DNA of 62,087 nt from Bifidobacterium breve (lineage in GTDB: Bacteria; Actinomycetota; Acidimicrobiia; Acidimicrobiales; Ilumatobacteraceae): assembly GCA_945893395.1 (NCBI GenBank), contig CAMDEC010000004.1, positions 1 to 62,087 on the forward strand. The letters are read 5' to 3'. The notes beneath the pieces are model-generated. The model saw only the letters and a list, made by a program, of their open reading frames with translations. It ran no database searches and was not told the DNA's origin. The position numbers were made by a program, and so were the translations under genes. Below are positions 1 through 62,087 of the stretch, one piece after another. The stretch's first letter is position 1. Each line of letters starts with the position of its first letter.

Positions 1-260
1 GCACCGTTCTTAACTGCAGTGGCGGCTTCGAACGCTTTAGTGGCACCAGCGTGGGCCCCAGACGGAAAGCCTGTTACGCATGCGAGGGCGATGTCGCCCG
101 ACAATAATCCGCTTGGTAACGGCAAAAGTGACGGCGAGATGCAGACTGCGGCGACTTTCATCTCGTTGGCTTCTAGACAAAGTTTGGCTACATCCCGACC
201 AGTTGCTTCGGGGGCAAGCAACGTATGGTCAATATATTTTGCGAGCTCGAGGCTTGTCAT
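1..260 (-). CDS. deoC: Deoxyribose-phosphate aldolase, N-terminal part (cut by window edge)
   Basis: The complement of 260 begins with ATG and stays open for 86 codons to the window edge. The translation carries a DeoC opening: an IDHTLL motif near residues 10-15, an AAVCISP segment in the second strand, and VTGFPSGA followed by KAFEAATAVKNG, matching the family pattern VxGFPxG...K..EA..A...GA. DeoC splits 2-deoxyribose-5-phosphate into glyceraldehyde-3-phosphate and acetaldehyde in deoxynucleoside salvage. The Schiff-base lysine would lie beyond the window. It is divergent from thymidine kinase, another deoxynucleoside-salvage gene, which fits the assignment. Confidence 0.85.
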   Translation of the reverse strand, partial: MTSLELAKYIDHTLLAPEATGRDVAKLCLEANEMKVAAVCISPSLLPLPSGLLSGDIALACVTGFPSGAHAGATKAFEAATAVKNG

Positions 261-330
261 TACATCTTTACCCTAATTCGTGAACACGTTTTTTTATAAC
301 AGTCAAAGCAAGGTAGCGTTTTGCCCTGAG

Positions 331-936
331 ATGGCAACATTGCGGTTCAACTACGGCACGATGGGGTCGGGCAAAAGCACACTCGCGTTGCAGATAAATC
401 ACAATCTCACCACTCGCGGGCTGGCTGGTTTGCTGTTGACCAAACTCGACCGTGATGGTGGTCAAGTTACAAGTCGCTTGGGCGTGTCAACACCGGCGAT
501 TGAGATGGCGCCGGAACTAAATCTTTATGAATTGGCGCTCTCAAGAATGCCGTTGCAATTTATCGTTTGTGACGAAGCGCAGTTCTGCTCTGTGGAACAG
601 TGCGATCAACTTGCACTAATCGTCGACGAACTTCATGTCGATGTCTATGCTTTCGGGCTAATTACTGATTTCAAAGGTTTGTTATTTGACGGCACACGCA
701 GGTTGCTCGAGATTGCCGATCAGCGAATTGAAATGCAAGTCGAAGCGCGTTGCTGGTGCGGCGCACGAGCGACGAACAACGCCCGCTTGGTCAACGACAA
801 AGTCGTGCTCGAGGGCGAAACGGTGATGGTTGGTGATACCGATAAAAACACGATCGCGCCGTTGTTCGGCGATGTTGTGCGTTACGAGTTGCTATGTCGA
901 AACCACTATCGCAAAAAACAAATCTCGGCTAGTTAA
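331..936 (+). CDS. tdk: Thymidine kinase (type II)
   Basis: The enzyme phosphorylates thymidine to dTMP with ATP in pyrimidine salvage. Counting from the ATG at 331 the protein has 201 residues, normal for type II kinases. The P-loop GTMGSGKS is at residues 9-16. DEAQF at 81-85 contains the catalytic Glu. ITDFKG lies near 111-116. Zinc ligands are C141, C143 (CWCG), C189 and H192 (CRNH). An in-frame GTG at 280 would add 17 residues unlike the family, so 331 is preferred, although its ribosome-binding site is poor. It shares a four-base convergent overlap with the FKBP gene and lies divergent from deoC. Confidence 0.9.
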   Translation: MATLRFNYGTMGSGKSTLALQINHNLTTRGLAGLLLTKLDRDGGQVTSRLGVSTPAIEMAPELNLYELALSRMPLQFIVCDEAQFCSVEQCDQLALIVDELHVDVYAFGLITDFKGLLFDGTRRLLEIADQRIEMQVEARCWCGARATNNARLVNDKVVLEGETVMVGDTDKNTIAPLFGDVVRYELLCRNHYRKKQISAS

Positions 937-1307
937 AAAACGTTCAACAAATCAACGACGAACACGAGCGTCTCGCCGCCTTTGATCACGCCACCTGCGC
1001 CGCGACTGCCGTAACCCATGTCTGGCGGGATCGTAAGTTTGCGCCGGCCACCGACCTTCATACCGACGACGCCTTTGTCCCAGCCTGAAATGACTTGACT
1101 CGCACCAAGACCAAAATCAAACGGTTCGTTGCGATCCCATGACGCGTCGAACTGTTTCGCAGTGCTCCACGCAACGCCGACGTAATGTACCGAAACATTT
1201 TTGCCGCTCACTGCTTCTTCGCCATCGCCGACAGTGATGTCTTCGATTACTAAACCTTGTGGCGCTGGAGTGCTTGGAATTTCAACTTTTGGCTTTGAAT
1301 TTGACAT
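933..1307 (-). CDS. FKBP-type peptidyl-prolyl cis-trans isomerase
   Basis: A 124-residue single-domain FKBP. The N-terminal 20 residues are Pro/Ser-rich, followed by a full FKBP fold: VSVHYVG, then FDASWDR, FDFGLGASQVISGWDKGVVGMKVGG (seen in two parts), and IPPDMGYG with the usual aromatic pocket residues. It catalyses proline isomerisation and aids folding. There is no signal peptide or lipobox, so it is probably cytosolic. It is the last gene of the leftward glycan operon, 13 bases after the interrupted cytidylyltransferase, which may be simple co-transcription. Its stop overlaps the tdk stop on the other strand. Confidence 0.9.
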   Translation of the reverse strand: MSNSKPKVEIPSTPAPQGLVIEDITVGDGEEAVSGKNVSVHYVGVAWSTAKQFDASWDRNEPFDFGLGASQVISGWDKGVVGMKVGGRRKLTIPPDMGYGSRGAGGVIKGGETLVFVVDLLNVF

Positions 1308-1320
1308 GCCTGCACGCTAC

Positions 1321-2025
1321 TCAAGAATTCTGAAATTTATTGAAGGCTTCAACGATTTCTGCCGCAGTTGCTGCAGTTGTTATCCCGAAATTATTGACGA
1401 ATTCATTTAGTCGAGATAGATCTTGTGGCGTGTCAATGTCTAATTTGATCTCTGGAAATGCCAACTCTTGTGGCGCTTGTACTGCATTCATCTTGAACTT
1501 ATCAGAATTGTCCCAGATATAACTCGTGACATGTTCACGATGTGCTTGTTGAGTCGTCAACTTCGCAATGCTGTTTAGCAGTTGTGCTGAAAGAATTTCG
1601 GCGCCAAAACCATCGGCATATCTGTTGTTGAGCCTTTGCTGATGATTGCATGAATAGTCATAGTTGCCAGATTCATGTGCAACAACCAAGCGATCGATCT
1701 CTTCGGCGGCCACAAACGGATTGTCAGCACAAACCCGCACGACAAGATCTGCTTGCGAAATTTTCGCTGCTTGTACAAAACGGTCCAACACATCGTCCTG
1801 GCTGCCTCACAAAATTTTTACTTTGAAACCTGAAGCCGCGTCGGCAAGTTTGTCGTCGTCGGGACTAGTTGAGGTTGCCAGCACAACTTGATCGAGTCGT
1901 TTGGCGTCACAAACACGGGTTAGCACCCACTCGAGCAAAGTTTTGTTGCCGAGCCGGGCCAGCATTTTGCCCGAAAATCTCGACGAACTCATGCGCGCCT
2001 GGACGACGGCGACGACCCGAGTCAT
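1321..2025 (-). pseudogene. SpsF/NeuA-type cytidylyltransferase interrupted by in-frame UGA
   Basis: Two open segments (2025-1807 and 1806-1321) lie in the same reading frame, separated by one TGA at the complement of 1807-1809. The first 72 codons give the nucleotide-binding opening VVAVVQARMSSSRFSGK. After the stop the frame continues GSQDDVLDRF, then DNPF, YADGFGAEI and AHREHVTSYI. All of these match SpsF-like NTP transferases that activate acidic sugars for spore-coat or capsule glycans. The family normally has Arg directly before GSxDDVL, and a single C-to-T change (CGA to TGA) explains the stop. It overlaps the upstream NeuB gene by four bases. It could be a recent loss, a polymorphism, a sequencing error or read-through. 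Confidence 0.8.
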
Positions 2026-3089
2026 GATTTAGTGAGATCGTCCCAAGTCAAAATATGATCTTCGGGCAAATCGCGGGCAACTTTCTTGCCGATGACCTCA
2101 TCCCAACTCATCGGGCTGATACCGGTGCCTGGTCGCTTGGCCACCAAATCTTTTTCAGTGAGTGCGTGGCCCGACTTTAAATCACGAGTCAAGACGATGC
2201 TTCGGCGGGCGTTCAATCGAGAAATTTCTTCGGTGGCAATCGATGTTTTCAGTCGGGTTGGCCCAAGAAGTTCGTGCACTTGCTTGACATTGACTTGAAA
2301 TCTCGCCAAGTCTTTTTCGTCCATCGCGTGATAGTGATCATTGCCAGGAAGTGTTTTGTCGAGGGTGAAGTGTTTTTCAAGCACGACAGCACCAAGCAAA
2401 TGCGCAGCGATCAAGCTCGTCATTTGCTCATTGGGCAAGGTGTGGTCTGAGTATCCGAGCAACAATTCTGGATATCGATTGCGCAAGTCGTCCAGCATGC
2501 CGAGATGAGCATTCTCGTTGCGCGTCGGATAGTTGAGAATGCAATGCATCAAACAAATTTCTTTGGCGCCGGCACTTCGCAAAATCGCCAGCGCTGCATC
2601 AATCTCGCCGATATTCGAGGCCCCAGTCGACAAAATGACTGGCTTGCCCGTTGCTGCAACTTTTTTCAATAGCGGTGGATTCGTGATGTCAGCAGATGCA
2701 ATTTTGAAAAAACGCACCAGCGGATTGAGCATGTCGACTGCACCCAAATCAAACGGCGTCGAAACGAATTCGATGTCGTGCTTCTTGCAATGCATCGCCA
2801 ACTCTTTATATTCGACCTCGCCGAACGAGTCGTATTTAGTGAACAACTCGTATTGACTGGTCGTTGGCTCTTTGCTCGTATCCCAATAAGACGGCGAGAA
2901 CTTTGAGGCGATCAAACCTGCTTTATAAGTCTGGAATTTCGCTGCGTCGGCACCGCCACGCTTCGCCGACTCGATCAACAATTTCGCTGTTGCCAGCGAA
3001 CCTTCGTGATTCACGCCGATTTCTGCAATCACATATGGCCGATCAGCTTGACCAACCATCCGATCGCCAAGTTTGACTTGTGTCGTCAC
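2022..3089 (-). CDS. NeuB-family sialic-acid-like synthase with SAF domain
   Basis: This 355-residue protein resembles N-acetylneuraminate synthases, which condense phosphoenolpyruvate with an N-acyl hexosamine to make a nonulosonic acid. Visible motifs are [13 protein letters not shown] near the N-terminus, [48 protein letters not shown] and [17 protein letters not shown]. The last 60 residues form an SAF (antifreeze-like) domain ending RPGTGISP...IGKKVARD. It is coupled by four-base overlaps to the GT2 gene upstream and the interrupted cytidylyltransferase downstream. The substrate is unknown. It differs clearly from the LegI-like paralogue at 18954, so the two probably make different sugars. 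Confidence 0.85.
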
Positions 3090-3751
3090 TTTGCCGACTC
3101 GCTGCCGTGCTTTTCGATTATCCGTTGACGATGATGTTCCATCGCTGCTGCGTCGTTCGTCAAATTACTTTCGTGACGACGATATCGATACAACGGCAAT
3201 TCAAGTCGATGAATCTTGTATTTCTTGGTAAAACGCAGTCGCAGATCTGTTTCTTCATGCAACAAAAAGGTTTCGTCATATAAACCGATATCAATCAACT
3301 GCTCGGTACGAAACATGATGCCGCAGGCAATCGGTTCGGTGAGGCAATTTTTTCGACCTAACACTTCTTCTTGTTCGTCGACCAACAAATAATCACACGC
3401 AACGGCATCCATGTATTTGTTTTCGCGCAAAAACTCATGCAACAGATGCAAGAACTCTGCGTTTACATAATCATCGGCGTCGACTCGCACGACAAACGGT
3501 GCTCGTGCACGACGGATTGCTTTGTTTAGCGACGCAGGCAGGCCGATATTTTTCTCATTGTTGATGAGCACAGTTTCAGTCGCAAATTCGCTGAGCACGG
3601 ATGCACTGCGATCGGTGCTGCCGTCATTTATGACAACAATCTCGAACTTGTCGCGCGAGATTGTCTGCGAAATCAGCGACCTTAGACATCGCGAAATGTA
3701 TTTCTCTTGGTTGTATAAAGCGATGACGACTGAAATCACTGGTTTAGTCAT
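3086..3751 (-). CDS. Family 2 glycosyltransferase
   Basis: A 221-residue GT-A fold glycosyltransferase. It opens with [14 protein letters not shown] and continues with [11 protein letters not shown], the nucleotide-binding [15 protein letters not shown] region and the metal-binding DADD motif near residue 98. The protein is short for GT2 and has no membrane segment, so it likely acts in the cytoplasm on a lipid- or protein-bound acceptor. It is the only glycosyltransferase in this leftward operon and overlaps both neighbours by four bases. It may attach the sugar made by the surrounding genes, but donor and acceptor cannot be read from the sequence. Confidence 0.85.
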
Positions 3752-4917
3752 AATTGTTTCCGCAAAACTTTCGATAGTGCTTTGTGCAATCTTGCGGGCA
3801 CGGCTTCATCCATTTTCACGACTACTGGCAGGGATACTGCGCACTCGAGTCTGGCGCTCGAACTCAAAAACGCTTTCGACAAGTCGCCTCCGTGACGGGC
3901 AACGAGTTCTGGCATGTGAGTCCATGTGCCTGCAAAATGCCAAGTCACGGCCTCTGGCAGAATTTTCGTCGACAAACCTTCAGCAACAAGTGCATCTCGA
4001 CACTGCCTAGCAGTTGCATTGTCTTTAACACTGAATACCAGTGCATCTGCTGTTTCATAGGAACCAGCAGGCACTTCGCGGGCAACTATGCCCGGCAAAA
4101 TCTTGATTGCCGCCCACATTGCATCTCGATTTTTTCGTTGTGCCGAAACAACCGTTGAAAGTTTTTTCAACTGGGCCAAGCCGACTGCACCCTGCATCTC
4201 TGTCATGCGAAAGTTGAACCCGCTGCTGGCGCGAGTGTCTTCCCATCTCGGCACCGCAGGATTATTTTCGTGTCCGTGATCATGCCACGCGGCCGCAGCC
4301 TTGTAGTCGGTCTCATTTTGAAAAACGATCATGCCACCCTCGCCTGTCGTCATCGTCTTGGCAAAGTCAAAACTGAAAGTGCCCATTCGACCCCAAGTGC
4401 CAAGTGGTCGACTATCCAAAGAACCGCCACAACCCCACGCGGCGTCTTCAATCAAGGTGAGTTTATTTTTGCGACAAATGCTGTCGATTTCAAAAAGATT
4501 CGCCGGCGTTCCCAACATATGCACGGCGATAACTGCTTTCGTTTTTGCAGTGATCATTTTTGTCAAAGCCTTAGGATCAAGATTCAAAGTACCGTCAATG
4601 TCGGCGCAAACCGGCGTCGCACCCGACTCGATGATCGCTTCGACAGTGGCGACAAAAGTGAAACTCTGGGTGATTACCTCATCACCTGGCTGCAAATCCA
4701 AAACTGCAAGCGCCACCCGCAGTGCAGCCGTACCCGAGGTGACAGCCAAAGCATGCGGCACGCCAAGCGAGTTTGCGAAAGCCTTTTCAAAGTCGCGAAC
4801 CTTCCACTTGTTTTGTCTGATTGCGTCAAACGAGTGACGAAACAAAACCCCGCCATGTTGAAAAATATCATCAACTTCAGCCTGCTCTTCAGCACCGATT
4901 AGTTCGTACCCAGGCAT
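3748..4917 (-). CDS. DegT/DnrJ/EryC1 PLP aminotransferase, KdnA-like candidate
   Basis: A 389-residue PLP-dependent sugar aminotransferase. Visible motifs: [56 protein letters not shown], and [15 protein letters not shown] holding the Schiff-base lysine, followed by [20 protein letters not shown]. It would transfer an amino group from glutamate to a keto-sugar. It follows the KdnB-like dehydrogenase by 23 bases. In Shewanella, KdnB oxidises Kdo at C8 and KdnA aminates it, and the adjacent pair here suggests the same two-step chemistry. The exact substrate is inferred. Confidence 0.82.
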
Positions 4918-4940
4918 GTGTTGATTTTACCTAGAAATCT

Positions 4941-6044
4941 TTACATCTTCTCGAACAGCGAGATGATCCTTATGTCAGTCAGCGTTGAGCGAAAGTTGCT
5001 ACCCAGAGCATTCGTCAGTGGCTTTTCATGTTTAATCGTTGCGGCAATCAGCGCAGCACGCAAGTCATCCGTCAGATTTGCGCACACACCCCGCGGCAAT
5101 TCAACTTTTTGCAACTCAATCATTTTACGAAACTCCGCGTGTGCCTCCGGGTAAAACTCACCTAGCGCATTGAGCACGATGCAATTAGCAACGCAGTGGT
5201 GCAAGCCGAAGACGACGCTCAGTGCGGCAGAAAATGGATGAACCACGCCGACATAACTCGTGGCGATCGCGCATCCGCCCAGATAACTCGCCACCATCAG
5301 ATCACTTCGTCGAGCATCAGCCATCATGTCGTTGCTCAAAAACACATTGCGGCACAGGTTCACGGTTTCGCGCGAATATGCATCACCAATCGCGTTGCGA
5401 TAAGAACCTGCCAGTGCCTCAATGCAGTGAATGTATGCATCCATGCCCGTAAAAAAATATTGGTTGCGCGGCACCGTACTCGTCAAACTTGGGTCCAGCA
5501 CGACATGGTCAAAAACTGTGAAGTCGCTGTTCATGCCCAACTTGAGACCAGTTTCAAGATTTGTCATCACGCAGGTTCGTGTTGCTTCTGAGCCTGTACC
5601 AGAAATTGTTGGCACACCGATCTTGTACACGCCGGGTAATCGAACAAGATCCCAACCTTGATATTCGGCGGCCAGACCACCGTTGGTCAACAAATTAGAA
5701 ACTGCTTTTGCCGTGTCGAGTGTGATGCCACCGCCAAAGCCGAGGATTGTTGCTGGCATTTTATGCCCAGACTTCTGCAACTTGACTACGAGTTCATCGA
5801 TGCTTTGTGTTGTAGGTTCATTGACCGTGCCAACAAAATGAACTGCATCGATTGATTTCGCCCCAAGCAAACTGGCGATGTTGTGGTCGTTTTTAAAGTA
5901 ATCATCAATTAAGAAAACGGCATATGGCGACCCTTCGCTGCGTTTTGAAGCAACCAAGTCGGCAACCCCAGACACGGCGCCATCGCCGAAAGTAAACCGG
6001 CCAACATTACGCACGATCTTGACGCCCGTATCGAGAATCGTCAC
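4941..6044 (-). CDS. Iron-containing alcohol dehydrogenase family, KdnB-like sugar oxidase candidate
   Basis: The 367-residue protein has the fold of metal-dependent alcohol dehydrogenases. ILGFGGGITLDTAKAVS forms the NAD-binding loop, and GVPTISGTGSEATRTCVMT, DAYIHCIEAL and VVHPFSAAL...GLHHCVAN supply the Asp/His metal ligands. The stretch with GMNSDFTVFDHVV, TVPRNQYFFTGMD and YIHCIEA is, from memory, close to KdnB, the 3-deoxy-manno-octulosonate 8-oxidase, rather than to glycerol or butanol dehydrogenases. It overlaps the phosphatase gene upstream by four bases. The most likely role is oxidation of a primary or secondary hydroxyl before amination by the next gene. The family call is firm; the KdnB call is tentative. 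Confidence 0.72.
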   Translation of the reverse strand: MTILDTGVKIVRNVGRFTFGDGAVSGVADLVASKRSEGSPYAVFLIDDYFKNDHNIASLLGAKSIDAVHFVGTVNEPTTQSIDELVVKLQKSGHKMPATILGFGGGITLDTAKAVSNLLTNGGLAAEYQGWDLVRLPGVYKIGVPTISGTGSEATRTCVMTNLETGLKLGMNSDFTVFDHVVLDPSLTSTVPRNQYFFTGMDAYIHCIEALAGSYRNAIGDAYSRETVNLCRNVFLSNDMMADARRSDLMVASYLGGCAIATSYVGVVHPFSAALSVVFGLHHCVANCIVLNALGEFYPEAHAEFRKMIELQKVELPRGVCANLTDDLRAALIAATIKHEKPLTNALGSNFRSTLTDIRIISLFEKM

Positions 6045-6865
6045 GCTAGACCACGCATTTTGTCGAACATCGCTACAGACACATCAAATTTGTTGTTACT
6101 CGCTACCACTGTGCACGGTTCACTGTGAATTCCCTCAGACAAATTGACACCTTCCAATTCAAAAGTACCGCCCGCACCGTTGACGATCGCCAAGCCCGCT
6201 GCCACATCCCAAAACATAATGTTATGTTCGGCATAAACATCGGCACTGCCAGTTGCTACGAGCGCAAGCGAGGCGCAAGCAGAACCGATCATCCGCACTT
6301 TGCCAAAACTTGTCAGAACCTCAGCGAAACTTGCCACTGCTTTTGCGTCACTAATCGGAAACCTACTCGGAAAACCAGTAATTAATGTTGCCTGACCTCG
6401 ATTTGCGCGATCTGACACCGTCACAGGCTTATCGCCAACATGAGCGCCAATTCGTGGCCCACCAAAAATTATCTGTTTCGTTACCAAATTGAATAGCACA
6501 CCCAGAATTGGTGCGTTCGCGCCCCAGAGCGCGACTGAGATCATCGACGGGCCAAGACTGCGGCTGAAGTTGTAACTTCCATCGAGCGGATCAATCACCC
6601 ACAACAAACTCGGCAATGCCTTGCCAGGGATAAAACCGGTTTCTTCACTCAGAATCGCAATGCCTGTGTGTTTCAGCCCTTTAATCAGTTCTTTTTCAAG
6701 CATCGTGTCGGCCTCGAGTTTGACTTCGCGACCACCAATTTGTAGGTCGACGACATTTTTTGCTGCTGCGCTATTGGCTCGGATAAATTTCTTGCCCACT
6801 TTTTCAACAAGTTCGGTCACCAAGAGTGTGAAGCCATGAATGTCGTTGATCGTGATTTCTTCCAT
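6041..6865 (-). CDS. Inositol monophosphatase family phosphatase
   Basis: A 274-residue member of the Mg-dependent IMPase/CysQ superfamily. The metal site is visible as LSEETG (Glu), then WVIDPLDGSYNF, which is the DPxDGT-type motif with Ser for Thr, and FWDVAAGLAIVNGAGG near residue 210 carrying the second Asp. Such enzymes hydrolyse small phosphate esters. In this operon it may remove phosphate from a sugar-phosphate precursor, as KdsC does in Kdo synthesis; that is inference. The start overlaps the stop of the Gfo/Idh gene by one base and the stop overlaps the KdnB-like start by four. CysQ or histidinol phosphatase activity are alternatives. Confidence 0.82.
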   Translation of the reverse strand: MEEITINDIHGFTLLVTELVEKVGKKFIRANSAAAKNVVDLQIGGREVKLEADTMLEKELIKGLKHTGIAILSEETGFIPGKALPSLLWVIDPLDGSYNFSRSLGPSMISVALWGANAPILGVLFNLVTKQIIFGGPRIGAHVGDKPVTVSDRANRGQATLITGFPSRFPISDAKAVASFAEVLTSFGKVRMIGSACASLALVATGSADVYAEHNIMFWDVAAGLAIVNGAGGTFELEGVNLSEGIHSEPCTVVASNNKFDVSVAMFDKMRGLA

Positions 6866-7914
6866 TAATTGACCTCGGGGTCTTCAATTTTAAACTGCTT
6901 TCGCCAAAGTGGATCAGCATAATAAATTTTGTAGACAAGTTTCATTGTTTGATAAGCATCTTGCGAAGTGCCGCTTTGCACAGGCTCGTTGTCAATAATG
7001 CTCTGTGTGAATGCCGCGATCTCGCGATCCCAAGATGGATCATCTTGATATTCAAATAGTTCTTCTTGTGGGTCTCCGTTGTCACGGTCAGGGTCAGCAG
7101 TTACCAGCGTCATCGTCTCATTGCCATAACTCTTTGAACCACTGAGGATGCCACGCAAGATGACCCCACCGCGTTGCATATTTATGTCGAGCGAAAACTG
7201 ATGTCGCCACTGAGTCGCCGAACTATTGAGCATCGCCACAACGCCCTGCTCGGTGCGCATCAACGCGTAGGCGTTGTCTTCGACGTTGTATCCCCAATGC
7301 CCATTCGAAATGAAACTCTGCACATCCACGAACTCACCAGCGATTAGTCGCATCAGATCAACCATATGAATGCCCTGATCTAGCAGCACCCCGCCACCAG
7401 CAACTTCCCTTTTTGCTCGCCAGTCGGCTTGATTGAAAGTAATCAATTTTGACTTACCGTAAACGCCTCGCATGTTGATGATGTTGCCATATCGACCCGA
7501 GCGAATAATTTTCAGCGCATCCTGCACCGAGTCGTGGTACCGATGATTAAAGCCGTACATCAATCGACATTGCGGATTTTTCTTCTCGGTCGCGATGACG
7601 CTCGCAATATCGCTCATGTCGCGACCTGGCGGCTTTTCACAAAATACGTGCAGACCTAGATTCAAGCCAGCCTTGGTTACTTCGGCTGCAATATCGTTGG
7701 TCATACAAACGATCAAGACATCCAGGTCTTGCTCAAGAAGTTGTTGGTACGTTCGAAAATGCGAAACGCCGTTTGGCAATACACCATCACTGGTAAAGAC
7801 TCGGTCACAAACTGCGATGAGTTTCAAATTCGGATGGCGTTGGATACAGTCGCCGCGTCGCTTACCGACCACCCCGTAGCCCGCAATGCCAACTTTTAGG
7901 ACTTTTGCGGTCAT
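6865..7914 (-). CDS. Gfo/Idh/MocA family NAD(P)-dependent oxidoreductase
   Basis: A 349-residue two-domain sugar oxidoreductase. A Rossmann N-terminus carries GIAGYGVVGKRRG, and the dinucleotide domain closes with HVFCEKPPGRDMSDI, where EKPP is the family's conserved EKP lysine motif. The C-terminal domain carries GGGVLLDQGIHMVDLMRLI with the catalytic His. Members oxidise or reduce hydroxyls on sugars or inositols. It lies 21 bases after the aldolase gene and abuts the phosphatase gene. It probably modifies the precursor feeding the NeuB-like synthase. It is unrelated in detail to the Gfo/Idh protein at 21729. Confidence 0.85.
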   Translation of the reverse strand: MTAKVLKVGIAGYGVVGKRRGDCIQRHPNLKLIAVCDRVFTSDGVLPNGVSHFRTYQQLLEQDLDVLIVCMTNDIAAEVTKAGLNLGLHVFCEKPPGRDMSDIASVIATEKKNPQCRLMYGFNHRYHDSVQDALKIIRSGRYGNIINMRGVYGKSKLITFNQADWRAKREVAGGGVLLDQGIHMVDLMRLIAGEFVDVQSFISNGHWGYNVEDNAYALMRTEQGVVAMLNSSATQWRHQFSLDINMQRGGVILRGILSGSKSYGNETMTLVTADPDRDNGDPQEELFEYQDDPSWDREIAAFTQSIIDNEPVQSGTSQDAYQTMKLVYKIYYADPLWRKQFKIEDPEVN

Positions 7915-7935
7915 CTAACTAGTTTAAATTCTCGA

Positions 7936-8694
7936 TCACTTGGGTGCGGTTGCGCTGTGATTCAAAAAGACCGTATCTACGCCGTAAGCAATAAAGGTAT
8001 AGCCCTCGCTGATTCTTTGTTTAAGCATTTTCGCATCTGGTTGCACCACATGAATGCCGCATGAGACCTTTTGTTTGGCGCAAACTTCAAGAATCTTGCT
8101 GAGCACATCCTTGTATTTTTTATTTTCAAAGTCACCAGTCATGCCAAGCGACGCCGACAAGTCGTATGGGCCAACCATGATTGCATCAAGACCCTTAACT
8201 TTGAGGATTGATTCAAGATCGTTCACGGCAGCAATGTGCTCAATTTGCGCGACAACTAGCGACTCCTGTGCTTCTTGCGTATACGAATCAAAAAACTTGC
8301 CAAATACGTTTGCGCGTTGAAACCCGACTCCGCGGCGGCCCCTTGGTGGCCAATGACATTCAGTAACTATTGCCTGCAATTGTGCCGCCGACGAGATCAT
8401 CGGCACAACAACGCCAGCCGCGCCTTGATCAAGAGCCTGACGACAATTGATTGGCAAAGGACTTGCGACTCGTGCCAGTGGCAGTGTGCCGCCTAGTTCG
8501 AGTGCGCGAAAAATATCTGGCAACTGATTTACGGCAACTGGGCCGTGTTCCATATCAATGGCCACCCATTGATAACCGGCGCGTCCCATGATTTCAGCAA
8601 TATTTGAATCAGGAATTTGCATCCAACTGCCAATGACTGGCGAGCCACTTTGCAACGCCGTGCGAATTGTCCGCACTTTTTCAAGCCTGTTCAT
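7936..8694 (-). CDS. HpcH/HpaI family aldolase
   Basis: The 252-residue protein has the class II HpcH/HpaI aldolase pattern: GSWMQIPDSNIAEIM, WVAIDMEHGPV with the catalytic His, ALDQGAAGVVVPMISSAAQ with the substrate Arg/Gln region, GRRGVGFQRAN, VAQIEH holding a metal-binding Glu, and MVGPYDLSASLG with the metal Asp. Family members make or cleave 2-keto-3-deoxy acids from pyruvate and an aldehyde. As first gene of the leftward operon it could supply, or degrade, a 3-deoxy-ulosonic acid that is then oxidised and aminated by the KdnB/KdnA-like pair. The initiator tRNA lies 46 bases upstream on the same strand. Confidence 0.82.
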   Translation of the reverse strand: MNRLEKVRTIRTALQSGSPVIGSWMQIPDSNIAEIMGRAGYQWVAIDMEHGPVAVNQLPDIFRALELGGTLPLARVASPLPINCRQALDQGAAGVVVPMISSAAQLQAIVTECHWPPRGRRGVGFQRANVFGKFFDSYTQEAQESLVVAQIEHIAAVNDLESILKVKGLDAIMVGPYDLSASLGMTGDFENKKYKDVLSKILEVCAKQKVSCGIHVVQPDAKMLKQRISEGYTFIAYGVDTVFLNHSATAPK

Positions 8695-8740
8695 TGATAC
8701 CTCGTTGTGCTGACGTGATGCTAAGTAATTTACAGAGAAA

Positions 8741-8817
<77 letters not shown>

Positions 8818-8862
8818 TCGTGCCACTCAGGCTACCAGCGACATGACATAATCGCTGATGCG

Positions 8863-9246
8863 ATGCCACTCTTCAAACGAACACCCAAGGCGACACAGTC
8901 TGACCTCGAACTTCTCAAAACTGAATTGGCGGAGCTGCGTAGCGAACTAACAAAACGAACGAATGCACTCTCTTTGGTTACTGCTGCAACTAACGGGCTG
9001 GATCAAAAAATTACGATCATTGATGCTCGACTCAAAACGATGACAACCGAATTATCACATCAACTTCACGAACTTGGCACTGAAATCGAATCACTCGTCA
9101 AAACTGCCGATGAGTCTGCGTCACGTGAGGCCCTCGAGCAACTTCGTGTCAATCAAACTCGTATCGCCAACGAGCAAGCCCGATACGAGATTGCTTTTCG
9201 CCAAGACCTCGCCGAAATTATTGAGCAGATCAGAAAAGCAAAGTAA
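8863..9246 (+). CDS. Small coiled-coil protein of unknown function
   Basis: A 127-residue hydrophilic protein with no membrane segment. After a short basic start (MPLFKRTPK) nearly the whole chain shows heptad-like spacing of Leu/Ile with many Glu, Lys and Gln, so a long coiled coil is likely (about residues 14-125). No enzyme motif is visible. A CATAAT box at 8847-8852 ends ten bases before the ATG, and there is no clear Shine-Dalgarno, so the transcript may start almost at the start codon. It converges on the UPF0182 gene with an eight-base gap. A structural or partner-binding role is plausible but unproven. Confidence 0.7.
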   Translation: MPLFKRTPKATQSDLELLKTELAELRSELTKRTNALSLVTAATNGLDQKITIIDARLKTMTTELSHQLHELGTEIESLVKTADESASREALEQLRVNQTRIANEQARYEIAFRQDLAEIIEQIRKAK

Positions 9247-9254
9247 CTAAAAAA

Positions 9255-12209
9255 TTAATTGCCGACAAGGGCGATCGCGCGACTGACTAATTCGCGTGCT
9301 TCGGCAAGTCGCTTTTGGTAAAGCGCAAAGTCAGGTGGAGTGCTGCCGAGCGCGGCATCGGCCTGAGCAAACAACTCTTCAGCCCGAGCAAGCAACGCCG
9401 CAGGAGTGTCAAGATTTGCCGAACTACCGCCACTGGATGGTTGCGTCGTAGAAGTTGCACCGCCACTTGAGTCTGAAGAAGCATCTGGCACAACTTCAAC
9501 CGAGCCATCATCAACACGGTCGCCAAGGTCTTTGTCGAATCCTGGGAACAACTTTGAAATTGCAGCCGTTAAGTCATCAGCCATGACGACTCGATTGTTG
9601 TATGACGCCAAGAACTTACGAACAAAAATCTGCTTTGCGCTCGGGTCATCAGGCCGCACAAACAACGGCCGAACATAGACAAGACCTTTGCTGACGTTAA
9701 TTATCTGAAGATCACCATAAATGACTCGCGAGCCTCGCTGGTCGAGCAAAGTAATTTGCTGCGACACCACGGGATCGCTGCCGATTTCTGCCGCAACCGT
9801 GGCCGGACCCTCTGGCAGTGGTTCGGCAACTTTATAAATCGTCAACTGACCATAAGTTTTTGGGTCACTTGACACAACCATGAATGCCCGAAGTTCTTTT
9901 CGGGCATTGTCAGCCGAGAACGGAACAAAAGGTCGCAACATCGAGAACACACCCTCGCTCGACTTTGATCGTGGCTCATGAAACATCGTGTAATAAGGCT
10001 CGAAGCGCGCAACACTTGCGTCTCGCACGTCACCGGTATTTGCCGCGTTCAGGTCAGTAGTGAAGTCGCCGGCAACAACGCCAGTCAAACCCTCGGGTTC
10101 AATCGCAGGGGCTTGCGCAACGCTCCAAGCGGCATTGCGATTGAAAAACAGTGTCGCATCTTCAAATTGGTAGCGCCCGTAGGTGTTGGTTTGCACCCTG
10201 AACAAATCTTCTGGGTATCTAAAGTGATCTACCAATTCTTTTGGCGCAAGATCAACCGAAGTAAACAACTTTGGAAATACTGCCTGCCAGGTTTTAATAA
10301 TTGGATCGTTTTGATCGACCACGTAAAACTTCATCGAACCGTCATAGGCGTCGACCGCAATCTTGACGCTGTTGCGCACATAATTAAACGACGCATTTAA
10401 TCCACTGCCAAGAGTGAGTTGATCGATGTTCGCTTGTTGGGAATATGGATAATGATCCGTCACCGTGAAAGCATCAACAACCCACTGCACTTTGCCTTCT
10501 ACAACAACCGGATATGGGTCGGCATCAAGTTTCAAGAACGGCGCGACTTTGGCGATGCGATCTTTGATGTTACGAACAAACATAATTTGCGACTCATCAT
10601 CTACCAGTGCCGAACCAAACAGGTTGTATTCGCCAAAGTGCACAGCAAACGCGACGCGACGAGCGAGTGACGAAAGTTCAACACCACCCTTGGCAGAATA
10701 ATTTTGCGACTTCGTGTCTGCGCAAGCCTGCTCGACTTCGCCAGTTTTGACCAAAGCGTAAGAGTCAAGGCCTTCACCGAAATAAAGTTCAGGTTGAGTA
10801 ATTTTGAGGCTCGTATAAATCGGGCGACCGTCGACGGTGACTTTGCTCGCTGGGGCGACGATTAGCCCACAACCGTGCGTATATAGAAGGTGTCGAGACA
10901 CCCAAGTGCGGTTGGGAACACCCGCAGTGTTAAGTTCACGAGCCGCCACTAATACTTGTTGCTCACGGCCGTCAATCTCGTAGCGATCTACGTCCAGGTC
11001 GCGAATTGCATAATAAGAAGTTTGCCCTTCGTCTAAGACGAACCGATCGCGCATCTGAATCGGATCAAGTTGGCGAACATCTTGAAGTGGTTCTGAATCA
11101 CTCGCAACATCAGCCGCGGTGATTTGTTCATATTCAACTTCGACGCTTTTTACCGTGGTTAAACCCATTGCATTCTTGGTCGCAATTATGTTGCGCTGAA
11201 TGTAAGGAATCTCTTTGGTGCTGACGTTGGGTTGTACCGAAAATCGCTGCACCACTGCCGGATAAATCTGCCCTGCAACCAGTGCAACAACGACCCAAAG
11301 CATTGTCGCGAGCACTGGCAATCTCCAACTTTTTTGCCAGACGTTCCACAGAAACAACGCAGCAACTGCCAGCGAAACGAGGATCATCAAACTCGTTGCC
11401 GGCAATTGGGCGTTCACATCGGTAAATGTTGCACCTTGCACGACGCCGCGGGTTGACGTAGTTAACTCAAAACGACCGAACCAATAGTTCACTGCTCTCG
11501 AAAGTGCGATCAACGCGAACAGAACTGAAACATGCGCCTTCGCTTGTGGCGTTACGCGACGACCCTGAGTCTGTAACTGAATCGCCCCGTTTAAATAGTG
11601 TGCAATAAAAGTTACGAGAGCGATCAAAATTAACGCTGCCAAAGACCAACTAATCAAGAACTGAATAAACGGCAACTTGAACACATAGAAACTCACATCG
11701 CGATTGAACAGCGGGTCTTTAACGCCAAACAATTGCGAATTTCTGAACAACAACCAGTCTTGCCACTGTGCTGACGCCGGCAAACCGACGAGTAAGCCAA
11801 GTAACAAAGAAATTACGGCACGCACAAGCCACTGGCGCGTGGCGACAAGTTGGCGATATCCCGCGAGCGCTCGTTGCTCGAGTGAAATCGGCACATCGCT
11901 CGGCGCTAAACGGTCGGCTAACCAAAGATTTAGAAAAATAACCAATGAAAAAATAACAACGAAAACTGCGCCAAGAATAATTTTTGTTGTCAGCACACCC
12001 CAGAAAACATCGGTTCGACCGACCACGTCGTGCCACATAACATTCACATAGAAATCAGCAAGACTTCTTACAGAAATGCCGCCAATGACAAAAACTGCCA
12101 AGATTGCCGACCAAACAGCGCGACCTTTCTTGAAAAAACCGAGCCGAAAACCACCACCCGATGAATTCGGGCTACGTGGATTACGGGGCAAGTCGGAGGG
12201 GTTCCGCAC
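9255..12209 (-). CDS. UPF0182 family large membrane protein
   Basis: The 984-residue protein matches the UPF0182 family of actinobacteria and some cyanobacteria. The first 330 residues hold about seven hydrophobic segments (for example AVWSAILAVFVIGGISVRSL and LPVLATMLWVVVALVAGQIY). A large domain, probably outside the membrane, follows with conserved-looking stretches such as VEYEQITAADVASDSEPLQ, SRHLLYTHGCGLIVAP and FRYPEDLFRVQ. The C-terminus has a Ser/Thr/Gly-rich linker (about 900-930) and an Ala-rich helix. Function is unknown in the family. It is the last gene of a leftward operon behind the DivIVA-like gene (10-base gap) and the Lon-like protease, a neighbourhood known for this family in actinobacteria. 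Confidence 0.9.
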   Translation of the reverse strand: MRNPSDLPRNPRSPNSSGGGFRLGFFKKGRAVWSAILAVFVIGGISVRSLADFYVNVMWHDVVGRTDVFWGVLTTKIILGAVFVVIFSLVIFLNLWLADRLAPSDVPISLEQRALAGYRQLVATRQWLVRAVISLLLGLLVGLPASAQWQDWLLFRNSQLFGVKDPLFNRDVSFYVFKLPFIQFLISWSLAALILIALVTFIAHYLNGAIQLQTQGRRVTPQAKAHVSVLFALIALSRAVNYWFGRFELTTSTRGVVQGATFTDVNAQLPATSLMILVSLAVAALFLWNVWQKSWRLPVLATMLWVVVALVAGQIYPAVVQRFSVQPNVSTKEIPYIQRNIIATKNAMGLTTVKSVEVEYEQITAADVASDSEPLQDVRQLDPIQMRDRFVLDEGQTSYYAIRDLDVDRYEIDGREQQVLVAARELNTAGVPNRTWVSRHLLYTHGCGLIVAPASKVTVDGRPIYTSLKITQPELYFGEGLDSYALVKTGEVEQACADTKSQNYSAKGGVELSSLARRVAFAVHFGEYNLFGSALVDDESQIMFVRNIKDRIAKVAPFLKLDADPYPVVVEGKVQWVVDAFTVTDHYPYSQQANIDQLTLGSGLNASFNYVRNSVKIAVDAYDGSMKFYVVDQNDPIIKTWQAVFPKLFTSVDLAPKELVDHFRYPEDLFRVQTNTYGRYQFEDATLFFNRNAAWSVAQAPAIEPEGLTGVVAGDFTTDLNAANTGDVRDASVARFEPYYTMFHEPRSKSSEGVFSMLRPFVPFSADNARKELRAFMVVSSDPKTYGQLTIYKVAEPLPEGPATVAAEIGSDPVVSQQITLLDQRGSRVIYGDLQIINVSKGLVYVRPLFVRPDDPSAKQIFVRKFLASYNNRVVMADDLTAAISKLFPGFDKDLGDRVDDGSVEVVPDASSDSSGGATSTTQPSSGGSSANLDTPAALLARAEELFAQADAALGSTPPDFALYQKRLAEARELVSRAIALVGN

Positions 12210-12219
12210 GCTGAAAAGA

Positions 12220-14139
12220 CTATCTTGGGACTGGCACTACGAGACACTTGCAACCCGAGTGGATCACAGGGTGTTCGTGCCCAGTCGGAAACTTTTCACC
12301 GCACGAAATTTCACCCGCGAGAGAATTGTCTTCGGCATCTGAGCAAGGCGGCCCATTCGGATCAACCATCCAACAGACTTTTGCACCCTTGTCTAACACC
12401 AAATATGCGCCTCGGCTATAAGCAAGGCGCGAAATATCGCCTACTAGTTTGTCGACTTGTTGCATCTTCCACTCACGATAAACACTACGAATCAAACTCG
12501 ACATTTCACTTGCGTCGCCACCGCTATTCTCTACGCACTTTTGGATTCGCTCACGCAACGGGTAGACGATGTCATCGGCGAGTTTTTTTGACATCACCTG
12601 CATCACCGTTGTATTGCTGACTTTTTTTCGCAAGTCTGCTTTGAGACTTTTCGAAAGCGATTGCGCACCAGACATCGCCGCTTCAATCAAGTCTTTGCTA
12701 GTGGCTTCAACAAAATTTTGTAACTGATTTTCAAAACTTGGTAAAACTTTTTCGAGTGCCACTTGTGCTTTTTTTGACTGAAGATAGTTCAACATCGCAT
12801 TCTCTTCGTCCGCCAGCACACGCTTCAACTTTTTGGCAACAACCTCGTCGACGCTGACCAATGCACTATTGCGTCGATCGAACATCTCTGGATCTGGTTT
12901 AACCGGTGTAGGCACTTCGATCTTCTTCGGGGTATCGACGTTCTTGGTCGATAAAGTTTTTGTGCCCTTGACCGAACTGGCAACCGTTTCGGCACCTGCT
13001 TGACGCAGTTTTGCAAACAGATCATCCACGCTCGATTTTTTTTGACCTTGTGCCACACCTGCTGGCTTGGAGACAACCATTGTTGGCTCAACAACTGTCT
13101 CGGGTTCCGAAGCCTCAGGGTTTTCAGGGGTTTGCGTCTGTGCTTGCGGTGTCTCTGTCGACGGGTGCAGTCGTCGTGATGTTCGACCAAACATCTGCAC
13201 AATTTTTGCGCGATGACCATCATCTGGCTCTGATTCTGATGTCTGGGCTTCAGGCAACTTGGTTGGCGCAGTTTTCGATGTTGTTTCAACAACCGGTGTT
13301 TCAATAACCGGTGCGACAAGTTCTGGGGCGCTTTGTTTTGGTTCTTCAATCAAGGTTGATGTTTGTTGATCAGCATCATCTTCGAATTTCTCACGGTCAA
13401 ACGGCAAAACATTTAGCGCAACAATTTGGTGTGGTTCGATCACGCTGATTGGTCTGGGTTCGTTGCCAACTGGCACAGCCTGCTGAAACTCTTCGGCAGC
13501 GACGTCAAAGTCGGTTAAATCTCCAACCACACCGCTTGCCGCCTCGCCTGCGCGGGTGAAGGCCGACTTCAACCGATCGCGATGACGAATCAGTTCTTCG
13601 ATTTGTTGTCGGGCAAGTTCTCGTCGCACAGCGAGTTCGGCAAGGAGTTTTTCACGATACGCGCGTGCCTCATTGACCATTTCTCGGCCCTGTTGCTTTG
13701 CGAGTTCAATCTCAGACTCGCTGTCCGAAGATGCGTCGATTCGACGACGAGATGCTTCAATCTCTGCTTCTTCACGCAACCTTGCAACTTCGCTGGCCGC
13801 ATCTCGAACCATTCGCTCGGCAGTTTCTGCTGCACGGTCACGCATCTGCTGGGCTGCTTCTCGAGCGACAGACAATACTCTGGCTGTTTCTTCGCCTAAT
13901 AAAGTTGTAACTGTCGCTTCGTCTAGTACACCGGGGTCTGAAAGGCCGCGAGTCTGCATCGCGCGCATCTCACTTTCTAAAAATTTCTCTCGCTCTTGCA
14001 GCCGAGCAAGTTCTGCCGAAACCATTCGCAAGAAATCACGCACTTGACCTTGGTCGAAGCCACGCCGAGTGACATCGAATTGGGCAGATCCAACGGCTGC
14101 CGGCGAAGAAGGGTCAGGTTTAGAGAAGCTAATCGCCAT
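12220..14139 (-). CDS. DivIVA-domain coiled-coil protein with C-terminal phage-head-like Cys/His motif
   Basis: The 639-residue protein opens with a DivIVA/Wag31-type segment (FDVTRRGFDQGQVRDFL, about residues 23-39), which in relatives binds curved membrane at poles and septum. A charged coiled coil runs to about 210, then a Pro/Gln/Thr/Glu-rich linker to about 400. The last 220 residues form a helical domain ending with W..D..GPPCSDAEDN, GEKFPTGHEHPVIHSGCKC. This order (Cys, Asp/Asn, FPxGH, H, CxC) resembles the C-terminus of Mu gpF-like minor head proteins. The fusion is unusual. A role in cell pole or division organisation is inferred from the N-terminus only. Confidence 0.8.
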   Translation of the reverse strand: MAISFSKPDPSSPAAVGSAQFDVTRRGFDQGQVRDFLRMVSAELARLQEREKFLESEMRAMQTRGLSDPGVLDEATVTTLLGEETARVLSVAREAAQQMRDRAAETAERMVRDAASEVARLREEAEIEASRRRIDASSDSESEIELAKQQGREMVNEARAYREKLLAELAVRRELARQQIEELIRHRDRLKSAFTRAGEAASGVVGDLTDFDVAAEEFQQAVPVGNEPRPISVIEPHQIVALNVLPFDREKFEDDADQQTSTLIEEPKQSAPELVAPVIETPVVETTSKTAPTKLPEAQTSESEPDDGHRAKIVQMFGRTSRRLHPSTETPQAQTQTPENPEASEPETVVEPTMVVSKPAGVAQGQKKSSVDDLFAKLRQAGAETVASSVKGTKTLSTKNVDTPKKIEVPTPVKPDPEMFDRRNSALVSVDEVVAKKLKRVLADEENAMLNYLQSKKAQVALEKVLPSFENQLQNFVEATSKDLIEAAMSGAQSLSKSLKADLRKKVSNTTVMQVMSKKLADDIVYPLRERIQKCVENSGGDASEMSSLIRSVYREWKMQQVDKLVGDISRLAYSRGAYLVLDKGAKVCWMVDPNGPPCSDAEDNSLAGEISCGEKFPTGHEHPVIHSGCKCLVVPVPR

Positions 14140-14159
14140 CAGGCAAGATTAAACCCTAT

Positions 14160-15323
14160 TTATAGTTCGATTGCGTCATTGGCGATGACACTGCCACCTA
14201 ACTCTTCAAGCACGCGCAATGCTTCTGCGAGATTGGCCACGGGAACAATCCGCAGTTTAGAACCTGCGACGCGTCTGGCTGCGCTGAGTTCTTCGGGAGT
14301 TTGCGCGCTCGGCACGAGAAAAACTTTCGCCCCAGCCGCTTTCACCGCGACAGTTTTTTGACGCAGTGCGCCGATCGCACCGATGCTTTCATCGCCATCA
14401 ATTGTGCCTGTCGCCGCAACCTTCACACCACCCGTCAGTTCACCGGCGGTCAACTCGTCGAGTAAGGCAAGAGTGAATGGGAGACCGGCAGACGGACCAC
14501 CGATTAGGTCGGTATTGATCTCAACTTCGAACGGTAAATCAACTTTTCGAGTGTCTGCGGGCCACACACCGATGATCGTTCGATTCGGATCATCCGGACT
14601 GACCATCAACTCGATTTTCTTGGTGATGCTGTCATTTGATTTATGCGGCGTAATCGTGATTTCAACGACATCGCCCGGCGAGTAATCGGCGATGATCGGC
14701 ATCAGATCTGACAGTGACGGTATTTCGATGCCATCAAACGCGGTGATCGTGTCACCCGGATCAAATTGCAAACATGCACTCAATGGTCTTGGCGTGTCCT
14801 CACAAACGAGTCTTTCAATAATTAGTGCGCCATATTTGATCGAGACGTCATAACCAAGTCGATTTAATGCAACATACTCTGCGATCTGTTTCGCCGACGA
14901 CATCGCTTGAAACCCCAGTTGACGCTGTTCGCTCGGGCTTGAGTCTCCAAATTTTTCTTCTCGTGTCAAAACATCGACATCTGGATCGAGCACGCCCACG
15001 AGCGCATCAAGCGCTGAAAGTTTTGATCCGTATGCGGTGACAAACAAGATCGGCGAGGAAGTTTCATAACGTGTGATCTCTTTTAGCGCCGCTTTGTCGA
15101 ACGAGAATCGCGAGGCAACATCTTCGGCAGAACCCGGTGCGACTTCCCAATAACTCACTTTTATAAAAGCAGAAACTATTAGCGCTCCAGTCACGAGCCA
15201 AACAATTGTCAACATCGGCAGAGCCCACCACATGTTGCGCTGGCGTGGCGCAATAATGGTCTCCTGCTCAGCCGAGACGGTCGGCGATACGCTAGAAGGA
15301 GTTGTGGTTGTGTCGATACTCAT
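14160..15323 (-). CDS. PDZ-domain Lon-S16-like membrane protease (YlbL type)
   Basis: From the ATG at the complement of 15323 the protein has 387 residues. A Thr/Ser-rich cytosolic start precedes one membrane segment (WWALPMLTIVWLVTGALIV, about 35-55). A PDZ domain follows near 180-235 (GDTITAFDGIEI...YSPGDVVEI), then a Lon S16 proteolytic domain with catalytic Ser in GGPSAGLPF and Lys in GALRQKTVAVKAAGA. It probably cleaves membrane or envelope proteins. The frame stays open upstream to 15653, but that extension is antisense to a plausible gene and lacks family character. It heads the operon with the DivIVA-like and UPF0182 genes. Confidence 0.85.
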   Translation of the reverse strand: MSIDTTTTPSSVSPTVSAEQETIIAPRQRNMWWALPMLTIVWLVTGALIVSAFIKVSYWEVAPGSAEDVASRFSFDKAALKEITRYETSSPILFVTAYGSKLSALDALVGVLDPDVDVLTREEKFGDSSPSEQRQLGFQAMSSAKQIAEYVALNRLGYDVSIKYGALIIERLVCEDTPRPLSACLQFDPGDTITAFDGIEIPSLSDLMPIIADYSPGDVVEITITPHKSNDSITKKIELMVSPDDPNRTIIGVWPADTRKVDLPFEVEINTDLIGGPSAGLPFTLALLDELTAGELTGGVKVAATGTIDGDESIGAIGALRQKTVAVKAAGAKVFLVPSAQTPEELSAARRVAGSKLRIVPVANLAEALRVLEELGGSVIANDAIEL

Positions 15324-15615
15324 GTCACTCACCGTCTTTGATGTTACGGTCAGGTCTGTCGCAATCATCATGCTGAGCATCATTGCTTTCTGGTTTGCCA
15401 ACCGCGGGCGCACAAAGGCGCAATTCAAACCGTTGATGGTGCGAGTCGACAATCGTCGCCCCGAAATATACCAACGTTCTGCAAAAGACAAGACTCTGCG
15501 ATCGGCAGGGTTATTGGGTCTGAGCGGGCTGGCGATTGGCATCTGCGTCGCCGCCGTGATTTCGGTTTTGGCTGCGTTTTTGTTCTCGACATTGACAAGT
15601 TCACTAGGTAGCTGA
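15322..15615 (+). CDS. Small two-segment membrane protein
   Basis: Starting at the ATG at 15322 this encodes 97 residues with two hydrophobic stretches: about residues 6-26 (TVRSVAIIMLSIIAFWFAN) and about 65-95 (LLGLSGLAIGICVAAVISVL). A basic Arg/Lys-rich loop lies between them. No known family was recognised. Its ATG overlaps the start codon of the divergent Lon-like gene in the tetranucleotide CATG, so the two translation starts share two bases. The legB-like gene begins three bases after its stop. An earlier start at 15232 is possible but would lie inside the Lon-like coding region. It may be a small component of the same envelope system. Confidence 0.55.
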   Translation: MSLTVFDVTVRSVAIIMLSIIAFWFANRGRTKAQFKPLMVRVDNRRPEIYQRSAKDKTLRSAGLLGLSGLAIGICVAAVISVLAAFLFSTLTSSLGS

Positions 15616-15618
15616 ACC

Positions 15619-16611
15619 ATGAAAATTCTTGTAACGGGGGCGGACGGTTTCATCGGATCACATGTCGTCGAGACGCTGGTCAGGCACGGACATGAGGTGC
15701 GAGCCTTCGTGCTCTACAACTCGTTTAATTCTTGGGGATGGCTGGACGAAAGTGACAAAACAATTCGCGAAAGCATCGACGTCTTCGCCGGCGACATTCG
15801 CGACCCGCACGGTGTCGATAAAGCAGTCGAAGGTCAAGAGATTGTTTTGAACTTGGCTGCGCTGATTGCGATTCCGTATTCGTACCACTCGCCCGACACA
15901 TATATAGATACGAATATCAAAGGTACGTTGAATATTTTGCAGGCTGCGCGGCGACACGGCGTGGCTCGTGTTGTGCAAACTTCAACCAGCGAAGTTTATG
16001 GAACAGCCCAATACATACCAATCGATGAACAACATCCGCTGCACCCACAGTCGCCCTATGCGGCATCAAAAGTTGGGGCAGACCAACTCGCTCTCAGTTT
16101 TCACGCGTCATTTGATTTGCCTGTTGGCATTTTGCGACCGTTCAACACTTATGGTCCACGGCAATCCGCTCGCGCCGTGATCCCGACGATCATCAGCCAA
16201 CTTTTGAACAAACACGAGGTCAAACTTGGTTCGGTTTCACCAACTCGTGACTTCACTTTCGTACATGACACGGCCATGGGTTTTCTGGCTGCTGCGACCA
16301 ACGACGCAATAATCGGGCAAACGATCAACCTCGGCAGTGGTTTTGAAATATCAATCCAAGACACTGCCGAAACGATTGCCAAGATCATGAACTGCGATCT
16401 CAAGATGACCAACGATGAGCAACGAATTCGCCCCCAAAACTCAGAGGTTGAAAGACTGCATGCATCAATTGCCAAGGCCGCAGATTTGCTCGGGTGGCAA
16501 CCGCAACTAAATGGATTTGAAGGTTTCAAGACCGGCCTCGAACAAACAATCGAATGGTTTTCCAACCCGGCGAATCTGTCCCGCTACAAGGCTGATCGGT
16601 ACAACCTCTAA
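15619..16611 (+). CDS. legB: NAD-dependent sugar-nucleotide 4,6-dehydratase (LegB-like)
   Basis: A 330-residue extended short-chain dehydrogenase. The NAD-binding GADGFIGS is at residues 7-14, STSEVYG supplies the Thr/Ser site, and YAASK the catalytic Tyr-Lys pair. RPFNTYGPRQSARAVIP is the substrate-binding stretch shared by LegB/GDP-sugar dehydratases. In the legionaminate route LegB removes water from an activated N-acetylglucosamine, giving the 4-keto-6-deoxy sugar for LegC. It heads the 29-gene rightward glycan locus, three bases after the small membrane protein gene and four before legC. Generic epimerase activity is the alternative, but the exact legC-legG-legI order that follows supports LegB. 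Confidence 0.85.
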   Translation: MKILVTGADGFIGSHVVETLVRHGHEVRAFVLYNSFNSWGWLDESDKTIRESIDVFAGDIRDPHGVDKAVEGQEIVLNLAALIAIPYSYHSPDTYIDTNIKGTLNILQAARRHGVARVVQTSTSEVYGTAQYIPIDEQHPLHPQSPYAASKVGADQLALSFHASFDLPVGILRPFNTYGPRQSARAVIPTIISQLLNKHEVKLGSVSPTRDFTFVHDTAMGFLAAATNDAIIGQTINLGSGFEISIQDTAETIAKIMNCDLKMTNDEQRIRPQNSEVERLHASIAKAADLLGWQPQLNGFEGFKTGLEQTIEWFSNPANLSRYKADRYNL

Positions 16612-16615
16612 TTAG

Positions 16616-17803
16616 ATGGCGACCTCTAATTCTTCCAAGCAGGAGTTTCTTGCAGTTTTAGAATCAGTGCTTGGAAAAGCTGCGGGTTCGCCAATCGCTT
16701 TGCATGAACCGAACATCGGCGCACTAGAAAATGAAAAAGTTGCCGACTGCCTAAATTCTGGATGGGTCTCATCGATTGGCGAGTACATTACGCAATTCGA
16801 AACAGACCTCGCCAAGTTCACGAACGCAAAACATGTCGTTGCCGTGGTCAATGGCACTGCCGCGTTGCACCTGGCCCTGCACGCTGTCGGCGTGAAACCT
16901 GGAGATGAAGTAATAGTTCCGACACTGAGTTTTGTCGCGACCGCCAACTCGGTGTCGCATTGCGGTGCAATTCCCCACTTCGTGGATAGTGATAGTCGAA
17001 CACTTGGCCTCGACCCTGATGCGCTGCGCAACCATCTAAGTAGAACTACTTCGATTCGCGATGGCCAACTGCTCAACTCAAAAACTGGGCGGAGAATCAG
17101 CGCGGTTGTTCCGATGCATACATTCGGTCACCCAATGCAGATCGAAAAATTGCTCGAAGTAGCCGCAGAATTTAATTTGACTGTTGTCGAAGATGCAGCC
17201 GAATCAATTGGCAGTTTTGTCGGCAAAGTTCACACTGGAACATTCGGTAAAGTCGGAATTTTAAGTTTTAATGGCAACAAAACGATCACAACGGGCGGCG
17301 GCGGCGCGATTCTGACTAACGACTCGGTGCTTGCACAACAAATTCGACATTTGGCGACAACGGCGAAATTGGCCCATGATTATCAGTACCTTCACGATGC
17401 CGTGGCGTTTAACTATCGAATGCCAAACATCAATGCCGCTCTAGGTTGCGCCCAAATGCAAAGGCTCGACCAGTTTCTCAAAGCCAAGCGTTCATTGGCA
17501 GAAAGCTATGCGCAGGCTTGCAAAATTTCTCAGACTTTAAGTTTTGTCGGCGAACCGAGCGGAACCACCTCGAATTATTGGCTGAATACCGTGCGCCTGA
17601 ATTCTCCAGATTTGAAAACCCGGGATGCGCTATTGAGCGCATCGCGAAATGATGGCTATTTGTGCCGACCCGCCTGGAATCTGTTGCACACTTTGCCGAT
17701 GTATCAGCAAGCCCCGCGCGGCGAACTGAAAGTTGCCGAAGAACTTGTGAACTCACTGATTAATGTCCCGAGTAGTGCCCGCCACTTTTTGGGAAACTCA
17801 TAA
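16616..17803 (+). CDS. legC: LegC-family PLP aminotransferase
   Basis: A 395-residue DegT-type aminotransferase. Motifs: ALHEPNIGALENEKVADCL and SGWVSSIGEYITQFE at the N-terminus typical of the LegC group, VVNGTAALHLAL, GDEVIVPTLSFVATANS, VVEDAAESIGSF, and SFNGNKTITTGGGGAIL with the Schiff-base lysine. It would place the 4-amino group on the LegB product, using glutamate. The stop overlaps the start of the next gene by one base (TAATG). The family and the neighbour order make the pathway role strong, although no substrate can be proven from sequence. Confidence 0.88.
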   Translation: MATSNSSKQEFLAVLESVLGKAAGSPIALHEPNIGALENEKVADCLNSGWVSSIGEYITQFETDLAKFTNAKHVVAVVNGTAALHLALHAVGVKPGDEVIVPTLSFVATANSVSHCGAIPHFVDSDSRTLGLDPDALRNHLSRTTSIRDGQLLNSKTGRRISAVVPMHTFGHPMQIEKLLEVAAEFNLTVVEDAAESIGSFVGKVHTGTFGKVGILSFNGNKTITTGGGGAILTNDSVLAQQIRHLATTAKLAHDYQYLHDAVAFNYRMPNINAALGCAQMQRLDQFLKAKRSLAESYAQACKISQTLSFVGEPSGTTSNYWLNTVRLNSPDLKTRDALLSASRNDGYLCRPAWNLLHTLPMYQQAPRGELKVAEELVNSLINVPSSARHFLGNS

Positions 17804-18957
17804 TGCGTCGAAAAATCTGTGTCATTACAGGCACTCGCGCCGAATACGGATTGTTAAAACCGGTGATGACACTTTTGAAATCCGACCCTGAAGTGCAGTT
17901 TCAACTCGTCGTAACCGGTTCTCATCTTTCGCCAAAACACGGCATGACCGTTAAACAAATTGAGGCAGATGGTTTCGTCGCAGATGCGCAAGTGCAAATA
18001 GATCTATCGGACGACTCAAGTCTGGGCGTTGCAACAGCAATGGCAAATACAACGGCCAAAATGGCGCAAACTCTAAGCCGACTCTCACCAGACATCCTCG
18101 TAGTTTTAGGTGACCGTTATGAAATACTTTCGTGTGCTCAAGCGGCACTAATTCTGGGTATCCCGATTGCCCATATTCACGGTGGCGAAGTAACCACTGG
18201 AGCATTCGATGACAGCATCAGACACGCGATTACCAAAATGTCAAGCCTGCATTTTGTCGCTGCGCAAGATTATGGGCGACGCGTGGTGCAACTTGGCGAA
18301 CAACCGAGTTCTGTCTTCAATGCCGGCAGTCTCGGAGTTGATCTCGCTCTGAGTTGCGAGACCATTGGCCGACAAGAACTCAGCGATGCTTTGAAAATTC
18401 AGATCACTAGTCCAATTCTGCTTGTGACTTACCATCCAACTACGCGTGCTACTAGCGCTGCAACAAATGAAATTGATGAAGTGTTGGCGGCACTAAGCAA
18501 GTTCGATTTCTGCACAATTGTATTCACGGGTGCCAACGCCGATCCTGGCAATACAGAAATAACCTCCAAAATTGCTCGCTTTGTTTCAACCGACCCAAAC
18601 AAGCGGTCGCTACACGACTCTCTCGGACAAAAAAATTATTTTAGTTTGATGAAGTTGTGTGATGTCGTCGTTGGTAACTCTTCTAGTGGAATCATCGAGG
18701 CTCCAGCGTTTTGTGTGCCTACCGTGAATATCGGCTCACGCCAAGATGGTCGACTACGCGCCGATTCGATCATTGACGTAAAAGCCGAGCGACAACAAAT
18801 ACAAACGGCGATTGAGACCGCGCTGTCATCGACATGGCGCGAGCGATGCTCAAAAACAAAGAGTGTCTACGGCTCTGGAAACTGTGCCCAACGAATTACG
18901 GATACTCTTAAAACTGCAGAACTCACTGTTAACAAAACATTCTTTGATCTTGCATGA
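17803..18957 (+). CDS. legG: UDP/GDP-sugar 2-epimerase, hydrolysing (LegG/NeuC-like)
   Basis: The 384-residue protein is a NeuC-type hydrolysing 2-epimerase: ICVITGTRAEYGLLKPVM at the start, VVLGDRYEILSCAQAA, IAHIHGGEVTTGAFDD near the middle, a VVGNSSSGIIEAPAF nucleotide-binding loop, and NIGSRQDGR near the end. In the legionaminate route it epimerises C2 and releases the nucleotide, giving the free 2,4-diacetamido-trideoxy-mannose that LegI condenses with phosphoenolpyruvate. It overlaps legI by four bases (ATGA). Which nucleotide is released (GDP or UDP) is inferred from the PtmE-like gene downstream. Confidence 0.87.
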   Translation: MRRKICVITGTRAEYGLLKPVMTLLKSDPEVQFQLVVTGSHLSPKHGMTVKQIEADGFVADAQVQIDLSDDSSLGVATAMANTTAKMAQTLSRLSPDILVVLGDRYEILSCAQAALILGIPIAHIHGGEVTTGAFDDSIRHAITKMSSLHFVAAQDYGRRVVQLGEQPSSVFNAGSLGVDLALSCETIGRQELSDALKIQITSPILLVTYHPTTRATSAATNEIDEVLAALSKFDFCTIVFTGANADPGNTEITSKIARFVSTDPNKRSLHDSLGQKNYFSLMKLCDVVVGNSSSGIIEAPAFCVPTVNIGSRQDGRLRADSIIDVKAERQQIQTAIETALSSTWRERCSKTKSVYGSGNCAQRITDTLKTAELTVNKTFFDLA

Positions 18958-20039
18958 TCGCCATGACGACAAACCATAAAATATTCATCATCGCTGAGGC
19001 CGGTGTAAACCACAATGGCTCGATTGATCTGGCACGAAAACTCGTTGACGCAGCGGTCGATGCAGGAGCCGATGCAGTCAAATTTCAGTCGTTCATTGCT
19101 GCATCGATTGTGACTGCCACGGCCAGCAAAGCCGAATATCAAATTGCCAACACGGGTTCAAGTGAGTCGCAACTAGAAATGTTGAAGAAGCTTGAACTCT
19201 CGCACCCTCAGCAACGCGAACTTTTCACATACTGCAAAAATCAAGGTATTCAATTTCTTTCGACACCGTTCGACTTCGAGAGTTTGAAGTTTCTCACGGC
19301 AGATTTAGGTCTAGAGACGATCAAAATTGGCTCAGGCGAACTGACGAATGCGCCGTTTCTTTACGAAGTTGCACGTTCAACCAAAAAAATTATTCTTTCA
19401 ACGGGTATGAGCACAATTTCCGAGGTCAGAGACGCGCTTGGTGTTTTTGCCTTCGCCTTTACTTCGAGTGAACCTCCAACTAGAGAGTCGTGCATCGAAG
19501 CACTTGCTAGCAGTGCAGGGAACGGCGCGGTTACCTCGAGAGTTACCCTGCTGCACTGCACGACTGATTATCCAACGGAGCCAAGCGATGTGAACCTGCG
19601 CGCGATACAAACTCTGCGTGAGGCATTTGATTGCAAAATTGGCTTTTCTGACCACTCGTCAGGCACTCATCTTGCTGTTGCGGCCGTGGCGATGGGTGCT
19701 CAAGTAATTGAGAAACACCTGACAACTAGTCGTGAGTTGGCAGGCCCCGATCATCGGGCGTCACTCGAGCCAGGCGAATTCAAAAAACTCGTCGCCCAGA
19801 TTCGAGAACTTGAACTGGCATTTGGTAGCGCCGAGAAAAATCCAACAGCCACCGAGACCAAAAATAAAAAGATTGCCCGACGAAGCCTCGTTGCATCTCA
19901 AGCAATTAAAGCAGGTGAAGCTTTCACGGCAAGCAATGTCGCCATTAAAAGACCTGGGACTGGTCGCTCGCCTTTCGAATATTGGGCTCTGCTCGGCACA
20001 AAAGCCACGCGCGACATCGCTGAACACGAATTGATCTAA
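18954..20039 (+). CDS. legI: N,N'-diacetyllegionaminate synthase-like NeuB enzyme
   Basis: A 361-residue NeuB-family synthase. IFIIAEAGVNHNGSIDLA opens the barrel, then AVKFQSF, FLSTPFDFESLKFL, KIGSGELTNAPFL, ILSTGMSTISEV, HCTTDYPT, IGFSDHSSGTHLAV and IEKHLTTSRELAGPDH carry the active site. An SAF domain forms the last 60 residues (RPGTGRSPFEYW). The GPDH motif and adjoining genes fit legionaminate synthase. The start chosen is the ATG of the ATGA overlap with legG; an ATG nine bases later (18963) is an equal alternative. It has a paralogue on the other strand at 2022 that has diverged clearly. Confidence 0.87.
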   Translation: MIAMTTNHKIFIIAEAGVNHNGSIDLARKLVDAAVDAGADAVKFQSFIAASIVTATASKAEYQIANTGSSESQLEMLKKLELSHPQQRELFTYCKNQGIQFLSTPFDFESLKFLTADLGLETIKIGSGELTNAPFLYEVARSTKKIILSTGMSTISEVRDALGVFAFAFTSSEPPTRESCIEALASSAGNGAVTSRVTLLHCTTDYPTEPSDVNLRAIQTLREAFDCKIGFSDHSSGTHLAVAAVAMGAQVIEKHLTTSRELAGPDHRASLEPGEFKKLVAQIRELELAFGSAEKNPTATETKNKKIARRSLVASQAIKAGEAFTASNVAIKRPGTGRSPFEYWALLGTKATRDIAEHELI

Positions 20040-20041
20040 CA

Positions 20042-20677
20042 ATGACTGCGAAAAAAAACTACTTGATCGCTTGTGGCGGCCACGGTCGCGTCGTGCTGGA
20101 TGCCCTGCTTGCATCGCAACAGAAAGTTGACGGCATCATTGACGCTCAACTCGCTAAAGATTCAGAAATATTCGGTGTCAAAGTGCTCGGCGATGATCAA
20201 CTTCTAAAGTCTTTTGCTCCATCGGTTGCGCAACTGGTCAATGGCATCGGCTCAACCGGCAACACGACCAAACGTTTTGAAATCTTTAAATACTGGTCAG
20301 ATCTTGGTTACCAATTTATGGGTGTCATCCACCCTGCGGCATCAATCGGCGCCGAGTGCAAAGTTAGTCAAAGCGCACAAATAATGGCAGGGGCTGTTCT
20401 ACAAAACAGAGTAAGTATCGGTGAAAATGTGGTGATCAACACTCGCGCGTCTGTCGATCATGATGCAATAATCGCCGACCATGCAGTGGTGTCACCTGGA
20501 GCAATCATTTCTGGTTCAGTCAAGATCGGTCGTGGATCATTCGTCGGCGCTGGTGCGGTAATCATTCAAGGCATTGAAATTGGCGACAATTGTGTAATCG
20601 GTGCTGGCGCTGTTGTGCGTCATAACGTAAAACCACAAACCACCGTCGTGGGTAACCCTGCAGCACAATTAGAATAG
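20042..20677 (+). CDS. NeuD/PglD-type sugar O/N-acetyltransferase (LegH role)
   Basis: A 211-residue acetyltransferase with an N-terminal sugar-binding Rossmann-like domain (LIACGGHGRVVLDAL) and a left-handed beta-helix from about residue 95 built of hexapeptide repeats (for example VSIGENVVINTRASV and IGDNCVIGAGAVV). The catalytic His is likely in VDHDA. It is closest in style to NeuD and PglD. In a legionaminate locus without another acetyltransferase it is the natural candidate for LegH, which N-acetylates the 4-amino group made by LegC using acetyl-CoA. It sits two bases after legI. Confidence 0.82.
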   Translation: MTAKKNYLIACGGHGRVVLDALLASQQKVDGIIDAQLAKDSEIFGVKVLGDDQLLKSFAPSVAQLVNGIGSTGNTTKRFEIFKYWSDLGYQFMGVIHPAASIGAECKVSQSAQIMAGAVLQNRVSIGENVVINTRASVDHDAIIADHAVVSPGAIISGSVKIGRGSFVGAGAVIIQGIEIGDNCVIGAGAVVRHNVKPQTTVVGNPAAQLE

Positions 20678-20682
20678 AAGCA

Positions 20683-21732
20683 ATGTCAAATTGGCGAGAT
20701 GCGCTCGTTTCGAGTTCGACGACACTTCGTCAAACAATCGAAGCAATCACTGAAGGTAGCCTGCAAATCGCTCTAGTCGTCGATTCAGACAACAAACTAC
20801 TCGGCACAGTCACTGATGGTGATATTCGTAAAGCGATTTTGGCGGGCAAAGATTTGAGCATTCCGGCGGCCGAAGCAATGCGCCGAGAACCAATCACAAG
20901 TGCTGCCAAAACGCCGCGGGCTGCAATTTTGAAATTGATGCGAGAAAAACGGATCCATCAAATGCCGTTGCTCGATGAACTCGGCAGGGTTGTGGACGTA
21001 CTAACAGTCGACGACATGATTGGCGCGCTGCAAAAGCCAAATGCCGTGTTGATCATGGCGGGCGGCCTTGGCACTCGCCTACATCCGCTGACGCAAGACA
21101 CACCTAAACCAATGCTCAAAGTGGGTGGCAAGCCAATTCTTGAGACGATTATTCAATCGTTCGTTGATCAAGGATTTATTAATTTTTTTGTTTCGATCAA
21201 CTACAAAGCAGAAATAATCTCTGACTACTTCGGTGACGGTTCAAAATATGGGGTGACAATCACATATTTGACCGAAAAAATGCGACTCGGCACTGCCGGT
21301 GGACTCTCGTTGTTGCCGAAGAACATTCACGCTCCGGTAATAGTCATGAATGGTGATCTACTCACACGAATTTCAGTCGATGCACTACTCGACTTTCATG
21401 AACGCGAAAACGCAGTGGCGACGATGGTCGTTCGCGAAGACCACTATCAAATTCCTTATGGGGTCGTTCAAGTCGACGGCACACAAATCATCGGCGTCGA
21501 AGAAAAGCCGACGCAGCGGAACCTGGTCAATGCCGGTATATATGTGATCAGCAAACTGGGTCTAGAAAACATTCCAAATGACACTTTTTATGACATGCCT
21601 ACTCATTTTGTAAAACTTTCCGCTGATGGTCATCGCACGGCTGCGTTTCCGTTGCATGAATACTGGGTGGACATCGGTCGTCTTGACGAACTTGAACGCG
21701 CGCAACGAGAATGGCCGCAGGAACTTCAGTGA
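20683..21732 (+). CDS. CBS-domain sugar-1-phosphate nucleotidyltransferase (PtmE-like)
   Basis: The 349-residue protein fuses two CBS repeats (about residues 8-115, with TVTDGDIRKAIL and VDVLTVDDMIG) to a nucleotidyltransferase domain from about residue 120: VLIMAGGLGTRLHPLT, TPKPMLKVGGKPILE, FFVSINYKAEII and VMNGDLLTRI. This architecture is that of PtmE of Campylobacter, a glucosamine-1-phosphate guanylyltransferase starting a GDP-based legionaminate route. CBS domains could sense nucleotides. A TAGAAT box at 20670-20675 ends seven bases before the ATG, inside the end of the neuD-like gene, but may be chance. Confidence 0.85.
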   Translation: MSNWRDALVSSSTTLRQTIEAITEGSLQIALVVDSDNKLLGTVTDGDIRKAILAGKDLSIPAAEAMRREPITSAAKTPRAAILKLMREKRIHQMPLLDELGRVVDVLTVDDMIGALQKPNAVLIMAGGLGTRLHPLTQDTPKPMLKVGGKPILETIIQSFVDQGFINFFVSINYKAEIISDYFGDGSKYGVTITYLTEKMRLGTAGGLSLLPKNIHAPVIVMNGDLLTRISVDALLDFHERENAVATMVVREDHYQIPYGVVQVDGTQIIGVEEKPTQRNLVNAGIYVISKLGLENIPNDTFYDMPTHFVKLSADGHRTAAFPLHEYWVDIGRLDELERAQREWPQELQ

Positions 21733-22637
21733 AGGTTGCCATAGTTGGTGCAGGCTCAATTGGCTTGCGACATCGAAAAATACTTGGTGGTTTAAATCAC
21801 GAAGTAGTTCTGATTTCTGGGCACGACCCTTCGGCAAAATATAAATCACTAGATGGTGCTCTAGTTAACGAAAACTTTGACTATGTGGTCATCGCCAGCG
21901 AAACCTCGCGACACTCCGACGATTTGAACAGCCTGATCATCAACAAGTTCGCAGGCCGTGTATTGGTTGAAAAACCGCTGTTCACAAAAAGAAGTCGTCT
22001 GCAAGAAAATGTCTTTGCGACGGCGGCGGTCGGTTACAACATGCGCTTTCACCCGGCGATTTTGTGGCTTAAGCAAACTCTGCCGAGTCTTGGCGTAATC
22101 ACATCGGCGAACTTATACGTGGGTCAATATTTGCCGAGTTGGCGACCAAACAGCGACTACCGAAACTCGAGTTCGGCAAGACAAACTTCGGGCGGTGGCG
22201 TATTGCGCGATCTGAGTCACGAATTAGATCTTGCGTTAAATATTTTTGGTGATTGGCAAAAGTTGACTGCACTCGGCGGCAAATTCAGCAATCTTGAAAT
22301 AGACACCGAGGATACATTTTCAATTTTGATGCAAACCGAACTCTGCTCGGCGGTGTCAATTCAGATGAACTATCTGGATCGAATCAACCAGCGAAGCATC
22401 ACTATAAACGGCAACGAAGGATCAATCAACATAGATTTAATTTCAGGCTCAACGAATTTCAACGATCAAGAAATGAAGTTCGAAGTCAAGCCTGACGAAA
22501 CATATCTTGCGCAACACCAGGCGATGTTCGCCAGAGATTTAAAAAACATCTGCTCGTTATCTGAAGGTTCAAAAATTGTCGAGATGATTGAAGCCATAGA
22601 AAAGTCGGTGCGTAAACAAAAATGGATCAGCCGATGA
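21729..22637 (+). CDS. Gfo/Idh/MocA oxidoreductase (PtmF-like)
   Basis: With the GTG at 21729 the protein has 302 residues and a clean Rossmann start, KVAIVGAGSIGLRHRKIL. An ATG 18 bases earlier (21711) is also open, but the GTG gives the GTGA four-base overlap used across this locus. VLVEKPLFTK is the EKP motif, and GGGVLRDLSHELDLALNIFG carries the expected catalytic-domain His. It lies between PtmE-like and LegF-like genes, the place of PtmF in Campylobacter legionaminate loci, where PtmF works with PtmA in precursor supply. The reaction here is inferred. Confidence 0.82.
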   Translation: MKVAIVGAGSIGLRHRKILGGLNHEVVLISGHDPSAKYKSLDGALVNENFDYVVIASETSRHSDDLNSLIINKFAGRVLVEKPLFTKRSRLQENVFATAAVGYNMRFHPAILWLKQTLPSLGVITSANLYVGQYLPSWRPNSDYRNSSSARQTSGGGVLRDLSHELDLALNIFGDWQKLTALGGKFSNLEIDTEDTFSILMQTELCSAVSIQMNYLDRINQRSITINGNEGSINIDLISGSTNFNDQEMKFEVKPDETYLAQHQAMFARDLKNICSLSEGSKIVEMIEAIEKSVRKQKWISR

Positions 22638-23332
22638 AAATTCTTTGCACGATTTGTGCTCGGGCAGGTTCAAAAGGTGTGGCAAACAAAAACCTGCGCC
22701 TGATCAATTCGAAGCCATTGATTGTTTATTCAATCCACCAAGCGCAGGCCACGAAACTATTCGATCAAATCGTCGTAAGTAGTGACAGCGCAGACATTCG
22801 AAATGTGGCACTTGCCAATGGTGCAACATTCGTCGTTGAACGCCCCCTTGAGATGGCCACGGATACCGCACCGAAACTGCCCGCAATCCGACATTGCGCC
22901 TTGTCAGCAGAAAAGGAATTCGGCAATTTTGACATCATCATCGACTTAGATGCGACCGCACCATTGCGCGACCCTGAAGACATAATTGGTGCCCTTGAAC
23001 TACTCACTTCAACGAACGCTGACAATGTAATTACTGGTACTCCCGCTCACAGATCGCCATACTTCAATCTCGTTGAGACCGATGCGAATGGCATCGCCCA
23101 TCTTTCAAAACCACCGCAGGTTAACGTCGACCGCCGACAAGACTCACCGCAATGCTTCGATATGAACGCTTCAATCTATGTCTGGCGACGCAAGGCGCTG
23201 CTTGAAAACGAGAGCTTGTTCACCGTTAGCACTCGACTTTTCGTGATGCCTCCTGAGCGATCACACGACATCGATTCGCAAGCAGATTTTGAAATGGTTG
23301 AATGGATGATGACGAAAGGCAAAAACAAGTGA
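22634..23332 (+). CDS. legF: CMP-nonulosonate (legionaminate) cytidylyltransferase
   Basis: Starting at the ATG of the ATGA overlap at 22634 the protein has 232 residues. The NeuA signature is clear: ILCTICARAGSKGVANKNLR with the CTP-binding RAGSKGVxxKN, then VVSSDSADIRNVA, RPLEMATD, IDLDATAPLRDPEDI and MNASIYVWRR. It would activate legionaminic acid with CTP for transfer to the glycan. Unlike the interrupted cytidylyltransferase on the other strand (1321-2025) it is intact. An earlier ATG at 22622 exists but adds four residues and a longer overlap. Confidence 0.88.
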   Translation: MKILCTICARAGSKGVANKNLRLINSKPLIVYSIHQAQATKLFDQIVVSSDSADIRNVALANGATFVVERPLEMATDTAPKLPAIRHCALSAEKEFGNFDIIIDLDATAPLRDPEDIIGALELLTSTNADNVITGTPAHRSPYFNLVETDANGIAHLSKPPQVNVDRRQDSPQCFDMNASIYVWRRKALLENESLFTVSTRLFVMPPERSHDIDSQADFEMVEWMMTKGKNK

Positions 23333-24153
23333 GCAACCAGCAAAGCAAAGATCTGTTTAGTCTCGCTGGAAAAGTTGTCCTAGTCACAGGTGGTGCAGGT
23401 CTACTTGGCCAAGTCTTTTGTCAAGCGTTCGTTGAAGCAGGCGCAGACATTGCGATCGTTGACCTAAACAAAGATGCTGCAAACACAGTTGCGTCAAAAA
23501 TAGCCAAGCCAAGAAATCAAAAAGTGATCGCGGTTGAATGTGACGTCACTTCGCCTCAATCAGTCTCAAAAATGATTCAAAGTGTTGTCACCCAACTTGG
23601 TCGGATTGATGTTCTAGTCAACAATGCGGCTTCAAAAGGTTCGAATCTGGACGCTTTTTTTGAACCATTCGAGAGTTACTCGTTGCAAACTTGGCGCGAA
23701 GTGATGTCAGTCAACATTGACGGATTATTTTTGGTGGCCCAAGCAGTTGGCAACCAAATGAAAAAGCAAGGTGGTGGTTCGATTATTCAGACCTCCTCGA
23801 TCTACGGGGTGGTCGCACCAGACCAACGCATCTATCAGGGTTCTGAATACAACGGCAGGGCGATAAATACCCCCGCTGTTTACTCTGCTTCGAAAGCAGC
23901 CGTGAACGGATTGACGAGTTACTTGTCGACATATTGGGCAACAAGCAAGATCCGTGTCAACTCATTGACCCCAGGTGGCATCGCCTCGGGACAAAACGAG
24001 GAATTCAACAAGAAGTATTCAAATCGGGTTCCACTTGGCCGCATGGGTGAAGCATCCGAACTAGTCGGCGCATTGATTTATCTTGCATCTGACGCGTCCA
24101 GTTATGTCACTGGACAAAACATCATCGTCGACGGTGGCATGTCAGCCTGGTAG
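23329..24153 (+). CDS. Short-chain dehydrogenase (PtmA-like)
   Basis: The GTG at 23329 forms a GTGA overlap with the preceding gene and gives 274 residues. Classical SDR motifs: VVLVTGGAGLLGQVF (cofactor loop), IDVLVNNAASKG, SIIQTSSIYGVVAP (catalytic Ser), YSASKAAV (Tyr and Lys) and LTPGGIASGQ, ending VTGQNIIVDGGMSAW. In Campylobacter PtmA is the matching SDR of legionaminate loci and occurs with PtmF and PtmE as here. Its substrate cannot be told from sequence. A 54-base gap follows, with a possible internal promoter. Confidence 0.85.
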   Translation: MSNQQSKDLFSLAGKVVLVTGGAGLLGQVFCQAFVEAGADIAIVDLNKDAANTVASKIAKPRNQKVIAVECDVTSPQSVSKMIQSVVTQLGRIDVLVNNAASKGSNLDAFFEPFESYSLQTWREVMSVNIDGLFLVAQAVGNQMKKQGGGSIIQTSSIYGVVAPDQRIYQGSEYNGRAINTPAVYSASKAAVNGLTSYLSTYWATSKIRVNSLTPGGIASGQNEEFNKKYSNRVPLGRMGEASELVGALIYLASDASSYVTGQNIIVDGGMSAW

Positions 24154-24192
24154 CACACCACACCGAACAAGAATTATAAGTCAGCACTGTTG

Positions 24193-24198
24193 TAGAAT
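24193..24198 (+). promoter_or_regulatory. Possible -10 box of an internal, near-leaderless promoter
   Basis: TAGAAT lies in the 54-base gap before the amidotransferase gene, and its last base is nine bases before the ATG at 24208. No good Shine-Dalgarno is seen, and no clear -35 box was found at the usual distance. Transcription would then begin within a few bases of the start codon, a pattern common in actinobacteria. It could give the second half of the locus its own promoter. Confidence 0.35.
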
Positions 24199-24207
24199 CT
24201 TTGAAAC

Positions 24208-25521
24208 ATGAATTTTAAATTTTCTAAATCTCGTGAGATTAAGTATCAACAATTTTCTGTACCTACAAGCGACGAGATAAGCACTAGATACGGTCTGCCA
24301 AGTTCGGTAAAGTTCTGTAAAAAGTGCATAATTTCAAATCAAAGACCGAATTCTGCGGTTGAATTTTCTCATACAACTGAATCAAAGAAACAAACTATTG
24401 GCTTTGATCGCGACCTAATTTGTGATGCCTGCAGACTGACTGAAAAGAAATCAGAAATTGACTGGGCGGCACGCGACGCAGAGTTGCGCGCTCTATGCGA
24501 CAAACATCGCAGCACAGATGGTTCGTATGACTGTCTAGTCCCTGGCTCTGGCGGCAAGGACAGTTTTGTCGCCGCGCACATGTTGAAATACAAGTACGGC
24601 ATGCATCCACTGACGGTGACTTGGGCACCTCATGTTTACACCGAGTGGGGCTGGCGAAACTTTCAACGGTGGATTCACGCAGGATTCGACAACTATCTCT
24701 GCACGCCAAATGGTCGAGTACATCGATTGTTGACTCGCTTGGCGGTCGAGAACTTATTTCATCCTTTTCAGGCGTTTATTCTCGGTCAAAAATCACTTGC
24801 GCCAAAAATGGCGGTACTCCATCAGATTCCACTCGTGTTCTACGGAGAGAACGAAGCCGAATACGGCAACCCGATCGGCGACGCAGATTCTGCGATTCGT
24901 CAATGGAAATATTTCTCGGCGCCAGAAAAATCGTCGATCCATCTGGGCGGTACATCAATCAAAGATTTGACTACAGACTTTGGTCTCGAAGAAGTTGATC
25001 TAGATCCGTATCTTCCTGCGAACCCAGACGGTTTACAAAAACTTGGCATTGAAGTTCACTATTTGGGTTACTACGTCAAGTGGCACCCACAAAGTTGTTA
25101 CTACTATGCCGTTGAGCACGGTGGTTTTGAAGCCTCCCCTGAGCGCACGCCAGGCACCTACAGCAAGTACAACTCGATTGATGACCGAATTGACGACTTT
25201 CACTACTACACGACATATATAAAGTACGGCATCGGCCGTGCAACCTACGATGCCGCACAAGAAATTCGATCTGGGGACATCAATCGCGAAGAGGGTGTCG
25301 CGCTTGTGCAACGCTTCGACGGTGAGTTCCCGACTCGTTTCGCCGAAGAAATTTTCGCCTATCTAAGCATCCCCGAAAAAGAGTTTCCTAAAGCCTCGAA
25401 GATGTTTGAGCAACCGACGATAGATATGGCTTACTTCAACAACTTGGCTGATTCGTTTCGCTCGCCGCACCTCTGGTCATACAATGATGGACAGTGGTCT
25501 CTTCGTCACCAAGTCAAATAG
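24208..25521 (+). CDS. N-acetyl sugar amidotransferase (PseA/WbpG family)
   Basis: A 437-residue adenine-nucleotide alpha-hydrolase type amidotransferase. Zinc-type cysteine pairs occur at FCKKCIISN and LICDACR, and the ATP-pyrophosphatase motif at PGSGGKDSFVAA. Later stretches (YGENEAEYGNP, WHPQSCYYYAVEHGG) are those of WbpG/PseA proteins that convert an N-acetyl into an acetamidino group on bacterial sugars. The ammonia normally comes from HisH- and HisF-like partners. A HisF-like gene follows with a 28-base overlap, but no HisH. In this locus the acceptor could be legionaminic acid or another acetamido sugar. Confidence 0.85.
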   Translation: MNFKFSKSREIKYQQFSVPTSDEISTRYGLPSSVKFCKKCIISNQRPNSAVEFSHTTESKKQTIGFDRDLICDACRLTEKKSEIDWAARDAELRALCDKHRSTDGSYDCLVPGSGGKDSFVAAHMLKYKYGMHPLTVTWAPHVYTEWGWRNFQRWIHAGFDNYLCTPNGRVHRLLTRLAVENLFHPFQAFILGQKSLAPKMAVLHQIPLVFYGENEAEYGNPIGDADSAIRQWKYFSAPEKSSIHLGGTSIKDLTTDFGLEEVDLDPYLPANPDGLQKLGIEVHYLGYYVKWHPQSCYYYAVEHGGFEASPERTPGTYSKYNSIDDRIDDFHYYTTYIKYGIGRATYDAAQEIRSGDINREEGVALVQRFDGEFPTRFAEEIFAYLSIPEKEFPKASKMFEQPTIDMAYFNNLADSFRSPHLWSYNDGQWSLRHQVK

Positions 25522-26321
25522 CCCCGCAGCCGACTATTTCTGCCTTAAGGCTTATTGCACGCCTTGATATCAAGGGTGCAAACCTAATTAAAGGAATACA
25601 CCTCGAAGGTTTGCGAGTAGTTGGTGACCCGCAAACGCATGCTGCCAAATATTATGGCGATGGCGCTGACGAAATCATCTATATGGATACTGTGGCAAGT
25701 CTTTACGGGCGCAACAATCTGATCGATGTCGTGTCGCACGCCACTGAACATGTTTTTGTGCCGATGACCGTAGGTGGAGGTATTCGCTCAGTTGAAGACG
25801 CAAGGATTTTGCTTCGTGCCGGCGCCGACAAAGTTGCGATAAATACGGCCGCGGTAAAAGATCCGAACCTGATTCGTGGACTTGCCGAAGTGTGGGGTTC
25901 CTCAACGATCGTTTTGTCAATTGAAGCCAAGAAAACCTCCGACAATAAGTGGGAGGCATACACGGATAACGGGCGTGAACGCACCGGCCTAGATGCCGTG
26001 CAATGGGCAGAAACTGGCGCAAAGTTGGGTGCGGGTGAAATTCTTCTTACATCAGTTGATCAAGAAGGCACAAAAAAGGGTTTCGACTGCGAATTGGTCG
26101 CCGCAATTACTGCCCATGTCGATATTCCGGTGATTGCTAGTGGTGGGTTTGGTGCCCTGGCGCATCTCAAAGACTTGGTTGCGGTCAGCAAACCAACCGG
26201 TGTCGCCTTTGCCGACTCATTGCACTACAACCGTTTCTCTATTGATCAGATTCGCGAGTACTGCCGCGCCAGCGGCATCACTACACGAACTCACCTAATG
26301 GCTGAAACGACCCGACGATGA
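25494..26321 (+). CDS. HisF-like cyclase subunit paired with sugar amidotransferase
   Basis: A 275-residue (beta/alpha)8 barrel like imidazole-glycerol-phosphate synthase HisF. LRLIARLDIKGANLIKGIHLEG opens the barrel (seen in parts), followed by ADEIIYMDTVASLYG, VPMTVGGGIRSVEDA with the phosphate loop, GADKVAINTAA, GEILLTSVDQEGTKKG and PVIASGGFG. It is of the divergent sort found in O-antigen loci, not the histidine operon. The only in-frame start is the GTG at 25494, overlapping the amidotransferase by 28 bases; the homologous part begins about 15 residues in. It would channel ammonia to the amidotransferase. No glutaminase HisH is adjacent. Confidence 0.82.
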   Translation: MVSSSPSQIAPQPTISALRLIARLDIKGANLIKGIHLEGLRVVGDPQTHAAKYYGDGADEIIYMDTVASLYGRNNLIDVVSHATEHVFVPMTVGGGIRSVEDARILLRAGADKVAINTAAVKDPNLIRGLAEVWGSSTIVLSIEAKKTSDNKWEAYTDNGRERTGLDAVQWAETGAKLGAGEILLTSVDQEGTKKGFDCELVAAITAHVDIPVIASGGFGALAHLKDLVAVSKPTGVAFADSLHYNRFSIDQIREYCRASGITTRTHLMAETTRR

Positions 26322-27358
26322 ACTTAGATTTGAAACACTTCAACTCGTTCAGCAACGACATTATTGTTGTCGACGGTTTTTGGGGTGGCGGCAAATCAGT
26401 GGTCACATCCCTGATCGGTTCGATGACTGGTGTCGAAAAGAAAAAAGTTGAACACGTCTATGAGTATGTCTGCATTGCACATGGCGCCCAAAAAATGGAC
26501 CATGATGCAGCGACAGCATTTCTTAAAATTTATGCCGACCTTTCGCAATATAACAACTTGATTGGCCGAGAAGTGAACCTCAGGTGGTCTGATGACTCAG
26601 GCTTGTGGAACAATCCTGGGAGTTTTGCCTATCTCAGGCGACTTTTTCAATCTGACGGAGACGGTGTTGCCGACAAAATCAGCAAAGAAAATCTGGCTCT
26701 GTTGATCGCGTCCCATGAACTGTTGTCGGTATCAGATCTTTTGTACGACGCTTATGGGACACGATTGAAACTTGTTGAGGTGGTGCGACACCCGATTCAT
26801 TTATTTAATAATGTGCGCGACTACACCGCAACTTTTGAACGTTCAAGAGAATTCACGCTCTCGTTTGAATTAAACGGTGTGAAAGTTCCTTGGTTCGCGG
26901 CAAAATGGGCCGAAGAATTTTCTCGTTCGTCTATCGCAGACCGTGCCTTGCTCTCCATAGCCCGAATGCAAGACACGATGATTAAGTCAATTGAGCAAAT
27001 TCAATTCATAGCAAAGCCGCTTTTGGTTTTGTCTTTTGAAAATACGGTGTTAGACCCCGAGAACACAATTCGACAACTTGAGAACTTCCTAAATCGCACA
27101 CGGACTAAACGAACCACGAAGGTCTTGAGACAGCAAAGTTTGCCGCGAACACAAATCTCAGCAGGTAAAACAACTTCAAGTTTTTCGTTCACTTCCAACG
27201 CCAAAGACTCTGAAGCCGAGATTTACCAAAAAGTTGCTGCAGAAATCTCTACGAATGGTTCAGCATCAGCAATTGCTGAATTCAAATCGGCGATTGACCA
27301 ATACAACAAGAGGTGGCCAAGCCCACTTGCGGAACTTGGAAGATCTTGGAGTACATGA
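26318..27358 (+). CDS. P-loop protein, possibly sulfotransferase-like
   Basis: A 346-residue protein not assigned to a named family with confidence. It opens with DIIVVDGFWGGGKSVVTSLI, a P-loop-like GxWGGGKS close to residue 25. In the middle is LKLVEVVRHPIHLFNNVRDY, and near the C-terminal third is PLLVLSFENTVLDPENTIRQLE. That order (5' phosphate loop, VRHP, then SFE..L.dP...I..L..F) is that of sulfotransferases, where it binds PAPS. The P-loop is more ATPase-like than usual for that family. It is coupled to the HisF-like gene by ATGA and to the next gene likewise, so it belongs to the glycan pathway. Confidence 0.55.
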   Translation: MNLDLKHFNSFSNDIIVVDGFWGGGKSVVTSLIGSMTGVEKKKVEHVYEYVCIAHGAQKMDHDAATAFLKIYADLSQYNNLIGREVNLRWSDDSGLWNNPGSFAYLRRLFQSDGDGVADKISKENLALLIASHELLSVSDLLYDAYGTRLKLVEVVRHPIHLFNNVRDYTATFERSREFTLSFELNGVKVPWFAAKWAEEFSRSSIADRALLSIARMQDTMIKSIEQIQFIAKPLLVLSFENTVLDPENTIRQLENFLNRTRTKRTTKVLRQQSLPRTQISAGKTTSSFSFTSNAKDSEAEIYQKVAAEISTNGSASAIAEFKSAIDQYNKRWPSPLAELGRSWST

Positions 27359-28530
27359 TTCGACCTTGGCGGCTAATTCGGTCGCTGGTGAAACTGAAGT
27401 GGAGATTTAGACCACCATCACGGCGCAATGTATTGCTATATTTTAAAACAGGGGCTGATGTGATCGCCCCATACTTTGAGCCGGACGAATTTCAGATTCT
27501 CGACCTGCGTGAGTCTGAAGTCAACATCCCCATCGCATTGAAATGTCTGTATCAACGAGATCTGAGTGCAAAAAACTACGCGCGACAATTCATTCGAGCA
27601 GCACAGCCGAATCTTATCGTGACGTTTATCGACAACTTTCAGCCATTTTTTTTGCTTAAACATGAATTTCCAGGCACCCAAACCCTGTTGATTCAAAATG
27701 GCATTCGCAGTAATCGTGGGGATCTTTTCGGTTTATTTGCAGCAAAACACTCGACGGAGAAATATGCAGTGGACAACATTTTCGTATTTGGCCCAATAGT
27801 GGGTGCAAAATATCTTGAACATATTTCTGGCAATTTAATTGTTCATGGCAGCTTCAAAAATAATTTAATCCCCAAATCGGCTGCTCTTAAAAATACTGTG
27901 GCTTATATCTCGACGTATCGACCAAACCAGAATCTTGAATTCATCGTCCCCGAGAGCAAACCTGACAAACCAATTAGGTATGGTGAAATAATCTCTCGTC
28001 GGGCAAACGTCATTTCGTGGCTTGCCAAATATTGTCAAGAAAATAATCAACACTTGACGATAATCGGCAAAGATAAAAATTCACAGCGAGAAGAATTCTA
28101 CTACCGATCACTCTTAGCCAATTTTCAATTTGACTTCGTCGCCAAAAAGTCTTCGAGTACCAGTTATCACGCAATTGATAGATCTGAAATTGTTGTCTTC
28201 ACCAGCAGCACCCTTGGATATGAATCTTTGGCGCGAGGCAACAAAACGGCAGCAATCATGCTGGACGCACAAATCATCGGCGCTGAAGCACTCAAATTTG
28301 GCTGGCCCGCGAAACTCGCCGATGAAGGTAGCTTCTGGACGCATCAATCGAACGAGGAGCGACTCTACGAAATTTTGGATTTTCTGCGAACCGTCAAAGA
28401 TGAAGACTGGAATCAAATCCGATTGCAAACAATAGAGGATGTCATTAGTTTTGATCCGGGCAATTCAAAATTCTCGGCAGTAGTTGAATCACTGCGTCAA
28501 TCATGGCGGCAACAACAATCAAACAACTAA
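27355..28530 (+). CDS. O-antigen-type surface carbohydrate biosynthesis protein
   Basis: Starting at the ATG of the ATGA overlap (27355) the protein has 391 residues; the frame is open to 27313 but that would overlap the previous gene by 46 bases. The body looks like a GT-B half: NLIVTFIDNFQPFFLL, TLLIQNGIRSNRGDLFG, NIFVFGPIVGAKYLE, then VVFTSSTLGYESLARGNKTA near residue 310, like CDP-glycerol or Kdo-transferase-type enzymes. It resembles Leptospira-type O-antigen proteins of unknown role. It probably transfers a sugar, but this is inferred. Codon usage looks AT-richer than in core genes. Confidence 0.6.
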   Translation: MIRPWRLIRSLVKLKWRFRPPSRRNVLLYFKTGADVIAPYFEPDEFQILDLRESEVNIPIALKCLYQRDLSAKNYARQFIRAAQPNLIVTFIDNFQPFFLLKHEFPGTQTLLIQNGIRSNRGDLFGLFAAKHSTEKYAVDNIFVFGPIVGAKYLEHISGNLIVHGSFKNNLIPKSAALKNTVAYISTYRPNQNLEFIVPESKPDKPIRYGEIISRRANVISWLAKYCQENNQHLTIIGKDKNSQREEFYYRSLLANFQFDFVAKKSSSTSYHAIDRSEIVVFTSSTLGYESLARGNKTAAIMLDAQIIGAEALKFGWPAKLADEGSFWTHQSNEERLYEILDFLRTVKDEDWNQIRLQTIEDVISFDPGNSKFSAVVESLRQSWRQQQSNN

Positions 28531-28571
28531 TTGCCGACTAGCGTTATCTTCAGTCTTCTGGGGGCACGGCT

Positions 28572-29495
28572 TTGCAAATTTTGATATCTACCTCAAGTTT
28601 TAACTTGGATAATTTCACTGCACTTGGTGAATTAAAAACCGGGGGTATCGACGTAAAACTAAACCCGTTTGGCGCCCGCCTGTCTCAAGACCAAGTTATT
28701 GAACTGCTCGGAAAAGATACGGTGGGCATAATCGCCGGGCTTGAATCTCTCAACGCAACGGTTCTTCGGTCGGCTACTTCACTCAAAGTGATCGCCAGAG
28801 TTGGCGTCGGGCTCGACAGTGTCGACTTGACTACTGCCGCAAAACTTGGAATCACCGTTCTCAATACGCCCGATGCACCGACTTCGGCAGTTGCCGAACT
28901 CACCATTGGGCACATTCTTGGATTGCTGCGCAACATCGCTGCCACTGATCGACAAATCCGAAACAACAAATGGCAGGGTCAAATGGGCCATCTACTTGAA
29001 ACCAAGACTGTAGGCGTGGTTGGTTATGGTCGAGTTGGACAACGAGTAGCCAAACTACTCGGTGCTTTTGGCGCAAAAGTTGTTGTCTGTGATCCACACA
29101 TGTCGACGAAAGACTTTGCCAACCTGTCACTCGACGAACTTTGCCAAGAAGTAGACGTTCTAACTCTGCATCTGCCATACGACGCAGATAGTCATCATCT
29201 CATTGGGGAAAGACAATTTAATTTGATGAAAAAGGGCTCATTTTTTGTCAATATTTCACGTGGTGGTTTGGTTGACGAGCAAGCATTGTTGACTGCACTT
29301 GAGTCACGCCATCTCGCTGGTGCCGCACTCGACTGTTTCGAACAAGAGCCATACTCGGGACCACTTAGCAAACTTGAAAACGTGCAAATGACTGCGCACA
29401 TGGGCACATATGCGCGTGAGACCCGAGACCGCATGGAGCAAGAAGCCAGTCGATTACTGGTTGAAGCACTTCGTGCAAAGAACTTGCTGAAATGA
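28572..29495 (+). CDS. D-isomer-specific 2-hydroxyacid dehydrogenase
   Basis: A TTG at 28572 begins a 307-residue protein of the phosphoglycerate-dehydrogenase family. Motifs: VIARVGVGLDSVDL, TPDAPTSAVAELTIGHIL, TVGVVGYGRVGQRVAKLL for NAD binding, NISRGGLVDEQALL with the catalytic Arg, and DCFEQEPY with the Glu. The final His is in TAHMGTYA. It lacks the C-terminal ACT domain of serine-pathway SerA. Coupled by ATGA to a KdsB-like gene, it may make or use a 2-keto acid sugar precursor. A lone role in serine synthesis is less likely given the location. Confidence 0.8.
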   Translation: MQILISTSSFNLDNFTALGELKTGGIDVKLNPFGARLSQDQVIELLGKDTVGIIAGLESLNATVLRSATSLKVIARVGVGLDSVDLTTAAKLGITVLNTPDAPTSAVAELTIGHILGLLRNIAATDRQIRNNKWQGQMGHLLETKTVGVVGYGRVGQRVAKLLGAFGAKVVVCDPHMSTKDFANLSLDELCQEVDVLTLHLPYDADSHHLIGERQFNLMKKGSFFVNISRGGLVDEQALLTALESRHLAGAALDCFEQEPYSGPLSKLENVQMTAHMGTYARETRDRMEQEASRLLVEALRAKNLLK

Positions 29496-30238
29496 AAGTA
29501 GTTGCACTCATCCCTGCACGACTTGCCAGCACGCGATTTCCGAACAAGCCGTTGACGCTCATCTTGGGCAAATCAATGTTGCAGCACATAATCGAACGAG
29601 TTCTGTTGTGCACAGAGATCGACGAAGTTGCCGTGGCGACATGCGATCAAGAGATCGCTGAACACGTTCAAAATCTTGGCCACAAAGCTGTGATGACGAG
29701 CAACAAACATGAGCGGGCTTCCGATCGTTGCGCTGAGGCGGTAAGCAAACTTGAACAATCAGGTAAGTCAAAATTCGAGATCGTGGTGATGGTGCAAGGC
29801 GACGAGCCGATGACTGACCCGCGCATGTTGTCAGATGTCTTGGGGCCTTTTTCAAAAAACCCAGAAATAGGTGTCGTCAATCTTTATGCCGATATACAGC
29901 CCGGTGAATTCAACAGTCCAAATTGCGTGAAAGTGGTTATGGATTTAGCGGGCGATGCCCTATATATGTCTCGAGCCGCAATCCCTGTTTCACTGGACGG
30001 CGTTGAGCGCCCATTGGGCAAGCAACTCGGGCTAATCGCCTTTCGTCGTCAGGCATTGCAAAAGTTCACTGAGTTGGCTCCGACTCCGCTTGAAATCAAC
30101 GAATCGGTGGACATGCTTCGATTCCTCGAACATGGATTCAAGATTCGGATGCAACGAACGAGCTACCGCACCCATGCTGTTGATGTTCCTGGTGATGTTC
30201 TTGAAGTAGAGCGACTAATGAAAACTACATCTCGCTAA
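29492..30238 (+). CDS. 3-deoxy-manno-octulosonate cytidylyltransferase-like (KdsB family)
   Basis: A 248-residue KdsB-type enzyme: VVALIPARLASTRFPNKPL with the CTP loop, VAVATCDQEIAEHV, VMTSNKHERASDRCAEA, VVMVQGDEPMTDPRML with the metal site, and LYMSRAAIPVS. KdsB activates Kdo with CTP; the variant with QGDEPM is also found for Kdo-like sugars in capsules. The cell type here has no lipopolysaccharide core, so CMP-Kdo or CMP-8-amino-Kdo for a surface glycan is more likely. It could supply the activating step missing from the leftward operon, whose own cytidylyltransferase is interrupted. Confidence 0.82.
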   Translation: MKVVALIPARLASTRFPNKPLTLILGKSMLQHIIERVLLCTEIDEVAVATCDQEIAEHVQNLGHKAVMTSNKHERASDRCAEAVSKLEQSGKSKFEIVVMVQGDEPMTDPRMLSDVLGPFSKNPEIGVVNLYADIQPGEFNSPNCVKVVMDLAGDALYMSRAAIPVSLDGVERPLGKQLGLIAFRRQALQKFTELAPTPLEINESVDMLRFLEHGFKIRMQRTSYRTHAVDVPGDVLEVERLMKTTSR

Positions 30239-30247
30239 AAATCGTAA

Positions 30248-32092
30248 ATGTACAAATTAAGAACAACTCCATCTCGGACTTTAACAATCTGGGACTCTGA
30301 CTTTGATTGCAATCTTCAGGTAGATTCGATTCTGCTTTGGCGGCAATTCGTCACTGAGTCGGACGACGAATCGACGGCTTCGATAAGTGAAATAGTCGAG
30401 CACAACGGTTTGGAAATCAGAAAAAAGTTATTGGAATTTATCTATGATGTTGCCACCTCAATCACTGAAAACCCCAGGACAAACCATAAATTCAGGGACG
30501 ACTTTGACTACTTTTGGATGACACAATTTCACTCCCGACCATACACTCAGTCTGCTGAACTCAACAATCTGGCGAAAGTCTTTGCCTTGGTCGAAGTGAT
30601 CAAAGTCAATGCAGTGGCACGGTTAGTCATCCATTCAAGCAACAACAATTTGATCAAGGTTTTTGCAAGTCTGGCTGAGAATTTGAAAATTGAAACGCAG
30701 ATTGTCAAGGTCAATTCTTCAAACCAGACCATCCCGTGGCGCACAAGAATAAAACCGATCGTGCCCCGGCCGTTGCTAGCAATCTTGGCCATGGTCACGC
30801 AGATCAAAAAGTCGCTGTCGCTCGGCCAACTGCCAACGAGGCAATCCGCGGATGGTTCAATTTCAATTTTTGACTATTGGTATCGATTCTCACCGGAAGT
30901 CACTAGCAACAAGTTTGGCTCACAATATTGGACAAGTCTTGTCGACCACCTAGATCAATCTGGGGTTAACTGGTGGCACAACTTGGTCGACCAACATACG
31001 GTCAGCGAACTAAAAAATGCAAAAAAGATGTGTGACGAATTCAATCAACACAGGAAGCATCGTCACGAAATTGTTGACGCGAAAATCAACTTAAGAATTT
31101 TTTTCACCACGATATTTGACCACTTCAGAGTTGTAGCCAGCTCGCTGCCGAGCAGCAAATACGAGACGACATTCGCAGACCCGATCTCGGGCGTCAACTT
31201 TTGGCCACTACTTAAACGAGAGTGGCTGAACTCGCTGCGTGGCTATGAAGCCCTGATCAACTGCCTCCAATTTAATCGACTTGAATCTTTGTTGTCGTCA
31301 AATACGAAACAGCAGCACGGCGTTTACCTGATTGAAAACCAACCATGGGAAATGGCTTTGATCCACCTTTGGCGAAAATATAGCCATGGACAATTGATCG
31401 GCGTCGCGCATTCAACAGTTCGATTCTGGGACTTACGCCTGATGTCTGATCCACGCCAGTTTTTGCCAGGTAGCAAAATGCCCCGTCCCGATTTGGTCGC
31501 CGTGAATGGACCGCTTGCAAGAAATTCGCTAATTGAAACTTGCTACCTTGAAACTGAAATAGTGGATGTCGAAGCTTTGATGTACCTACACTTGGCAAAA
31601 CCAAAAACCGTGCGCGCGGCGAACGCCAAGTTGACGATCCTTGTGGCTACCGACTACCTCGATTCAGCGACACAAACACAGATGAAACTGCTCAACGAAG
31701 TAGTTACCAACAATCCAAACAAATACCAGATCTTGCTTAAACCTCACTGGAGCCAGAAAATATCGAATCTCAAGATTAAGGCTCAAGTTGTTTCGGGGAA
31801 ACAGGATCTTGCAAGCTTTTTTGGTCAAGCTGATGTTCTTTATTGCAGTGCGATTACGTCGGCAGTAATCGATGGAGTTTGTTCTGGCCTACCCGTAATT
31901 CAATGTCTCGACCCGATGTCATTCAACTTGAGTCCGCTACGCGATAGTTCATCGGTTCAAACAGTTCGAACAGCGGCGGAGCTAAATACTGCTTTGCAAC
32001 AACTAGGTTCGCATCAACCAGATATCAGCGCCGACGAACTGTTTAATCTGGATGCAAGCCTCACTCGATGGACTAAATTGCTGCAATCCTGA
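30248..32092 (+). CDS. Large surface-carbohydrate biosynthesis protein, putative glycosyltransferase
   Basis: A 614-residue cytosolic protein with no membrane segment. The C-terminal 270 residues look GT-B-like: YLIENQPWEMALIHLW, GQLIGVAHSTVRFWDLRL, PDLVAVNGPLARNSL, ILLKPHWSQ, then VLYCSAITSAVIDGVCSGLPVIQ as in the nucleotide-sugar site. The N-terminal half is unlike anything I recognise. It matches, by pattern, the TIGR04326-type carbohydrate proteins of Leptospira-like O-antigen loci, and it follows a KdsB-like gene by nine bases. It may transfer the CMP-activated acid sugar; this is inference. Confidence 0.55.
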   Translation: MYKLRTTPSRTLTIWDSDFDCNLQVDSILLWRQFVTESDDESTASISEIVEHNGLEIRKKLLEFIYDVATSITENPRTNHKFRDDFDYFWMTQFHSRPYTQSAELNNLAKVFALVEVIKVNAVARLVIHSSNNNLIKVFASLAENLKIETQIVKVNSSNQTIPWRTRIKPIVPRPLLAILAMVTQIKKSLSLGQLPTRQSADGSISIFDYWYRFSPEVTSNKFGSQYWTSLVDHLDQSGVNWWHNLVDQHTVSELKNAKKMCDEFNQHRKHRHEIVDAKINLRIFFTTIFDHFRVVASSLPSSKYETTFADPISGVNFWPLLKREWLNSLRGYEALINCLQFNRLESLLSSNTKQQHGVYLIENQPWEMALIHLWRKYSHGQLIGVAHSTVRFWDLRLMSDPRQFLPGSKMPRPDLVAVNGPLARNSLIETCYLETEIVDVEALMYLHLAKPKTVRAANAKLTILVATDYLDSATQTQMKLLNEVVTNNPNKYQILLKPHWSQKISNLKIKAQVVSGKQDLASFFGQADVLYCSAITSAVIDGVCSGLPVIQCLDPMSFNLSPLRDSSSVQTVRTAAELNTALQQLGSHQPDISADELFNLDASLTRWTKLLQS

Positions 32093-32124
32093 GCCAGTTT
32101 GTAATAGCAATCTAGAGTTGTTGA

Positions 32125-32817
32125 GTGTCACCGAAACAAGACTTTTCGTCAACCGACCCGCGTGTCCAAATATTTGCAATAGACAGTCAAACTTTCAAAT
32201 CTGCGGCAAACACGATTACTGAGTTGATCGACAACTCGATCAACCAATACCAAACGGCCAACGTGATCATTGCTTCCGGAAATGCAATTTTACAAACTTT
32301 AGGTTGTCTTTCGGCAATTATCAATTGGCAAAAAGTCAATTGGTTTCTGGCCGACGAAAGATGCGTTGCCGCGAATGATCCACAATCGAATCGACTGCAG
32401 ATAACCAGAGTGCTTGAAAAATCACTCGGTGAAAAATACGGCACCGTAATTGCCCCTGACACACGAATAACGCCAGAGAAAGCGGTCGCAGATTATGCAA
32501 GTAGAATTGCATCAATCAGTATGTTCAACTTTTGCCTCCTAGGTATGGGCAACGACGGCCACATCGCCAGCCTGTTGCCGCAACATTCAGCGCTCAGTTC
32601 AAACGAGTCGTGCTGTCTCGTGACTGACTCACCGAACCCACCTTCTGAACGCATCACGATGACGCTAAAAACGTTCGCCAGAGTTTCTAGTCGTGTCTTG
32701 ATAACAGTTGGCGCTGCCAAGAATGACGCCATCAGAAAATACATTGCCGACCCACAAACACCCGTGCGGCTTTTTAACCCGACCATCATTTTCAGTGATC
32801 GTGCGGCGTATCAATGA
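32125..32817 (+). CDS. 6-phosphogluconolactonase-like protein (NagB/Pgl fold)
   Basis: A 230-residue protein from a GTG at 32125. WFLADERCVAANDPQSN matches the ADER..p..d..SN signature and FCLLGMGNDGHIASLLP the LLGxGxDGHxASLFP signature of 6-phosphogluconolactonases. The sugar isomerases of the NagB fold are the next best match. In central metabolism it would open 6-phosphogluconolactone, but here it is inside a glycan locus and overlaps the RfbF-like gene by four bases, so a role in a sugar phosphate precursor is possible. A TAGAGT box at 32113-32118 ends six bases upstream of the GTG, with no Shine-Dalgarno, hinting at a leaderless start. Confidence 0.72.
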   Translation: MSPKQDFSSTDPRVQIFAIDSQTFKSAANTITELIDNSINQYQTANVIIASGNAILQTLGCLSAIINWQKVNWFLADERCVAANDPQSNRLQITRVLEKSLGEKYGTVIAPDTRITPEKAVADYASRIASISMFNFCLLGMGNDGHIASLLPQHSALSSNESCCLVTDSPNPPSERITMTLKTFARVSSRVLITVGAAKNDAIRKYIADPQTPVRLFNPTIIFSDRAAYQ

Positions 32818-33590
32818 AAACAGTCTTGTTGTGCGGAGGTTTCGGCACGCGAATTCGTGATGTGGCAGATGATATTCCCAAACCGTTAATCAAAGTTGGA
32901 GAGATGCCGATTCTTTGGCACCTAATTGGTTACTACGCAAATTTTGGCTTCAGAGAATTTGTTTTATGTCTTGGCTACAAATCTGAAACAATCGTTGATT
33001 TTTTCGCCCACCAAAAAGGCCGGAGCAAGAGTTTGCAATCTGAACCCGAACTGCCAAACAACTTTCAATTTGATGGCGAGATAAATGGGGTTAATTGCTC
33101 GGTGACAATGGCCGATACCGGGCTTGAAGCAATGACCGGTGCTCGCATCAGAAAAATTCAAAATCTGGTCGGGAATGAGACATTCATGCTCAGCTACGGG
33201 GATGGATTGAGCGATGTGAACTTGACAAAACTAATTGCGCACCATGATGCAAACAAAAAACTGCTCACAGTCACAGGTGTTCGCCCACCAAGTCGATTCG
33301 GTGAACTTCAAGTTGATGACCAAAACAAGGTGACTGGGTTCAATGAAAAGCCCCAAGCCTCCGGAGGTCGAATTTCTGGTGGTTTCTTTGTCTGCGAGCC
33401 AAAAGTCTTTGACTACCTTGACCCACGAGAAGACTTGGTATTTGAAAAAGAGCCGATTCAATCAATCGTGCATGATCGCCAAATGACGATGTACCCACAT
33501 GATGAGTTTTGGCAATGCATGGATACTTACCGCGACTGGGAGCTTCTCAACCAGATGTTTAAGTCAGGCAAGGCGCCATGGGTTCGCTAA
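32814..33590 (+). CDS. rfbF: Glucose-1-phosphate cytidylyltransferase
   Basis: A 258-residue nucleotidyltransferase with the RfbF pattern: VLLCGGFGTRIRDVADDIPKPL, IKVGEMPILWHLIGYYANFG, FVLCLGYKSETIVDFF, DTGLEAMTGARIRKIQ, MLSYGDGLSDV, and EFWQCMDTYRDWELLNQM at the C-terminus. It joins CTP and glucose-1-phosphate into CDP-glucose, the entry to CDP-6-deoxyhexoses. It directly precedes the dehydratase that uses the product, overlapping it by 13 bases. The length is normal for the family. Confidence 0.92.
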   Translation: MKTVLLCGGFGTRIRDVADDIPKPLIKVGEMPILWHLIGYYANFGFREFVLCLGYKSETIVDFFAHQKGRSKSLQSEPELPNNFQFDGEINGVNCSVTMADTGLEAMTGARIRKIQNLVGNETFMLSYGDGLSDVNLTKLIAHHDANKKLLTVTGVRPPSRFGELQVDDQNKVTGFNEKPQASGGRISGGFFVCEPKVFDYLDPREDLVFEKEPIQSIVHDRQMTMYPHDEFWQCMDTYRDWELLNQMFKSGKAPWVR

Positions 33591-34654
33591 GCCAAGCATT
33601 TGTCAATCTAAAAGGCAAAAAAGTCGCCATAACTGGGGACACCGGCTTCAAGGGATCTTGGCTTTCTCTGTGGTTGCACTTGGCGGGTGCCGAAGTTTTT
33701 GGCTACGCATTGCCACCAGAAGGAAAGCAAAACCACTTTTCGCAACTTCAACTTGAAAAAATTATCAAACATGAAGATGGTGATGTGCGCGACTCAAGTC
33801 ACCTGATCAACTTCATGCGACAGGCACAACCTGAAATAGTTTTTCACCTGGCTGCACAGGCTCTGGTGCGTCGCTCATACGACGACCCAAAAACTACCTA
33901 CGACACGAATATTGGTGGAGCAGTGAATTTGATGGAGGCTGTCAACGCAACTGCTTCGGTGCGATCGCTGGTTTTTGTCACTTCCGATAAGTGCTACAAA
34001 AATATTGAAGTTGGTCGTGGATACCGCGAAACCGACGAACTCGGTGGGCACGACCCCTACAGCGCATCAAAGGCCGCTGCCGAACTCGTCTTCTCGTCGT
34101 ATTTTGATTCATTTCTTGCCAAGCGTAAAAACTTTGGTGCGGCCACGGTTCGTGCGGGCAATGTAATCGGCGGTGGTGATTGGGCAGAGGATCGAATCAT
34201 CCCTGACTGCATTCGTGCACTCTCAGCCAACAAACCGATAATTCTGCGTTTCCCCAATGCAACTCGACCTTGGCAACATGTCCTCGAACCACTCTCGGGC
34301 TACATTCAACTTGCTGACTTTCTTCTTCACTCAGCTCAAGAATTTAATGGGGCGTGGAACTTCGGCCCCGCAGAGTCGGATAAATTCAGTGTTTTTGATG
34401 TAGCCAATAAAGCAGTCAAAGTTTGGGGTTCCGGAGAAATTCAAGTCGACCAAACTACGCCACAGATGCATGAAGCAGGTTTGCTGCACCTAAATTGTGA
34501 GAAAGCAAATTCGAAGATGAACTGGTTTCCAAAATGGAATTTTGATCAGACTCTAACCAACACAGTTTCGTGGTATCGACAAGCACATGATGGAAGTCGA
34601 ACTAGAGAACTCTCAGAATCTCAAATAGCAACATACATGGAGAAATCAAGATGA
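33578..34654 (+). CDS. rfbG: CDP-glucose 4,6-dehydratase
   Basis: The 358-residue protein is an extended SDR of the RfbG group: KVAITGDTGFKGSWLSLWL with the NAD-binding GxxGFKG, HLAAQALVRRSYDDPKTTYDTN, FVTSDKCYKN, YSASKAAAELVFSSY with the catalytic Tyr and Lys, RAGNVIGGGDWAEDRIIPD, and RPWQHVLEPLSGY. It converts CDP-glucose to CDP-4-keto-6-deoxyglucose. It overlaps rfbF by 13 bases and the cupin epimerase by four. No rfbH-type E1 dehydratase follows, so the product is probably not a 3,6-dideoxyhexose. Confidence 0.92.
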   Translation: MGSLSQAFVNLKGKKVAITGDTGFKGSWLSLWLHLAGAEVFGYALPPEGKQNHFSQLQLEKIIKHEDGDVRDSSHLINFMRQAQPEIVFHLAAQALVRRSYDDPKTTYDTNIGGAVNLMEAVNATASVRSLVFVTSDKCYKNIEVGRGYRETDELGGHDPYSASKAAAELVFSSYFDSFLAKRKNFGAATVRAGNVIGGGDWAEDRIIPDCIRALSANKPIILRFPNATRPWQHVLEPLSGYIQLADFLLHSAQEFNGAWNFGPAESDKFSVFDVANKAVKVWGSGEIQVDQTTPQMHEAGLLHLNCEKANSKMNWFPKWNFDQTLTNTVSWYRQAHDGSRTRELSESQIATYMEKSR

Positions 34655-35100
34655 TTGATGGAGTCTTAATCACGCCACTTTTACAGATCGCTGATGAGCG
34701 GGGCAAAGTTATGCAGATGCTCAAATCGACTGATCCACATTTTCAGCAATTTGGGGAGATCTATTTTTCGTGTGTTTTCCCGGATGTGGTGAAAGCGTGG
34801 CACTATCACGACAAAATGGTGCTCAATTATGCGGTGCCATTTGGGCGAATTAAGTTCGTGCTGTTTGATGATCGCCCAGACAGCCCGACTCGGGGCGAAG
34901 TGCAGGAACTATTTTTGGGCGAAGAAAACTACTGGCTCGTAACCGTGCCCGTTCAGGTGTGGAACGGCTTCAAAGGCGTCGGTACGCAGATAGCAGTCGT
35001 CGCCAACTGCGCGAGTATGCCCCACGACCCATCTGAAATTCAACGTCGTGATCCAAATGATAAATATTTTCCTTACAACTGGCAATTAGTTCATCGATGA
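34651..35100 (+). CDS. dTDP-4-dehydrorhamnose 3,5-epimerase-like protein (cupin)
   Basis: A 149-residue RmlC-like cupin. Motifs: ADERGKVMQML at the start, GEIYFSCVFPDVVKAWHYHDKM with the catalytic His region, FVLFDDRPDSPTRGE, and NGFKGVG near residue 110 as in RmlC WVPxGFxH, here less exact. It is shorter than RmlC (about 180 residues). With CDP-4-keto-6-deoxyglucose made by the two genes upstream, it may epimerise C3 and/or C5. It overlaps both neighbours by four bases. Confidence 0.78.
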   Translation: MIDGVLITPLLQIADERGKVMQMLKSTDPHFQQFGEIYFSCVFPDVVKAWHYHDKMVLNYAVPFGRIKFVLFDDRPDSPTRGEVQELFLGEENYWLVTVPVQVWNGFKGVGTQIAVVANCASMPHDPSEIQRRDPNDKYFPYNWQLVHR

Positions 35101-36041
35101 CCAAAAATGTTCTTCTCACGGGCGGATTTGGCACACTCGGCGGACGACTAGCAGCAATACTTGCTCAGAATTCCGAGATCAACTTACGACTTGCGTCTCG
35201 CGACAAGAGATCGGCGCCGAAATGGGCGCCGAGAGCCGATACGCACGAAGTTGACTTTGAAAATACTGGGTCAATTAAAGACATGGTGCGCGATATAACC
35301 CACGTTGTGCACCTTGTCGCGATGACAGATTTTGAATCAAGAGCCGAACCAGAAAAAGCAAAGCATGTCAACACCGAATACACGAGACGAGTTCTTGAAC
35401 AGTGCCAGAAAAACACCCGCTTTATTTACTTATCGACGATTCAAGTTTATGGAAGCAACTTAACAGGGAGCATTTCAGAAAAGACCGCCACGAACCCAAG
35501 TGACATCTACTCGCAGACACACTTGGATGCGGAGAGTCTGGTCAAGTCTGCGCACACAAACGGTCAGGTGCAAGGGCTCAGCCTGCGCAACGCAAATGGT
35601 TTTGGTGCCCCAATGTCGCCCGATGCAAAGATCTGGCAAATCATTGCCAATGACTTGTGCCGACAGGCAGTTGAGAAAAAGCAGATGGTACTCAAATCGC
35701 ATGGGATGCAACTTCGTAACTTCATACCTTTTACAGATATTTGCATCGCGGTTGATCACAGCCTAAAAATGAGCGCAGAACTAATCGGCGACGGCACATT
35801 TAATTTGGGTGGCGAAACAACGCTGGAAATTCTCAAGATGGCTGAACTTATCGCCACGAGATGTGAAGCCATGCTTGGGTTTACACCCGAACTCGAAGTT
35901 CTTGGCACCCCGCCCGAGGTTTTGCCAGAAACATTTATTTATGATTCGACCAAATTGAAATCAACAGGGCTTCAACTCAAGACCCGCCTTACCGACGAAA
36001 TAGACGGCCTATTGCGGGCATGCCAGACCTGGTTCGGGTAA
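35097..36041 (+). CDS. NAD-dependent epimerase/reductase, sugar-nucleotide SDR
   Basis: A 314-residue extended SDR. NVLLTGGFGTLGGRLAAIL is the NAD loop, VVHLVAM the second, and STIQVYG a Ser/Thr site. The usual YxxxK appears instead as YSQTHLDAE, so the lysine position is His, an unusual change. RNANGFGAP is the substrate-binding stretch. It lies straight after the cupin epimerase and would most simply reduce the 4-keto group of a CDP-6-deoxyhexose. The altered catalytic position leaves the activity open. Confidence 0.7.
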   Translation: MTKNVLLTGGFGTLGGRLAAILAQNSEINLRLASRDKRSAPKWAPRADTHEVDFENTGSIKDMVRDITHVVHLVAMTDFESRAEPEKAKHVNTEYTRRVLEQCQKNTRFIYLSTIQVYGSNLTGSISEKTATNPSDIYSQTHLDAESLVKSAHTNGQVQGLSLRNANGFGAPMSPDAKIWQIIANDLCRQAVEKKQMVLKSHGMQLRNFIPFTDICIAVDHSLKMSAELIGDGTFNLGGETTLEILKMAELIATRCEAMLGFTPELEVLGTPPEVLPETFIYDSTKLKSTGLQLKTRLTDEIDGLLRACQTWFG

Positions 36042-36046
36042 TCAAG

Positions 36047-36946
36047 ATGATCAACCCGTTTGTCTCTGTCGTAATTCCGACTTTTAATCATGCCAAATTA
36101 CTGAAACGAGCACTTGAATCAGTCGTCGCTCAGTCGTTTCAAGACTGGGAAGCAATTGTTGTCAACAACTTTTCGACCGATGAGACAATCCAGGTTGTTC
36201 AATCGTTAAACGACCAGCGCATCAAGTTGATCAATTTCAAAAACTCAGGCATTATCGCCGCGTCGCGTAATCGCGGAATCGAATCGGCGACGGGTCAATA
36301 TGTTGCATTTCTTGACTCTGACGACGCGTGGTTCCCGACAAAATTACAAAAATGCGTCGACCAAGCAACCAACGGCGCTCAATTCGTCTGCCATGGCGAA
36401 GTTTGGATCAACAGCAACTTGTCAAAGCGCGAGGTCATGTATGGCCCCGCCGAGAATGCAACGTACACAAAACTTCTCTATCGCGGCAACTGCATCTCAA
36501 CTTCAGCAACATTCATTCAGACAGAACTACTTAAGTCTCAAGGTGGGTTTGACGAATCTCCCGAAATTGTCACTGCCGAGGACTACGACATGTGGATCCG
36601 TCTTGCGGCATTGAAACCAAAAACGATCTTCATCCCTGAAATTCTGGGTGAGTTTCATCGATTAACAGACAGCGCAAGCAGCGCCGTGATGCGCAACCTG
36701 GCGAGCGAGAAAGTTGTCCTGGCCAAGCACTTTGCACAACGACACGGCAAGTTGCTTACAAAGTTCAAAAATCGTCATCGGCTTGCGATCGCACATTATG
36801 GAGCTGCGCGACAACTATCGATTCAACCCAAGCAAGCATTCGTTCTGTTTGGACAAGCGCTTCGACTTTCGCCTTTGGTGCTGAAAATTTATCCGGGTGT
36901 TGTCTTGTTATGTTTTTATAGATTTGCAAAAGTGAAAAAATCGTGA
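36047..36946 (+). CDS. Family 2 glycosyltransferase
   Basis: Starting at the ATG at 36047, five bases after the previous stop, the protein has 299 residues. It is a GT-A glycosyltransferase: VSVVIPTFNHAKLLKRALESV, VVNNFSTDETIQV, ASRNRGIESATGQYVAFLDSDDAWF with the metal-binding DSDD, and ETVTAEDYDMW-like (ESPEIVTAEDYDMWIRLA) with the ED general-base region. The last 40 residues are hydrophobic near the end, perhaps a membrane-associating helix. The earlier in-frame ATG at 36020 would overlap the preceding gene. It is a likely assembly enzyme of the repeat unit. Confidence 0.86.
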   Translation: MINPFVSVVIPTFNHAKLLKRALESVVAQSFQDWEAIVVNNFSTDETIQVVQSLNDQRIKLINFKNSGIIAASRNRGIESATGQYVAFLDSDDAWFPTKLQKCVDQATNGAQFVCHGEVWINSNLSKREVMYGPAENATYTKLLYRGNCISTSATFIQTELLKSQGGFDESPEIVTAEDYDMWIRLAALKPKTIFIPEILGEFHRLTDSASSAVMRNLASEKVVLAKHFAQRHGKLLTKFKNRHRLAIAHYGAARQLSIQPKQAFVLFGQALRLSPLVLKIYPGVVLLCFYRFAKVKKS

Positions 36947-37905
36947 CGACCATCCGATATTTCAGTCTTGGACGCCACGCGATGAAAAGTGCGTTGCGCT
37001 ATGCGGGTGTCAAAAGTGGTGACTCTGTGATGTTGCCGAGTTTCATTTGCAGAGATCTGCTGTCTGCCGTCGCGGAGCTCGGCGCAAAAACTGTGTTTTA
37101 CGAAGTAGATACGGCACTCAAGCCAATGCAACTTGACCCGAAAATAAGCGCCAAGGTGATCGTCGCCGTCAATTATTTTGGATTTGCCCAGAATCTTGAG
37201 CCATACAACGAATACTGCAAACAAACTGGTGCGATCATCGTCGAAGACAACGCACACGGGTTTCTCAGCCGAGATGAAAACAATAACCTTCTGGGCACCA
37301 GAGCAAAATTTGGAATAACGAGTTTTCGCAAATCGCTGCGGGTTCAAGATGGTGCGATTCTGACAACTTCTTTGAATGACCACGAGATAGACGAACAGCT
37401 CGACTGCATCGACTCTCCTGTTTCAAAACGAAATAATTTGCTGCGCTTGCTCCCAAGTTTTGAGTCACGAACAAAAATCCCGTTTGTCGCCATCGGTCAA
37501 TCAATGTCGCGGGCGATTCGATTAGTGCGCACAGGTTCAGCACTACCAAAGCCCGATCCAAATGCCGAGACGACAATCCCAGGATTGGCGAACCCACATC
37601 TCCAAAGTGTTGCGGTGCTTGAAGCGCTGGACGAGGCTCAAGAAATTTTACGCCGTCGCAACTTGTATCAAGTGCTCAGATCACAGGTCGTTGCAACCGG
37701 AGCGACAATGATCTTTGCTGACCTGCCTGACAACACTTGCCCATATGGAATGCCTGTTTATGCAAATGAAGAATCTCGAAGAAAACTAGCCAAAGTTGCC
37801 CGACAAAATCGAGTCACATTGATGAGTTGGCCAGATTTGCCAAACAACACAATCTCCACCGCGCCAGGTTTTTACAAACAAGTTTGGTTGCTTAACTTTC
37901 AATGA
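36943..37905 (+). CDS. Short DegT-like PLP-fold protein
   Basis: A 320-residue protein from a GTG that overlaps the previous stop as GTGA. It keeps the aminotransferase core: ALRYAGVKSGDSVMLPSFIC, VIVAVNYFGFAQNL, IIVEDNAHGFLSRD with the Asp that holds the PLP ring, and TSFRKSLRVQDGAIL with the Schiff-base lysine. It is about 60 residues shorter than ordinary DegT enzymes, and the substrate-side segment with NFRMTEIQ-type helix is missing or changed. It pairs with a FemAB-like gene by ATGA. An aminotransferase or amino-acid-making role is possible; a specialised activity is likely. Confidence 0.68.
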   Translation: MTTIRYFSLGRHAMKSALRYAGVKSGDSVMLPSFICRDLLSAVAELGAKTVFYEVDTALKPMQLDPKISAKVIVAVNYFGFAQNLEPYNEYCKQTGAIIVEDNAHGFLSRDENNNLLGTRAKFGITSFRKSLRVQDGAILTTSLNDHEIDEQLDCIDSPVSKRNNLLRLLPSFESRTKIPFVAIGQSMSRAIRLVRTGSALPKPDPNAETTIPGLANPHLQSVAVLEALDEAQEILRRRNLYQVLRSQVVATGATMIFADLPDNTCPYGMPVYANEESRRKLAKVARQNRVTLMSWPDLPNNTISTAPGFYKQVWLLNFQ

Positions 37906-38897
37906 CATCTCCAACAAAGTGGTCAGTGTGGGTTGGAACCGACGAGCAGTGGGATGCTCAACAACTGAAACTGCCTGAGCCATGTGTTTACCAGAGTTCA
38001 AGTTGGGCTCACCACCGCATAAATTTCGGCTGGAAGTCAATCAGGATTGCCAGCGAAACAAATTCATGTTTTGCACAAGTCCTATATCGATCAGCATTCA
38101 GCACGACAATTGCATGGATACCAGGTGGGCCAGCCGGAAATTTCAGCGAGATCAATAAGCACCTCTTGCTCGAAGTTCGACGACTGACAAAAAATAGTCG
38201 TACCTACCTCAGACTCAACTCGCTGCAAAAATCAGATTTATCCACCGAGCAATCACTGACAACAAACCAATGGCACAAGGTCAAACACAAACTTTCCTCA
38301 GGCTTAAGTTTGGTCTACGCGCTTGGCAACGATGCGGCTGCGCGACGCGAAGGTCTTTCGTCCAACTGGGGACGTAACTTACGCCGTGGCGAGGGTCGCA
38401 ACACGGCGCCATATCTTTGGCAGCAAATTACCGTGAGTGCGGTCGCCGATCTATACAAACAGTTATCCGACTATAAAGATCTTGCGGAAAACAGCGAAAT
38501 TCCAAATAGCGAGACAATCAGTTCTTTGATAAGCAGTTGCAGTAGCCAGTTGAAAATTTTTAGATGCGATGATCAGTCAGGCAATCCCCTGGCAATGCGC
38601 GGTGCGCTGATCTTTGGCGACAAAGCCTGGGACATTTTTGCTGCCGTTTCACCACAAGGCCGCAAGCAATATTCGTCGTACGTGACTGCATGGGCTCTTT
38701 TCAACCACTGTGCCGACTTGAAAATTGAGAGTTACGACCTAAGTGGAGTTGATCCAATTAATAATAAAGGTGTCTACGACTTTAAACATGGCACCGGAGC
38801 AACAGAGATTGAATACATTGGCGAATGGGAGTCGGCATCACCGTTCATCATCCAACCAATAATCGGTAGACTGCTTAGGTATCGCAAAACCTCTTAA
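37902..38897 (+). CDS. FemAB/GNAT-fold peptidyltransferase-like protein
   Basis: A 331-residue protein with two GNAT-like halves as in FemX/FemAB and similar proteins of exopolysaccharide loci. Stretches include VYQSSSWAHHRINFGWKSI, AWIPGGPAGNFSE, LSSNWGRNLRRGEGRN (the KxRR-like segment), PLAMRGALIFGDKAWDIF, SSYVTAWALFNHC and YDLSGVDPINNKGVYDFK, the last typical of FemAB C-termini. Such enzymes move an amino acid from aminoacyl-tRNA to an amino group. Next to an aminotransferase-like gene it may decorate an amino sugar of the glycan. There is no signal peptide. Confidence 0.78.
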   Translation: MTSPTKWSVWVGTDEQWDAQQLKLPEPCVYQSSSWAHHRINFGWKSIRIASETNSCFAQVLYRSAFSTTIAWIPGGPAGNFSEINKHLLLEVRRLTKNSRTYLRLNSLQKSDLSTEQSLTTNQWHKVKHKLSSGLSLVYALGNDAAARREGLSSNWGRNLRRGEGRNTAPYLWQQITVSAVADLYKQLSDYKDLAENSEIPNSETISSLISSCSSQLKIFRCDDQSGNPLAMRGALIFGDKAWDIFAAVSPQGRKQYSSYVTAWALFNHCADLKIESYDLSGVDPINNKGVYDFKHGTGATEIEYIGEWESASPFIIQPIIGRLLRYRKTS

Positions 38898-38942
38898 ATC
38901 CTCGACTTGCGACTTCACCACTGCTGAAGGGCTGAACGCCAG

Positions 38943-39704
38943 ATGAATCTGTTGAAATACCGCCTTGCTCAACTGGTTAGTTCAGCGCAACGGGCAAAAC
39001 CCGAATATGACCTTCATCGTCGAGTGCTGATGTATCACTCAATCAATCAAAGTAGCAATAGTGCTAGCGATAGTAGCAGTGATACTTACTCGATTTCGGA
39101 GTGGAACTTTGCCGCACATGTAGACCTGCTTGCTGAACACTGTGATTCTCTAAATTCAAAAATAGTTTCGCTGGATAGTGCCAGTAAATCGGGTGTGACG
39201 ATTACTTTTGATGACGGATATCGAGACACACTAACTGTCGCTGCAAAAATTCTTGATGCCAAGAAACTGCCGTTTACGGTTTTTGTAACTTCACAAAACA
39301 TAACTTCGGGAAACTCAAATTATCTGAGTCAAAGTCAACTGATTGAGCTCAGTAAAATTCCGGGGGTGACAATCGGTAGCCACGGTCATTCACACACTCA
39401 CCTGGCCGAGTTGTCTTCTTTAGAAGTTCATAACGAGTTGCGACAAAGCAAAGAGTGGCTAGAACAAACAATTCAAAAAACCGTGACAACACTGAGTTAC
39501 CCGCATGGCTCGTTTAACGCCGAAGTGGTTCGGCTTGCGGCTGATACTGGCTATAAGTTTGCCGCCACTAGCAAATGGGGCGTTTATCAAGTTGGAACGC
39601 GACCACTTGAAATACCACGAATTGATGTTTGGGGTCCAGACACAAAGCGGACATTGCAACAAAAACTCTGCGGTAAATGGAACTGGATGGCAGGTTTCAT
39701 CTGA
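38943..39704 (+). CDS. Polysaccharide deacetylase (NodB domain)
   Basis: A 253-residue carbohydrate esterase family 4 protein. VTITFDDGYRDTL holds the catalytic Asp pair, TIGSHGHSHTHLAELS the metal-binding HxxxH (H-S-H-T-H), and TLSYPHGSFNAEV the product-binding arm. There is no obvious signal peptide, so it may act inside or by another route. It removes N- or O-acetyl groups from sugars. A Ser-rich insertion (about residues 40-60) follows the first strand. Its stop overlaps the start of the next gene as TGATG. Confidence 0.88.
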   Translation: MNLLKYRLAQLVSSAQRAKPEYDLHRRVLMYHSINQSSNSASDSSSDTYSISEWNFAAHVDLLAEHCDSLNSKIVSLDSASKSGVTITFDDGYRDTLTVAAKILDAKKLPFTVFVTSQNITSGNSNYLSQSQLIELSKIPGVTIGSHGHSHTHLAELSSLEVHNELRQSKEWLEQTIQKTVTTLSYPHGSFNAEVVRLAADTGYKFAATSKWGVYQVGTRPLEIPRIDVWGPDTKRTLQQKLCGKWNWMAGFI

Positions 39705-40819
39705 TGCTTTTCTATTCGGTTCAAGCCTTTATCTTGGGTCTGGCACTGATATTGATCGCTCGGAATAACGGCAAGTTCAGCACTTACTCGGTGCTCTATG
39801 TGATTACCTGGACTGCAGCCGTAGTCGGAATCAAATTTAGATACGGTGTCGAGCAGACACTTTTTTACTCGAACGATCAACAGATACAACTAGAAATGTA
39901 TGAACGATTGTTGACAAATGGACTTCTTTTGTCGCCACATCAATTTGTCGCCGACCGCTACTTGATAATCGTGCCCGTCAGGCTTCTTGACATTTTTGGC
40001 ATCGAGCCGATACTCGCGACGAAGTTTTTGCAAGCGGTGTGTCTTTTGCTGCTTTACCGAATTTGCGCCAACTTTCTTGTGCGAAACAACCTGACGATTC
40101 GTTTATATCATGCGGTTTTTTTTGCAGGACCGCTGTTTATATTTCTTTCGACACTCGGCTTAAGAGATCTTGAAATTGCGCTCGCCGCCTCTTACTTTTT
40201 TCTTGGGCGAAACATCTATTTGAAACAAGTATCCCTGTTGTTGTTGATTCCGTTGCGACCCCACCTTGCGGCGGCTCTAATTTTTGGCTGGATAGCCACA
40301 AAATACTTCAAACGCATCGATCTCAAAAGGTTCTACCTTGGCCTTATTGCTGCAACTATTTTTGCTTTCGTTGTCGGCAGTTATGGCTATGTCATCGGAA
40401 GAAACCTCCGCGAAGGAAACGCAATCGTCACTCCAGAGATATTTGACCAAGATCCATGGTGGAGATTTTTCTCAAACCTGGTCGGTCTGCAATTCTTGAC
40501 ATTTGACGAAAATTCTGTGAACTTGCCGGTTCTCGACTTGCTCGCCCTCCGATTGTTCTTCGTCGACTCATTTTTGATACCGATTTGTTTTGTCGTCACT
40601 TTGATGTATCAAAAACTTGAGTTGAACTTGTTGCGAATCCAAATTTTTCTTTCATTCACGTTTTTTCTTGGACTTGCTGCGCAAACAGACTTCAACTCAA
40701 CGCGACAAAATTTGCCATTTCTCTCGACGATGGGAGTGTTGGCACTTTTGGGTCTGTGCAGGCGCAACAACGCGAAGGTTGACGAACATGGAACTGATCT
40801 GGCGCCAGCCAAAGTATGA
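39704..40819 (+). CDS. Multi-spanning membrane protein, possible Wzy-like polymerase
   Basis: From the ATG at 39704 the protein has 371 residues and about ten hydrophobic segments, including LFYSVQAFILGLALILIA, YSVLYVITWTAAVVGI, LLLLYRICANFLV, FYLGLIAATIFAFVVGSYGY and PFLSTMGVLALLGL. There are loops with charged residues (QIQLEMYERL). No strict motif is seen. In an assembly locus with WbpL-like priming enzyme it is the best candidate for the O-antigen polymerase or a GT-C glycosyltransferase. It overlaps the deacetylase by one base and the GT4 gene by four. The assignment rests on topology and place. Confidence 0.55.
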   Translation: MLFYSVQAFILGLALILIARNNGKFSTYSVLYVITWTAAVVGIKFRYGVEQTLFYSNDQQIQLEMYERLLTNGLLLSPHQFVADRYLIIVPVRLLDIFGIEPILATKFLQAVCLLLLYRICANFLVRNNLTIRLYHAVFFAGPLFIFLSTLGLRDLEIALAASYFFLGRNIYLKQVSLLLLIPLRPHLAAALIFGWIATKYFKRIDLKRFYLGLIAATIFAFVVGSYGYVIGRNLREGNAIVTPEIFDQDPWWRFFSNLVGLQFLTFDENSVNLPVLDLLALRLFFVDSFLIPICFVVTLMYQKLELNLLRIQIFLSFTFFLGLAAQTDFNSTRQNLPFLSTMGVLALLGLCRRNNAKVDEHGTDLAPAKV

Positions 40820-41952
40820 ACAGCGTTGAGACCTCACGGCATCTTGTCTATGTAATCACCGAGGATTGGTTCTTTACCTCACACTTTTTGGATCGGGCCG
40901 TTGCCGCAAAAAAAGCGGGATACAAGGTGAGTGTCGTTACCCGTTGTCGAAATGTCGCTGAGCAAATTAAACAGCATGGCTTTAATGTTGAAAATATCGA
41001 ATTCTCCAGACGGGGGCTGAACCCGGTGACTGAAATCGCGACGGTTTTACGACTCCGGTCAATTTTAAAAAAAATCAAGCCCGACATCGTGCACAACATC
41101 GCACTCAAGCCCGTGGTCCTTGGCTCGCTCGCAGCCAAATTGTCTGGGACAAGCAAAGTAGTCAATGCCCCCGTCGGCATGGGCTATGTATTTACCTCAA
41201 AAGAAAGCAGAGCACGAGTACTGCGACCAGTTGTTAAGTCGTTGATTCGTTATGTCTTGAGCAGACCAAATAGCCGCGTGATAATCGAAAACCGAGATGA
41301 CTTTGAGAACTTAATTTCCGGCAAGTTTGCAAAACAAGAGTCAATTTTTTTGATCAAAGGCGCGGGTGTCGACACAATAAAATTTGCCGCAAAACCAGAA
41401 CCAGACGCACCAGTCACTGTGATTATGGTTTCAAGATTGTTGCGCGACAAAGGCGTGCAAGAATTCATTGAATCTGCAAGAACCGTCAGAGCAACCAACA
41501 GCAAGGTGCAGTTTTTATTAGTCGGTGACGTTGATGATGGCAACCCGACTTCACTAACTTCAAGTCAACTCATTGAATTAACAGACTCAAAAGATGTCAC
41601 TTGGCTCGGGGCGCGAACTGACATCGCCGAACTACTCGCGGCCAGCCACATCGCTTGTCTGCCCTCGTATCGCGAAGGTCTTCCGAAGTCGTTGATTGAG
41701 GCTGCATCTGTCGGTCGGCCAATAGTCACGACGGATGTGCCTGGATGTCGGGAAGTAGTCACGCATTTGGTTAACGGCCTGTTAGTGCGACCACGTAACT
41801 CAAAAGAACTTGCCGTGGCGATCGAAAAACTGGCCAGTGACCCTGATTTGTGCAAAAAAATGGGGGCAGAAAATCGGCGCAAAGCCGAAACCGAGTTCTC
41901 CAATGAGATCATTATCCGCCAGACGCACAGCGTTTACGATTCGTTCTACTAA
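40816..41952 (+). CDS. Family 4 glycosyltransferase (GT-B)
   Basis: A 378-residue GT4 enzyme. The N-terminal half has WFFTSHFLDRAVAAKKAGYKV and PDIVHNIALKPVVLGSLAAK. The C-terminal half has VTVIMVSRLLRDKGVQEFIE, QFLLVGDVDDGN and HIACLPSYREGLPKSLIEAASVGRPIVTTDVPG with the E-x7-E nucleotide-sugar motif. It resembles WbnH/WbpH-type enzymes that add the second sugar of a repeat unit on lipid carrier. It comes just before the epimerase and WbpL-like gene, which fits early assembly steps. Confidence 0.87.
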   Translation: MNSVETSRHLVYVITEDWFFTSHFLDRAVAAKKAGYKVSVVTRCRNVAEQIKQHGFNVENIEFSRRGLNPVTEIATVLRLRSILKKIKPDIVHNIALKPVVLGSLAAKLSGTSKVVNAPVGMGYVFTSKESRARVLRPVVKSLIRYVLSRPNSRVIIENRDDFENLISGKFAKQESIFLIKGAGVDTIKFAAKPEPDAPVTVIMVSRLLRDKGVQEFIESARTVRATNSKVQFLLVGDVDDGNPTSLTSSQLIELTDSKDVTWLGARTDIAELLAASHIACLPSYREGLPKSLIEAASVGRPIVTTDVPGCREVVTHLVNGLLVRPRNSKELAVAIEKLASDPDLCKKMGAENRRKAETEFSNEIIIRQTHSVYDSFY

Positions 41953-41954
41953 TC

Positions 41955-42857
41955 ATGAAGATTCTCGTCACTGGCGCAACTGGATTTATCGGCTCACATC
42001 TAGTGCCTTTTCTCCAAACTCGCCACGAAGTCGCAACCCTCAACGCACGGACAGTTACCGCGACAAGTACCGAGTGGCACGCCCAAGTTGACCGCTGCGA
42101 TGTGTTGGTGCACCTTGCGGGTCGTGCCCATGTTTCTTCGAAGAGTTCAGATTCTGAGATTTATAAATCAATTAATACCGATCTGACCGAGATACTTGCG
42201 CAACGGTTGGCCTTGAATAGTAAGCACCTAATTTTTATCAGCACTGCGGTGATTTATGGACAGCAAAGCTTGACTAACCATCCGTTCAAGACATCTGACA
42301 CTTTAGATTTTGATTCGCCATATGCTGCCTCAAAAGTTGCCGCCGAAAAAGCAATCCAACAAATCAGTCAGCAAAGTCAAATGAGTTACACGATTATTCG
42401 TCCGCCACTCGTTTACGGTCCGGGTGTCAAGGCGAATTTTTTGTCAATGATCAAATGGGTAAAAACTGGATTACCCCTGCCGCTGGGTGGCGCCCAAAAT
42501 TTACGCAGCCTTGTAGGCGTGCGAAATCTTGCAGATTTGATCGACAAGTGTGCGACAAGCGAAGCGGCAAAAAATCAGATTTTTAACGCCTCAGATGATC
42601 ACGATGTCTCAACATCTGATTTGTTAAAAATGATCGCAGATTCATTGGATAAACCAGCACGTCTGATAAAGATGCCGCTCGGAGCCCTCAAATTTGGAAG
42701 CCAAGTTATTGGTAAGCCCCGCGCTTATGACGGGCTTTGTGGTTCATTTCAACTGGATATTTCACAGACGAAACAAAACCTCAACTGGACTGCCCCATTT
42801 AGTCTGCAAGACGAGATATCTGCAACAGTTGACTGGTTTCAAAGCAGCAACAAGTGA
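41955..42857 (+). CDS. NAD-dependent sugar epimerase/reductase (WbpV-like)
   Basis: A 300-residue extended SDR with MKILVTGATGFIGSHLVPFL at the start, VLVHLAGRAHV, FISTAVIYG, PYAASKVAAEKAI (Tyr/Lys) and IIRPPLVYGPGVKANFLSMI. In Pseudomonas O-antigen loci WbpV, a UDP-4-keto-QuiNAc reductase or epimerase, directly precedes the priming transferase WbpL, and the same pairing is seen here (four-base overlap with the next gene). A UDP-sugar 4,6-dehydratase such as WbpM would be needed and is not in the window. Confidence 0.83.
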   Translation: MKILVTGATGFIGSHLVPFLQTRHEVATLNARTVTATSTEWHAQVDRCDVLVHLAGRAHVSSKSSDSEIYKSINTDLTEILAQRLALNSKHLIFISTAVIYGQQSLTNHPFKTSDTLDFDSPYAASKVAAEKAIQQISQQSQMSYTIIRPPLVYGPGVKANFLSMIKWVKTGLPLPLGGAQNLRSLVGVRNLADLIDKCATSEAAKNQIFNASDDHDVSTSDLLKMIADSLDKPARLIKMPLGALKFGSQVIGKPRAYDGLCGSFQLDISQTKQNLNWTAPFSLQDEISATVDWFQSSNK

Positions 42858-43867
42858 TCACGCTGATTCCAGTCATTGCGGTAATGGGTTTCGCGTTGAC
42901 TGCCCTGATCCGAAAAAGAGCACTTAAAAATAATCAACTCGATATACCCAATGAGCGAAGTTCACATATTTCACCGACGCCACATGGCGCGGGAATAGCA
43001 ATCGTCATTTCATTCGTTGTTGGTCTGTTAGTTCTGCTTTTGAACGACACGATTTCAAATCGCATATTTTTGACGCTTGCGCTACCTGGCACGTGCGTTG
43101 CGATAATCGGTCGCCTGGACGATCTGGGGCGACTGACCTCGGCGAAGTGGCGACTTGTCGGACATTTTTGTGTCGCAATTTTGGCTGTCGCACTTGCAGA
43201 CGGACTGCCGCCGTTGCCGCTAGCAGAGTCAGCAATTAACTTTGGTCTTGCCGGCGACATCGCTGCGGTGATTTATTTGGTTTGGTTACTCAACTTGTTC
43301 AACTTTATGGACGGCATTGATTTGATAACCACAGTGCAAACAATAACCATGAGTTCATCGGTCGCGATGCTGTTGGTGGTTAAAACCGAAAGCAATCTTT
43401 GGTATGTGGCTGCGGTTCTAGGCACGGCGGTTATCGGCTTTGCTTTCTTAAATCTGCCACCAGCAAAAATATTTCTCGGCGACGTTGGCAGTGGATTCAT
43501 CGGGTTTACGATCGCCGCGATATCTATCCTCGTGGCAAAAGACGAACCACTTATTGCATGGTCACTGATAATCATGCTTGGCGTGTTTGTTTCGGATGCA
43601 ACCGTGACTTTGCTGCGAAGAATTATTGCGCGTGAACGTGTCTACATCGCTCACCGCACACATGCTTATCAACACCTGGCCAAAAGGATGAACCGTCACC
43701 TGCCGGTTTCGCTTGGTGTCGGCGCGATCAATATTTTTTGGTTGCTACCGATCGCCTGGCTCGTAGCCGACGGCAAACTGTTGCCGGTTGCCGGATTGCT
43801 AGTGGCCTATATTCCACTAATTATTTTGGCTGTTTTCCTAAACGCCGGAAAACAGTCGGCTAACTAA
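42854..43867 (+). CDS. MraY/WecA/WbpL-type polyprenyl-phosphate sugar-1-phosphate transferase
   Basis: A 337-residue membrane enzyme from a GTG in a GTGA overlap. About ten hydrophobic segments are visible. Signature loops: LDIPNERSSHISPTPHGAG, IIGRLDDLGRL with the Asp pair, LLNLFNFMDGIDLI (DGID motif), PPAKIFLGDVGSGFIGF, and AHRTHAYQHLAKRM with the His-rich loop. It moves a sugar-1-phosphate (QuiNAc, FucNAc or GlcNAc) onto undecaprenyl or decaprenyl phosphate, starting the repeat unit. It is the last gene of the rightward locus and overlaps the convergent Ddn-like gene by eight bases. Confidence 0.9.
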   Translation: MITLIPVIAVMGFALTALIRKRALKNNQLDIPNERSSHISPTPHGAGIAIVISFVVGLLVLLLNDTISNRIFLTLALPGTCVAIIGRLDDLGRLTSAKWRLVGHFCVAILAVALADGLPPLPLAESAINFGLAGDIAAVIYLVWLLNLFNFMDGIDLITTVQTITMSSSVAMLLVVKTESNLWYVAAVLGTAVIGFAFLNLPPAKIFLGDVGSGFIGFTIAAISILVAKDEPLIAWSLIIMLGVFVSDATVTLLRRIIARERVYIAHRTHAYQHLAKRMNRHLPVSLGVGAINIFWLLPIAWLVADGKLLPVAGLLVAYIPLIILAVFLNAGKQSAN

Positions 43868-44309
43868 CTTTCTTCAACCGCACAAGTGGAATGCGGCGTT
43901 CGGTCTTGACTTGATATTCGCCGAAACCCGACCAAATTGCAACCAGTGAATCCCACACTTTTTGGCGATGCTCACCGGCTCTGCCGTGCTCTTCATAAGT
44001 TGAAGCGATGCAGTCAAAAACATCTGGTCCGACTTGAATTGTCACCTTCGAATTGATCGCCAGGTTTTCGTACCACAACGGATTTTTTGGGGCGCCACCT
44101 TTGGACGCGACGATCACATAATCATCTCCGTCTCGGCCGTAGATCAACGCCGTGCGACGCAATGTGCCCGACTTTCGACCAGTTGTAGTGAGCAGCAAAG
44201 TGGGAACTCCACGCCAAATATGGCCCTCGGCGCCGTTGCTGTCGATATATGTACGAATGTGATCTTGCACCCAGCCGACTGGGCTATCCATAATTTTTGC
44301 TGATGCCAT
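43860..44309 (-). CDS. Nitroreductase/F420-dependent (Ddn-like) oxidoreductase
   Basis: A 149-residue split-barrel protein of the deazaflavin-dependent nitroreductase family. VPTLLLTTTGRKSGTLRRTALIY is the family signature (given in parts: TTTGRKSGTLRRTAL), and DDYVIVASKGGAPKNPLWYENL follows, with TVQVG-like turns. Homologues in Mycobacterium bind F420 and reduce quinones or nitro compounds. It points to F420 use, hence an actinobacterial host. It is divergent from rmuC across 60 bases and convergent, with overlapping stops, with the WbpL-like gene. Confidence 0.9.
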   Translation of the reverse strand: MASAKIMDSPVGWVQDHIRTYIDSNGAEGHIWRGVPTLLLTTTGRKSGTLRRTALIYGRDGDDYVIVASKGGAPKNPLWYENLAINSKVTIQVGPDVFDCIASTYEEHGRAGEHRQKVWDSLVAIWSGFGEYQVKTERRIPLVRLKKVS

Positions 44310-44369
44310 CTCGTCAATCTACACATGATTTGAGTCGCGATCTCACCAGTCACACCCCCGTGCCACACT

Positions 44370-45554
44370 GTGGTGATGGAAATCATCATTGGATTACTGG
44401 TCGTTGCAGTGCTCAGTCTCGGCGTCATGTTGCTCCGCCAAAACAGCGGTGGCAACCTATCTGTGGCTCCGCAAAACTTTGACCAGACTGCGCTGATTGA
44501 TGCGGTGCGCACCGCGGTTGACGCCCAAGTTGGCAAAGCCACGCAACAAGCCCTCGAGAATGTCAACTTGCAAATTGATCGCACCTATCAGGCGCGTACG
44601 CAAACATTGGCGACCGAAACAAAGAGTTTGCTAGATCCAGTTGCGACCCAAATGAACGAACTGCGCAACGCAGTAACTTCGCTGCAATCGAACTACACGA
44701 ATACGGTTGGCGTCGCCGAAACCATTAGTAAACAAATCGACACACTGAACCAAACCACCTCGGCTCTGCAATCAGCCCTCAAATCGACAAGCGCGCGTGG
44801 TGCATGGGGCGAACAACAGTTGCGCAATGTAATTGAACTTGCTGGCATGTTGCCCTACTGCGATTTTTTCGAACAGACAACCGTTTCGGGTAATGACAAA
44901 ACTCAACGACCAGATGCCGTGATCAAATTGCCGAATGATGGCTGCGTCGTGATCGACTCAAAGTCGCCACTTGACTCGTATCTCAAGGCACAAGAAACTT
45001 CAGATCCGACATTGCGCCAACAACTTCTCAATGAACACGCCAAGGCGATGGCTAGTCACGCCAAAGTTCTGGCTGATAAAAAATATTGGGAGCAGTTCGA
45101 GCGCTCACCCGAGTATGTGATCATGTTTATTCCTGGTGAGTCGTTCTTGGCCGACGCTTTGCGTGCCGACAGCAGCCTGCTTGAGGTCGCGATGCGCAGT
45201 CGAGTATTGATCGCTTCACCAGTTAACTTGTTGGCACTATTGCTCGCTGTAGCCAAGGGTTGGCAAGCCTTTCAGATTGCCGAACACGCCGAGAAGATCG
45301 CATCTATGGGTCGCGAACTATACGAACGCGTGGACACCGTGCTCGAAAGTGTCGACAAGACTGGTCGTGGCCTTGAAACTGCGATTACTGCATACAACAA
45401 AATGGTCGGCTCAATCGAGGGTCGAATGTTGGCCACACTGCGAAAGTTCAAAGATGCGGGTGTGACATCTGCTGAACTAACCGAGATTTCAAATATTGAT
45501 TCCGCGCCGCGGCAACTTGCCGCACCAGAGCACACCAAAGAAATAGACAGTTGA
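44370..45554 (+). CDS. rmuC: DNA recombination protein RmuC
   Basis: The 394-residue protein has an N-terminal membrane anchor (EIIIGLLVVAVLSLGVMLL), a coiled coil to about residue 140 and the RmuC nuclease-fold core: STSARGAWGEQQLRNVIELAGM, RPDAVIKLPNDGCVVIDSKSPLDSYL, EYVIMFIPGESFLADALR and RVLIASPVNLLALL. RmuC limits DNA inversion and acts in recombination. The ATG at 44370 or the one six bases later (44376) could begin it. The GEQQL and DSK residues are the likely metal and substrate positions. Confidence 0.93.
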   Translation: MVMEIIIGLLVVAVLSLGVMLLRQNSGGNLSVAPQNFDQTALIDAVRTAVDAQVGKATQQALENVNLQIDRTYQARTQTLATETKSLLDPVATQMNELRNAVTSLQSNYTNTVGVAETISKQIDTLNQTTSALQSALKSTSARGAWGEQQLRNVIELAGMLPYCDFFEQTTVSGNDKTQRPDAVIKLPNDGCVVIDSKSPLDSYLKAQETSDPTLRQQLLNEHAKAMASHAKVLADKKYWEQFERSPEYVIMFIPGESFLADALRADSSLLEVAMRSRVLIASPVNLLALLLAVAKGWQAFQIAEHAEKIASMGRELYERVDTVLESVDKTGRGLETAITAYNKMVGSIEGRMLATLRKFKDAGVTSAELTEISNIDSAPRQLAAPEHTKEIDS

Positions 45555-45591
45555 TTGGCTTACTAAACAAATAATCGCTAGCATTACGCCG

Positions 45592-45741
45592 ATGATTGCT
45601 GCAGTTGTATGGCATTGGTGGTTGGGTGCCGGCTTGCTGATCGCCGGCATTGGTGCACTGATTGGTTTGGTGGCCGGCTATTTGAAGTCGGTAACCGCTC
45701 TTAAATATCCGAACCGTCGCCAACAACAAGCGCAGAAATAA
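45592..45741 (+). CDS. Small single-span membrane protein (49 residues)
   Basis: A short frame from the ATG at 45592 encodes 49 residues: a tryptophan-containing start (MIAAVVWHWWLGAG), one strong hydrophobic segment to about residue 30, then a basic, Gln-rich tail ending QQQAQK. It sits 38 bases after rmuC and 14 before tilS, in the same direction. It has the look of a small membrane protein, but no family was recognised and it could be fortuitous. Confidence 0.5.
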   Translation: MIAAVVWHWWLGAGLLIAGIGALIGLVAGYLKSVTALKYPNRRQQQAQK

Positions 45742-45754
45742 CCGGCTGGGGCCG

Positions 45755-46648
45755 ATGAACGCCCTTCGTGCCGAACTCAAGTCAAACAAGTTTGCGGTCG
45801 AACTACTGACCCGGTGCAATTTTCCGAAGCCTGGCGAACAAATCAACTGTGCGGTTTCGGGTGGGCAAGACAGCATGGCGATGTTGCTGCTCGCAGTTCT
45901 AAACGGTTGCCAAGTCACGGCATTTCATGTTGATCATTCGCTGCGCCCGGGCTCGGATCAAGAAGCAAATACGGTCGCCAAAATTGTCAAACAACTCGGC
46001 GCCGAGTTTGTCAGCAAGACGATTGCAGTTGAACCGGGTTCGAATCTTGAAGCTCGCGCACGCGACGCAAGATACGCAGTGTTGCCTAGAGATATCGCCA
46101 CTGGACACACCGCTGATGATCAGGCAGAAACACTTTTGATCAACCTTTTGCGTGGTGCGGGTCTGCAGGGCCTTGCTGGGATGCAGAAGAACTTCAACCA
46201 TCCAATTTTGAATCTGCGACGCAGCGAGACCGAACGCTTGTGTCAAGACTTGGCGATCAAATGCGTTAACGACCCATCAAACTCGGACCTAAAGTTTTTG
46301 CGAAATCAGGTTCGCCACCAATTGATGCCGCTGATGAACGATATTTCGCAACGAGATGTGGCGCCGATTTTGGCACGCCAGGCTGAATTATTTCGTGATG
46401 ACGCTCAAGTTCTTGACGAACTTGCAAAGCAAATTGACCCGACCAATGCCAAAGCCGTTGCTGGTGCGCCACTTGCCGTGGCACGACGTGCGATTCGAAA
46501 TTGGCTGACTGACGTCTACCCACCAGATGCGGCAACGGTTGAACGGGTCTTGGATGTTGCCCGTGGCAAGACGACTGCATGTGAAATCGGAATGAGCCGC
46601 GAGGTTCGGCGTAGTCAACAGCGTCTGCAGATCAACACAAAACAATAA
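45755..46648 (+). CDS. tilS: tRNA(Ile)-lysidine synthase
   Basis: A 297-residue ATP-pyrophosphatase family protein. The PP-loop SGGQDS is at residues 35-40, followed by FHVDHSLRPGSDQEANTV, NLEARARDARYAVL, ATGHTADDQAETLLINLLRG and HPILNLRRSE..CQDL, and NQVRHQLMPLMN, all TilS signatures. It adds lysine to cytidine 34 of the minor tRNA-Ile so that AUA is read. Length is short, as in many actinobacteria, because the C-terminal accessory domain is cut down. The usual hpt and ftsH partners do not follow. Confidence 0.92.
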   Translation: MNALRAELKSNKFAVELLTRCNFPKPGEQINCAVSGGQDSMAMLLLAVLNGCQVTAFHVDHSLRPGSDQEANTVAKIVKQLGAEFVSKTIAVEPGSNLEARARDARYAVLPRDIATGHTADDQAETLLINLLRGAGLQGLAGMQKNFNHPILNLRRSETERLCQDLAIKCVNDPSNSDLKFLRNQVRHQLMPLMNDISQRDVAPILARQAELFRDDAQVLDELAKQIDPTNAKAVAGAPLAVARRAIRNWLTDVYPPDAATVERVLDVARGKTTACEIGMSREVRRSQQRLQINTKQ

Positions 46649-46725
46649 TTTTAAATTTCCCCGACAAATAAAAAGTTCTAGAAACCAAAAACAGCGTAAC
46701 TTTACTGTGGTATTGTGTTCTCTCG

Positions 46726-46764
46726 ATGTTGGTCATTTCAATAACTAGTGGCTTGTCGAATTAA
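46726..46764 (+). other. Possible 12-codon leader frame
   Basis: An ATG at 46726 opens 12 codons (MLVISITSGLSN) ended by TAA at 46762-46764. Its stop lies inside the AAAGGA ribosome-binding region of the gene at 46776. TATTGT at 46711-46716 is a weak -10 candidate upstream. It may be chance; no attenuator stem was found. The rest of the 127-base gap holds nothing else visible. Confidence 0.2.
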
Positions 46765-46775
46765 AGGATGCACTA

Positions 46776-47285
46776 GTGCCACAAAAACTGCGCGGTAAGT
46801 GGGCTCTTGGCATTTTGCCCAGACACTTAACTTGGATCATCAAAGACAAACTCGCCATTTGTGAGCGCCCCGGTGGGTTCGGTGTCAACCATCGTCGAGT
46901 GCGACGCCAAGAAGAGATTATTTGGTTGCGTGAAAACGAATTTGGTTGCGTAATTTCAATCAGCACAGCGCCGCATAATTTGCATAGTTACGAAGAGTTG
47001 CAGATTCCATACCAACATCGCCCGATGCCACACCCAGACGAGCTAGACCCATGGTTGAAGTCGTTTTACACCGAGCTCTCAAAGTTGTTGCAACGGGGTC
47101 TAAAAATCGTCGTGCACGCCGAAGAAGTCAGCGAGCGGCTGCATGGTCTAATGGGTGGATACATCAGATGGTCAGGTTTGGTCGACGACACGGCTCAAGC
47201 AATAATCCTCACTGAACGAATCGCTGGTCGCCAACTCGACCCAGATTCACGGGAACTGATCTTGCGGGTCCACGAACTTCGCTGA
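46776..47285 (+). CDS. Dual-specificity-phosphatase-like protein with Cys-to-Ala active site
   Basis: The GTG at 46776, with AAAGGA before it, gives 169 residues. The body reads like a small tyrosine/dual-specificity phosphatase: LRENEFGCVISIST, IPYQHRPMPHPDELDPW, LSKLLQRGLKIVVH, then HAEEVSER at 114-121, LMGGYIRWSGLVDD. The signature HCX5R has exact spacing but Ala at 115 in place of the nucleophile Cys, so catalysis by the classical route is not possible. It may bind phosphate or a phosphoprotein, or the resemblance may be distant. No other family was recognised. Confidence 0.6.
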   Translation: MPQKLRGKWALGILPRHLTWIIKDKLAICERPGGFGVNHRRVRRQEEIIWLRENEFGCVISISTAPHNLHSYEELQIPYQHRPMPHPDELDPWLKSFYTELSKLLQRGLKIVVHAEEVSERLHGLMGGYIRWSGLVDDTAQAIILTERIAGRQLDPDSRELILRVHELR

Positions 47286-47293
47286 CTAGCGAA
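47278..47293. terminator. Possible short bidirectional terminator hairpin
   Basis: TTCGCT and AGCGAA are perfect inverted repeats around the loop GACT, a six-base-pair hairpin at the convergent end of the phosphatase-like gene and the polyprenyl synthetase gene. It includes the TGA stop (47283-47285), and T-rich bases (TTTT at 47297-47300) follow on the + strand. The stem is short, so it may be weak or chance. Confidence 0.35.
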
Positions 47294-47305
47294 TGATTTT
47301 CGTTG

Positions 47306-48295
47306 TTATCGAATTACTGAATCGAGCAGTGCCCGCGGTGCTTCACGAAGCGCGATTGTCGCGCTTGATGCAGGCAACTTAGCGCATTCACCTTCGGCGA
47401 TCGCCACATATTCGCGGGCGGTTTCAATTGCATGAGCGATGCCGGTGTTTGAGCGAACAATCGAAAGTACTGTGTCGCGATCATTACCCGTAAATGGTCG
47501 TCCGAGCAGGTCGCGCAGTTCAAGTGCGTCAGGTGAGTCACTCTTCAGGGTCAACAGCACGGGCAATGTGTAGACACCTTCTTCCATGTCGTGACCTGCC
47601 CGCTTGCCAAGTTCTGCGTCGGTCGCGATTACATCCAAAATGTCGTCGACTATTTGAAACACCATGCCATATGCGGCGCCATAACTGGTCAGTGCTTCAA
47701 CAACTGCGCGATCATGACCAGCCACCAGTGCCCCAATACGGGCAGATGTTGCAAACAACGAAGCAGTTTTACCCTCGATGCTGACCAAATACGACGGCAC
47801 TGATCTCGAGACATCAAAGGCCTTTGTTAGTTCTTCGATCTGTCCTTCGCAAAGATTGCCGATGGTTCGTGCCAACAATGTCGCAACCTCGGTGCCGAGC
47901 GCAGCGGCGATCTCTGAGGCTTTTGCCAACAAAAAGTCTCCGGCAAGAATCGCCTGCAGATTGCCCCAACGGGCGTTTACCGTTTCGACACCGCGCCGAG
48001 TGGCCGCTTCATCCATAACATCGTCGTGATACAACGAACCGAGATGAACAAGCTCGCACGAAATGCCGCCCTGAATTACGTCTTCGCTGACCGGTTTGTC
48101 GTTGCCAACCGACGCCGCAGCGATCGTCAACACGGGGCGCAATCTTTTGCCACCGGCGATGATTAAATGTGTGGCGAGTTCGTTGAGATGTGATTCGCGT
48201 GTTTTTACTGCACTCAATAAAGCCGACTCGACTCGCCGACGATCGACATCCATCAGCGGCAACGAAAGTAGCGGCGAGGAAACGGCCATATCCAC
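47306..48295 (-). CDS. Polyprenyl diphosphate synthase
   Basis: A 329-residue trans-isoprenyl diphosphate synthase. First aspartate-rich motif is LYHDDVMDEA near residue 92, with GGKRLRPVLT before it; the second is FQIVDDILDVI near 216. ARWGNLQAILAGDFLLAKA and GKTASLF are further family signatures. It adds isopentenyl units to make the C35-C50 chain used for quinones or the lipid carrier, or a shorter product. It would provide the polyprenyl carrier for the glycan locus in a broad sense. It is divergent from clpC over 131 bases. Confidence 0.9.
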   Translation of the reverse strand: MDMAVSSPLLSLPLMDVDRRRVESALLSAVKTRESHLNELATHLIIAGGKRLRPVLTIAAASVGNDKPVSEDVIQGGISCELVHLGSLYHDDVMDEAATRRGVETVNARWGNLQAILAGDFLLAKASEIAAALGTEVATLLARTIGNLCEGQIEELTKAFDVSRSVPSYLVSIEGKTASLFATSARIGALVAGHDRAVVEALTSYGAAYGMVFQIVDDILDVIATDAELGKRAGHDMEEGVYTLPVLLTLKSDSPDALELRDLLGRPFTGNDRDTVLSIVRSNTGIAHAIETAREYVAIAEGECAKLPASSATIALREAPRALLDSVIR

Positions 48296-48413
48296 AGGCT
48301 AGGCAACTCGCCTTGTGAATTTACGAACTAAGCGTTGTGAGGCTGGTCACGCGCTACATAAATCATCACACTCGCGCCGATACACTTTATGACAGTTCAC
48401 TCATTTGTCTCAC

Positions 48414-48420
48414 AAGGTGG
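48414..48420 (+). promoter_or_regulatory. Ribosome-binding site deciding the clpC start
   Basis: AAGGTGG lies six bases before a TTG at 48427, which fits the start of ClpC homologues ([10 protein letters not shown]). An open frame upstream from 48337 has no such site and no homology. So the TTG start is preferred. Confidence 0.6.
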
Positions 48421-48426
48421 TCAGAA

Positions 48427-50958
<2,532 letters not shown>

Positions 50959-50998
50959 TCTCGGCGTGAGCGTGCGTCAGCGTGCTTAGGCAAAACGC

Positions 50999-51772
50999 GT
51001 GAACCTGAAATTCGTCGCAGTGATTGCGACGGTGCTCGGGCTGTGCTCGTGCCAAGTAAATACAGTTGTCACGCTTGATGTCGGGCAAAACGGTGCAGGT
51101 GTGGTGACGGTCAACATGATCGCCGACTCGGAAGTTTTGGCTAAAGCGCCGAATCTAGCCGATGACTTACGCTTTGATGACGCGACGACCGCCGGCTGGG
51201 TTGTGACACGGCCCAACAAAACTGTGGACGGTGGACTTCAAGTTTCACTGACGCACACGTTTGATAATGCCGAACAAGCAGGCGCACTGCTCACTCAATT
51301 GAGTGGCGAGTTTGGTCCGTTTAAACAAATGTCACTGACTCGCAGCGGCAAAGATACAGATTCGACTTTCAAACTTGACGGCAGTTTGCAAGCAGATGGC
51401 GGGCTAAGCGCGTTTGCTGACGCGCGTTTGCTGAACACGATTGGTGGCGCACCATTTGCCGAAAACTTGCGACAAGCAGACCTTGACCTTGGCAAAGCAA
51501 TGACGATTGATTTCGTCGCCATTTTGCCGGGTGTAATTGAGCGCACGACCGGCATCGACACCGAGAACACGGTGACGTGGCGGGTACCACTAGATGGCAG
51601 CGAGCAATCGGTGTTGACAACTTCGCGAAATACTGCGGTTAAAGCAACGGTGGCACGACTAGTCGCAAACGTGTTCAAGTTTCTGTTGTTCGCATGGCTG
51701 CTGTTTATCGCAGTCATAATCCTCAGAGTCGCTTACAAGCGCCGTGTAGCGAGTCGCACACCCAGCGAATAA
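50999..51772 (+). CDS. LppM-like lipoprotein with C-terminal membrane segment
   Basis: A GTG start gives a 257-residue protein. The signal peptide KFVAVIATVLGLCSC ends in a lipobox LCSC with candidate lipidated Cys at 18. The body (VNTVVTLDVGQNGAGVVTV, AADSEVLAKA-like, FAENLRQADLDLG) has the LppM fold pattern of actinobacteria, including an ER-like MEEV repeat-free beta domain. A hydrophobic helix (FKFLLFAWLLFIAVIILRVAY) near 225-245 and a basic tail end it. In Mycobacterium LppM affects envelope and macrophage entry. It is exported and anchored at both ends. Confidence 0.82.
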   Translation: MNLKFVAVIATVLGLCSCQVNTVVTLDVGQNGAGVVTVNMIADSEVLAKAPNLADDLRFDDATTAGWVVTRPNKTVDGGLQVSLTHTFDNAEQAGALLTQLSGEFGPFKQMSLTRSGKDTDSTFKLDGSLQADGGLSAFADARLLNTIGGAPFAENLRQADLDLGKAMTIDFVAILPGVIERTTGIDTENTVTWRVPLDGSEQSVLTTSRNTAVKATVARLVANVFKFLLFAWLLFIAVIILRVAYKRRVASRTPSE

Positions 51773-51785
51773 TGTCTAGTGCGAG

Positions 51786-53156
51786 ATGGTAAAACTTCGC
51801 ACCGTATATCGATGCACTGAATGTGGTGCTGCCGTGCCGAAATGGGCAGGTCGATGCGGTGCGTGCGGCGCTTGGAACAGCCTCGTTGAGGATGTCGAAG
51901 GTGACGAAGAACTAATTTCAGTCGCCACTGGCATGGCTCTTGTGCCGCCGGGTGAGCCAAAACCAATTGATGCGCTCGACGCCAAAGTTTCAAAACCCAC
52001 CCTGACTGGTGTTGAAGAACTAGATCGCGTGTTGGGTGGTGGTCTCGTGCCTGGCTCGGTGACACTTCTTGGTGGAGAACCAGGCATCGGCAAATCAACT
52101 TTGTTATTGCAACTGCTCGCCGCGTGGTCGGGCAAGACGCTTTATGTGACCGCCGAAGAGTCAGCGCAACAAGTGCGGTTGCGAGCCGAGCGACTCGGGG
52201 CGATCAAACCAGATTTGTGGCTTGTCGCCGAGATGTCGCTGACGAACATTATTAATTCGATCGACCAGGTAAAGCCCCAACTTGTGATCATCGACAGCAT
52301 TCAGGCGATCGCTGATCCGCAATTAAATTCGGCGCCTGGTTCTGTTTCGCAAGTTCGGGGTTGCGCACATCGACTCGTGCAAGAAGCCAAGGCGCGCGAT
52401 CTGCCGATTGTTTTGGTCGGCCATGTCACCAAAGATGGTGGGCTTGCCGGGCCGCGTGTGCTCGAACATGTTGTCGACACTGTTTTGTCTTTCGAGGGCG
52501 AACGGCATCATGCGCTGCGATTATTGCGCGCGGTAAAACATCGATTTGGTTCAACAAACGAATTGGGACTATTCGAGATGACCGAACTCGGCCTGCGCAG
52601 TGTGCCCGATGCGAGCAAACTGTTTTTAGCCGACCGACGCGCCGGTGTGCCTGGTTCAATTGTGGTGCCGGCACTCGAAGGACATCGACCGTTGCTGGTT
52701 GAAGTTCAGGCGCTGACTAATTTATCGCCGTCTCATGTTTCGCCGCGACGGTCGGCCCAAGGTGTTGATGCTGGTCGTCTAGCGATGTTGCTGGCTGTGC
52801 TTGAGCGGCGTGCCGGCGTAAATCTCGCTCAGCACGAAGTGTTCGCTTCAGTCGTGGGTGGCGTGAAGTTGAGTGAACCAGGCGCTGATTTGGGTTTATG
52901 TTTGGCACTTGTTTCGGCGGCAACAAACACACCACTGGCTGAAAATCTTGTCGCATGCGGCGAAGTTGGCTTGGCTGGCGAACTGCGTCAAGCCAGCAAC
53001 ACCGCACGACGACTTGGTGAAGCAGCACGCTTGGGTTTCACGCGGGCGATTATTCCAGCGAGCAGTGCCAAAGATATAAAAATTTCTGGCATCAAACTTG
53101 AGCCTGCCGAAACTGTGGCCCAAGCACTCGCACTCGCTGGTTTATCGGTCAAGTAG
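51786..53156 (+). CDS. radA: DNA repair protein RadA
   Basis: A 456-residue RecA-like ATPase. A zinc finger at the start (C10, C13, C24, C27), the Walker A GGEPGIGKST at 96-105, a LVIIDSIQAI Walker B, and the RadA motif KHRFGSTNELGLFEM (usually KNRFG). The Lon-like C-terminal domain follows (GAD-LGLCLALVSAATNTPL and GEVGLAGELRQ). RadA drives branch migration in recombination. Asn to His in the KNRFG motif is a mild change. It lies 13 bases after the LppM-like gene and ten before the mannose synthase gene. Confidence 0.95.
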   Translation: MVKLRTVYRCTECGAAVPKWAGRCGACGAWNSLVEDVEGDEELISVATGMALVPPGEPKPIDALDAKVSKPTLTGVEELDRVLGGGLVPGSVTLLGGEPGIGKSTLLLQLLAAWSGKTLYVTAEESAQQVRLRAERLGAIKPDLWLVAEMSLTNIINSIDQVKPQLVIIDSIQAIADPQLNSAPGSVSQVRGCAHRLVQEAKARDLPIVLVGHVTKDGGLAGPRVLEHVVDTVLSFEGERHHALRLLRAVKHRFGSTNELGLFEMTELGLRSVPDASKLFLADRRAGVPGSIVVPALEGHRPLLVEVQALTNLSPSHVSPRRSAQGVDAGRLAMLLAVLERRAGVNLAQHEVFASVVGGVKLSEPGADLGLCLALVSAATNTPLAENLVACGEVGLAGELRQASNTARRLGEAARLGFTRAIIPASSAKDIKISGIKLEPAETVAQALALAGLSVK

Positions 53157-53166
53157 CGTTTAGCCA

Positions 53167-53904
53167 GTGCGTGCAGTTGTAATTATTCCGACATACAACG
53201 AAGCCGAAAACGTTCAACGCTTTTTAACCCAAGTTCGCCGAGACGCACCTAACACCGACATCTTGGTGGTTGATGACAACAGTCCAGATGGCACATCGCA
53301 GATCGCCCAAAAGGTTGCCACCCAGTTGGGCAAAATTACTGTGATGACTCGCTCTGGCAAGCGCGGTTATGCCGCAGCCAGCCGTGAAGCAATGCTTGCG
53401 GCAATCGCCGACGGCTACGAGATTGTCGCCACGATGGACGCCGACTTTTCGCATGACCCCCTAGTTCTTGAACAACTGATAGCCCTAGTTAACGACACCA
53501 CCGCCCTGGTGATCGGCTCGCGTTATGTCGTCGGTGGCGAAATCACAAACTGGTCGCGATTTCGCAAATTGCTGTCACGATGGGGCAATCGGTATACGGC
53601 GTTTTGCCTGAGATTAAAACTCAAAGACTGCACGAGCGGCTTTCGCGCCTATTCAGCCAAGAGTTTGACGCAAATTAATGTTGCCGAATTGACTGCTGAC
53701 GGTTACGCATTTTTGACTGAGACGGCATTTGTGATTTCGCGCAACAAGCTTGGTGCCATTGTCGAAGTGCCGATCAATTATGTCGACCGTGCATACGGCG
53801 ACTCGAAGATGAATACGCAGATCATGCGTGAGTCGATGGTCTTGGTAACGCGTTGGGGTGTTGCCTTGCGCACTGGTATCGGGCGAAAGCACCTACCGCG
53901 CTAG
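53167..53904 (+). CDS. Polyprenol monophosphomannose synthase-like GT2 (Dpm1 type)
   Basis: A GTG start gives 245 residues with the DPM1 pattern: VVIIPTYNEAENVQRFL, ILVVDDNSPDGTSQIA, GKRGYAAASREAM, IVATMDADFSHDP with the metal DAD, LVIGSRYVVGGEI, CTSGFRAYS and GAIVEVPINYVDRAYGDSKM. It adds mannose from GDP-mannose to polyprenyl phosphate for lipoglycans and protein mannosylation. There is no C-terminal membrane segment. Its stop overlaps the stop of the convergent BTAD gene by 12 bases. Confidence 0.88.
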   Translation: MRAVVIIPTYNEAENVQRFLTQVRRDAPNTDILVVDDNSPDGTSQIAQKVATQLGKITVMTRSGKRGYAAASREAMLAAIADGYEIVATMDADFSHDPLVLEQLIALVNDTTALVIGSRYVVGGEITNWSRFRKLLSRWGNRYTAFCLRLKLKDCTSGFRAYSAKSLTQINVAELTADGYAFLTETAFVISRNKLGAIVEVPINYVDRAYGDSKMNTQIMRESMVLVTRWGVALRTGIGRKHLPR

Positions 53905-55728
53905 GGCGACCGAGTGAGGCGCAGTCAATTCACGACACAGCGCAACGAGTTTTTTAGACGGCTCAATAATTTGCAAAGAATCTGAAAGCATTGCCCGCTT
54001 GTACGACTCAAACTCGAAACGCACACCAGCCAAATCACCTCGTAGACCATGAGCTCGCATGCGTAGAGCAAACAATTCTTCGTGGGCGCCCAAGACTTTA
54101 AGCCCTTGAGCAGTTGCCCAGAACACCCCGTCTGTTTCGCCGCGCCTTAGATCAAGTTCTGCCGCCATACATGCCGCAGTTATCACGGTTAAAACCAGTT
54201 GGGATGTAATGCCTTCGGCGTCGGGCCAAAGGTAACCCGTGCCAGCAAATGGTAGATCGCGGACCAACTCAAGACCACGATGTAAATCGGCTACTGCTTC
54301 TGCAGGTTGCAGGTTTTTGGCGCGATTAATACAGGCCTGCAATAGTTCGCCGTCACTTACGATTGAGACATGAAATGGCAATTGATCACTAAACGTGCGT
54401 GGAATCCATTCTTCGAATGGTTCAAGCAGATGCGTCTGATTGAGCGTTCGGCGAATATCTGAAATCACATTCGTGAATGTTGCGTCTGCGACGTTGAACT
54501 CCCAAAGCGCGGTTCGGGCTGCACTTCGCGTCGGTCTTGACCGATGATTGGTCAGCCACGCCAAAAGTTCTTTGGTCTTAGATTTTTCAAATTTAATGAT
54601 TGTGCCGTCAGATAGCTGTACATCAACAGGTCCGAGCGTGCGCACAAGAACCTTCCAATCCCCGACAGATCCAAGAATTGCAAGTGCATTTAAAGAGGCT
54701 TGTTCGGCGCATCGCACAGTATCTGTGAATAGTTCACTCAGCGCCGAAACTTGAGCCACAGATAAACCAAATGGGCTGATCGGGATATTCTGCGGCGACA
54801 TGTACCACTGACCATTTTCGACTCGCAAACAAGTTGTCGAGTTTGAACTCGAGTGCAAGCAGACTAGAGAGATTCCGTTTTCACCTAGTTGCATAAATTC
54901 ATGATCGCTCAGAATTTCACGAGAAAATAAAATTGACTTGGTTTCTGAATTTCTGGCTGACTGCAGAACTTCAGCAAAAGACGAAGCTACTGATATCCCG
55001 GAAAAGCAGGAATCGGCGTTCAGAGTTAGAGAGTAAAAAATAGTTTGAGATTTACTACTAGCGGCAAAAAGTGTCGACAACATCAGTGCTTTGAACACTG
55101 CTTCACTCATTTCACGGTTGTCGCCAAGGATGTTCACCACCGAGTTTTCACCAAGATCAATATGCACTAGTAGCGATTTGCTTTTACCCATAGGCACGAA
55201 GACGGGCCGATCAGAATTTATGGCAAGGTATAGCGCTTTATCTGGTTCAGGCTGCGATTGGGTTACCGCATGCAGGCTGATCTCGGTGAGCATTGCCGTG
55301 GCAGATGGGTGGCTCAGACGTGAATTAATTTCAAGCTTGCATAATTGACGCCCGCGCACCTTGCCAATTTCAATCAATAAACCAGAAACGACAACCGAGC
55401 AAGTAAGCAACGAATTAATTGAACCAAACGGTCTTGACTCTGGGTGATTCTCAACTTGAACAACACTTTCCGAAGACCCGATACCCAGTGCGAAACTGCG
55501 AGTCGGCGTGAGCATGGTCCATAAACTGACGATGAAAACAACCGGCCAACTACGCGGAATAAATGATTCACGAAACCTAAATCGAAATGCCAGATAGCGC
55601 AATAAGTCAAAACCTAAGTGCACGACAATAAATGCAATTAGACCTGCGAGTACCAGCCCAATTATTTTTATCACCAGTTGGCTCTGAGGCAAACCGACTT
55701 GGTCGCTCAAGACTGTTGCGATGTGCAT
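53893..55728 (-). CDS. Membrane-anchored BTAD/SARP-like regulator of the tad locus
   Basis: The 611-residue protein starts with hydrophobic segments near 19-43 (KIIGLVLAGLIAFIVVHLGF), 63-82 and 108-123. A middle region of about 250 residues, unlike any named fold to me, follows. Then, near 370-445, comes a winged-helix-like unit (VRTLGPVDVQLSDGTIIKFE...RRTLNQ) as in OmpR/SARP regulators, and a BTAD helical domain to the end. Such membrane BTAD proteins end tad operons in actinobacteria. It is last in the operon (two-base gap) and may sense pilus assembly. Confidence 0.75.
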   Translation of the reverse strand: MHIATVLSDQVGLPQSQLVIKIIGLVLAGLIAFIVVHLGFDLLRYLAFRFRFRESFIPRSWPVVFIVSLWTMLTPTRSFALGIGSSESVVQVENHPESRPFGSINSLLTCSVVVSGLLIEIGKVRGRQLCKLEINSRLSHPSATAMLTEISLHAVTQSQPEPDKALYLAINSDRPVFVPMGKSKSLLVHIDLGENSVVNILGDNREMSEAVFKALMLSTLFAASSKSQTIFYSLTLNADSCFSGISVASSFAEVLQSARNSETKSILFSREILSDHEFMQLGENGISLVCLHSSSNSTTCLRVENGQWYMSPQNIPISPFGLSVAQVSALSELFTDTVRCAEQASLNALAILGSVGDWKVLVRTLGPVDVQLSDGTIIKFEKSKTKELLAWLTNHRSRPTRSAARTALWEFNVADATFTNVISDIRRTLNQTHLLEPFEEWIPRTFSDQLPFHVSIVSDGELLQACINRAKNLQPAEAVADLHRGLELVRDLPFAGTGYLWPDAEGITSQLVLTVITAACMAAELDLRRGETDGVFWATAQGLKVLGAHEELFALRMRAHGLRGDLAGVRFEFESYKRAMLSDSLQIIEPSKKLVALCRELTAPHSVALAR

Positions 55729-55730
55729 GG

Positions 55731-56132
55731 CTAGTGGTCGCTTGGTGCGGCGGTGCGAGTCACTGAGAGTAAATGATTTGTTGCGCCAAATAGTTGCAAA
55801 AGTGTCATCTCAACTTCTTGACTAACCGTTACCGTTACCGAATTTGAGGTAGTCGCGACTTCACCGTCTAAATCATGCAGCGCCAAGTAGTTCGAGACTG
55901 AACTTCGCGCTTGACTTTCATCAATTGTTGGTTCGCCACTGCGCAGTTCGGTGAGTTCTTGGGCGCCGACGCGGGCTGCGTTTTCGGCATGATCGGCAAG
56001 TTCAATTCGAATAGCGACGAGTCGGCCACCGTCGACACCCAGCCCTGCGCAGACTATAAAAGTCATCATTAAGCCAACTACAAGAGCAGAGACGACACCA
56101 TTTTCAGTCGTGGTAGAGAGTTTGCATTTCAT
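55731..56132 (-). CDS. TadG/TadF-like pilus assembly protein
   Basis: A 133-residue protein with an N-terminal hydrophobic helix (VVSALVVGLMMTFIVCAGLGVDGGRL), as in TadE/TadG proteins, and a soluble tail of about 90 residues. VDGGRLVAIRIELADHAENAARVGAQ is the TadG-like sequence just after the membrane segment. It shares a four-base overlap with the TadE-like gene upstream. Such pseudopilins support Flp fibre assembly. The assignment between TadF and TadG is not firm. Confidence 0.75.
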   Translation of the reverse strand: MKCKLSTTTENGVVSALVVGLMMTFIVCAGLGVDGGRLVAIRIELADHAENAARVGAQELTELRSGEPTIDESQARSSVSNYLALHDLDGEVATTSNSVTVTVSQEVEMTLLQLFGATNHLLSVTRTAAPSDH

Positions 56133-56530
56133 GAATCGACGCGCCAGCGATCTATGACTTCGGTTGACGATGCACTGACGCGTCGTGTTGACAGACCGAG
56201 AAGCGAAATCCCCTGTGTATTAATGGTGCACTCAATTGCCACGCGAACAGCATTGTTATTGCCCTGACTCACCAAAGATGTCTCGATAGAAAAATCACGG
56301 CAAGAGGTGCCACTATTAGCCAAAGTACGTTGTGCGACTTCAAAAGCAGTTGCCTCGATACGCGAACGACTTACTTTTGAAGCCCCACGCGCCGCTTGAT
56401 CGGCGGCGTGTCGAACCTGAATGAGCGACTCAGATGCTCGCCCAGAATAGACACCGAACAAAATCAAGACCATTAAAACAGGTGTCAATAGCACCATTTC
56501 AACGGTGACCGAACCAGAATGTGTTTTCAT
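56129..56530 (-). CDS. TadE-like pseudopilin
   Basis: A 133-residue protein with the prepilin-type start KTHSGSVTVEMVLLTPVLMVLILFGV (seen in parts), where Gly is followed by four residues and Glu, as in TadE cleavage sites. After the helix comes RVHAADQAARGASKVSR-like amphipathic region, then a Ser/Thr-rich tail with a Cys pair (TSCRDF, IECTIN). It overlaps the genes on both sides by four bases. TadE processing would need a TadV peptidase, which is not in the window. Confidence 0.82.
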   Translation of the reverse strand: MKTHSGSVTVEMVLLTPVLMVLILFGVYSGRASESLIQVRHAADQAARGASKVSRSRIEATAFEVAQRTLANSGTSCRDFSIETSLVSQGNNNAVRVAIECTINTQGISLLGLSTRRVSASSTEVIDRWRVDS

Positions 56531-56916
56531 CTGTCGTCTTCTTGGACGAAGCTCTCTAGAGGCTCTTCGCCTTGGCGTAAAACTGAAGTTGGAAAAAATG
56601 GTGCGACATTCGGAACAGCAACACGTATCTGCACGGTCGCAAAACCATCCGCAATATTGGCTGTTGGCGTGCCAATTAGTCGCGCGCCGAGTTCAGCGAC
56701 GGTTTGAGTGGCCGAATTTAGCGCCAGCACGACATCGCCTTGAGTGTTAGCCGCCACACTTGCACCCTTGCTTGCAGCCAAAGTCGCGATGTGCGCTGAG
56801 TGCATGAACAGCATCGCTTGAATCGCGATTAGCAACATTGACAGCACGATTGGCACGGCGATGACAACCTGAACGACCGTCTCACCGGGTTCAACCGTGC
56901 TGTCGATTCTTTTCAC
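56527..56916 (-). CDS. TadE/TadF-like pilus protein
   Basis: A 129-residue protein. PGETVVQVVIAVPIVLSMLLIAIQAML is the N-terminal helix with a prepilin-like Gly-Glu start, followed by AHIATLAASKGASVAA. The tail (about 80 residues) ends with acidic QEDDR. Shape and place match the small TadE-family proteins of actinobacterial tad loci. A 24-base gap separates it from the Flp pilin gene, and its end overlaps the next TadE gene by four. Confidence 0.75.
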   Translation of the reverse strand: MKRIDSTVEPGETVVQVVIAVPIVLSMLLIAIQAMLFMHSAHIATLAASKGASVAANTQGDVVLALNSATQTVAELGARLIGTPTANIADGFATVQIRVAVPNVAPFFPTSVLRQGEEPLESFVQEDDR

Positions 56917-56940
56917 AAGTTGTGGTTGCTAAACCAGGGG

Positions 56941-57135
56941 CTAGCCAAGGTCGAGTGAATTTGCTTTGTCTGTTACTCGGCTGGTGATTGTCGCACCAAC
57001 GGCAATCGCCAGAGCGATTAGAGCCGCAGCCATGACGACGGTCGTGGCACTGACTTCGCCCCGTTCACTGTCTTGTTGTGCCGAGGCGGTGAATCGAATC
57101 CAGTAGTACTGCCATATTTCTTTCATTGCTGTCAT
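56941..57135 (-). CDS. Flp-type pilin
   Basis: A 64-residue protein with a charged leader, a prepilin-like RGEVSATT, and a hydrophobic helix VVMAAALIALAIAVGATI, then a short basic/acidic tail. Size, hydrophobic stretch and place between tadC and the TadE genes mark it as the main pilin. The Flp consensus has Glu-Tyr after the cut; here residues at that spot are Thr, so processing may differ. It has the strongest Shine-Dalgarno in the operon (57139-57145), fitting high expression of the fibre subunit. Confidence 0.8.
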   Translation of the reverse strand: MTAMKEIWQYYWIRFTASAQQDSERGEVSATTVVMAAALIALAIAVGATITSRVTDKANSLDLG

Positions 57136-57138
57136 TAT

Positions 57139-57145
57139 TCCTCCT
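57139..57145 (-). promoter_or_regulatory. Strong ribosome-binding site of the Flp pilin gene
   Basis: The complement reads AGGAGGA, three bases before the ATG at the complement of 57135. This perfect site fixes the start (the ATG nine bases further in, 57126, has none) and is much better than the others of the window. The 60-base gap with tadC also contains AT-rich sequence, but no firm promoter could be read. Confidence 0.7.
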
Positions 57146-57195
57146 GTTATTTATTGTTTGTGAATACTGTGTAAATGAGTTTCAAGTTCGGTACA

Positions 57196-58017
57196 TCAAA
57201 AACTTCCCAACACTAGGTGCACCGCCGGGTAGCCAATCAAGGCAATGAAAGCGATGAACAGCAGCACCATCGGAATACCCATTCGCTCGGTCGCACTTTG
57301 TGCCTCGGCCTCAATCTCCCCCATGTGTCGATTGCGCAGAGAATCTGCGCGTGCAGAGAGCGAGAGTCGAATGCGTGCTCCGTGCTCGCCGGCAAGTTGC
57401 ACGCTGCCTGCAACCTCTGAAATCTCGGTGATGTTGTAGGTCGTGCCGAGGGTGGCGAGTTCAACCCAAGGTGACCGCCGCGAACTGCGTGCCCGAGTCA
57501 AAGCGTTGCGTATTTCGGAAAATGACCAACCATCCCCTGCTTCGGCGGCGGCAATCAGTGCTGTCTCGGTGCCCGCGCCACCCGCGAGCAAAACATTGAC
57601 GAGATCTAAATAACTAGAGAAAGCATGCAAAAAATCTTGGCGGCGAGATTTGGCCTTGGCTCGCACTTGAGTGTCTGGCAAAAAAAATCCGATTGTTGCG
57701 ACTGTCGACAGGATAAACAAAACAAAAATCTTTGAAACTTGCAGAAATGAGGCGCTGAATACGACGATCAGACCAAGCGCCGAGGCGCTGGCGATGAACA
57801 TCGTCGCGAGTTTGCGTGAAACCATCTCGGACGCTTGATAACCCACGATTGCCAGATCGGCACGATGTTGAGTTTGGGCGCGACGCACGAGCCAGATCAT
57901 GCCGTGTTCAAGTCGATTGCGCAATTGTGCAACACGGTTTGTTAATGCACCTGGGCGGACCAGCAAGAAAAGACCCAGGCCGAATAGCGAGCCAAAAATT
58001 ATTGTGAGGATCAACAT
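57196..58017 (-). CDS. tadC: TadC-like pilus assembly membrane protein
   Basis: A 273-residue GspF-type membrane protein. Hydrophobic segments occur at the start (LILTIIFGSLFGLGLFLLV), near 80-125 and at the end (GIPMVLLFIAFIALIGYPAVHL). SYLDLVNVLLAGGAGTETALIAAAEAG and ARIRLSLSARADSLRNRHMGEIEAEAQ are the conserved T2SF sequences, the latter the typical Rxx...EAQ...E region. It forms, with TadB, the platform of the Flp pilus. It lies four bases after tadB. Confidence 0.87.
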   Translation of the reverse strand: MLILTIIFGSLFGLGLFLLVRPGALTNRVAQLRNRLEHGMIWLVRRAQTQHRADLAIVGYQASEMVSRKLATMFIASASALGLIVVFSASFLQVSKIFVLFILSTVATIGFFLPDTQVRAKAKSRRQDFLHAFSSYLDLVNVLLAGGAGTETALIAAAEAGDGWSFSEIRNALTRARSSRRSPWVELATLGTTYNITEISEVAGSVQLAGEHGARIRLSLSARADSLRNRHMGEIEAEAQSATERMGIPMVLLFIAFIALIGYPAVHLVLGSF

Positions 58018-58021
58018 TTGG

Positions 58022-58876
58022 CTAACTGGCTGTCTCGCGACGACGAATGAATCTTTGCGGTGCGGCGATACGCGAGAATTGATCGAGCATGATCAGCGAA
58101 CAGCCAAACAAAATGAAGATGCCACTCAAAATGACTTGGCCTTCAAACGACGAATAGACGTTTAAATATTCGCGATTAAATACGATAAGTGCACATACAA
58201 AACCAATTACTACGAATGTGATGATTCGAACCGAGCTTCGCGTGCGGGCACGACCAACCCAGATGCGTGTGCGCATGCGACCTTCGTCGCGGGCACACTG
58301 CGCGAGATGACCCAATAGCTGCGCTAAATCTCGAGCCTGATATTCGGTGGCGGTGATTAATGCCGCCGAGACGAAATCGCTGATCGGATGGTCGACATCT
58401 TCGGCGAATCTGCGCAAACCGTTGCTTAGTTTGCCATATTTGATTTGTGCGCTGAGTCGACTAACTGCACTTGAGATTGCAAGTGGTGCATGCACTGAAG
58501 TTGCGACGATGGCTTGCTCGAGCCCGTGCGCGCCAGCCAATGTGTCGCGCAACTGTTCTGTCCATGTTGCGATTGCGTCGGCGAGACCACGCTCATCACG
58601 ACGCAACCGTTGCTTTGACTTGAGAGCCGGCACGGCACTGACGACTAGGCCGATTACTACGCTGACAAGAAGCCAAGCGGTCAACAGATATGCGACGATA
58701 GCTACGGCTGGTCCGCCAAAAAATTTGACCGAGTTGAGAAACTTGGTTTTAACTTCACGAATGCTGAAGTGTCTTTTGTTGGCGATGCTGGTTGATTTTT
58801 TTAGAGTGAACAAAACGCCGAATAAACCTAAACCAAATGCTGCACCGCAAAGCAGACTTGCAAAAGTAGTGATCAT
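58022..58876 (-). CDS. tadB: TadB-like pilus assembly membrane protein
   Basis: A 284-residue GspF-family membrane protein with hydrophobic segments at 5-22, 58-85, 225-245 and 250-270. The cytosolic domain carries ATWTEQLRDTLAGAHGLEQAIVATS, similar to the TadB region of the inner platform, and ATEYQARDLAQLLGHLAQCARDEGRMR. TadB and TadC together form the inner-membrane base of the machine. It overlaps the ATPase gene by four bases. The end (RFIRRRETAS) is basic. Confidence 0.87.
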   Translation of the reverse strand: MITTFASLLCGAAFGLGLFGVLFTLKKSTSIANKRHFSIREVKTKFLNSVKFFGGPAVAIVAYLLTAWLLVSVVIGLVVSAVPALKSKQRLRRDERGLADAIATWTEQLRDTLAGAHGLEQAIVATSVHAPLAISSAVSRLSAQIKYGKLSNGLRRFAEDVDHPISDFVSAALITATEYQARDLAQLLGHLAQCARDEGRMRTRIWVGRARTRSSVRIITFVVIGFVCALIVFNREYLNVYSSFEGQVILSGIFILFGCSLIMLDQFSRIAAPQRFIRRRETAS

Positions 58877-60189
58877 AAATCGCCCCGATCGTCATAGCCA
58901 TATTTTGTGAGGAGTTCACGGGTTGATTCACGAAGTGGAAATGCTTTGATCAGATCACCGTTTTTATCGAGTGAAAAGATCTCGTTAGAAATAATGTTTG
59001 AGCCGTCAGAGTCGACGACTTCACGCACCGAGGTCACTTGGCGCCAGGTATTGCTGTTGTCAATGTAAATGACAAAGTGCAGCGCGCTGGCAAGCAACAA
59101 ATTGACCGTGTCAATTGGCAAACCGGTCGACGCCATTGATACATAGGCGGCAAGTTTTGGGAACACCGATCGAGTCGAATCGGCATGCATCGTGCACATT
59201 GAGCCGTTGTTGCCTTGGCTCATGGCCAGCAGCATCGGAAATGCCTCGGCGCCGCGAACTTCGCCGACGATAACGCGATCTGGGTCCATGCGCAGAGCCA
59301 TCCGAGTGAGGTCAGCGAGAGTTATTTCGCCTTGACCTTCAATGTTGGCAGGTCGTGATTGCAGAGCGTCATGATCAGGATGCAGATGCTCGAAGTGGTC
59401 GAGACCCAGTTCGTATGCATCTTCGATCGTCACCAAGCGTTCGCTGGGTGGAACTTCGTTAATTAGTGCGCGAAGCAAAGTTGTTTTGCCTGAGCCAGTG
59501 CCGCCGGCGATGACGAAGTTTCTTCTGGCGCGAACCGCTGCTGTGAGAAATTCTTGCAATTCTTCAGTTAGCAAACCGCGCAGGCGCAACTCTTCAAGAC
59601 TCGAGATGTCGAAGCGATGACGACGGATGATCAAACTTGGTCGCAGTGAGACTTCCATTGTTGCGAACAGCCGCGAACCGTCGGGCAGTTGCATATTTAG
59701 TTCAGGAGTGCCGGCATCGAAGCGACGCTCTTGGCGCGAAAGTCGAGTTGCTGCTCGACGCACGAGTTCGATCAATTCTTCGTCGGTATCGACGATTGGG
59801 TCTCGCGTTTCGCGATGACCGTTGCGAAGTTTGACCCAGACTCGACAATTGCCCCGCACATGCACGTCGCTGATTTCGTTGTCTTCAAGTAACGGCTGTA
59901 GCCGACCAAGACCGAGAACCTGGGCAATTGCTGCTGACGAAATCGCCGCCTCATCAAAAACGGTTAATACGGATTTACCTTCGGATCGCCGAACAGCGGC
60001 CAGACGTAGAAGTTCGGCATGCACAGCCGTGCGGGCAAAGTCGTGCTCTTCGTCATTGGTAGGCTCGCGAAGATTTCTTGCGCGACGATCAAGGCGCTCA
60101 TCGGCGAGAAGATCGCCAAGTCGCGCAGCCAAAGCGTTAACCAGTTGCCGGTCAATGACCATTGGCTGTAACGCGTCGACGAGATTCAT
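58873..60189 (-). CDS. cpaF: CpaF/TadA-type pilus ATPase
   Basis: A 438-residue hexameric secretion ATPase. Walker A GGTGSGKT is at 229-236, Asp box LVTIEDAYEL follows, then the Walker B region PDRVIVGEVRGAEAFPMLLAMSQGNNGSMCTMHAD with the two His/Asp boxes. The N-terminal half (LLEDNEISDVHVRG) matches TadA. It hydrolyses ATP to push out the Flp pilus. It abuts the CpaB-like gene by one base and overlaps tadB by four. Confidence 0.94.
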   Translation of the reverse strand: MNLVDALQPMVIDRQLVNALAARLGDLLADERLDRRARNLREPTNDEEHDFARTAVHAELLRLAAVRRSEGKSVLTVFDEAAISSAAIAQVLGLGRLQPLLEDNEISDVHVRGNCRVWVKLRNGHRETRDPIVDTDEELIELVRRAATRLSRQERRFDAGTPELNMQLPDGSRLFATMEVSLRPSLIIRRHRFDISSLEELRLRGLLTEELQEFLTAAVRARRNFVIAGGTGSGKTTLLRALINEVPPSERLVTIEDAYELGLDHFEHLHPDHDALQSRPANIEGQGEITLADLTRMALRMDPDRVIVGEVRGAEAFPMLLAMSQGNNGSMCTMHADSTRSVFPKLAAYVSMASTGLPIDTVNLLLASALHFVIYIDNSNTWRQVTSVREVVDSDGSNIISNEIFSLDKNGDLIKAFPLRESTRELLTKYGYDDRGDL

Positions 60190-60896
60190 TAGTCTTGCGA
60201 CTTTGTGATTGAAGCTTGTTGTTGAAAGTTTGCAACTCGAACTATGTGAACTTCGCCGGCACGAGCAATCGCCATGGATAAATCGAGCGAACTGCGAAAT
60301 GTGACAAGCACAATGTCATTATTTTCACTTTTATTCAAAGACCAAATTGTGACGACTTGGTCGAACATCTCGGGTTGAGATGATTGGCTTAACGCAATGT
60401 CGGGCACCGTGATTAAACGCACCTGATCACCGACTGCAAGATCAACTGGATAATTGCCCTGTTGAATCGCTGCGCTAGTTAAGGCCTCGTCGGGCAGCAA
60501 TTGTTGTTGATCGCTGAACATCGACATCGTCAAAGGTGTGGACGCTTGTAGATCGACCAAAACTGTTTGACCGATCAACGATGATGCTTGCGTATCGGCG
60601 ACAAATGACTTCGACATTGACAGCGGCGTTTCAACGGCGATTAGATCTTCTCGTGTGATTTTTTCGCCACGCCGCAGATCGTGTGCCGCACCGACAACAA
60701 CAACTATTGAATCGCCTGACCGAGATAAAAGAATTGCGCCGAGGGCACCGCCCAGCATCAGAACTAGACCCACAGCGAGTTCAGGAATGCGCCAATGTCT
60801 TTTTGCGGTGCGCTCGCTTTGAGTTGTTTCGACGCGATCCTGCATTGCTCGCGCCCGTGTTCGCGTCAGATTTTCGACAACGGCTTGATTCGCCAC
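60189..60896 (-). CDS. RcpC/CpaB-like protein with SAF domain
   Basis: A GTG start (AAGAAGGG at eight bases before) gives 235 residues: a basic start, one membrane segment (LAVGLVLMLGGALGAILLS, about 40-60), and an SAF domain (AAHDLRRGEKITREDLIAVETP, then SLIGQTVLVDLQASTPLTM) as in CpaB/RcpC. In Gram-negatives CpaB acts in the periplasm, and in actinobacteria it is likely an outside part of the pilus base. It begins the tad operon and faces the hydrolase gene across 155 bases. No TadZ lies next to it. Confidence 0.8.
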   Translation of the reverse strand: MANQAVVENLTRTRARAMQDRVETTQSERTAKRHWRIPELAVGLVLMLGGALGAILLSRSGDSIVVVVGAAHDLRRGEKITREDLIAVETPLSMSKSFVADTQASSLIGQTVLVDLQASTPLTMSMFSDQQQLLPDEALTSAAIQQGNYPVDLAVGDQVRLITVPDIALSQSSQPEMFDQVVTIWSLNKSENNDIVLVTFRSSLDLSMAIARAGEVHIVRVANFQQQASITKSQD

Positions 60897-60977
60897 GATG
60901 AGGCCCTTCTTTAGTTATGTTGGCGAGAATGTGTAATTGATGTGGGTACCACGGATGTTTTATTGCTGAGCCGGGAG

Positions 60978-60995
60978 TTGCGCCAAACTTTGCGC
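60978..60995. repeat. TTGCGC direct repeats in divergent regulatory gap
   Basis: Two copies of TTGCGC (60978-60983 and 60990-60995) are 12 bases apart in the 155-base divergent gap between the tad operon and the hydrolase gene; the second extends to the palindrome TTGCGCAA. A TACAAT box at 61010-61015 follows 14 bases later. The arrangement could be an operator, but a -35 at the usual distance is weak. The rest of the gap shows no other structure. Confidence 0.3.
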
Positions 60996-61051
60996 AAGAA
61001 ATTCTTAATTACAATCGAGTAGTTCATACACTTGACTCGCAAGGATGCACA

Positions 61052-61987
61052 ATGGCTGAAAATGCGACTAAGAATATTGCTGAGAATTACGAGAAAATTG
61101 AGTTCGCATCTGAAGGCGCTACTTTGCGCGGGCGGCTGTATCGACCCAGCAATGTGTCCACTGATGTGCCAGTCGTAATCATGGCCCACGGGTTTTCGGT
61201 CTTAGCTGCCTGGTTAGACGACTTTGCGACTGACTTCGCGCAAGCGGGTTTTGCCGCACTGGTGTTTGACCACCGTAACTTTGGTGAAAGTGATGGCACG
61301 CCGCGATATGGGTTTGACACTTTATTGCAGATTCGCGGCTATCGCGATGCAATAGATTTCGTTGCATCACAACGTGGCATTGACAAACAAAAAATCGCCG
61401 TGTGGGGTGAAAGTGCAACTTCGCTCGTGGCGCAATTTATTGGCGTGTTCGACGATCGTGTGCGCGCAGTAATTGCTTTCACACCCGTATGCGGCAATAG
61501 TGCCACAAAATTTGACGAGAGCCCCGAAAAATTCGAATGGGTGCGACAGAACTGGTTGAGTCTCGACTTGTCGACAGTGCCTGCCCGTGAACTAGCGGTG
61601 CGATTCTGCAGACTGCACGAAGGCGAAGGGCCAGTCGTTGTAGAGGGCGGTGCTGCAGTTAGTTATGTGACACGGATGCGAAAGAAATACCCCAGTGACT
61701 GGTCAAATCAAGTATTTATCTTGCAGCGCAAACTTGAGGCACAATTCAACGAACAAAGATTGCCGGCGAAATATCTGAAAGTGCCGACACTATTTGTGAT
61801 CGCCAAAGATGACGAAGTGCCATTGTGCGAACTAGCGACAAACCGACGATGTTTTGATTTGATCGACGCACCTAAACAATTGACCGAAATCACCGGGGGC
61901 CACTTTGGCTTGGGATATCGCGGCACAGAGCCATATGACCAAGCAATGGGCGCCGCAATCAAGTTTCTGCACAGCACTTTTAAGTGA
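61052..61987 (+). CDS. Alpha/beta hydrolase
   Basis: A 311-residue alpha/beta-fold hydrolase. VVIMAHGFSVLAAWLDDFA is the oxyanion loop (HGF), FDHRNFGESDG the family's second strand motif, and VWGESATSLVAQF holds the nucleophile Ser, with Thr instead of the second Gly of GxSxG. The Asp is likely in VIAKDDEVPL and the His in ITGGHFGLGY. AAGGA at 61041-61045 fits the ATG at 61052. The substrate is unknown; the YcjY/DUF-like esterase group is similar. No sign of export is seen. Confidence 0.87.
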   Translation: MAENATKNIAENYEKIEFASEGATLRGRLYRPSNVSTDVPVVIMAHGFSVLAAWLDDFATDFAQAGFAALVFDHRNFGESDGTPRYGFDTLLQIRGYRDAIDFVASQRGIDKQKIAVWGESATSLVAQFIGVFDDRVRAVIAFTPVCGNSATKFDESPEKFEWVRQNWLSLDLSTVPARELAVRFCRLHEGEGPVVVEGGAAVSYVTRMRKKYPSDWSNQVFILQRKLEAQFNEQRLPAKYLKVPTLFVIAKDDEVPLCELATNRRCFDLIDAPKQLTEITGGHFGLGYRGTEPYDQAMGAAIKFLHSTFK

Positions 61988-62021
61988 CGATCATCTCGCT
62001 ATCGGCAAGATTGATGCACGG

Positions 62022-62027
62022 TAGAAT
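62022..62027 (+). promoter_or_regulatory. Possible -10 box before the gene at the right edge
   Basis: TAGAAT lies 15 bases before an ATG at 62043 and 38 before the ATG at 62066. No -35 at the usual distance is clear. It resembles the box at 24193, so may reflect the host's -10 consensus. The evidence is only sequence similarity. Confidence 0.3.
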
Positions 62028-62065
62028 TTAAGAGTCAAACACATGAGAAAAATGAGAAATCAGCG

Positions 62066-62087
62066 ATGAATATTGTGACTCAACCCA
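62066..62087 (+). CDS. Start of a coding region cut by the window edge
   Basis: An ATG at 62066 opens MNIVTQP before the window ends. A nine-codon frame (ATG at 62043 to TGA at 62067-62069) precedes it and its stop overlaps this ATG as ATGA, so it could be a short leader. Too little is present to name the product. Confidence 0.3.

Follow-up and report, generated by a model that had tools for sequence, protein, structure and literature searches.

DivIVA-type scaffold proteins mark cell poles and division sites and oligomerise on curved membranes, and the MuF domain is a part of the virion that docks on the phage portal. To our knowledge, the phage parts that bacteria have domesticated are mostly whole devices, such as gene transfer agents, tailocins, and injection systems. 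In the available part of one study, the MuF protein gp7 of phage SPP1 is described as binding the portal protein gp6, by which it is targeted to the procapsid, and as dispensable for assembly and needed for full infectivity (PMC6316719). The accessible text of another paper reports a muf gene in about 35% of tailed phages, assigns 96% of the muf genes of bacteria to prophages or their likely remnants, and describes short MuFs, MuFs with C-terminal extensions, and polymorphic toxins of temperate phages in which the toxin lies C-terminal to MuF (PMC5576092). MuF is likewise treated as a virion domain in the excerpt available from a third source (PMC5512222). Searches of the open-licence literature turned up no description of a protein joining DivIVA to MuF.

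Such a protein is encoded in the window analysed here, by which we mean the whole stretch of 62,087 nucleotides of actinobacterial DNA. A check of its open frames places the gene on the minus strand, and its parts and its two immediate neighbours are as follows.

12220..14139, minus strand: DivIVA-MuF fusion gene, 639 aa, ATG start
13762..14097, minus strand: DivIVA domain, residues 15-126 (PF05103, 37.7 bits against a cut-off of 28; TIGR03544, 24.5 against 22)
13486..13920, minus strand: long helix (DivIVA coiled coil) of the AlphaFold model, residues 74-218 (dN/dS of residues 1-215, 0.02-0.035)
12892..13485, minus strand: linker, residues 219-416, low pLDDT and fast-evolving (dN/dS 0.14-0.28)
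13003..13029, minus strand: linker motif VDDLFAKLR, residues 371-379, from conservation in 39 full-length rows (predicted helix 371-380)
12223..12888, minus strand: MuF (SPP1 gp7-like) domain, residues 418-639, from profile matches of relatives and the predicted fold
12232..12387, minus strand: Cys/His tail of the MuF domain, residues 585-636 (C589, C599, H621, H627, C630, C632)
9255..12209, minus strand: UPF0182 gene, downstream of the fusion after a gap of 10 bases (PF03699, 2.9e-239)
14160..15653, minus strand: gene for a PDZ/Lon-type (SepM-like) protease, upstream of the fusion after a gap of 20 bases; start position unsure

The protein resembles each of the described systems in part. Like DivIVA and Wag31 it has an N-terminal DivIVA domain followed by a long helix, but it does not stand at the sepF-ileS place, its long linker carries a MuF domain at the C-terminal end, and at 25.8 bits it falls far below the cut-off of 260 of the Wag31 equivalog NF050102. 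With the phage MuF superfamily (SPP1 gp7, portal-MuF, phrog_2662, TIGR01641, PF04233) it shares the predicted fold and the Trp, CxxC, and PP.HP.CRC tail, whereas the cellular domain is fused to DivIVA, lies in a cellular operon without adjoining virion genes, and, in the ten cellular relatives compared, scores below the curated cut-offs. As in the MuF polymorphic toxins that PMC5576092 describes in its available text, MuF here belongs to a multi-domain protein; unlike them, MuF is itself the C-terminal part, no toxin domain was found, and the gene does not lie in a prophage.

The N-terminus had initially been read as DivIVA/Wag31-like, and this is borne out by PF05103 (E 2.3e-9) and TIGR03544, both of which exceed their curated cut-offs. 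Solved structures of DivIVA (7o39, E 0.0078) and Wag31 (6lfa, E 0.4) were matched weakly over residues 10-60 and ranked behind two coiled-coil chains. In a full-length AlphaFold model based on an alignment of 39 full-length sequences (mean pLDDT 71.5, pTM 0.42), a helical N-terminal lobe is followed by the helix 74-218, the linker, a short helix at 371-380, a bundle at 417-581, and a strand/Cys tail at 585-636. The lobe of this single-chain model, with pLDDT 60-82, contains a helix at 30-63 ahead of the long one, and pLDDT lies below 50 across most of residues 217-368. The beginning of the folded C-terminal domain at residue 417 agrees with the domain split near residue 420 that was first proposed. 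Within the otherwise variable linker, the short motif VDDLFAKLR has an invariant F375, with V371, A376, L378, and R379 kept in at least 90% of the 39 full-length rows; a pattern for it was found in 56 of 116 genes, and perhaps the motif is a second docking site.

Taken alone, the window's protein gave no significant C-terminal match in Pfam, PHROGs, or NCBIfam (none in PHROGs at E <= 0.001), so that such models would annotate it as DivIVA only and diverse relatives are needed to recognise the remainder. Such relatives came from near genomes, of which 57 of 61 matched (the window's own included, and some in the DivIVA part or a short stretch alone), from genome contigs (91 found, 80 kept), and from loci of distant relatives. 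From 116 domain matches, 51 C-terminal domains with less than 75% mutual identity, the window's included, were aligned. Scanned one by one, 33 of the 51 matched phrog_2662 (portal-MuF) at E <= 0.001, the best at 8.4e-15; this is a portal family, and its C-terminal third is the part matched. Seven PHROG families were matched by any domain at this threshold, and six of the seven are named virion families: the six besides phrog_2662, each matched by one to three domains, comprise three of head morphogenesis, two of head maturation protease, and one without a name. At E <= 1, where weak matches are no evidence by themselves, phrog_2662 was reached by 42 domains, TIGR01641 by 28 (best 2.7e-6), and PF04233 by 17 (best 3.5e-5), the window's domain matching neither of the last two. 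In the ten domains checked against curated cut-offs, PF04233 (Phage_Mu_F) was matched with at best 22.4 of the 29.6 bits required, and TIGR01641 (phageSPP1_gp7) with at best 24.2 of 39.65.

Three relatives were also scanned with the domain cut in two. The helical part alone matched phrog_2662 in one of them (L116, E 2.5e-5), and those of the other two, L115 and L127, had no PHROG match at E <= 0.05; the tails alone matched phrog_2662 in all three (L127, 1.8e-4; L115, 2.8e-4; L116, 0.011). In addition, a profile of 11 MuFs from phages and archaeal viruses matched 49 of the 51 domains at E <= 0.001 (8.5e-10 for the one from the window) and none of 102 reversed or shuffled control domains at E <= 1. 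In a profile-profile comparison (hhalign), the cellular domains and these viral MuFs aligned over 121 columns with a probability of 99% and E 2.4e-18. Six of the 11 viral MuFs were first found with the alignment of the 51 domains and five through one of those six, and the viral-profile result is therefore not independent of that alignment; the Pfam, PHROG, and TIGR scans of the domains are.

The initial annotation had likened the C-terminus to Mu gpF-like minor head proteins and suggested a profile search against Mu F-like families. Membership in the MuF superfamily stands, on the matches of the relatives to phrog_2662, and the assignment to Mu gpF itself does not. As nearest relative the Mu gpF family was rejected, its profile matching none of the 51 domains at E <= 0.001 (best 0.68); in a profile-profile comparison, ten proteins of the Mu F family, chosen with Mu F itself, aligned weakly and to the last ~70 positions of the domains alone, at 84% and E 7.8e-6. 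Judged by sequence, the nearest branch is the portal-MuF / SPP1 gp7-like one, and Mu gpF is weakly related. A tblastn search of phage records with one divergent relative returned a single match, at E 0.03, to a portal protein from Brevundimonas phage Strzyga. When 47 cellular and 11 viral domains were placed in one tree, a single branch with support of 100/99 separated cellular from viral, an arrangement that is consistent with one capture and no proof of it, given that the viruses were picked by similarity. We also considered whether a conserved Asp of the cellular domain corresponds to the Glu of the phage 'RTE' motif and dropped the idea, as the alignment sets the two one column apart.

Modelled alone, the C-terminal domain reached a mean pLDDT of 93.4 and a pTM of 0.90, and a Foldseek search of viral models (BFVD) gave 46 matches at E <= 0.001. 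Of the top 50 matches, 24 carry a name. Portal, head/capsid morphogenesis, or minor capsid proteins account for 21 of these; among the remainder, one has a zeta-toxin domain and two are labelled uncharacterized. Query-normalised TM scores of these best 50 ran from 0.30 to 0.74 and identities from 8 to 18%, with predicted models on both sides. A C-terminal structure unlike gpF-type domains would have spoken against the first reading, and the confident model points the other way. Solved structures gave no recognised MuF, with which a MuF relation is still compatible: a domain profile against PDB sequences returned 13 matches, led by a ZorA chain at E 0.03, and Foldseek against the PDB returned none at E <= 0.001. 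With VIA-align, the best PDB match (Z 9.7) was a bacterial dynamin-like protein, within the range of helical bundles in general.

The pattern of a Cys, FPTGH, a His, and CxC that first drew attention to the C-terminus is present as described, and it is conserved across the aligned domains: W590, P618, C630, and C632 occur in 51 of 51, T619 in 50, H627 in 49, C599 in 46, and H621 in 37. The phage MuFs aligned mostly have CxxC, whereas 20 of the 51 cellular domains lack the second Cys and carry a Cys before the Trp instead. Indeed, exactly one of C589 (just before the Trp) and C602 (second Cys of the CxxC) is found in 47 of the 51, both in one, and neither in three. We read these positions as alternative places for one ligand of a single putative metal site. 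Each site changed at least eight times on the tree, and well-supported branches hold four independent pairs of C589/C602 changes, too few for a test (sign test p 0.25-1). Metal binding by the tail is a plausible reading of the Cys pattern, and a disulfide is less likely in view of the cytoplasmic location. The putative site is not kept everywhere, since tail-less members exist: the tail seems to be missing in two relatives (L132 of genome G051 and L134 of genome G040), whose match ends before it, and at least 18 of the 152 matches in the class end before the Cys tail.

The fusion gene is the middle one of a minus-strand run that reads PDZ/Lon protease, DivIVA-MuF, UPF0182. The protease gene exceeds the cut-off of PF05362 and falls below that of PF13180, and it matches NF041438 at E 1.7e-34 yet below the cut-off. 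The absence of other phage genes around the fusion, claimed at the outset, holds for the eight neighbouring open reading frames tested: their PHROG matches at E <= 1e-5 were to enzymes or families of unknown function, with no portal, terminase, or other virion family among them. Divergent from the operon, at 15619-20039 on the plus strand, runs a set of sugar genes that includes a nucleotide-sugar epimerase and an aminotransferase by PHROG matches, and two that by eye resemble NeuC- and NeuB-type nonulosonic acid enzymes. Convergent with the UPF0182 gene, at 8863-9246 on the plus strand, lies a frame of 127 aa, coiled-coil-like by eye, with no family above cut-off in Pfam or NCBIfam.

This arrangement is widely shared. 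Among 118 distinct fusion genes, a UPF0182 gene follows within 2.5 kb on the same strand in 111 of 111, and a PDZ/Lon gene stands upstream in 85 of 107, the contig end being too near in the remaining seven and 11, respectively; both counts are weighted heavily by near relatives. The gap between the fusion and UPF0182 reaches about 1 kb in one relative (L123). UPF0182 is present in 82 of 119 genomes of a phylum sample, and among the best 30 UPF0182 loci of those 82 genomes, 12 have the fusion and 18 do not, so UPF0182 does not need it. Ten of the 18 fusion-less loci have PDZ/Lon as the next gene upstream (in nine it overlaps or lies no more than about 140 bases away, in one the distance is 616 bases), and the other eight have no PDZ/Lon match. 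These loci point to a fusion gene that settled between two long-standing neighbours, although loss elsewhere would look alike.

Within the class, the domain alignment matches 152 of 197 genomes (the window's own included; 45 without a match), nearly always once per matching genome. Across the phylum, 56 of 396 genomes match, again including the window's own, and 18 of these, from six family codes, do not belong to the class; DivIVA and MuF share one open reading frame in 15 of the 18, lie in two overlapping frames in one, and are cut by a contig end in two, the DivIVA part being scored by a profile built from these loci. One genome (G046, locus L135) has a MuF-less DivIVA frame of 333 aa in the same operon place. 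Within the genus, dN/dS was as low in the MuF domain (0.02-0.04) as in residues 1-215 and higher in the linker, on ten comparisons with the window in which synonymous sites were near saturation in seven and three of 30 values could not be computed; the ten come from 14 relatives, four having been left out for starts that did not fit the pattern. The MuF domain is under strong purifying selection, like the DivIVA part. Given this, its presence in 152 class genomes, and the constant UPF0182 gene downstream, the fusion is no prophage relic. The captured virion domain that the initial annotation envisaged as a new architecture is real as a DivIVA-MuF fusion; it is no one-off but a class-wide gene in a fixed operon.

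What might a portal-docking domain do on such a scaffold? The likeliest role of the C-terminal part is that of a domesticated docking domain carried by a pole or septum scaffold, and we consider it probable that a MuF domain was acquired, joined to a DivIVA protein at its C-terminus, and retained by the cell as a docking module. Its capture, perhaps a single event, would have occurred in an ancestor of the Acidimicrobiia and some related actinobacterial families. The DivIVA part would oligomerise on curved membrane at septum and poles, a polar position being plausible from that part, while the flexible linker of ~200 residues would tether the MuF domain outward. There, the MuF domain may bind another protein, for which the UPF0182 protein encoded alongside or a part of the division or growth machinery is the likeliest candidate, and the Cys/His tail would be a structural metal (probably zinc) site. 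The binding of SPP1 gp7 to its portal is our reason for proposing docking by a flexibly tethered domain, and UPF0182 is the best candidate partner for its constancy as a neighbour. More tentatively, the former portal-binding surface may direct polar growth or division by way of a cellular partner, probably UPF0182, and may do so within the sole DivIVA found in small-genome Acidimicrobiia. If true, a single head-vertex domain in the cytoskeletal scaffold of most genomes of a class would represent a different route of domestication, UPF0182, whose Pfam name marks it as an uncharacterised family, would gain a candidate partner, and the fusion would let the MuF domain be studied outside virions.

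Other explanations fit less well. Perhaps the MuF domain binds no partner and merely stabilises the DivIVA assembly or terminates it, as the loss of the Cys tail or of the whole domain in some members could be taken to indicate; we regard this as unlikely, for a cap is ill served by a long flexible linker between MuF and the coiled coil, and the MuF sequence matches the DivIVA part in its degree of conservation. Quite unlikely, too, is a DNA tether, in which the MuF domain, by binding chromosomal DNA, would link the nucleoid to the DivIVA scaffold. The idea draws on SPP1 gp7, reportedly named a DNA-binding protein in the title of a 2003 paper by Stiege et al., and is made less likely by the negative net charge (K+R-D-E) of 46 of the 51 domains, against a charge of zero in two and of +1 in three, including the window's. 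A tie of ParA to the DivIVA protein Wag31 in mycobacteria, with which it interacts according to the available part of one study (PMC10714820), also speaks for such a tether.

Very doubtful is an anti-phage decoy, a membrane-anchored MuF that would compete for the portal of invading phages and spoil their assembly: the domain is indeed homologous to the portal-docking part, but a gene that is nearly always single and in a fixed place, with dN/dS of 0.02-0.04, bears no sign of an arms race, and the tree held no close phage relative among the 11 viral domains compared. Least credible is a C-terminal domain that arose in cells or resembles MuF by chance, as a helical bundle whose Cys/His tail is convergent, a reading to which the unmatched window domain, the unreached Pfam and NCBIfam cut-offs in ten relatives, and the single phrog_2662 match among three helical parts would lend themselves, but against which stand the silent reversed and shuffled controls, the predominance of virion proteins among both the matched families and the named BFVD models, and the abundance of muf genes in phages and prophages in the available text of PMC5576092, which makes phage-to-cell the simpler direction.

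For a docking module on a DivIVA scaffold, it is relevant whether the cell holds another DivIVA. Among 82 genomes of the window's family, a DivIVA match was single in 46, lacking in one, and multiple in 35, where 'more than one' match may stand for one or more genes. By coordinates, the single match is the fusion gene in at least 15 of the 46, and in three of those 15 (G005, G025, G029) the gene lies in two pieces on different contigs; in another genome (G650) the single match sits in a frame of 330 aa and is probably not the fusion. Both sepF and ileS are visible in six loci of the family (G000, G017, G026, G029, G036, G310), and in none of them was a DivIVA gene found in between. This includes the window's genome, where the fusion sits between PDZ/Lon and UPF0182. 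A branch of small genomes thus seems to live with the fusion as the only DivIVA found, as read from draft genomes, the window's own 82% complete, in which a very divergent DivIVA would be missed. A canonical divIVA does stand between sepF and ileS in one genome (G173) and is present also in other genomes of the window's family; in a genome of another family (G387), sepF lies elsewhere, on the other strand.

Two minor observations concern individual relatives. Genome G051 has, at the end of a contig (L133), a second MuF match beside another UPF0182 gene. In several relatives, L073, L071, and L112 among them, the stop-to-stop frame that holds the fusion spans 830-1543 aa, which perhaps reflects open frame 5' of the true start rather than extra domains.
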